Shown here one piece after another: positions 1 to 27,778 of a stretch of 27,778 nt of DNA. The stretch is from IMG/VR virus record IMGVR_UViG_3300010885_046422, positions 1-27,778 of that record; one strand, written 5' to 3'. A program made the translations under genes and the position numbers. Source of the stretch: a virus. Under the pieces are notes generated by a model. The model saw only the letters and a program-made list of their open reading frames with translations, did no database searches and had not been told where the DNA came from. Position 1 is the stretch's first letter. Every line of letters begins with the position of its first letter.

Positions 1-345
1 ATGCCCACACCTATAGAACAAACGATAGCAATAATACTAGGCCCTGAGAGCAAACTCAGAGATAAAACACCTCTTATCTATTCACTGCCGGACACCACAT
101 CGAATGGGCATCCAGTTGTAAAAAAAATGAGATTCTTAGATCTTGTGCAATCAGGTGAGCGAAATATACTAAAATGGTTGCGCAGAGATTATGGAGAAAT
201 AAAATTGCAATCACCACCTTTCGACAAACAACCAGACCAATCAGAACTTTTTACATTGATAAGAGATCCACACGAGAGATGGTGGAGTGGTATTAGATTT
301 TGGATGCAGAATCTGCCATGGTATGCATGGTGGATGAATGAATAA
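1..345 (+). CDS. Sulfotransferase-like protein, N-terminal part (split by stop)
   Basis: 114 aa. The segment FTLIRDPHERWWSG near residues 83-96 resembles the 3'-phosphate-binding region of sulfotransferase-fold proteins (RDPxxRxxSG), which occur in many marine phages. No clear N-terminal P-loop is visible. The ATG lies exactly at the window edge, so the true start could be upstream. The frame closes at a TAA (343-345); three bases later, in the same frame, an ATG opens the next gene, which looks like the C-terminal part of the same family. The pair may be one gene interrupted by a nonsense codon, or two proteins translated by re-initiation. Family assignment rests on one motif plus the neighbour and is moderate. 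Confidence 0.5.
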   Translation: MPTPIEQTIAIILGPESKLRDKTPLIYSLPDTTSNGHPVVKKMRFLDLVQSGERNILKWLRRDYGEIKLQSPPFDKQPDQSELFTLIRDPHERWWSGIRFWMQNLPWYAWWMNE

Positions 346-348
346 ATA

Positions 349-675
349 ATGACCCAATGGCCGCACTTCAGCAGATATACTTTGAGAATACACGATGTCA
401 TGCAAGAAATCAACCCACAGCATTTAATTAAAGTAGACGCAAATTTAGGTAACAGAATGGAACGATTTGCAAGGAAGCACGGATTATACATGTATGGTGC
501 CCTGCCTTTTGAACGCAACATGAGATACAGCATGCCTAAACTCAAACAGATGGAAGACAAAGGCAGAAGCCAATTAGAGGCATGGCTGAAAGACAATCCC
601 GATCGACAGAAACAATTAGATGATTACTTAGAACACGATTATCAATATTGGAATAAAGTAAAAGACCAAGAATAA
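349..675 (+). CDS. Sulfotransferase-like protein, C-terminal part
   Basis: 108 aa in the same frame as the preceding gene, separated by the stop codon and one ATA codon. The C-terminus (DDYLEHDYQYWNKV) resembles the end of phage sulfotransferase-like proteins, where a short helix is followed by a Y/F-rich DYxY(F/W) segment. The middle (PQHLIKVDANLG) fits the strand that follows the central helices in that fold. Alone it lacks the nucleotide-binding motif, so it would only work with the upstream half or after read-through. Read as the second half of a split gene; an independent small protein is the alternative. Confidence 0.5.
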   Translation: MTQWPHFSRYTLRIHDVMQEINPQHLIKVDANLGNRMERFARKHGLYMYGALPFERNMRYSMPKLKQMEDKGRSQLEAWLKDNPDRQKQLDDYLEHDYQYWNKVKDQE

Positions 676-676
676 C

Positions 677-1147
677 ATGTCGACCTATTCCATTTACACT
701 CTGGTAGACATAACAGAAAATGGATCATTGAAAGAAAAATTTCCATTCACAGCCAAGGGCGGTGACCTTATACACGATATCAACACATTGACCATTGCCA
801 AGAATCAGCAGGCCAATTTTGTTACTCTGGTACAATTATTACAGATAAGAGGCAACATAACTTGGGAACAGTCACCTGTTAGGATCAATGATAATCTCTC
901 CAACTGGAGATTTGGTCGGGCTTACGAAGGCAAACACAGCATCTGGACATTCTCCTGGCAGGTAGAACAACAGGAAGTCTACGGATTTAATAATGATCCT
1001 GTGTGGCATCTCACACAAGATTTTGATCAGGTGCCCGTAGTAAATTTTTGTAAGGAGACTGTCACATTTCCAGCCAGTGCATTTATAACCCAAGATAATA
1101 ATATTATAAACACCTACTTTATAAAATCAGCAGACTCAGATAAATAA
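677..1147 (+). CDS. Conserved phage-type hypothetical protein (156 aa)
   Basis: Starts one base after the previous stop. The protein is soluble, with many aromatic residues and short alternating polar/hydrophobic stretches suggesting beta structure (for example WTFSWQVEQQ near residues 90-99). There is no signal peptide, membrane segment or catalytic motif I recognise. Its position in a tightly packed run of small plus-strand genes suggests a virion or assembly protein, but this is inferred from context only. Confidence 0.6.
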   Translation: MSTYSIYTLVDITENGSLKEKFPFTAKGGDLIHDINTLTIAKNQQANFVTLVQLLQIRGNITWEQSPVRINDNLSNWRFGRAYEGKHSIWTFSWQVEQQEVYGFNNDPVWHLTQDFDQVPVVNFCKETVTFPASAFITQDNNIINTYFIKSADSDK

Positions 1148-1183
1148 TGTTACTCAAGGCACTCATAGGCATTAAGACAAAAC

Positions 1184-1489
1184 ATGGCGAATATACAGGC
1201 TCGGTTAAGAGAAATACGTTTACAAGTAACGGAAATAAAACGAGAGTTGAGACAATTAATGAGTGATTTAGAAAAAACAAATTTAGAAGCACACGTGGAT
1301 CTTTGCGCCGAGCGTTACAAAGGTTTGCACGATCGTCTTTCTGCGATCGAAACCAGCCTTAAAAGATTGAGCGAAGATGTTCTAGAAGGACAGAAGAGTA
1401 CCACCAAAACTCTTATAATGACTGCTGGCACAGTGATAGCAGGACTACTCAGCACCATAGTAGTTGTAATAGTGCATTTTGCCAAATAA
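1184..1489 (+). CDS. Holin-like / XhlA-like coiled-coil protein with C-terminal membrane anchor
   Basis: 101 aa. Residues 1-75 form a charged heptad-like coiled coil (ARLREIRLQVTEIKRELRQL and onwards). Residues about 77-98 are one hydrophobic membrane segment (TLIMTAGTVIAGLLSTIVVV) followed by a short HFAK tail. This layout matches the hemolysin XhlA/phage holin-like family, in which a cytoplasmic coiled coil is tail-anchored in the inner membrane. A role in lysis is plausible but unproven; a tail-anchored scaffold is an alternative. The start at 1184 is chosen because it gives the uninterrupted coiled coil. No strong Shine-Dalgarno sequence is visible. Confidence 0.6.
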   Translation: MANIQARLREIRLQVTEIKRELRQLMSDLEKTNLEAHVDLCAERYKGLHDRLSAIETSLKRLSEDVLEGQKSTTKTLIMTAGTVIAGLLSTIVVVIVHFAK

Positions 1490-1498
1490 AAATATCTA

Positions 1499-1723
1499 AT
1501 GTACATACATATATCTCGACATGTGCGAGTATTCATAACCGAAAATCAACATCGCTTCATCTACAAATACCAAGATCGAGAGAGTTTCCTGCAATCCGAA
1601 TTACCAATAGATGAGGTACAAACAGCCAAAACACTGAGCGACAAAGGCATATTGGTGAGAAAGAAACTTGACACCGACACCCAATATGCTTTAAATAAGC
1701 ATATAAAATTCGCACAGGAATAA
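1499..1723 (+). CDS. Small hypothetical phage protein (74 aa)
   Basis: Nine bases after the previous gene and one base before the next, so part of the same transcription unit. The N-terminal half is rich in beta-prone residues (HVRVFITENQHRFIYKY). The C-terminal half has two short helices with a basic patch (LVRKKLDTDT). No known domain is recognised. Length, spacing and composition match its neighbours and support a real gene. Confidence 0.55.
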   Translation: MYIHISRHVRVFITENQHRFIYKYQDRESFLQSELPIDEVQTAKTLSDKGILVRKKLDTDTQYALNKHIKFAQE

Positions 1724-1724
1724 T

Positions 1725-2234
1725 ATGAGCCACAGAGACGAGCTGTTGAGGCAGATACGAGCCTATAACCTAGACGAGCGACTGAAAAAACTGGCCGAGG
1801 ACAATGAAAAAAATAGGCCATTCCGCCATCTACCCAAGCAGTTCAGCAAAGGCATCCTCATAGGCAACATAGCCATAGTACCTAGGAGAGCCGACGAGAC
1901 ACGTTTCGTTTATGTGATAGCCGACATGATGCAAGCACGAATACTGTACGAAGACATACACCTTAAACAGAGCGCCATATTGATAGCCAATAAACTGGCA
2001 GATGGTAAGACTGTGCCCGCACAGATACTGGAGTGGGACAGCGAGTTCGCCAGTCGTATATTTGATATAAAAAACTACAAAGCGAAGTGGAGATCTGCAG
2101 AAAAAGTCGGAGATGATGCACAGATGTTCATATTTGAGAACAAATACAACGAAGCGAACAGACAAGCAGACGTTATTAAGCGACGCATACACAATTTATT
2201 TGATGACATGTTCCGCAGTAATACGACTAAATAG
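1725..2234 (+). CDS. Hypothetical phage protein (169 aa)
   Basis: Highly charged N- and C-terminal helices (residues 1-30 and 135-165, with RQADVIKRRIHNLFDDMF near the end) flank a compact central part with hydrophobic strands (GILIGNIAIVPRR, RFVYVIADMM). No membrane segment, signal peptide or catalytic motif is seen. It begins one base after the preceding stop. A structural or assembly role is possible from its location near probable virion genes; the family is not recognised. Confidence 0.6.
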   Translation: MSHRDELLRQIRAYNLDERLKKLAEDNEKNRPFRHLPKQFSKGILIGNIAIVPRRADETRFVYVIADMMQARILYEDIHLKQSAILIANKLADGKTVPAQILEWDSEFASRIFDIKNYKAKWRSAEKVGDDAQMFIFENKYNEANRQADVIKRRIHNLFDDMFRSNTTK

Positions 2235-2236
2235 TG

Positions 2237-2242
2237 TATAAT
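2237..2242 (+). promoter_or_regulatory. Possible -10 box (TATAAT)
   Basis: A perfect TATAAT preceded by AGTG sits 16 bases before the ATG at 2259. No good -35 box lies 16-18 bases upstream. The same AGTGTATAATAA string recurs before the gene at 25756, which makes chance less likely. Confidence 0.4.
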
Positions 2243-2258
2243 AAAAAAAATACAATTT

Positions 2259-2570
2259 ATGGGTTATTCAGTTACATACACTTATAATCATCCGATAAAC
2301 ACAAATCATTATTGGTCTGAAGAAATAAGAAATTATATAAAAATGGCCAAGGATGATGGTCGAGTAATTAACATTTTAAACAAAAATACAATCACTGATA
2401 CCAACGATCCTACCAGAGCTATAACAACTGTTGAAACAGTATGGGCTAGCCAACAAGATTATGATAGGTATGTTTTTTGGTATAGAAACTCCGGAGAACA
2501 CGAAAAAAAAACAGAGTGGAACAGTGCTAATGATGTAGAACAATTATCAGTAGTTAAAAACGAAATATAA
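2259..2570 (+). CDS. Hypothetical phage protein (103 aa)
   Basis: Soluble protein rich in Tyr, Asn and Asp, with no signal peptide or membrane segment. The middle (RAITTVETVWASQQDYDRYVFW, residues about 47-68) reads like a beta strand followed by an amphipathic helix. Family not recognised. It is preceded by a TATAAT box at 2237 and followed by a T4-late-type box at 2566, so it may end one transcription unit. Confidence 0.55.
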   Translation: MGYSVTYTYNHPINTNHYWSEEIRNYIKMAKDDGRVINILNKNTITDTNDPTRAITTVETVWASQQDYDRYVFWYRNSGEHEKKTEWNSANDVEQLSVVKNEI

Positions 2571-2573
2571 ATA
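2566..2573 (+). promoter_or_regulatory. T4-type late promoter box TATAAATA
   Basis: Exact match to the T4 late promoter consensus, which in T4 is read by RNA polymerase carrying the phage sigma-like gp55. It overlaps the end of the preceding gene and sits six bases before the ATG at 2580, so the predicted transcript start falls on or next to the start codon. Confidence 0.6.
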
Positions 2574-2579
2574 CAAGAG

Positions 2580-3434
2580 ATGAAAGCACAAGATTTAACA
2601 AAACAGGTTAGTACAGAGAGTTTATTAAAACAATTTGAGAGCAAATTTGGACAAACTTTAAATCTTAGAGGCATGTCCAAAGAAGCACTCGAAGACATGG
2701 CCAACATGGTTAGAACCAAGATTCACACCATCACAGATAACCAACACTTTGGGCAAGAATTAAAAGATGGCAACTATTACAAACATCAAATGATGTTGGA
2801 TGTGATCAATCAAGCGATCAAAGAAGCTCCAATGTCAAACCTTGCTAATCTTAATGATCCAAACACGCAACAACTAATCAAAAAAGTTCAGCAAGCGACC
2901 AATTTAAATGACAAAGATAAAAAACAAATGATCGGCAGCATCGTAACCAAGGAAGGTGTGGAGCATCAGTCAGAATTAATTTTAGCAGCCAAAGACATGA
3001 TGGACAAAGTTACATCATTCCTAGGAGACCTGGCAGACATGAAAACTGAAAGCATGTTAGAACTTGCTGATAAAATCAGAGACGAGATGGGCGCAGACAA
3101 AGCAGATGCTTTTATACAAAAAGTTAAACCGGCCATCGAATCAGCAGAACAAACTTTATCATCTTCGAGAACAGAATTAGATCAAGCGGTTAGAATATTA
3201 ACAGGTGAGCAGACGACTTCCACACCAGTGGGTGCACCAGATCAAACTGCCAGCGATGCCAATATTGATGCGGACCTGGACACATTAAATACTCCAGACG
3301 CTGCGGACTCAGATGAATTTGCGGCCACTGACGCCAATGCCGGTGGAACAGAACCAGCTGGCAGAGCTCAAAGAGAGAGCCGAGAAGTTTTCGAAGCTAG
3401 CAATAGAATCTACACAAAATTATCTGGCAAGTAA
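2580..3434 (+). CDS. Probable phage structural protein (284 aa, helical with acidic Ala-rich linker)
   Basis: Residues 1-205 are almost wholly helical and charged, with no Cys, suggesting a coiled-coil or helical-bundle protein. Residues about 210-262 are a low-complexity Ala/Asp/Thr-rich acidic linker (including DANIDADLDTLNTPDAADSD), followed by a short basic C-terminal helix. No enzyme motif is visible. A T4-late-type box directly upstream fits late expression and a virion or assembly role. Specific family not recognised. Confidence 0.6.
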   Translation: MKAQDLTKQVSTESLLKQFESKFGQTLNLRGMSKEALEDMANMVRTKIHTITDNQHFGQELKDGNYYKHQMMLDVINQAIKEAPMSNLANLNDPNTQQLIKKVQQATNLNDKDKKQMIGSIVTKEGVEHQSELILAAKDMMDKVTSFLGDLADMKTESMLELADKIRDEMGADKADAFIQKVKPAIESAEQTLSSSRTELDQAVRILTGEQTTSTPVGAPDQTASDANIDADLDTLNTPDAADSDEFAATDANAGGTEPAGRAQRESREVFEASNRIYTKLSGK

Positions 3435-3437
3435 GCC

Positions 3438-3803
3438 ATGCGTTTTTCTGAATTTCTACAAGACACTCATAATAATAACGAATTAGAGTCCGTGGTAGCC
3501 AATGCATTGCAAACATTAAAAGGTGATGCCAATGATCAAGATCAAACTTCCGAAGTTAGTTTTGATGCACTAAAACAAATTATCAACAATACCGGACATC
3601 CAAATTTTAATTACGATCTTTTTAAAAAATTATATGATGGTGGCAATGTTTTAAAAAATATTGTAGATAATTTTGACAATGAAAAAATTACATTAAAGAC
3701 CGATAAGCAATCAGAAAAAGATCCAGAAATCACCAAAGACAAGACCGGCTCCACGGACGTAGTTAAAAAAATGGCTCAAAGAGCATTAAAGAAAAGATCT
3801 TAG
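3438..3803 (+). CDS. Hypothetical phage protein (121 aa)
   Basis: Three bases after the preceding stop, so co-transcribed. An Asn/Asp-rich helical N-terminal domain (residues 1-85) is followed by a disordered Lys/Asp/Thr-rich stretch and a basic C-terminus (KKMAQRALKKRS). The MRFSEF start is typical of small marine-phage proteins, but I cannot name a family. Function unknown, possibly structural. Confidence 0.6.
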   Translation: MRFSEFLQDTHNNNELESVVANALQTLKGDANDQDQTSEVSFDALKQIINNTGHPNFNYDLFKKLYDGGNVLKNIVDNFDNEKITLKTDKQSEKDPEITKDKTGSTDVVKKMAQRALKKRS

Positions 3804-3833
3804 ATCTTAGATAACCAATTACGTTATTATCAG

Positions 3834-3862
3834 TTGATATACTGCCTATTACAGTATATAAT
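3834..3862 (+). promoter_or_regulatory. Sigma70-like promoter TTGATA-N17-TATAAT
   Basis: -35 TTGATA at 3834-3839, 17-base spacer, perfect -10 TATAAT at 3857-3862. Only seven bases separate the -10 from the ATG at 3870, predicting a leaderless or near-leaderless transcript. Confidence 0.7.
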
Positions 3863-3869
3863 TACATTA

Positions 3870-4574
3870 ATGAAATTTACCAACGATACTCTCCTGGCCA
3901 AAGGTATAGACTACGTCGCACGATATCCTTACAATGAATTGAGTAGGACTTCCCCGGAAGGTCGAAGACACTACATCACACCAGATGGAAAAACAGTGCC
4001 TTCTGTGACCACAATATTGTCACAGACGAAAGATATGACCCATCTCAATGCTTGGAAGAAACGAGTGGGAGCTGCAGAGGCACAAAGGATAGCCACCGAA
4101 TCAGCCAATATAGGAACTGTGATGCATCGCAGTCTAGAGAAACATGTCAAGGGTGAGGCCAGGATTCCGGGCAGCAATTTGATACAACAGCAGGCACATG
4201 CCATGGCCAATGTAATCATAGAAAATGGACTGACCGATGTCAGCGAGGTATGGGGATCAGAGATCAATCTTTATTATCCTGAATTATATGCTGGCACCAC
4301 AGATCTGATAGGAGTTTACAAAGGACGACCGGCCATAATGGACTTCAAACAATCACGCAAGTTAAAGAAATCAGAATGGGTAGAAGATTATTACCTGCAA
4401 TTAACAGCGTATGCTTTGGCACATAATAAATTATTCGATACTGATATTAAAAACGGTCGTATCTTTATATGCACACAAAATAACGAATTTCAAACATTTG
4501 AAATAGACAATTTTGAAAAGTGGAGTGATCGTTGGTTTAAGCGTTTAGAGCAATATTACAAGTCAGTTCTTTAA
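3870..4574 (+). CDS. PD-(D/E)XK exonuclease, MGME1/RecB-like
   Basis: 234 aa. Motifs in order: IGTVMH near residues 81-86 (the GTxxH motif), AGTTDLIG with D145 (metal ligand), IMDFKQS with D158 and K160 (the D-x-K core) and YYLQLTAYA with Q177. This set is typical of the RecB/MGME1 branch of PD-(D/E)XK nucleases, which act on single-stranded DNA ends; phage versions are usually tied to recombination and DNA processing. An in-frame upstream extension to 3834 would place the promoter inside the gene, so ATG 3870 is preferred. A consensus promoter drives it directly. Substrate specificity is inferred from the family. Confidence 0.85.
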   Translation: MKFTNDTLLAKGIDYVARYPYNELSRTSPEGRRHYITPDGKTVPSVTTILSQTKDMTHLNAWKKRVGAAEAQRIATESANIGTVMHRSLEKHVKGEARIPGSNLIQQQAHAMANVIIENGLTDVSEVWGSEINLYYPELYAGTTDLIGVYKGRPAIMDFKQSRKLKKSEWVEDYYLQLTAYALAHNKLFDTDIKNGRIFICTQNNEFQTFEIDNFEKWSDRWFKRLEQYYKSVL

Positions 4575-4582
4575 TATAAATA
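4575..4582 (+). promoter_or_regulatory. T4-type late promoter box TATAAATA
   Basis: Exact T4 late consensus just downstream of the exonuclease stop. The predicted transcript start is near 4588, leaving about 21 bases of leader that contains a strong Shine-Dalgarno GAGGAG (4595-4600) before the GTG start at 4609. This fits late expression of the tail-spike gene. Confidence 0.65.
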
Positions 4583-4608
4583 CACTTAAAATTAGAGGAG
4601 AACAAATC

Positions 4609-6213
4609 GTGCCAATTGTGCAAATTTCTAGGATTCAAAACCGAAGAGGTAAAGCCGTTGATTTACCACAGCTAGCCTCAGGTGAGTTGGGCTGGGCCAT
4701 AGATGAACAACGTCTATTCATAGGTAATGGCACTGTGGCAGATGGTGCTCCGGCGGTGGGAAACACCGAAATATTAACGTCTTCTTCTGCATCGATTTCC
4801 GCATCTTTCTCATCAGCAATCAGTTATGTGTACAAAGGATATCTAGGACTGGAGAGTCTCACAGATGTTTCTAGAACACTGCAACAGAGATTAGATGATT
4901 ATGTTTCTGTTCGAGCATTTGGTGCTGTTGGAGATGGTGTCTCTGACGACACTTCAGCCATACAAGATGCTATAGATCAATTGTATTGTAATGTAATAGA
5001 CACAGGTCTCTCACGATCATATAGGATTTTATTTTTTCCAGCTGGTACATACAACATATCAACATCTTTAAAAATTCCTCCGCATGCTCATTTAGTAGGT
5101 GAAGGTTCTTCCAACACTGTGATCTATCAAGAAGGTGGAGCATGTTCGGTAGCAGTAACTAAAGATAACAAAGGCAACGTATACCCTAATATTGGAAATG
5201 CATCAGGTATTGTGCCTACACAAATAAAGATACAAGGTATTTCTTTTCAAAACGGTGAGAACTATGGGGGATTCAGCATTGATTGTGCAACCAATCTACA
5301 ATTTGTAGATTGTGCATTCACCGGCACTTATTCATTTGGATCTGCCGATGATTCAAGATCACCTAAATTAAGCAAAGGTATCACTTTGAAAAGTACCACA
5401 GCTCTGCCTTGTGCGAACATTGTGTTTGATCGTTGTTTCTTTTCACAGTTTGCTCGATTGGTTGATATCAGCTATGATGCACGATACATAAAATTTAACA
5501 ACTGTTCTTTTGGAAATGCCTATTATGGTGCAATGATTGCGGAAACCACAGATGGAGTATCCAATGGTTTAACCAAGGGGCCGATAGATCTTAAAATTAT
5601 ATCTTCATATTTCTACAACATTATGGCGCAGGCTTTATGGGTGAAGTCGATCGGCGGAACCATCGAAAACATAGTGAGTTTTAATAATTTTTATGCAGCC
5701 TCGGTGAGTATGAATAATGGAGGGGTGAACAGCCTAGTCAACTTTCCTGTGATAGAATTTGATCGAGGAGATTGTACCACACAGACAGATTATTTTGAAA
5801 TATTAAAACTGAGATCTAGCACGTTACCGCCAGTTACCACAGTGTTTGGAGCTGGATCACCTGGCAGCCAACAGAACGTGATCACACTACTGGATAATCA
5901 ATCCACTCCACATTATCTGATAAATTTTCCTGTGACCAGCACACAGACGCAATCCATCTCACTGACTTATAAAATCACTCGAGGGTCGATATATCGATAT
6001 GGTGTATTCACAGTCAGCTGTAATAATGATCCTGCTAATTTAATCTATTCTGATAATTCTATATCAGGATCGGGCGATGTGGGAGTTACTCTATCAGCCT
6101 CTCTGGCGAATCTAGGTGGTGGTATCAGCAATGACACTCTACAGATTCAATATACCACTACCAGCACAGGTACCAATGCTGTGTTGTCCTACAGCTTAAC
6201 GCAACTGATATAA
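4609..6213 (+). CDS. Tail spike / tail fibre protein with pectate-lyase-like beta-helix
   Basis: 534 aa with a GTG start supported by GAGGAG eight bases upstream. Residues 1-50 (LPQLASGELGWAIDEQRLFIGNG and flanks) match the conserved N-terminal attachment domain of marine phage tail fibres. Residues 99-125 contain VRAFGAVGDGVSDDTSAIQ, the signature that opens the pectate_lyase_3 beta-helix; repeated short strands and Asn/Gly turns continue to about residue 400, followed by a beta-rich C-terminal domain. Such proteins bind or depolymerise host surface glycans. Substrate and catalytic residues cannot be assigned from sequence. A late promoter box precedes it and an SGNH-like gene follows five bases downstream, which suggests paired action on a surface polysaccharide. 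Confidence 0.85.
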   Translation: MPIVQISRIQNRRGKAVDLPQLASGELGWAIDEQRLFIGNGTVADGAPAVGNTEILTSSSASISASFSSAISYVYKGYLGLESLTDVSRTLQQRLDDYVSVRAFGAVGDGVSDDTSAIQDAIDQLYCNVIDTGLSRSYRILFFPAGTYNISTSLKIPPHAHLVGEGSSNTVIYQEGGACSVAVTKDNKGNVYPNIGNASGIVPTQIKIQGISFQNGENYGGFSIDCATNLQFVDCAFTGTYSFGSADDSRSPKLSKGITLKSTTALPCANIVFDRCFFSQFARLVDISYDARYIKFNNCSFGNAYYGAMIAETTDGVSNGLTKGPIDLKIISSYFYNIMAQALWVKSIGGTIENIVSFNNFYAASVSMNNGGVNSLVNFPVIEFDRGDCTTQTDYFEILKLRSSTLPPVTTVFGAGSPGSQQNVITLLDNQSTPHYLINFPVTSTQTQSISLTYKITRGSIYRYGVFTVSCNNDPANLIYSDNSISGSGDVGVTLSASLANLGGGISNDTLQIQYTTTSTGTNAVLSYSLTQLI

Positions 6214-6218
6214 AACTT

Positions 6219-6908
6219 GTGTCCACATTATTAATAAATGGTTGCAGTTTCGCACGCATCTGGAAGCCTGAAGATTCTTTTGTTAAATCCATGGGTTGTG
6301 ATATAGCAGTAAATATCGGCAAAGATGGTACCAGTTTACCTCGCACAGTAAGAAGCACCATAGAATGGATAGCACAGAACGGAGATCCAACCTTTGTCCT
6401 GATTCCTATAACTCTCTGTACCAGATGGGAATTGTCCATAGCTCGCAAAGACGACGTGTTAGATGGTACTTGGTATCCTATGCAAATCCGAGAATATTTA
6501 CAGAAAGACAAAATATCCACAGACGTTGACTTTAAAAGGTTAGAAGAATTATCAGATTTGTATTACGCATCCATACCCAACATAAGAACTTATTATGATA
6601 GAGCTTTTACCGACATGATTGCTTTGTGTGGTTTTTTAGATTCTAGGAAAGTTGATTATCTTATGTTCGATATTTGCAATAATTTCACGACCGATCATTT
6701 GATTGGTTATCAAGGATTTGAAAAAATTAAATTTTTAAATCAAAATAAAAAAATAATTGATATCTTTAATTTTTGTGGTAATCATTTTATGTGGGAATCA
6801 CTGCAGGATTCTGAAAAAAAGTCTAATACCGATCCTTACATGCATCATCATGATCTGGAACAATACCAATTATTAGAAAAATATATACTTTCATACTTGC
6901 GGTTGTAA
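6219..6908 (+). CDS. SGNH/GDSL-hydrolase-like phage protein
   Basis: 229 aa from a GTG five bases after the tail-spike stop. The N-terminus LLINGCSFARIW puts Ser10 in a G-C-S block-I position typical of phage-borne SGNH proteins. NIGKDGTSLPR near residues 32-42 could supply block II. DPYMHHHDLEQYQLLEKYI near the C-terminus supplies a candidate His and resembles the block V pattern. Members deacetylate or otherwise hydrolyse glycan esters. The canonical GDSL is altered (GCSF), so activity is uncertain. Adjacency to the tail spike suggests a surface-glycan or virion role. Confidence 0.55.
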   Translation: MSTLLINGCSFARIWKPEDSFVKSMGCDIAVNIGKDGTSLPRTVRSTIEWIAQNGDPTFVLIPITLCTRWELSIARKDDVLDGTWYPMQIREYLQKDKISTDVDFKRLEELSDLYYASIPNIRTYYDRAFTDMIALCGFLDSRKVDYLMFDICNNFTTDHLIGYQGFEKIKFLNQNKKIIDIFNFCGNHFMWESLQDSEKKSNTDPYMHHHDLEQYQLLEKYILSYLRL

Positions 6909-6997
6909 AAAAATTAAAATTTCTTCCATAGACAAAACGTTTTTTTACCTTTATAATTGATTAAAATTAACGTAATAATCCTTATAAGAATTTTTTA

Positions 6998-7005
6998 GAT
7001 AAATA
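6998..7005 (+). promoter_or_regulatory. Late-promoter-like box GATAAATA before nrdA
   Basis: One mismatch to the T4 late consensus. It overlaps the first possible ATG (7005), so a transcript from it would begin near 7011 and could only use the second ATG at 7050. Weak on its own; the 6909-7004 gap otherwise holds only AT-rich sequence. Confidence 0.35.
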
Positions 7006-7049
7006 TGCTTAGTCAAACAGTAAAAAAATCAGAGATCAAAGATAAAACC

Positions 7050-9386
7050 ATGACACAGGCTAACACTTCCACCATCAGAGTCAAGAAGAGAGACGGAAGA
7101 TTAGAGCCATTAGACATCAACAAGATACATTTCGTTGTGGAAGAAGCCTGCGAAGAGTTAAGTGGCGTATCAGCATCGCTGATAGAAATGAATGCCAACA
7201 TACAATTCTATGATGGCATGAGCAGCAAAGACATTCAAAATATTTTGGTAAGATCCGCCAACGATTTAATCACCCTAGATGCACCCAATTATCAGTATGC
7301 CGCGGCCCGTTTATTGAGTTATGATATTCGTAAAGAAGCACATGGACAGTACGAGTACATACCTCTATTAAAATTGATACTGAGAAACATTCGATCGGGC
7401 GTGTATGACAAAGCGATTGTGGACAAGTACAACAAAACAGAAATTAAGAAACTCAATACCTGGATAAGAAGAGACCGAGACCTTAACTTTACCTATGCTG
7501 GATTGAGACAGATAGTGGACAAATATCTAGTGCAGGACAGGAGCTCTGGACAGTTGTTCGAGACACCACAAGACATGTACATGATGATTGCCGCTACCCT
7601 GTTCGCGGATTACCCAAAAAACAAAAGGATGACCTATGTTAAAAAATATTATGATGCGATCTCAACGCATAAAATCAACATTCCAACGCCTGTCATGGCT
7701 GGTGTCAGAACTCCTATTCGTCAGTTTGCTAGCTGTGTGCTTGTTGACAGCGACGACACTCTTTCTTCTATTTTCAGCAGTGACATGGCTATTGGACTCT
7801 ATGTGGCAAGGCGTGCGGGCATTGGCATCAACTCTGGCAGGATCAGGGGGATCAACTCCAAGATAAGAGGTGGAGAAGTACAGCACACAGGAGTGATTCC
7901 ATTCCTTAAGAAATTTGAAAGCACGGTGAGATGTTGCACACAGAATGGAGTGAGAGGTGGCAATGCCACTGTACACTTCCCCATCTGGCACTCAGAGATC
8001 GAAGACATCCTGGTGTTAAAGAACAATAAAGGTACCGAAGACAATCGAGTGCGAAGAATGGATTATTCTATACAGATATCTAAATTATTCTATGAGAGAT
8101 TTATCCGAGAAGAAGATATCACTCTGTTCTCTCCTCACGATGTGCCTGGATTGTATGATGCATTCGGCACAGATAGATTTGATGAATTATATCGAAAATA
8201 CGAGGCGGATAAAGAAACACCTAGAAAAACTATACCAGCACAAGAGTTATTTTTTGACCTGTTGAAAGAACGAGCAGAAACAGGGAGAATCTACATAATG
8301 AATTTGGATCATTGTAATTCACACTCTTCTTTTAAAGATAAAGTTTCCATGAGTAATCTCTGCCAAGAGATCACACTGCCCACCAAACCTATACAGCACA
8401 TAGACGATATCAATGGAGAGATTGCTCTATGTATATTGAGTGCTATCAATGTGGGTGCCATCAATGATTTAAGTGAATTAGAATCTGTGTGTGATCTAGC
8501 AGTGAGAGCGCTGGATGAAATTATAGAGTATCAAGACTATCCAGTCAAAGCCGCGGAAGTATCCACCAAAGCAAGACGTTCGTTAGGCATAGGTTACATT
8601 GGTTTGGCACATTATCTTGCCAAATTGGACCTAAAATACAGTGATCCCAAAGCATGGGAAGCAGTGGATCGTCTAACAGAGGCATTCCAATACTATCTAC
8701 TAAGAGCCAGTTGCACTCTTGCAGAGGAAAAAGGCAAGTGTACAGCATTTGATAGGACCAAATATGCAGATGGATTGTTACCAATAGATCATTACAAGAA
8801 AGAAATTGATGAGATCGTGCCACACAAAACAAGAATGGCTTGGGAATCGTTGAGAAAAGACATTGCCAAACATGGTTTAAGGCATTCCACATTGTCAGCA
8901 CAGATGCCGAGTGAAAGCTCTTCTGTGGTTTCCAATGAGACCAATGGTATCGAGCCACCACGAGCTATACTATCTGTGAAGAAAAGTAAAAAAGGTCCTC
9001 TGAAACAGATAGTGCCAGGTTATCCAAAATTAAAAAATTCCTACACTCTATTGTGGGACATGAAGAGCAATGAAGGTTACATCAAGATTGTTGCCATGAT
9101 GCAGAAATATTTTGACCAGGCCATATCAGGCAACTGGAGTTACAATCCACTCAACTATGAAAACAATGAAGTGCCACTGTCGGTGATGGCCACTGATATG
9201 TTGACTGCTTACAAATATGGTTGGAAGACTTCTTATTACCAAAATACCTATGACTTCAAAGGCGAAGAAGAAGATCTACAACCATCGGGCATTGAACCCA
9301 TACATGTTAGAGATGTGGGCGAAGAAGTAGAATTGTTAAATATTGCTAAAGAAGATCCGGAAAATTGCGATGCTTGTACAATCTAA
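7050..9386 (+). CDS. nrdA: Class Ia ribonucleoside-diphosphate reductase, alpha subunit
   Basis: 778 aa from ATG 7050; an in-frame ATG at 7005 would add 15 residues. The N-terminal ATP-cone begins with IRVKKRDGR (residues 9-17). Catalytic residues, numbered from 7050, track E. coli NrdA closely: C229 (FASC) and C461 (ALCILS) are the redox pair, and NLCQE gives N436, thiyl-radical C438 and E440. The C-terminal tail NCDACTI carries the CxxC that relays electrons from thioredoxin or glutaredoxin. With NrdB it reduces NDPs to dNDPs for phage DNA synthesis. The close match of numbering favours the 7050 start. A PspC-like gene separates it from nrdB. Confidence 0.97.
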   Translation: MTQANTSTIRVKKRDGRLEPLDINKIHFVVEEACEELSGVSASLIEMNANIQFYDGMSSKDIQNILVRSANDLITLDAPNYQYAAARLLSYDIRKEAHGQYEYIPLLKLILRNIRSGVYDKAIVDKYNKTEIKKLNTWIRRDRDLNFTYAGLRQIVDKYLVQDRSSGQLFETPQDMYMMIAATLFADYPKNKRMTYVKKYYDAISTHKINIPTPVMAGVRTPIRQFASCVLVDSDDTLSSIFSSDMAIGLYVARRAGIGINSGRIRGINSKIRGGEVQHTGVIPFLKKFESTVRCCTQNGVRGGNATVHFPIWHSEIEDILVLKNNKGTEDNRVRRMDYSIQISKLFYERFIREEDITLFSPHDVPGLYDAFGTDRFDELYRKYEADKETPRKTIPAQELFFDLLKERAETGRIYIMNLDHCNSHSSFKDKVSMSNLCQEITLPTKPIQHIDDINGEIALCILSAINVGAINDLSELESVCDLAVRALDEIIEYQDYPVKAAEVSTKARRSLGIGYIGLAHYLAKLDLKYSDPKAWEAVDRLTEAFQYYLLRASCTLAEEKGKCTAFDRTKYADGLLPIDHYKKEIDEIVPHKTRMAWESLRKDIAKHGLRHSTLSAQMPSESSSVVSNETNGIEPPRAILSVKKSKKGPLKQIVPGYPKLKNSYTLLWDMKSNEGYIKIVAMMQKYFDQAISGNWSYNPLNYENNEVPLSVMATDMLTAYKYGWKTSYYQNTYDFKGEEEDLQPSGIEPIHVRDVGEEVELLNIAKEDPENCDACTI

Positions 9387-9388
9387 TA

Positions 9389-9416
9389 TTGACAATAAAT
9401 AAAAATAGTTTAAAAT
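9389..9416 (+). promoter_or_regulatory. Sigma70-like promoter TTGACA-N16-TAAAAT
   Basis: Perfect -35 TTGACA at 9389-9394, 16-base spacer, -10 TAAAAT at 9411-9416, then seven bases to the ATG at 9424. This gives an internal promoter for pspC-like and nrdB within the reductase cluster, again with leaderless geometry. Confidence 0.65.
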
Positions 9417-9423
9417 ATAACAT

Positions 9424-9633
9424 ATGAAGAAACAAAAAGACAACATCGTTTATAGAAGCAGTGATGACAAAGTATTTGCTGGAGTTTGTTCAGGATTGGC
9501 ACACAAGTTAAATTTGAACAAAAACGGTTTACGTTTTGCATTTGTGATCGGCAGTTTGTTCTGGGGTATCACGTTTTGGGCGTATATCGCTTGCTGGTTA
9601 ATTTTTCCAGCTCGCCCTACATATAATTTGTAA
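9424..9633 (+). CDS. PspC-domain small membrane protein
   Basis: 69 aa. The N-terminal half (VYRSSDDKVFAGVCSGLAHKL) carries the PspC signature R-x-x-x-D/K-x-(I/V/F)-x-G-V-C-x-G-(L/I)-A. Residues about 37-61 form the single membrane segment (FAFVIGSLFWGITFWAYIA). In bacteria PspC is an inner-membrane part of the phage-shock response that binds PspA or PspB. This minimal version has only the PspC domain and no partner genes nearby. It lies between nrdA and nrdB under its own promoter, with three bases to nrdB. A role in membrane-stress control or in dampening the host response is inference. Confidence 0.85.
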   Translation: MKKQKDNIVYRSSDDKVFAGVCSGLAHKLNLNKNGLRFAFVIGSLFWGITFWAYIACWLIFPARPTYNL

Positions 9634-9636
9634 CAC

Positions 9637-10737
9637 ATGACTAAAACAGTATTCAACAGAAATCAAGTCGACTGGAGCAAGGAGCCAATGTTCTTTGGAG
9701 AAGATCAGTCTATACAGAGATATGACGTTTTTAAATATCCACAGTTCGATAAATTAAATCAAACCATGCTGGGTTATTTCTGGAGGCCCGAAGAAGTATC
9801 ACTGCAAAAAGATCGTTCAGACTATGCTAACTTTCGTCCCGAACAGAAACACATATTCACCAGCAATTTAAAATATCAAACACTGTTAGATTCTGTGCAA
9901 GGTAGGGGGCCTTGTTTGAATTTCCTGCCTTATTGCTCTAATCCAGAATTAGAAGGTTGTATTGTGACCTGGGATTTTTTTGAAACCATACACTCGCGAG
10001 CCTACACACACATAATGAAGAACGTGTACTCAGACCCATCGGAAGTATTTGATACTATATTAAACGACAAAGAGATCTTAAAAAGAGCAGTATCCGTAAC
10101 TGAGAACTATGATCACTTTGGTGAATTGGCATTACAATACACAGTGAATGGCAAAGGCAGTGTGGAGGAGTTGAAGAAGCAATTATATCTTGCCATGATC
10201 AATGTGAATCTGTTGGAAGGATTAAGATTCTATGTATCATTTGCCTGCACATTTGCATTTGGAGAACTGAAATTGATGGAAGGTTCTGCCAAGATACTTT
10301 CATTGATTGCTAGAGATGAGGCCACACATTTGAATCTAACCACTCATGTGATCAAGGCATGGCAAAAAGGGGACGACAAGGAAATGTTACGAGTAATGAA
10401 AGGCCAGGATAAAAAAGTTATTGAGATGTTCCATGCTTGTGTGGAAGAAGAAAAGGCCTGGTCCAAGCATCTATTCAAGGATGGTTCTATCATAGGATTG
10501 AATGAGAAACTATTAGGACAGTATGTGGAATACACTGCCAACAAACGATTAAAAGCACTGGGCTTTGAACCCGAATTTGACATACCTGGTAATCAAAATC
10601 CACTACCATGGACACAGCATTGGTTAAGTTCTAAAGGCATGCAAGTAGCCCCTCAGGAGACAGAAATAGAAAGTTATATCATCGGTGGCATCAAGCAAGA
10701 TATCAAAAAAGACGAGTTTAAGAAGTTTAAGTTATAA
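9637..10737 (+). CDS. nrdB: Class Ia ribonucleoside-diphosphate reductase, beta subunit
   Basis: 366 aa. All diiron ligands are visible and spaced as in E. coli NrdB: D85 (TLLDS), E116 and H119 (FFETIHS), E194 (NLLEGLRF), E228 and H231 (RDEATH). The radical-bearing tyrosine is Y123 in SRAYTHI, so this is a tyrosyl-radical class Ia subunit, not an Ic or Phe variant. It generates the radical passed to NrdA C438. It starts three bases after the PspC-like gene and lacks a clear Shine-Dalgarno, so it probably depends on the upstream transcript. Confidence 0.97.
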   Translation: MTKTVFNRNQVDWSKEPMFFGEDQSIQRYDVFKYPQFDKLNQTMLGYFWRPEEVSLQKDRSDYANFRPEQKHIFTSNLKYQTLLDSVQGRGPCLNFLPYCSNPELEGCIVTWDFFETIHSRAYTHIMKNVYSDPSEVFDTILNDKEILKRAVSVTENYDHFGELALQYTVNGKGSVEELKKQLYLAMINVNLLEGLRFYVSFACTFAFGELKLMEGSAKILSLIARDEATHLNLTTHVIKAWQKGDDKEMLRVMKGQDKKVIEMFHACVEEEKAWSKHLFKDGSIIGLNEKLLGQYVEYTANKRLKALGFEPEFDIPGNQNPLPWTQHWLSSKGMQVAPQETEIESYIIGGIKQDIKKDEFKKFKL

Positions 10738-10755
10738 TAGCCGTTTATAAATCAC

Positions 10756-10763
10756 CATAAATA
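10756..10763 (+). promoter_or_regulatory. Late-promoter-like box CATAAATA
   Basis: One mismatch to TATAAATA, eight bases before the PAAR start codon (10772). The predicted start near 10769 gives an almost leaderless late transcript. A second partial match, TATAAATC, lies just upstream at 10745-10752. Confidence 0.45.
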
Positions 10764-10771
10764 TTGTCATC

Positions 10772-11224
10772 ATGGCAATGAAATGTTTACCTGATATAGG
10801 ACACGTGGTTGCAGGATCACAGAATGTTTTTTCTGATGGCCTGAGCATCGCTCGACAGGGCGACCCTACCTGTACCTCTATATCCGAGGGATCCGATTCC
10901 GTATTTGCTAACGGCATACCAGTGGCCAGGATAGGAGATGCCAACACTATACACTGTACACCCATGAGCATGTCTGAAGGATCTGACCGAGTATTTTCCA
11001 ATGGTATTGGCGTGTGTCGATTAGGTGATGCCAACACTCCGCATTTAAAACCCAACTGGGCTGCTATAATTGGGTCAGTATTACCCGCAGATTTTGGTCT
11101 GAGCACAGTGTATCAGATAGACAGCCTTGGATTGCCAGGTCTTGCTAATTTTACCGCTAGTACTCTGGGAGTCAATGCTCCAGGCACTGGTTGGGCAGCC
11201 GGTGGCGAAAGTGTAGGATCATAA
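10772..11224 (+). CDS. PAAR-domain tail-tip protein
   Basis: 150 aa. Residues 1-95 show the PAAR repeat pattern: three blocks built around VFSDGLSIARQGD, VFANGIPVARIGD and VFSNGIGVCRLGD, with Cys and His (C5, C34, H61, C62, H91 region) placed to bind the metal at the tip. In T4 the PAAR protein gp5.4 sharpens the membrane-piercing spike. Residues 100-150 are a Gly/Ala-rich tail without motif. It is followed two bases later by a 401-aa probable structural gene, consistent with a baseplate module. Confidence 0.9.
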   Translation: MAMKCLPDIGHVVAGSQNVFSDGLSIARQGDPTCTSISEGSDSVFANGIPVARIGDANTIHCTPMSMSEGSDRVFSNGIGVCRLGDANTPHLKPNWAAIIGSVLPADFGLSTVYQIDSLGLPGLANFTASTLGVNAPGTGWAAGGESVGS

Positions 11225-11226
11225 TA

Positions 11227-12432
11227 ATGACTGTGTTACAAGGATTATCTTCAGTGGCCAATTCTGATCCTGGTTTTTCTAATAATAAAATTGTGTCATT
11301 GATTAACAATGCCAATATCAATTTTGTGATTCCTACATACAACGTGGCCCAACAAGTAGGACAGAGCACAGTTATCACTGCATCACAGGCCTCGGACATT
11401 TATAATACAATGGAAACACAAGGATATCTCAACATAGGCAGATATCTATTAAATCTTAAAAATCATACCAATGCTATATTAACTGGACAGCTAGGACAAG
11501 AACTAATACCCGGACAGGGATCGGGCTCATTTTTAGATCATCTTTCTTTGGTCAATGGCATGCAAGGAGCTCATCAATATCTTTACGGCACACATGCTGG
11601 CACATCTAATAAAGGAATCAACGATCATTTTGGCAGTGTGGCTGGCACATTAGACCAGTACATAATAGAGATACAGAGCACAGTGGAAAAAATACATGCC
11701 ATAGGATTGGCCGAGGAAACGAATTATAGCAATGCCGCGACGGGGATAGCCAACTATGTACAAACGCTGGCCGACAGCACAGCCTATGATTCCACCACAT
11801 TATATTCTCTGTTGAATACTTTTAAATCAGCAGCCGATGCTTTCAATGACAAATTAAGCGATCCTGCTTATGTAAATTTAAAAAATAAATTATTAGTTGA
11901 TAGAAATGCCATCAATTATCAATTAGATTTAGAATTCAATAATCTATCTTCGATAAACACTTATAGCACTGGGTTGATAAACACCATCAAATATCAAGGC
12001 ATGGCTTCTAATAGTGATATAGCGAAATTAATAGCCAACACAGCAGGTAACACGGCATGGCAAGATTACTTCTCCAATTATCAATCTAGGTTGCAACAAG
12101 TCAATCCCAAGTTCGTTAATAACAATGATCTCACGGAAGCCATCAACCAAGAGCTCAAGATCAAAGGATTGCCCGATGTTACCGATTCTAATAATCTGCA
12201 GGCGGTGTCTTACAAGGCATCGAAAGATACACGATTCACAGGCAAGGTTACATTCGCAGGTCGCACCGTGGGACAAATCATCGCTGATTGTTGCGATGTA
12301 CTAGGTATCAGCACGACTGGACTGAACACGTACGGACAGAGCCAAATATTATTACAAAATATGAATAATAATGATATAGAAATTATAAAAAATCAAATAT
12401 TAAACAGTCAACAAGCCACAACACTGTCATAA
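11227..12432 (+). CDS. Probable phage structural protein downstream of PAAR (401 aa)
   Basis: Starts two bases after the PAAR stop; an in-frame extension to 11191 would overlap the PAAR gene and is not preferred. The protein is long and Asn/Ser/Thr-rich with many predicted helices and no membrane segment, signal peptide or catalytic motif. A C-terminal segment with two Cys (IIADCCDVLGIS) stands out. Composition and coupling to PAAR suggest a baseplate or tail component, but the family is not recognised. Confidence 0.6.
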   Translation: MTVLQGLSSVANSDPGFSNNKIVSLINNANINFVIPTYNVAQQVGQSTVITASQASDIYNTMETQGYLNIGRYLLNLKNHTNAILTGQLGQELIPGQGSGSFLDHLSLVNGMQGAHQYLYGTHAGTSNKGINDHFGSVAGTLDQYIIEIQSTVEKIHAIGLAEETNYSNAATGIANYVQTLADSTAYDSTTLYSLLNTFKSAADAFNDKLSDPAYVNLKNKLLVDRNAINYQLDLEFNNLSSINTYSTGLINTIKYQGMASNSDIAKLIANTAGNTAWQDYFSNYQSRLQQVNPKFVNNNDLTEAINQELKIKGLPDVTDSNNLQAVSYKASKDTRFTGKVTFAGRTVGQIIADCCDVLGISTTGLNTYGQSQILLQNMNNNDIEIIKNQILNSQQATTLS

Positions 12433-12461
12433 TTGACAGTTGGTATTAAACATTATATAAT
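12433..12461 (+). promoter_or_regulatory. Consensus sigma70 promoter TTGACA-N17-TATAAT
   Basis: Perfect -35 at 12433-12438, optimal 17-base spacer, perfect -10 at 12456-12461. It starts at the base following the preceding stop codon. Seven bases separate the -10 from the ATG at 12469, so the start site should coincide with the start codon. Confidence 0.85.
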
Positions 12462-12468
12462 ATATTAT

Positions 12469-12684
12469 ATGAAAAAAACAAAAAAACAAAAAAGTCGTCT
12501 GCAAATATTAGCATTAAAAATTACACATAAAGTTACCGCATGGCATGAAAAATTATTTTCATTCCTATTAAAGAAATCAAAAAAGTCCGTATGGTTCACA
12601 GCGGTGTTGCTTTTTATATGCCTTTACGAAATCACAGAACATTTCATTATCCCAGTGATATTGCTGTGGTGGGGATTGAGATAA
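12469..12684 (+). CDS. Small basic membrane protein (71 aa)
   Basis: The N-terminal 45 residues are strongly basic (KKTKKQKSR; LLKKSKKS). Residues about 46-69 (VWFTAVLLFICLYEITEHFI and on to PVILLWWG) form one or two closely spaced membrane segments. The topology would leave a basic cytoplasmic domain. A holin, exclusion factor or membrane-remodelling protein is possible; no family is recognised. A perfect consensus promoter lies immediately upstream, suggesting strong, probably early, expression. Confidence 0.6.
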   Translation: MKKTKKQKSRLQILALKITHKVTAWHEKLFSFLLKKSKKSVWFTAVLLFICLYEITEHFIIPVILLWWGLR

Positions 12685-12725
12685 AAAAACAACCCTTCTT
12701 CTTAATCGGTCATGTAAATAAAGAC

Positions 12726-12941
12726 ATGAAAACAGTTTTATCTTTAATTTTTATTATTTTATTAACATCTTGCACCAAGCAAGGCTGTGAGGTTGGACCC
12801 AATGTTACCATGCTGCCGAAAGATCCTACACCTGTAAAAAGCGATGGTACCAACAAAAACGAATCAAAGAACATATCAGATCAAATACACGACCTTCGAG
12901 ATACCGTGCAACCTGGTGCTCAAATGCGTTGTAATTTTTAA
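12726..12941 (+). CDS. Small phage lipoprotein (71 aa)
   Basis: MKTVLSLIFIILLTSC is a lipoprotein signal peptide with lipobox L-T-S-C16, so the mature protein would be a lipid-anchored peptide of about 56 residues. The remainder is polar and Pro/Asn/Asp-rich (LPKDPTPVKSDG). It could be an outer-spanin (Rz1-like) or a superinfection-exclusion lipoprotein; neither is established, and the upstream neighbour lacks the coiled coil of an inner spanin. The longer in-frame ORF from 12591 overlaps the previous gene and would hide the signal peptide. Its stop directly abuts the stop of the convergent minus-strand operon. Confidence 0.65.
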   Translation: MKTVLSLIFIILLTSCTKQGCEVGPNVTMLPKDPTPVKSDGTNKNESKNISDQIHDLRDTVQPGAQMRCNF

Positions 12942-13598
12942 TTATTTTTTTACAGCAATAAATGTAGTAAAACACCAAGTAGAATTGGCAATATAGATTT
13001 TTTTAAATCCTATAGATTTTAAATTTTTTAAATACCAGTCGACAGTATCAACGAACAACACCCCTTCCAGCGATTTTGCCTTTGACTGTATTTCTTCATC
13101 ACTAACACCATTACTAGATTTCCATTGATGATATTGTTCTAATGCTAATCCCGAGTTTTCCGTTTTTTCTGATAAAATTAAAAATCCATTTGAACTCATG
13201 GAATCATAGATATTTTTTAAATAATCTATCTTATTTTTTATAAAATGCAAGGTCCAGTTACACAAAACAGCATCAAATGATAAATCTATTCTAGGAAAAT
13301 CAGAAGAACAATAATAAGTTGCGGCGTCTTTTGGACAGTAATCTAACATATCTTGACTTTGGTCTACCGCATGTATATTTTTATAGCCTTTTTTGCTCAG
13401 TCTGGAAACAGTTTCTCCGATGGCACAGCCTATTTCTAATATATTAGAATTTTTTTTTACTTTTTGTGTGCAAAGATTGATTGTGAGATCCAACACTCTC
13501 TCGTAATCAGGAATATGCTGTCTCGCATGCTGATTAAACTTTTGGGCCACTTCTTTATTAAATTTCCATTTTGGTTGTAATTTAAAAGTGTCTATCAT
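12942..13598 (-). CDS. CmoA-like SAM-dependent methyltransferase
   Basis: 218 aa. FNKEVAQKFNQH...IPDYERVLDL at residues 13-38 resembles the N-terminus of CmoA. ILEIGCAIGET (53-63) is the SAM motif I, and AVDQSQDMLDYC is motif II. LHFIKNKIDYLKNIY, GFLILSEK and SKAKSLEGVLFVDTVD match the CmoA C-terminal half. CmoA makes carboxy-SAM from SAM and prephenate for tRNA wobble uridine (cmo5U34) modification. It is shorter than E. coli CmoA (about 247 aa), and at the position I align with the carboxylate-binding Arg there appears to be Asn (DWYLKNL), so a plain methyltransferase is possible. Last gene of the minus operon, with a 4-base ATGA overlap to the PP-loop gene. No cmoB is present here. Confidence 0.65.
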   Translation of the reverse strand: MIDTFKLQPKWKFNKEVAQKFNQHARQHIPDYERVLDLTINLCTQKVKKNSNILEIGCAIGETVSRLSKKGYKNIHAVDQSQDMLDYCPKDAATYYCSSDFPRIDLSFDAVLCNWTLHFIKNKIDYLKNIYDSMSSNGFLILSEKTENSGLALEQYHQWKSSNGVSDEEIQSKAKSLEGVLFVDTVDWYLKNLKSIGFKKIYIANSTWCFTTFIAVKK

Positions 13599-14767
13599 AT
13601 TACATAATCCTGACTGATAGCATTTCTAAAACCACTTTCAATAGAATTGTTATCATTGTACCAACGTTTATAATGTTTTTTGTTATCCATAAATGTGGAT
13701 TGATACATTTTCCAATGTATATCGCTGCCCGGATATTTAGAATTAAAAAACCATTCATCTCTATTTCCCCAAATATTTGATGTATTTTTAATATCATAGA
13801 ATTCTTCTTTTGATTTAAAAATATTTGGGTATATAATATCTAAAAAAGAACGTGACATTTTATCGGTCGTCCAGCCAAACCCCGCAGTAAAATTTTTAAA
13901 ATAATTTTCTTTATTTTTAGAATAACTTTTCTTTATTAAATGTGACTGTTTGATACATATATCTACACATTCTTTGACGGGAGCCCAATAAAAAAATTCA
14001 TAAGTTCCTATATTACCATCGTCTATCATCTGCCTCATTGGTGTGATATTAGTTTGGATCAACCCATCAAAAAAATTAAATATCCATCTATCTTCATGAT
14101 ATCTCAATTGAGGTTTATCCACACCATAAATCCATGCCAATTTTTTTCCATGTGAGATTATAAATTTCCAATCTTCCACATAACTATAAGATAAATCAGT
14201 AACAATATGATTCACACTTAACGCCGAACCAAACATATAAAGAAGATCCTTGCCTAGATTTAAATTATTAACCATCTTATCCCATTTAAAAAAATAGTCG
14301 GAGTAATCAAATTTTCTAATTTTAATATCAGGATAGTTTTTTTTAATGTCATCTAGTTTTTTCCAAGTTATTGATGATAATTCTTTGTATTGATTACTAA
14401 TAGTATCATAATTGCTATAAAACACGCAAATTTCATCTAATTTTATATTATTATCTAAAAAAGCATATAACATATTAACACTATCATAACCACCACTATA
14501 ATATAAAACTAGATAATCATAATTTTTTCTCAGTTGCTCGGCTCTCTTTTTATATAATTCATCTATGGTCTGTCGTGGTTCATCGCTCCAATTATATGAA
14601 CTAAAAAACTCATCATTATAATTCCATTTCCATGACTGTGGAGAAACATGATGCTCATCCATGAGCTCATATCTGCTATAAGTTTTTAAATTGCCAATTT
14701 TATAATAGCCATATCGATCTCCGGGCCTATTAATAATTGCTGTATTTTTTATCATATTCGGGGTCAT
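13595..14767 (-). CDS. PP-loop ATPase (adenine nucleotide alpha-hydrolase superfamily)
   Basis: 390 aa. LVLYYSGGYDSVNMLYAF carries the PP-loop SGGxDS (S91-S96), used by enzymes that adenylate a substrate: asparagine synthetase C-domain, TilS, QueC, ThiI and PAPS reductase. A downstream strand (LDEICVFYSNYD) fits the second beta strand of the fold. The rest is Trp/Tyr/Lys-rich and not recognised. There is no glutaminase domain, so it is not a full asparagine synthetase. An alternative start at 14755 removes four residues. It overlaps the upstream oxygenase-like gene by 26-38 bases and the downstream methyltransferase by four, which shows tight coupling. The product could be an amidated or thiolated small molecule, peptide or tRNA; this is inference. 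Confidence 0.7.
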   Translation of the reverse strand: MTPNMIKNTAIINRPGDRYGYYKIGNLKTYSRYELMDEHHVSPQSWKWNYNDEFFSSYNWSDEPRQTIDELYKKRAEQLRKNYDYLVLYYSGGYDSVNMLYAFLDNNIKLDEICVFYSNYDTISNQYKELSSITWKKLDDIKKNYPDIKIRKFDYSDYFFKWDKMVNNLNLGKDLLYMFGSALSVNHIVTDLSYSYVEDWKFIISHGKKLAWIYGVDKPQLRYHEDRWIFNFFDGLIQTNITPMRQMIDDGNIGTYEFFYWAPVKECVDICIKQSHLIKKSYSKNKENYFKNFTAGFGWTTDKMSRSFLDIIYPNIFKSKEEFYDIKNTSNIWGNRDEWFFNSKYPGSDIHWKMYQSTFMDNKKHYKRWYNDNNSIESGFRNAISQDYVI

Positions 14768-15407
14768 TGTAATCAGGTCCTAATGCTCTCAATCCTGTAT
14801 CTGGGCGGGTATGCCATATATTCGCCCAATGATTTTTAAGGAAACCAACCTGCAGAGCCACTCTATTCTTCTCCAAATTCTCTACACTGTGTAATACTCT
14901 TGAATCTATGATACACCAGGTATGCAATGGTATAGTGATTCTATCTACTTCTTTTAAAATCTTAAAATCTGTGCCTTGTGTCTTAGGTGGACGTAATAAA
15001 CTTTTGCCTTCTTCTTGCCAGAACACAGTTGGAGCATCTCCCCCGGTCTGCAATAGATATATCAAAGTAAAATCTCTAGTTATGTCTGTGTGTGCGCCTG
15101 TGCTAACTTTTTGCAATCCTTTGGGTTTTTCAACCACTACAGTATAGTTAATACCTGCATCCACAAAATCATTGCTAATATTATCAACTACCCATTTTTT
15201 AAATTGATCGTTCTTGGTTCTGATATTAGCGGCGGCAGCATAATCGTGGTCTCCCCAATTTTTTAATCGTCTGTGTACAAATATACCCAACTCCATTCTT
15301 TTTTCTTCCGCAGGCATGTCTGGTTTTTTTTGTAAGTCAATACCTTCCAATAGATCTGCCGGTGGAGTCGGCAGATCTAAAAACTTATACAGTTGATACT
15401 GTTCCAT
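14730..15407 (-). CDS. 2OG-Fe(II) oxygenase-like (double-stranded beta-helix) protein
   Basis: 225 aa. GAHTDIT gives H106-x-D108, VLHSVEN gives H173, and NRVALQVGF gives R182. This is the HxD...H...R facial triad plus 2-oxoglutarate-binding Arg of Fe(II)/2OG dioxygenases, with strand spacing consistent with the jelly-roll core (TLIYLLQTGG; IPLHTWCIIDSR). No membrane segment or signal peptide. Such enzymes hydroxylate or desaturate small molecules, peptides or nucleic acids. It starts three bases from the stop of the transporter gene and overlaps the PP-loop gene, so these are co-expressed. The substrate cannot be told. Confidence 0.65.
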   Translation of the reverse strand: MEQYQLYKFLDLPTPPADLLEGIDLQKKPDMPAEEKRMELGIFVHRRLKNWGDHDYAAAANIRTKNDQFKKWVVDNISNDFVDAGINYTVVVEKPKGLQKVSTGAHTDITRDFTLIYLLQTGGDAPTVFWQEEGKSLLRPPKTQGTDFKILKEVDRITIPLHTWCIIDSRVLHSVENLEKNRVALQVGFLKNHWANIWHTRPDTGLRALGPDYNDPEYDKKYSNY

Positions 15408-15410
15408 TAA

Positions 15411-16664
15411 TTATTCTTCTTCTTTTGCTAAGAAGATACAGATTGCACTCACTATAGCACAGGTAACAAGCATGACACTTATTCCTGTGGTACTATTAAA
15501 CTTAGCAACCATATATCCGGACAATAGCGGCAATAAACCTCCACCTATACCAGCAGCAATGTTTGATGAGAATCCCACTCCTGTGGTTCTTATCTTTTGA
15601 TCAAACAACCTAGGCAAGAACGATGGCATTAATGCGAATGACAACATTGTGCCTAATGCGTGCCCGGCGATAATCACAGTTTTTACACTGTTTAAGTCGC
15701 CAGAGTTTACCATTACAAACATAGGAAATGCCATTAATAACACAATGATACAACCAACGTATAGTATTGGCTTGCAACCAATCTTATCCGAGATGTAACC
15801 ATACAAAGGCATAGCAGATATAGAGATTAAACATGCTATCATTAGAGCATTTAATAATTCCTGCTTAGGTAATCCTAGTTTCGTAGTTGCGTATGCAATG
15901 ATAAAAGCAGTGATACAATAACTGTTAGTAACTTCATTTAATTTTACTCCTGCAGCAACAAATAACTTTTTTGGTTGGTTCTTTAAAATATCCCAAAATG
16001 GATTTTTTACAAATTGTTTTTTTGCAACCATCTGTTGAAATATTAGAGTTTCTGTCAACTGACTTCTGATATATCCTCCTATTGCTATCAATATTACACT
16101 AGCAAGAAAAGGTATCCTCCACCCCCAAGAGATAAAATCTTCTTGAGGTAATTGTGATAATAGATAAAAACAAGCAGCAGCTAAAAATATTCCTGCAGGA
16201 TTTGCTAGTTGTATGAAACTACCATAAAATCCTCTTCTATTTGCTGGTACGTTTTCGTAAATCATCAATGCGGCAGCACCGAACTCTCCACCAAACGATA
16301 ATCCTTGCAATATTCTTAATGCAACCAACATCACGGCTGCCCAAACACCAATCGAATTATAGGTAGGCAATAATCCTATCGCAAAAGTACAAAGACCCAT
16401 CAGCATGGTGCTCAGCATCAGTGCATATTTTCTACCCTTGGTATCACCTATGTGCCCAAATAATGCTCCCCCAAACGGTCTTGCCACAATGCCCACAGCG
16501 TAGGTCATCAGTGCTAGAAGCATGCCCACTACTGGATCTTCCTGAGGGAAGAAGACTTTATTAAAAACCAAAATTGCAGCATTGGCATAGATGAAAAAAT
16601 CAAACCATTCCAATATCGTTCCGATGGTGCTTGCCGCAACAATTTTATTCACTCCACTTTTCAT
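15411..16664 (-). CDS. MFS transporter, metabolite:H+ symporter (MHS; ShiA/YhjE/ProP-like) family
   Basis: 417 aa with twelve hydrophobic segments. The opening ASTIGTILEWFDFFIYANAA is the MHS-family signature in TM1. GHIGDTKGRKYAL near residues 75-87 is the MFS loop 2-3 motif. LRILQGLSFGGEFGAA is the TM4 motif, and GYISDKIGCKP is the repeated loop 8-9 motif. Full length for the family, with no break. MHS members import shikimate, proline/betaine, citrate or 2-oxoglutarate; the substrate here is unknown. A good Shine-Dalgarno (AGGAG) lies about ten bases before the start. A full-length MFS carrier is very rare in phage. As first gene of the operon, it may supply the substrate for the enzymes downstream. 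Confidence 0.9.
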   Translation of the reverse strand: MKSGVNKIVAASTIGTILEWFDFFIYANAAILVFNKVFFPQEDPVVGMLLALMTYAVGIVARPFGGALFGHIGDTKGRKYALMLSTMLMGLCTFAIGLLPTYNSIGVWAAVMLVALRILQGLSFGGEFGAAALMIYENVPANRRGFYGSFIQLANPAGIFLAAACFYLLSQLPQEDFISWGWRIPFLASVILIAIGGYIRSQLTETLIFQQMVAKKQFVKNPFWDILKNQPKKLFVAAGVKLNEVTNSYCITAFIIAYATTKLGLPKQELLNALMIACLISISAMPLYGYISDKIGCKPILYVGCIIVLLMAFPMFVMVNSGDLNSVKTVIIAGHALGTMLSFALMPSFLPRLFDQKIRTTGVGFSSNIAAGIGGGLLPLLSGYMVAKFNSTTGISVMLVTCAIVSAICIFLAKEEE

Positions 16665-16717
16665 GAAATAATACTCCTATAATGTTATTTTTGTTATTTG
16701 CTAATAATACAGAATGT

Positions 16718-16747
16718 ATTATATACGATAGGCGTTACATGGCACAA
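16718..16747 (-). promoter_or_regulatory. Probable promoter of the minus-strand operon (TTGTGC-N18-TATAAT)
   Basis: On the minus strand a perfect TATAAT occupies 16723-16718, preceded by 18 bases and a weak -35 TTGTGC at 16747-16742. The predicted leader of about 45 bases ends with AGGAG before the transporter ATG at 16664. The -35 overlaps a small inverted repeat (CATGG-cacaa-CCATG, 16738-16752) that could be an operator. Confidence 0.5.
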
Positions 16748-16756
16748 CCATGGTAA

Positions 16757-16820
16757 AGACATCAACGTGTCAGGCGTCTATTTTTATTCGACGTCGCATG
16801 AAGCGGCGTTGCATGAATAT
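16757..16820. repeat. Intergenic structured region with direct and inverted repeats
   Basis: CGTCGCATGAA (16792-16802) and CGTTGCATGAA (16807-16817) are near-perfect direct repeats. GGCGTC (16773-16778) can pair with GACGTC (16790-16795), and CAACG (16763-16767) with CGTTG (16807-16811), making a two-tier hairpin. No coding support was found for this stretch. It could be a small RNA, an operator or a remnant terminator between the minus-strand genes. Confidence 0.35.
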
Positions 16821-16844
16821 TTATTCAAGAAAGAATCGTTATTT

Positions 16845-17048
16845 TTAATCGCGGTCCCATGGAATAGAACGGAAAGGCATTGGTTTACCATTTGCATCAC
16901 AAATCAACTCACCATTGATTGCTGCTGACATATATGTGCCTTGACCTACAGCTTTACCTACATATTTAGACGCTCGCACTTCTTGTCCTTTGTAGTAACG
17001 CTTCTTCTGTTCCTGTCTAATTCCAGGATTATTTTTTGATGTACTCAT
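16845..17048 (-). CDS. Small hypothetical phage protein (67 aa)
   Basis: Basic protein; the C-terminal half GTYMSAAINGELICDANGKP followed by MPFRSIPWD reads like the NG-x-(L/I)-(I/V)-x-D-x-x-G-x-P-x-P(Y/F) pattern of small beta-rich phage proteins. No domain named. The first in-frame ATG (17084) would lie within the promoter region, so the ATG at 17048 is chosen; it also fits the seven-base -10-to-ATG spacing seen elsewhere. Divergent from the tmRNA and upstream of the transporter operon in the same orientation. Confidence 0.6.
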   Translation of the reverse strand: MSTSKNNPGIRQEQKKRYYKGQEVRASKYVGKAVGQGTYMSAAINGELICDANGKPMPFRSIPWDRD

Positions 17049-17055
17049 GATGCTA

Positions 17056-17084
17056 TAATTAGCAGAATTTGACAAAGATGTCAA
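17056..17084 (-). promoter_or_regulatory. Possible minus-strand promoter TTGACA-N17-TAATTA
   Basis: Minus-strand TTGACA at 17084-17079, 17-base spacer, weak -10 TAATTA (17061-17056), seven bases to the ATG at 17048. The -10 is poor; the perfect -35 and the shared geometry are the support. Confidence 0.4.
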
Positions 17085-17097
17085 CTTATGTTTAAAT
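17069..17097 (+). promoter_or_regulatory. Probable tmRNA promoter TTGACA-N17-TTAAAT
   Basis: Perfect -35 TTGACA at 17069-17074, 17-base spacer, -10 TTAAAT (17092-17097). The predicted start near 17104 is just upstream of the tmRNA acceptor piece. Its -35 and that of the divergent promoter form the inverted repeat TTGACA-AAGA-TGTCAA. Confidence 0.6.
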
Positions 17098-17103
17098 AAC
17101 AGC

Positions 17104-17435
17104 GTAAACGTTGAAGTACAAAGATAGTTTTAACGGACCCGGCTCGATGCCGGCACCTCCACCAAAGTTATTATTGGTGGCTTATGTAATCCCTATCGGG
17201 GGTGATATGAATCGACGTATTATGAAGGTTGTATGGAGTTTACCAGTTAGGTACCCTGTAAAGGTCCAATGTTATAAATGCTACTAAAAAAGCATTTGGA
17301 TTCGCTGACTTAACAGTCGGTAGATCTAAAATGAGATTGGCTGCTTAATAACCAGCTACCTCGGCGGTGATGACTTACGTGGCAACAGAAAAGTCTGAAC
17401 TGTAGGGATCGCAAGAGCCATACGGGATTTTTGTA
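17104..17435 (+). ncRNA. ssrA: Permuted two-piece tmRNA
   Basis: The acceptor (3') piece comes first: a T-arm-like CCGG-CTCGATG-CCGG (17139-17153), then CACCTCC-A-CCA ending at 17164 with CCA encoded. After a 33-base spacer the 5' piece begins with GGGGGTGATATGAATCGACG at 17198. GGGGGTG (17198-17204) pairs with CACCTCC (17154-17160), including a G3-U pair at the alanine-identity position. The tag frame, with resume codon probably GCT at 17280, encodes 22 residues starting ATKKAFGF and ending KMRLAA, then TAA TAA (17346-17351). Permuted tmRNA genes are typical of alphaproteobacteria and some cyanobacteria and betaproteobacteria. Its product tags stalled nascent chains for degradation and frees ribosomes together with SmpB. 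The T-stem is one pair shorter than usual. The outer ends are estimates. Confidence 0.88.
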
Positions 17436-17444
17436 AGGTAATCA

Positions 17445-18401
17445 ATGAATAAATTTTTTAATTCTAGGCTTCCTATATTGGAGGCAGCCATGGTTGGAGG
17501 ATCAGAATTACCACTAGCATTGGCTTGTTGGGACGCTGGTGTATTTCCAAGTCTTGTGATTGAATATTGGAAAAAATTAGACAATGGAGAATTTAACTAC
17601 GATCTTGTTAATGATACACTTAAAGAATTTGTAAAATCCACAGGATCAGCTGATGTGTTGGTAGCGATTGGTATAGCAGATTTTTTTGATAACGAATTAA
17701 TGAGTATTCTTAAAAATTTTAAAGTCAGCCATATAGAACCGTTACCTAAACATGATGATTACCATGAGAGAGCCAAAGATATATTTGATAAGAATTATAA
17801 CAAGGCCTTCTCTGCCATTGTTAAAAATATGTATCCTGCTAAAATACTTTGGAGGGTTAAGAAACCCGAAATAGATCCCACAGACGGTATGTCCATAGAT
17901 AATAAAAATTTATGTTTTTGTATCAAAGGTTCAGATGCTGCTGGAATGAATGGCGTGATGCCGACCATTGAATTGTTTAACGAACAAAAAAAATTAACAC
18001 CAAATGTTAATGTGATTCCATATGGGGGTGTAGGTACTCCTCAGCAGGTCAAAGAATACCTGGACAAGGGTGCAGAGGTGGTTGCTGTAGGCACATTGTT
18101 TGCGGCCTCACAAGAAAGCACATTATCCATGGAAACAAAAAAAGCCATGGTAAAAAATAATAAAAATAATACTGTTAAACTCGAAGATACGGGACAGAAT
18201 ACTTTGTTATTAGGAAAAATTGAAGATGTCTTACAGGATAAAAGTAATTGGAACAGAGGAAAATCTTTCGAAAAAGGATTGCACGGAGATGGCAAATCTG
18301 GACACATATACGTAGGGCACGGTATAGATCATGTTAAAGAAATTAAAACTGTTAAACAAATAGTGGAATATTTGACCAGCGAACTCAATGAAAAAAATTA
18401 A
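17445..18401 (+). CDS. Nitronate monooxygenase/2-nitropropane dioxygenase-like TIM-barrel protein
   Basis: 318 aa. The N-terminus LPILEAAMVGGSELPLALACWDAGVFPSL matches the P-I-x-x-A-x-M-x-G-x-S start of FMN-dependent nitronate monooxygenases (also shared with IMPDH-like barrels). IPYGGVGTPQQVKEYLDKGAEVV and VGTLFAASQES match the phosphate-binding strand 7/8 loops that hold FMN. The catalytic His of classical NMOs is not obvious. It starts directly after the tmRNA and overlaps the next gene by 14 bases. Detoxification of nitronates or a redox role is the family default; the phage function is unknown. Confidence 0.7.
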   Translation: MNKFFNSRLPILEAAMVGGSELPLALACWDAGVFPSLVIEYWKKLDNGEFNYDLVNDTLKEFVKSTGSADVLVAIGIADFFDNELMSILKNFKVSHIEPLPKHDDYHERAKDIFDKNYNKAFSAIVKNMYPAKILWRVKKPEIDPTDGMSIDNKNLCFCIKGSDAAGMNGVMPTIELFNEQKKLTPNVNVIPYGGVGTPQQVKEYLDKGAEVVAVGTLFAASQESTLSMETKKAMVKNNKNNTVKLEDTGQNTLLLGKIEDVLQDKSNWNRGKSFEKGLHGDGKSGHIYVGHGIDHVKEIKTVKQIVEYLTSELNEKN

Positions 18402-19191
18402 ATTAAATTTTAAAAATGCAAAATCACAGAGCGAATCCTTACAGTATTCTCTTGCCGATAACATAGTTGCTGACAAGTGGATTAAAAAAATAAAGCATTT
18501 ACAAAAGATTAAACCCAGCGAAACAGAAACCTCGGGATATCATAAAGGTACTTTAGAAAATTTACACAAAGAATATTGTCAATTCGCAGGGATAGAATAC
18601 TTTGATATGGATTATTCGCAGCAGTCATCTCTTAACGCATTGCACGAAACCTATGAGCAAAATCATGAGAGGTTGAGCAGACAAGAAAATAATGAAATAA
18701 TCTATCAATTTCATCAAGCCATACATGCACAGGAAACACAGTACGAAAAAACGTTATATCATTACGTAGGTTGGGGAACCCTCGAAGGACCATTAACAGA
18801 AATTTTTAACTGCAATGAGCATTATGCAGATGCCATGTTAAAAAACAATATCTATCTGCCATGGGCCGAATTGGGCAAGACACCATTACACTATTTCGAG
18901 GACAAAGAACCATCTCACATCGAGAGAATATTTGAATTGGTCAAACCACATGTGACTTTACGACCAAAGTTCGTTATCTGCAAGGGAGACAAAACAGTCA
19001 AAAAATTATCAAAAGAATTCAGGGACTGGTTCCAGCCTTATAAGAATCCATGGTTGAATCATTATAGTATAACAGATTGGCGAGCCAAGGACGAACACTC
19101 CGCAGTGTTGCTGGCAGAATGTGATGATCGTTCTCTGGACATAAAATTATTTCTAGACAGTTATCCTTTCTTTGATTCTATGGTCATATAA
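18388..19191 (+). CDS. Hypothetical protein (267 aa)
   Basis: Overlaps the end of the NMO-like gene by 14 bases, so it is translationally coupled. A basic N-terminus is followed by a His/Glu-rich helical region (NHERLSRQENNEIIYQFHQA, then IHAQETQYEKTLYHYVGWGT, residues about 96-137), which could bind metal but shows no named motif. The C-terminus alternates strands and acidic turns (LLAECDDRSLDIKLFLDSYP). No signal peptide or membrane segment. Family not recognised. Confidence 0.65.
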   Translation: MKKIKLNFKNAKSQSESLQYSLADNIVADKWIKKIKHLQKIKPSETETSGYHKGTLENLHKEYCQFAGIEYFDMDYSQQSSLNALHETYEQNHERLSRQENNEIIYQFHQAIHAQETQYEKTLYHYVGWGTLEGPLTEIFNCNEHYADAMLKNNIYLPWAELGKTPLHYFEDKEPSHIERIFELVKPHVTLRPKFVICKGDKTVKKLSKEFRDWFQPYKNPWLNHYSITDWRAKDEHSAVLLAECDDRSLDIKLFLDSYPFFDSMVI

Positions 19192-19254
19192 TCATCATAG
19201 TACCACATAATTATTTTTTTTAGATTGTAAATATTTGCCACAACAGGAGCGAAC

Positions 19255-19569
19255 ATGGCTTGGTACGATACTGGCAGGAAATCTAAATCAGACAAAATTT
19301 GGAGGAAGCATCGAAAAAAAGCTCCACGTGTTCCGGACATAACCTGTCCATGGATCGATGATGTGATCAGCAGGCTCGATGCGATCACAAGCAAAGGTAA
19401 ACCTCTCACAACAAAGCAACTAAAAGTTCTCACAGCTAAAATGGAAAAACTACGCAGTGCGAACTCAGATCTCAGAGACAGCGGACAATACTGGCATGAT
19501 GCCGCTAGAGACATCATAGACGACTTTTACAAGTATAAGAACCATAAAAAACCCACATACGGTGATTAA
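19255..19569 (+). CDS. Hypothetical phage protein (104 aa)
   Basis: A strong Shine-Dalgarno AGGAG (19245-19249) precedes the ATG. The protein is basic at the N-terminus; DITCPWIDDVISRLDAITSK then a helical segment ending in LRSANSDLRDSGQYWHDAAR suggests two antiparallel helices, a pattern I associate with small phage coiled-coil proteins. A CP-x-ID-x-(V/I)-I core is visible. No enzyme motif. Function unknown. Confidence 0.65.
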   Translation: MAWYDTGRKSKSDKIWRKHRKKAPRVPDITCPWIDDVISRLDAITSKGKPLTTKQLKVLTAKMEKLRSANSDLRDSGQYWHDAARDIIDDFYKYKNHKKPTYGD

Positions 19570-19609
19570 AAATATTTTTTATCTAGAATAACAGCGATAA
19601 GTATTCTGC

Positions 19610-20395
19610 ATGATTAGAATATCTTTATTGATCTTATGGTTATCAACAGCGATTGCTTTTGCCAATCCCATCGATGATAAATGTCCTCAATTCGTTTTGA
19701 GAGGAGCACCGATCAGCTCTATACACGCAAATGATCAATACCTTTGCAAAACCAATTATGCAATACACTACAGATTTGATACCAAGACAGCAGAATATGT
19801 GGTGGAGCATGTGACCAAAGAGTCGGTGTCAGGCAAAGCCAAAAGAAAAGATGATTTCCGTCCAGATCCTGCAATTGAAAAAGCACATCAAGCACAACTG
19901 TCAGACTATGCTGGACAACCATATGATCGTGGACACCTAGCACCTGCGGGAGATAACACACAGAATGAAAAGATCATGAGTGAGAGCTTCTTCCTATCTA
20001 ACATGGTGCCACAAGTGCCAAACAACAACAGGGGTATTTGGAAACAATTGGAGACCTTCGTCAGAGAGTGGGTATTAGAAAATGATATGGATCTTTATGT
20101 GGTGAGTGGAACCATCTACAGCAACTCTAGTAAAACTATCGGTGCTAACAAAGTGGGAGTGCCAGACAAATTGTTTAAAGTGATTGTGGATAAAAAAACT
20201 GGTCATGCTATTGCTTTCATATTTCCAAACGCGGCATTGCCAGTGGGAGATCTACCCAAATATGCTACCAGTATCGAGACTGTGGAAAAAGCCACAGGAA
20301 TTAACTTCATGCCACTGTTACCAGACAATCTAAAGAAAATTAAAAGCACGGCGCCTGATCTAAAACAATGGCCTGATCTAGAGTTATTAAAATAA
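19610..20395 (+). CDS. Exported DNA/RNA non-specific endonuclease (NUC1/EndoG family)
   Basis: 261 aa. MIRISLLILWLSTAIAFA is a Sec signal peptide with cleavage after about residue 18. YDRGHLAPAGD (D106-R107-G108-H109) is the family's DRGH motif with catalytic His109. SNMVPQVPNNNRGIW (residues about 130-143) supplies the Mg-binding Asn and the following Arg. Full length for the family. It would degrade DNA and RNA in the periplasm or outside the cell: scavenging nucleotides, breaking up host or competing DNA, or clearing extracellular DNA. An exported nuclease in a phage is unusual. The next gene also encodes an exported enzyme. Confidence 0.9.
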   Translation: MIRISLLILWLSTAIAFANPIDDKCPQFVLRGAPISSIHANDQYLCKTNYAIHYRFDTKTAEYVVEHVTKESVSGKAKRKDDFRPDPAIEKAHQAQLSDYAGQPYDRGHLAPAGDNTQNEKIMSESFFLSNMVPQVPNNNRGIWKQLETFVREWVLENDMDLYVVSGTIYSNSSKTIGANKVGVPDKLFKVIVDKKTGHAIAFIFPNAALPVGDLPKYATSIETVEKATGINFMPLLPDNLKKIKSTAPDLKQWPDLELLK

Positions 20396-20423
20396 TTGAC
20401 ATTTTTAAAATATAAAATATAAT
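20396..20423 (+). promoter_or_regulatory. Consensus sigma70 promoter TTGACA-N16-TATAAT
   Basis: Perfect -35 (20396-20401) and -10 (20418-20423) boxes with a 16-base spacer. Six bases separate the -10 from the ATG at 20430, so the deacetylase mRNA should be leaderless. Confidence 0.85.
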
Positions 20424-20429
20424 AGAAAC

Positions 20430-21479
20430 ATGAGGTTTTTATTATTATTTTTCTTTTTTATTATCCATACTACACAGTCTCATGCTCTGCCTCCCAGCGA
20501 AGAGAAGGGCGTGATTGGGTTGATGTATCATCGATTTGAAGAGAATCGATACCCCACTACCAACGTCAGGATCCGAGAGTTCACGAAACAGCTCGACGCC
20601 ATCAAGAAAAAGAACTTGGAATTTATATCCATGGATCAACTCATGGACATAATGGAATACAAGGTATCCATGGATCGCAAGAGGGTGCTGTTGACCATCG
20701 ACGATGCCTATGCCAGTTTCTATAAGAATGCGTGGCCCATACTGAAGAAAGAACAGATACCTTTCACTCTCTTTCTAAACACCCGAGAAATTGATCAGAA
20801 GAATCGCAATTACATGAGTTGGGATCAGATAAGAGAATTGAAAGAATCCGGTTTGGCCACCATAGGACATCACAGTTATTCACATGATTATATTGTGAAT
20901 TGGGACAAAGAAGAGATACGCAAGGATCTATTGCGTGCCAATGCAGATTTTCAGAGAGAGCTAGGATATGTGCCTATCTATTTCTCCTATCCATTTGGCG
21001 AGTATGGGTCGGAGTACAAAGAATTAGTCAAGGAGCTGGGATTCAAATTCGCATTTGGACAACACTCGGGGGTGATAGACACACTGAAAGACTGGTTCGA
21101 GCTGCCACGATTCCCCATCAATGAGAACTGGGGCAAGGCCGAACGATTTGAAATGGTGTTGAACACACTGCCCATGCCCTATCTAGAGTTCCTGCCTGCA
21201 GATAAGAAAATGTCGGAATTTAAAAATCCTCCACATCTAGAGATAGAATTTGTGCCAGGATTGAGGAACCTTAAGAACATAGTGTGCACCACCAACGATG
21301 GAGACAGCTGGCCCACCGCGCCATTGAGATTCACAGAAGAAGATAGAGTGGTGATCGAACCCCTGAATCCTTATCGAGTGAGGACAGCCAGAATCAATTG
21401 CAGTTTTGCTGACAGTGGCAAAAACTTTCGTTGGTTGGGCATACAATTTGTTTTGCCACACATACCTTCTGACAAATAA
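20430..21479 (+). CDS. Exported polysaccharide deacetylase (CE4/NodB family)
   Basis: 349 aa. MRFLLLFFFFIIHTTQSHA is a signal peptide. CE4 motifs in order: TIDDAY at residues 89-94 (motif 1, catalytic D91 and metal D92), HHSYSH at 147-152 (motif 2, H148 and H152), FSYPFGEY at about 185-192 (motif 3). LMYHRF near residue 31 is the usual opening. Residues about 235-349 form a beta-rich C-terminal extension without a known name. The family removes acetyl groups from peptidoglycan, chitin-like or capsular sugars. The extracytoplasmic location points to modification of the host envelope or exopolysaccharide. It has its own consensus promoter. Confidence 0.88.
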   Translation: MRFLLLFFFFIIHTTQSHALPPSEEKGVIGLMYHRFEENRYPTTNVRIREFTKQLDAIKKKNLEFISMDQLMDIMEYKVSMDRKRVLLTIDDAYASFYKNAWPILKKEQIPFTLFLNTREIDQKNRNYMSWDQIRELKESGLATIGHHSYSHDYIVNWDKEEIRKDLLRANADFQRELGYVPIYFSYPFGEYGSEYKELVKELGFKFAFGQHSGVIDTLKDWFELPRFPINENWGKAERFEMVLNTLPMPYLEFLPADKKMSEFKNPPHLEIEFVPGLRNLKNIVCTTNDGDSWPTAPLRFTEEDRVVIEPLNPYRVRTARINCSFADSGKNFRWLGIQFVLPHIPSDK

Positions 21480-21540
21480 AAATAATTTACAATTCTAACA
21501 TCAAAAATAGTGATTCTTTTGGTAAAAACAAACATAATAA

Positions 21541-21569
21541 TTGACAGTATATGGAAATTATAATAGCAT
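21541..21569 (+). promoter_or_regulatory. Sigma70-like promoter TTGACA-N17-TAGCAT
   Basis: Perfect -35 (21541-21546), 17-base spacer, -10 TAGCAT (21564-21569, four of six), then seven bases to the ATG at 21577. A TATAAT at 21559-21564 is only 12 bases from the -35, too close to pair with it, but could act on its own. Confidence 0.5.
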
Positions 21570-21576
21570 TACAAAT

Positions 21577-21759
21577 ATGGCTGTTAAAATAAAAGAAATA
21601 AAACAAAAAGCATTAATTGAGTCTTTATACAATGATGTAGATAAGTTGCATGAAAAAGCCAAACAAATACAAGGACCTTTTGTTGTTTATGTGGAAACTC
21701 TCAAACAAAAATTAATCGATTATAAACAAAACCCAATAAAATATCTAAAAATCAAATGA
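21577..21759 (+). CDS. Small helical basic protein (60 aa)
   Basis: Lys-rich, entirely helical-looking (MAVKIKEIKQKALIESLYND at the start), no membrane segment or motif. The longer reading frame begins with TTG inside the -35 box, so the ATG at 21577 is used. It overlaps the next gene by four bases (ATGA). A small DNA- or protein-binding factor is possible; no family recognised. Confidence 0.6.
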   Translation: MAVKIKEIKQKALIESLYNDVDKLHEKAKQIQGPFVVYVETLKQKLIDYKQNPIKYLKIK

Positions 21760-22058
21760 ACATACCAGAAAATGATACAATAGTTACCATCAAAATAAAC
21801 ACAGGTGAGGAAGTGGTTGCTAAAATCAAAGGATCAGACGAACAAACAATAACCCTAGATCGACCAGTGGTGATAATGATCAGCCAACAGGGATTGGCTT
21901 TTGGTGCTTTCATACCCACCATGGACAGCAACAACGGAATCACAATTAATAAGTCAGCGATAGTGGCCATCGGGCCATGCATGGACAAAGTTTCTTCAGA
22001 ATACAGCAATGCGGTTAGTCCAATAAAAACACCACCAAAAAGCGGATTGATTGTATAG
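21756..22058 (+). CDS. Small Sm-like/SH3-like beta-barrel protein (100 aa)
   Basis: TIVTIKINTGEEVVAKIKGSD is the strand-turn-strand pattern seen at the start of LSm-fold and related small phage proteins, followed by TITLDRPVVIMI and a further strand pair (GITINKSAIVAIGP). The C-terminal 20 residues are Pro/Lys-rich and probably disordered. LSm-like proteins bind RNA (as Hfq does), but the key residues for that are not identifiable here. Coupled by ATGA to the upstream gene. Confidence 0.5.
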   Translation: MNIPENDTIVTIKINTGEEVVAKIKGSDEQTITLDRPVVIMISQQGLAFGAFIPTMDSNNGITINKSAIVAIGPCMDKVSSEYSNAVSPIKTPPKSGLIV

Positions 22059-22086
22059 TTGACGTATAGCGAAATTGTGCTATAAT
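22059..22086 (+). promoter_or_regulatory. Sigma70 promoter TTGACG-N16-TATAAT for the DGQHR/mini-PyrG/ligase operon
   Basis: -35 TTGACG (22059-22064), 16-base spacer, perfect -10 (22081-22086). The -35 overlaps the end of the upstream gene. Unlike the leaderless set it is followed by about 70 bases of leader. Confidence 0.8.
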
Positions 22087-22092
22087 TAAAGA

Positions 22093-22157
22093 AATATCAG
22101 GCACTTGCGTTAGATCATTGTGATCACGAAATCGTAAGTAGCCAGAAACTAAAGGAG
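22093..22157 (+). promoter_or_regulatory. Structured 5' leader with Shine-Dalgarno
   Basis: ACTTGCG (22103-22109) pairs with CGTAAGT (22133-22139) with one G-U. Inside, GATCA (22113-22117) and TGATC (22121-22125) pair across a TTG loop, giving a two-tier hairpin. A strong AAAGGAG (22151-22157) follows, eight bases before ATG 22166. It could be a regulatory RNA element or protein-binding site; no known riboswitch class is recognised. Confidence 0.5.
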
Positions 22158-22165
22158 TTTTGATA

Positions 22166-23254
22166 ATGATTAATAAGAAACGTGAAAAACGTAGACTTTT
22201 GGATGTGTTACCAGAAGTAGTGACTGCACTCAACAATACCATTAAAGGTTATCCAGAGTTAGAAAAAAGAGCACAACACAATTTACAAAAAAATTTACAA
22301 TCAGGAGTTGCCTTCCCTAAGGGCATCATAATGACACCAATCGGACAGATATGGATCGACTATTCCGTACAGAGAGATATCAAACACAAACACGTGGCCA
22401 AAATATTGGATCGATTTGATCCAAGGATCTGCATGCCGGCGGCCGGAGTTAAAATAGCAGGCGATGAGAGTGATAGAATCTATGTCTATGATGGACAGCA
22501 CAGATTGGTGGTGTTGGCTCTGTTAGGAGTGAAGGAAGTTCCTATTTGTGTGGTGGAGACTGGGGAATTAACATTCCCCGCCAAAGCATTTGAAATATGT
22601 AACGATTCGGGCATAGCCAAAGCCAGCAAGGGAGACATACACAGAACATTATTATATAGATGGAAAAACGGTAACGACTTAGACAAAGATGATCTCAAAG
22701 TTAAGAACGCACAAAAGATGCAATCTGTTTTTGATGAGTGTAATATTGATCTAGAAGAAAAAAGAGTTAGGAAGAGCGAGAACCTAAAAGGAGATAGTCC
22801 TTATTTCTTCAGTCATTTTGATTATGCTGAGAAAGGAATAGCAGAAGGTCGAGATGTACTCAAAAACATCTTAACAGCTATAAAAACTGTGTATTCCGGG
22901 GAAGAGGAAATTGATCAAGGTTTATACATAGGATTATTAGAGATGGTCAAACGTGCCAGGGTGGATCACATGTTGGATGAGTTACCGGAAGGTTGGATGA
23001 TCGATCTTTTAAAAGTTATAAAATCATCACTGGGCACCGCTGAGCACACACACGCAATAGCTAAATTGCAGTGGCAACACACTCGAGGTACTTCTTGGGA
23101 CGCACCTGTGGCCATGTGTAATATTTTAAGAGAAGTCTTTAAACTAAAAGCCAGCGAAGAATCAAAACAAAAAATACATCCACCATTTGTAGCCAATGTT
23201 AATGTGGGTATATTAGATAGCAATCTACATCCACAGTTTAGATTCCTAGCATGA
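22166..23254 (+). CDS. ParB/Srx-fold DGQHR-domain protein
   Basis: 362 aa; ATG 22166 is chosen over an upstream in-frame TTG because of the Shine-Dalgarno AAAGGAG eight bases upstream. QIWIDYSVQRDIKHKHVAKI (residues about 61-80) resembles the ParB N-terminal entry (…VQR…HV). VYDGQHRLVVLALLG (107-121) carries the DGQHR motif shared by DndB, DGQHR-domain and ParB-like nuclease/NTPase proteins. The C-terminal 200 residues are helical with no HTH I can name. ParB-family domains can bind CTP; whether this one does is not known, but it is coupled by ATGA to a CTP-synthase-like gene. First gene of an operon ending in DNA ligase. Confidence 0.75.
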   Translation: MINKKREKRRLLDVLPEVVTALNNTIKGYPELEKRAQHNLQKNLQSGVAFPKGIIMTPIGQIWIDYSVQRDIKHKHVAKILDRFDPRICMPAAGVKIAGDESDRIYVYDGQHRLVVLALLGVKEVPICVVETGELTFPAKAFEICNDSGIAKASKGDIHRTLLYRWKNGNDLDKDDLKVKNAQKMQSVFDECNIDLEEKRVRKSENLKGDSPYFFSHFDYAEKGIAEGRDVLKNILTAIKTVYSGEEEIDQGLYIGLLEMVKRARVDHMLDELPEGWMIDLLKVIKSSLGTAEHTHAIAKLQWQHTRGTSWDAPVAMCNILREVFKLKASEESKQKIHPPFVANVNVGILDSNLHPQFRFLA

Positions 23255-23886
23255 CACACATAATAATATTAAATGGCGTACACTCGGCAGTGGACAAAGT
23301 AGGACTGGCGAAAGATTTAAAGAAAAGTATCAAAGGTTCGGTGGATTACAAATATTTGGATCCATGTTTAAATGTCTCAAAAAAAGTAACAGCAGAATAC
23401 AAAACGGTAGGACATATCATATCTGAAGTGTTGGAGAAAGAACGCCACGGAGATTACAAAGGTGGCACGGTGCAAGTAACCCCTCACATAACAGAAGAAA
23501 TTCGAAAATGGATTGTTAATACCAAGGCAAAAAATACTATCACAGTGATAGGCGGCAACGTGGGAGACTTAGAAAACCAATTAGCCATAGAGGCAGTGAG
23601 GGAGATGACTCTAAAAGAAAACGTAAGAATAATAATGTATGTTCCAATACCGTATCTTCGAGCAGCAGGAGAAATTAAAACCAAGCCAGTGCAACATTCT
23701 GTCAAAGAATTGATGCGTATGGGTATTATGCCTTATGCTCTATGCCTGAAATCCGATATGGATCTTAAAGACAATGAAATTAATAAAATAGCATTGTTTA
23801 CAGGTGTACCCAAAGATAGAATAGCATGGCATACCAATGGATACGAACAATGTGTCAAAGTATTGTCTAAAAACTTATTAAAATGA
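23251..23886 (+). CDS. Shrunken CTP-synthase-like (PyrG amidoligase domain) protein
   Basis: 211 aa. The PyrG core is recognisable: LDPCLNV (36-42), EKERHGDYKGGTVQVTPHIT (62-81), GGNVGDLEN (101-109), AGEIKTKPVQHSVKEL (139-154) and KIALFTGVPKDRI (179-191). Normal PyrG is about 545 aa with a glutaminase domain; this lacks that domain and also a segment of roughly 55 residues that contains the DDGAETDLDLGHYERF block with a Mg-binding Asp. The second Mg ligand (Glu of EVGG) reads Val, and the P-loop is altered (NGVHSAVDKVG), keeping the Lys. It is therefore probably not an ordinary CTP synthase: a pseudoenzyme, a CTP/UTP sensor, a modulator of host PyrG or an enzyme with new activity. ATGA overlaps on both sides. 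Confidence 0.8.
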   Translation: MTHIIILNGVHSAVDKVGLAKDLKKSIKGSVDYKYLDPCLNVSKKVTAEYKTVGHIISEVLEKERHGDYKGGTVQVTPHITEEIRKWIVNTKAKNTITVIGGNVGDLENQLAIEAVREMTLKENVRIIMYVPIPYLRAAGEIKTKPVQHSVKELMRMGIMPYALCLKSDMDLKDNEINKIALFTGVPKDRIAWHTNGYEQCVKVLSKNLLK

Positions 23887-24443
23887 TAGATCAAAAGAAA
23901 ATTGATTTCCTTCAAAACGAGTGGACACCGTTGCCTAGATTTCGAAGAAGTAAAAATGTACCCGATTTAAAAGATAGCATGGAATTCTTAAAAAAAGAGA
24001 TAGAAAGACAAAAAAATATGCTGAATAACAGAGAGTTGCACGGCAATCAAAGATTCGAAGCATTGAAACAAATGAATAGAAACATAAGACGTGCCCAGGA
24101 AGTTTATAGCGAACTAGTGGGCAGCCATTATGTAGAGAAACACGACCTAGATGGTGAACGTGTGTTAGAACATGTAATACCACAAAATCTATTAACCGAT
24201 GCCTACTTAGAAAATCATTTAGAGTTTCAACAAATTATTGCGATGCCCATGGTGGATCTTAGTGCAGGATCAGATCAAATGTTAAAAAGGGCAGGCCTGG
24301 CCACCACTAACAATAATTGGTGGCAACCATTTCGCAGATATGAAATGGCAGGAATAGAATCCAGAATCTATACCACCAGCGGACAGCAAATTGATTTACA
24401 CAACTGGACACTAGAGGATCATTTTAAAATTTATAGTTTATGA
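23883..24443 (+). CDS. Hypothetical protein, possibly HNH-like (186 aa)
   Basis: Residues 1-85 are charged and helical (FLKKEIERQKNMLNNREL). VLEHVIPQNLLTDAYLENHL (residues about 93-112) resembles the E-H-x-x-P entry of some HNH-type nucleases. PFRRYEMAGIESRIY and the C-terminal WTLEDHFKIY complete a pattern that looks conserved-phage, but the second His/Asn of a real HNH site is not certain. ATGA overlaps with the mini-PyrG gene and the ligase gene show strict co-expression. The nuclease idea is tentative. Confidence 0.4.
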   Translation: MIDQKKIDFLQNEWTPLPRFRRSKNVPDLKDSMEFLKKEIERQKNMLNNRELHGNQRFEALKQMNRNIRRAQEVYSELVGSHYVEKHDLDGERVLEHVIPQNLLTDAYLENHLEFQQIIAMPMVDLSAGSDQMLKRAGLATTNNNWWQPFRRYEMAGIESRIYTTSGQQIDLHNWTLEDHFKIYSL

Positions 24444-25720
24444 AACCACACGAAGTCATAAAAGAATTAGAGAGCGATAACAGTCGCAAATTCAAAGAAT
24501 CTGTTATAATTCGCGAAGAGGCAGCCGACAACTGGCAGTTCTTTGAAGGTGTGCAGATGGCCATGGACAAATTAAGGACATTTGGACTTAAACAAGTACC
24601 CGAGAGCAAAAAAGATGGCTCAGGCATAGAATGGGGAGATTTCAAAGAGATAATCAGACAACTGGAAGAGAGACTGCTCACAGGCAATGCCGCAAGACAG
24701 GCAGTGCAGAAGTTATGCGATGACAGCCTACAGGAAGAATGGAATTACTGGTACCGCAGGATATTGATCAAGGATTTAAGATGTGGTGTAACTGAGAAAA
24801 CTGTTAACAAGTTTTCCAAATACAAAGTGCCGGTGTTTGAATGTATGCTGGCCGATGACAGCAAGAAGCACGAGAGCAAATTAAAAGGCAAGGTATTCGT
24901 AGAACCCAAACTGGACGGTGTGAGGGTCATAGCCATCTGTAACATAAAAAAGGATGAAGTGGTATTGATGAGCAGGAACGGCAAAGAATTAGTGAATTTC
25001 GTACATATCAATTCTCAATTCGATGACATGCTGGGCGAGTTAGACCAGAGCTGGGTGTTTGATGGTGAGATAATGAGTGCTGATTTTCAAAGCCTAATGA
25101 AACAGATACACAGGAAAGGAGATGCCAAAACCGATGATGCGATATTAAATTTATTTGATTGTATGCCTTTGCACATGTTCCAACGAGGAGAATGCACAGA
25201 GCCACTGACGAAGAGAAAAGAATGGTTAGAATCATTTCAGTTTGGCCCAAGCATCAAGGTGATCGAAAGTGTCAAGTTCGATCTAGACGAAGACTATGAT
25301 AAATTTATGGATTATAACAAATTGTGTATAGAACGAGGATTTGAAGGCATAATGATCAAACCACAGGACGGGATATATGAATGCAAGAGATCCTCGCTGT
25401 GGCTAAAGGTAAAACCTTTCATAGAAGTTAGCCTGAAGGTGGTGGACGTGGAAGAAGGCACGGGCAGGAATGCTGGCAAGCTGGGAGCTCTCATAGTGGA
25501 AGGCACAGATGATGGCAAGTTTATACGAACCAATGTGGGATCAGGATTGACCGACGAGGATCGTGAGACATTTTGGAAAGACACCAAAAAATTAATAGGA
25601 CAGATAGTGGAAGTGCGAGCGGATGCCGTCACTCAGAATCAAGATGCAGAGGACGAATATTCATTGCGTTTTCCAAGATTCCTAAGATTCAGAGGATTTG
25701 AAAAAGGTGAAAAACTCTAG
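24440..25720 (+). CDS. ATP-dependent DNA ligase (T4 gp30-like)
   Basis: 426 aa. EPKLDGVRVIAI holds the nucleophile K157 (KxDGxR, motif I; T4 ligase uses K159). VFDGEIM is motif III, GFEGIMIK motif IV and SSLWLKVKP motif V, in correct order. The C-terminal part (ADAVTQNQDAEDEYSLRFPR) is the OB-fold end. N-terminal residues 1-140 form the helical domain found in T4-type ligases. It seals nicks in phage DNA during replication, recombination and repair. Last gene of an ATGA-coupled operon that begins with the DGQHR protein. Confidence 0.95.
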   Translation: MKPHEVIKELESDNSRKFKESVIIREEAADNWQFFEGVQMAMDKLRTFGLKQVPESKKDGSGIEWGDFKEIIRQLEERLLTGNAARQAVQKLCDDSLQEEWNYWYRRILIKDLRCGVTEKTVNKFSKYKVPVFECMLADDSKKHESKLKGKVFVEPKLDGVRVIAICNIKKDEVVLMSRNGKELVNFVHINSQFDDMLGELDQSWVFDGEIMSADFQSLMKQIHRKGDAKTDDAILNLFDCMPLHMFQRGECTEPLTKRKEWLESFQFGPSIKVIESVKFDLDEDYDKFMDYNKLCIERGFEGIMIKPQDGIYECKRSSLWLKVKPFIEVSLKVVDVEEGTGRNAGKLGALIVEGTDDGKFIRTNVGSGLTDEDRETFWKDTKKLIGQIVEVRADAVTQNQDAEDEYSLRFPRFLRFRGFEKGEKL

Positions 25721-25739
25721 AAATTTTAAAAAATTAGTG

Positions 25740-25745
25740 TATAAT
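25740..25745 (+). promoter_or_regulatory. Possible -10 box (TATAAT)
   Basis: TATAAT within AGTGTATAATAA, the same string as before the gene at 2259, ten bases before ATG 25756. No recognisable -35. Confidence 0.45.
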
Positions 25746-25755
25746 AACAATCATA

Positions 25756-25944
25756 ATGAAAAGAATAATGATTAAACTCTTTCGAAAAATTCGAGAAGAT
25801 ATACTGTGGGCACAAGATTGCCAAGAATATTATATAAAATTACATCGATTCTTTAAAAATGGAAACCCAGAAAAGTGTAGAATGATTGATTACATGAGAT
25901 TTGATTATCTTCCAACATGGTTTTTACGTTTTTTACGCAAATGA
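25756..25944 (+). CDS. Small basic protein (62 aa)
   Basis: Lys/Arg/Tyr-rich (MKRIMIKLFRKIREDILWAQ; YYIKLHRFFKNG) with a C-terminal aromatic helix (PTWFLRFLRK). Possibly membrane-surface associated; no motif known. It overlaps the next gene by four bases (ATGA). Confidence 0.5.
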   Translation: MKRIMIKLFRKIREDILWAQDCQEYYIKLHRFFKNGNPEKCRMIDYMRFDYLPTWFLRFLRK

Positions 25945-26156
25945 AAAACTACACAATAAACATCAATGTAGGCGACACGGTGGAAGTGGGTAGATTCCGC
26001 AACGTAGTTGCAAAGATCAAAGACATAAAAATTGACGAGCATGGGCAACCAGTGATAGTAACCAATAAAGGTGCTAAAAAACTTTTTAGTTGTAGATTAA
26101 GTAAGTTAACGTCAGGCACAAAAACACCAAAACAAATATTAAAAGAAAAGAAATGA
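25941..26156 (+). CDS. Small beta-barrel-like protein (71 aa)
   Basis: ATG 25941 makes the ATGA overlap typical of this cluster; the reading frame extends to 25917 but that start is less likely. VGDTVEVGRFRNVVAKIKDIKIDEHG looks like an SH3/KOW-like barrel with a short-loop second sheet (PVIVTNKGAKKLFSCRLSKL), followed by a basic tail. RNA or DNA binding is possible. It is coupled by ATGA to the next gene. Confidence 0.55.
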   Translation: MKNYTININVGDTVEVGRFRNVVAKIKDIKIDEHGQPVIVTNKGAKKLFSCRLSKLTSGTKTPKQILKEKK

Positions 26157-26371
26157 GTGGCAATTACACAATTTGGTTTGGGATAATATTATTGTTATTT
26201 TTAGGAGGGGTCATAGGTTGGTGGTTGAGCAAAGTATATCACGAGTCGGCTTATAAAAGATTATTAGATACCAGCATAGAAGTTAATAAAATAACTATAA
26301 AGTCGTTGGAAGAATCCATGATAAAAATTAGACAGGAAAAAGCAGAACGAGATGCCCAAGGAAAAAATTAA
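26153..26371 (+). CDS. Small membrane protein with coiled-coil (72 aa)
   Basis: Residues 6-26 (TIWFGIILLLFLGGVIGWWL) are a membrane helix. Residues 30-70 are a charged coiled coil (SIEVNKITIKSLEESMIKIR). N-terminal membrane anchor plus coiled coil is the layout of inner spanins (Rz-like) and of other phage membrane proteins; no lipoprotein partner lies next to it (the lipoprotein is at 12726). It overlaps the next gene by 20 bases. Confidence 0.55.
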   Translation: MSGNYTIWFGIILLLFLGGVIGWWLSKVYHESAYKRLLDTSIEVNKITIKSLEESMIKIRQEKAERDAQGKN

Positions 26372-27269
26372 TTTTAATTTAGATACTTCCAGTCCAAGAG
26401 GTTGGGGGAATCCGGGCAAAGATGGAGACGCTTGTGAACATGGGCATATAATCAATGAACAAGATTTAGAAAATTTAAAAAAAGAGTATAATCTTAAAAT
26501 AGATGAATTACATTTTGATCATAGACAATACAAAATTATTTCTTTATTCAATGAAACAGCAAAAGATACTTTAACAGTGATCAACAGTGGAGATGGGAGA
26601 TTATATCTCATGGATTCAACCATACTTCCAGAAGGATTGATTTGGCCGTATTTTCACTTATGTCAGCAAAGAAATATTAATCTAGTGATGTTGGATCACA
26701 ACTATCAAATAGATTGGAATTGGCAAAGAGAATCAGATATCAAATTACTTTCAAAATTATATAAAAATTTAAATGAAACGATTGCTCTTTCTGTACTGGG
26801 CAATGTTTTATATTTTATTAATGATTTTAAATTCATATTAGATCATATTAGGGCATCAAATGATTCTAAATTGTGGTTATTGGGGCATTGTAGTTCTGCC
26901 AATCTTATTACAAAAATACATGATCTAAACGAATACAATGATCGTTATCATGGGATGGTGTTATTGAATCCTTACTGGCAAAAAAATTGGCAAAATAAAT
27001 TAAAGAAGATGCAATATTTTTCTAAAGAAATAAACAAACCGTTGTTGGTAATACAGCACGAACAGGATCCTTGTGTCTGTTCGGGAAAAGAGATTGCTAA
27101 AAAGATTTTTGAAGATGCTGACACAGAACAAAAAAAATACGTTGGATTGATTGGTGGTACAGACCAAGGGAGTCCACATTTCTCCATGGGTTATCATGGA
27201 TTCCGAGACATACACGACAAATTGATCGAAGCTTTTGATAAATTCAGAGAGGAGACAAACGATGTTTAG
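26352..27269 (+). CDS. Alpha/beta-hydrolase-like protein with Cys at the nucleophile elbow
   Basis: 305 aa. LWLLGHCSSANLI (residues 174-186) has the strand-elbow-helix shape of the alpha/beta-hydrolase nucleophile elbow, reading G-H-C-S-S instead of G-x-S-x-G, so C180 would be the nucleophile. VIQHEQDPC gives acid D239, and SPHFSMGYH gives candidate H276 or H282. NINLVMLDHNYQ and GMVLLNPYWQ are core strands. The N-terminus includes RGWGNPGKDG. Cys-type members such as dienelactone hydrolase exist, but an inactive fold is also possible. The 20-base overlap with the upstream gene makes the start slightly uncertain. Confidence 0.6.
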   Translation: MPKEKINFNLDTSSPRGWGNPGKDGDACEHGHIINEQDLENLKKEYNLKIDELHFDHRQYKIISLFNETAKDTLTVINSGDGRLYLMDSTILPEGLIWPYFHLCQQRNINLVMLDHNYQIDWNWQRESDIKLLSKLYKNLNETIALSVLGNVLYFINDFKFILDHIRASNDSKLWLLGHCSSANLITKIHDLNEYNDRYHGMVLLNPYWQKNWQNKLKKMQYFSKEINKPLLVIQHEQDPCVCSGKEIAKKIFEDADTEQKKYVGLIGGTDQGSPHFSMGYHGFRDIHDKLIEAFDKFREETNDV

Positions 27270-27441
27270 TGATAAAGATTTTGCTTTTTTTACAAAAAAC
27301 GCACAAAAAGATAAAAGAGCAAGACAGATACAAGATCAGATCATACGAGAGCGTAACATAGACATTAAGAATGTTTCTGTAGAGATGTTCCATGAGATAA
27401 TTAAAGAAGCAGAACAGAAAGCAAACAAAGAGAATGGCTAA
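27262..27441 (+). CDS. Small charged protein (59 aa)
   Basis: ATG 27262 is set by a strong AGAGGAG about seven bases upstream; the frame also opens at 27235 inside the hydrolase gene. The protein is Lys/Glu-rich and helical ([20 protein letters not shown]). No motif. It overlaps infA by eight bases, so it is probably translated with it. Confidence 0.6.
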
Positions 27442-27652
27442 AGAGGACACACTAAAATTTACTGGAGAGGTAACCGAAGTATTACCAAACCAAATGTTTC
27501 GAGTAAAACTAGAGAACGGTCATACCGTACTAGGATATGCCAGTGGCAAAATAAAACAGAATAAAATTAAAATAATTCAAGGTGATAAGGTAGAAGTAGA
27601 AGTAAGCCCATACGATCTTACCAAAGGACGTATTACTTTTAGGATGAAGTAG
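27434..27652 (+). CDS. infA: Translation initiation factor IF-1
   Basis: 72 aa, full length. [47 protein letters not shown] and [12 protein letters not shown] match bacterial IF-1 across the whole OB fold. IF-1 binds the ribosomal A site during initiation and works with IF-2 and IF-3. A phage-borne copy is unusual; with the permuted tmRNA in the same genome it points to phage control of host ribosomes. It overlaps the upstream gene by eight bases and converges with the minus-strand frame at the window end. Confidence 0.93.
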
Positions 27653-27778
27653 CAAATCTAGGATAGTCCTGCTCAGATCGCCAAGATACGTCGGGCAATC
27701 CACAGTTGGTTTCTATTAGATATTGTTGAGTGTACATAGATTTTAACCCAACCTTGATGCCACGACTCGTGGCTATAA
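27639..27778 (-). CDS. Partial minus-strand CDS, C-terminal end
   Basis: An open minus-strand frame enters from the right edge and ends at the stop at 27641-27639, giving about 45 residues including [20 protein letters not shown] and [10 protein letters not shown]. Composition looks protein-like, and the end overlaps infA by 14 bases. It is too short to name; it could be a chance frame. Confidence 0.4.

Follow-up and report, generated by a model that had tools for sequence, protein, structure and literature searches.

A circularly permuted tmRNA gene with a long tag in a relative of T4-like marine phages

The window analysed here is an entire IMG/VR record of 27,778 bases, a linear fragment that carries a circularly permuted tmRNA gene at positions 17104-17401 together with genes for a tail spike, a virion protein, an exonuclease, a PAAR protein, and NrdA/NrdB. 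A tmRNA releases stalled ribosomes and marks the incomplete protein for degradation. NrdA is 71% identical to its counterparts in Pelagibacter phage Mosig and Synechococcus phages, and NrdB is 64% identical to that of HTVC008M. The Gp23 capsid protein was found in a 242-kb relative (L529) and was not found in 14 other, mostly short, relatives. The window is a phage contig with relatives among the T4-like marine phages; a bacterial chromosome, which the first-pass annotation had kept in view, is rejected, since the tail spike, virion, exonuclease, and NrdAB genes lie in one whole IMG/VR phage record and phage relatives share the gene order. Variable cargo flanks the tmRNA gene (12942-19188), with a methyltransferase, an MFS transporter, and others upstream and an NMO-like protein downstream; in the relative L085, the tmRNA lies directly between neighbours o11200 and o19255. 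No phage relatives were found with the protein after the tmRNA as query, and an endonuclease query returned mostly unrelated phages with only that gene in common. The window also encodes a phage translation initiation factor IF-1 at 27434-27649 (Pfam eIF-1a; 85% identical in L070), which is a second translation gene in this tmRNA-carrying lineage, and a stand-alone protein at 23251-23883 that matches only the N-terminal domain of CTP synthase (CTP_synth_N, 137.8 bits) and is conserved in relatives.

Within the tmRNA gene, all of whose features lie on the plus strand, the acceptor piece is upstream of the coding piece. The acceptor piece (17104-17164) runs from the 5' strand of P2 to the encoded CCA at 17162-17164. 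Its first bases, GUAAAC (17104-17109), pair with GUUUAC (17238-17243) of the coding piece to form P2, and direct reading gives the 3' acceptor strand CACCUCC (17154-17160) followed by ACCA. The coding piece (17198-17395) starts with the 5' acceptor strand GGGGGUG (17198-17204), which forms 7/7 pairs with CACCUCC, including G3-U, and continues through the P2 strand and the tag frame to a 3' hairpin (GACUU/AAGUC, 17372-17376/17391-17395) with the loop GGCAACAGAA. The tag frame (17280-17351) consists of ATKKAFGFADLTVGRSKMRLAA, 22 codons (17280-17345) beginning with the resume codon GCT, and a TAATAA stop pair (17346-17351). Thus, the permuted order, perfect G3-U stem, encoded CCA, and LAA end before TAA TAA that the first-pass annotation had described are all present in the sequence.

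Two Rfam covariance models, for which membership is a score above the curated cut-off, recognize the gene. RF04321 (tmRNA_permuted), a merger of three bacterial permuted families (PMC11915505), matches 17104-17312 with 77.8 bits (cut-off 47, E 1.5e-13, cmscan with the full model), and RF01849 (alpha_tmRNA) matches 17050-17401 with 59.9 bits (cut-off 50, E 2.4e-14, cmscan). The latter is the search that had been proposed as a check, and together the two matches bear out a phage-encoded permuted tmRNA within 17104-17435. The RF04321 score of the window is the lowest among the tested members of its subclade, whose tags begin ATKKAFGF or AKSKAFGF. When 27 relatives were compared with shuffles, the outer helix of P2 was 99% paired, the inner helix was 89% paired (57% shuffled) with 6 compensatory pairs, the T stem was 99% paired (62% shuffled), and the 3' hairpin was 82% paired (49% shuffled). 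Thus, the helices joining the acceptor and coding pieces, the T stem, and the 3' hairpin covary across the 27 sequences.

ARAGORN reported no gene at this locus, probably because the T arm, CCGGCUCGAUGCCGG (17139-17153), has 15 nt where 17 is normal. Since ARAGORN misses short-armed genes, such tmRNAs are probably under-annotated in phage genomes. The canonical T arm (5 bp, 7 nt), a usual though not strictly defining feature, is lacking here, and the T arm is 17 nt in 94 of the 97 alphaproteobacterial sequences measured. Arms of equal length with covarying stems are present in 16 other phage contigs, giving 17 phage sequences in all, and the short arm is a trait of the subclade of the window. 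A bacterial donor of the short arm was sought by pattern in about 85,000 bacterial genomes, where none of the 14 matches was a tmRNA. T arms in the wider phage lineage, which is defined by NrdB, have 15, 17, or 18 nt and loops of GGCAGUA, UUCGA, or others; given this variation, the short arm was probably derived within the lineage. It might weaken folding or EF-Tu binding, and it offers a test of how small a tRNA-like domain can be and still work.

Upstream of the gene lies a σ70-like promoter (17069-17096), with TTGACA at 17069-17074, a 16-nt spacer, and TTTAAA at 17091-17096. An alternative -10 element, TTAAAT (17092-17097), has a 17-nt spacer and is preceded by TG. The promoter was not listed by a consensus promoter scan, a result attributable to the non-standard -10 box, but TTGAC[AT]-N15-18-(TATAAT/TTTAAA/TTAAAT/TATAAA/CTTAAA) is present upstream of the tmRNA in 26/27 relatives (shuffles, mean 0.025). 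The window promoter also resembles a T4 late box in variant form, TTTAAATA, and the -10 element of the lineage promoters is often this same sequence. In addition, TATAAATA is enriched upstream of permuted tmRNAs (42/100, compared with 12.4 shuffled), which raised the possibility of a pure late promoter; this was set aside, since the TTGACA conserved at a distance of 15-18 nt makes a σ70-type promoter more likely. Late transcription is possible because the -10 box is non-canonical. Early expression of the tmRNA is therefore likely as judged from these elements, but not certain, and the predicted transcription start falls at or near the 5' end of the acceptor piece.

The two RNA pieces are separated by an intervening sequence of 33 nt (17165-17197), in which UGGUGG (17175-17180) is complementary to the CCACCA end and could base-pair with it before the precursor is processed; in the window, UGGUGG and the acceptor end fold as a 7-bp hairpin. 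This motif is present in 13/27 relatives (shuffles, mean 0.6), all of which have tags of type I (see below), and its pairing may guide or delay 3' processing. Downstream of the coding piece, an imperfect hairpin followed by a T run (17402-17432), which a consensus scan did not call, is a probable decayed terminator. The sister phage L085 has a perfect hairpin at this position, without the T run.

The tag peptides of the lineage fall into two families. Type I tags, which include that of the window, have 22-25 aa and the pattern A[NTK]x[KR]A[LF][GR]FAD[LFV]TV...[LM]RLAA; type II tags have 23-24 aa and the pattern EVTVP...EL[VLM]AA, for example, ANAFKPEVTVPVSIFADAELVAA and ANKRFVSEVTIPANFLVGSELMAA. 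All 27 tags of the analysed set end in AA. The peptide is identical in L070, L071, L085, and L088, whose codons differ synonymously. Among 12 tags of 22 aa, changes lie mostly at the third codon position and pN/pS is 0.32 (shuffled median 0.71), a value reached by 1% of column shuffles. The 24-aa set gives 0.46 (2% of shuffles as low), and the 23-aa set, at 0.47, is indistinct from shuffles (20% as low). These values point to purifying selection on the peptide, which constraint at the RNA level could mimic; selection along the peptide would argue for a role of residues besides the LAA end. A search of INPHARED with the tag peptides (tblastn) gave no match, 22-23 aa being short for BLAST. The first-pass annotation had called the tag both longer and more basic than common alphaproteobacterial tags. 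The greater length holds in the genomes sampled (22 aa compared with mostly 9-14 aa), while the basic charge (net +4) is confined to the subclade of the window; tags of sister phages range from +3 to -2, so basic charge is not a trait of the lineage.

Two-piece tmRNAs have been published for phages, where they account for 53/133 structures, mostly aquatic, and Methylophilales phage Melnitz and Pelagibacter phage Mosig are, like the window, T4-like marine phages with a permuted, alpha-type tmRNA (PMC9004378). Scanning IMG/VR by pattern yielded about 140 matches to permuted tmRNAs, 100 of them with distinct upstream regions and most with short, ANDN...LAA-like tags. The earlier view that a permuted tmRNA is unusual in a T4-type phage is thus not upheld. 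In Mosig the tmRNA also lies close to an exonuclease gene, but its tag is GEDNFALAA (9 aa, compared with 22 in the window) and its T arm has 17 nt rather than 15. A glutamine riboswitch is reported in PMC9004378; the window has no Rfam match for one.

The wider lineage consists of 78 newly fetched loci whose NrdB is 79-96% identical. A tmRNA was detected by pattern in 34 of these and, when 7 pattern-negative loci were re-checked with a covariance model, in 4 of the 7. Long tags are present in 36 of the 38 tmRNA-bearing loci, or 36/78 of those fetched, many of the remaining loci ending before the expected place of the tmRNA; of the two exceptions, the tag of L529 is short (ADENLALAA), and L514 ends before the tag. 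What is new here is an NrdB-defined phage lineage having an alpha-type tmRNA with tags of 22-25 aa in two families. No description of this long-tag family was found in the open-licence papers searched.

Like the two-piece tmRNA of alphaproteobacteria (RF01849), the window tmRNA has the permuted gene order, the acceptor stem, the GGCAACAGAA 3' hairpin, the resume Ala, and the LAA end, and the alpha-like T loop GGCAGUA is kept in sister phages. Differences are found in the tag, which in the hosts is ANDN-type and mostly 9-14 aa (about 110 fetched regions), in their 17-nt T arm, and in the RF01849 score, since most alphaproteobacterial genomes over the cut-off score roughly 160-318 bits compared with 59.9 for the window. 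In an alignment-based tree, the long-tag group is placed on the side of the alphaproteobacteria and Mosig, away from the majority of the permuted tmRNAs of other phages, with the weak support of short sequences (0.14 at the common node). Of the 20 genomes closest to the window by IF-1, 17 carry alpha tmRNAs, compared with 140/398 in the whole sample, and this similarity would fit a host, or a source of genes, among the alphaproteobacteria.

An alphaproteobacterial host or origin had been suggested previously, with SAR11 for comparison. The alpha type, seen in the RF01849 match and the tree, fits the first part. A SAR11 host is not supported: in the 30 genomes read from a SAR11-like order (a name that we infer), the tags have 9 aa (ANDELALAA, ANNKLALAA, ANESYAIAA), compared with 22 here. 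A direct copy of a SAR11 tmRNA was rejected, as the sampled SAR11 genomes have these 9-aa tags and the T loop GGCGGTA. Long, basic tags of 24-31 aa, for example, ANKKGRTPRVAANRNVRRKVALAA, do occur in two small orders of alphaproteobacteria (represented by G351 and G347), but these tags are without the FADLTV motif and the T arm is a normal 17 nt. The members of these orders (L404-L413) have small genomes, and their strongly basic tags contain AANRN-like motifs.

The anatomy, the tag frame, the covarying pairing between the pieces, the conserved promoter-like box, and the purifying selection on the tag together suggest, with a probability of about 0.7 on this sequence evidence, that the gene specifies a functional alpha-type, two-piece tmRNA that would use host SmpB and host proteolysis and bears a phage-evolved tag. 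SmpB was found neither in the window nor in 34 related phage records, which are genome fragments; hence, host SmpB is assumed. In the proposed sequence of events, host RNA polymerase would transcribe the tmRNA early from its own promoter, and host tRNA-processing enzymes would excise the 33-nt spacer by cutting after CCA and ahead of GGGGGUG, leaving two pieces. Host AlaRS would charge the tmRNA via G3-U, and host SmpB and EF-Tu would then deliver it, in the infected cell, to ribosomes that have stalled on broken mRNA. Translation would resume at GCU and add AATKKAFGFADLTVGRSKMRLAA, the first Ala coming from the tmRNA itself, and the stop at UAAUAA would free the ribosome. The LAA end would direct the tagged chain to a ClpXP-type protease, with the remainder of the tag, which differs from host ANDN tags, probably making degradation independent of the host adaptor or tuned to the benefit of the phage. 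This lineage, in which the tmRNA has a separate, conserved promoter and a long, peptide-selected tag, is a clean handle on why phages carry tmRNA, and since the tag is unlike sampled host tags, host and phage tagging should be separable by mass spectrometry in one cell.

Because it is conserved and unlike the label of the likely hosts, the long tag may steer tagged proteins differently. The first-pass annotation had raised such a redirection of proteolysis, which purifying selection on the peptide would permit. A bolder form of this idea, which we regard as tentative, is that the tags of 22-25 aa are more than extended degrons and are peptides shaped in phage evolution, with an internal motif (KALGFADLTV or EVTVP..FADAEL) that assigns stalled chains a fate chosen by the phage. 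Candidate fates, equally tentative, are a different protease or adaptor, aggregation, and attachment to a phage factor. If true, the phage would rewire host quality control. Somewhat less probable still is a role in counter-defence, with the phage tmRNA providing back-up rescue in abortive infection, where mRNA or the host tmRNA is cut by host RNases or toxins, and it is similarly doubtful that its divergent sequence serves to escape a nuclease or adaptor aimed at the host tmRNA. The divergence of T arm, spacer, and tag around a retained rescue core, together with the independent promoter, would suit such a role, but many sister phages have the standard 17-nt T arm.

The shortened T arm, imperfect terminator hairpin, and lowest RF04321 score of the subclade could instead mark a tmRNA captured from a host and now decaying in the phage, a passenger without a role. 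This is improbable, as the lineage, though diverse, retains the tag frame, G3-U, CCA, covarying helices, and promoter, the 15-nt arm is common to 17 sequences with covarying stems, and the tag differs greatly from the closest host tags sampled. Least probable of all is a decoy acting chiefly by saturating host trans-translation or competing with it: PMC11915505 cites a tagless tmRNA form of phage DS6A for which this is reported, and states that a phage tmRNA can inhibit host tmRNA, and a tmRNA without a phage SmpB must draw on the host pool, but a decoy such as the tagless DS6A form needs no long conserved tag, and here the tag appears to be under selection with AA at the end of every tag. The functional two-piece tmRNA remains the preferred reading.

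Other tags of note were seen among phages. Three phage records of 171-372 kb (L444, L445, and L447) contain another long permuted-tmRNA tag, AKASKFEYMTVDFSLEAADMVA. Different phages with a common, 70% identical nuclease (L449-L451, from the records of L106, L107, and L109) carry a SAR11-like tmRNA, with the tag ANESYALAA compared with ANESYAIAA in two genomes and an identical T arm, CAGGGGGCGGTACCCTG.
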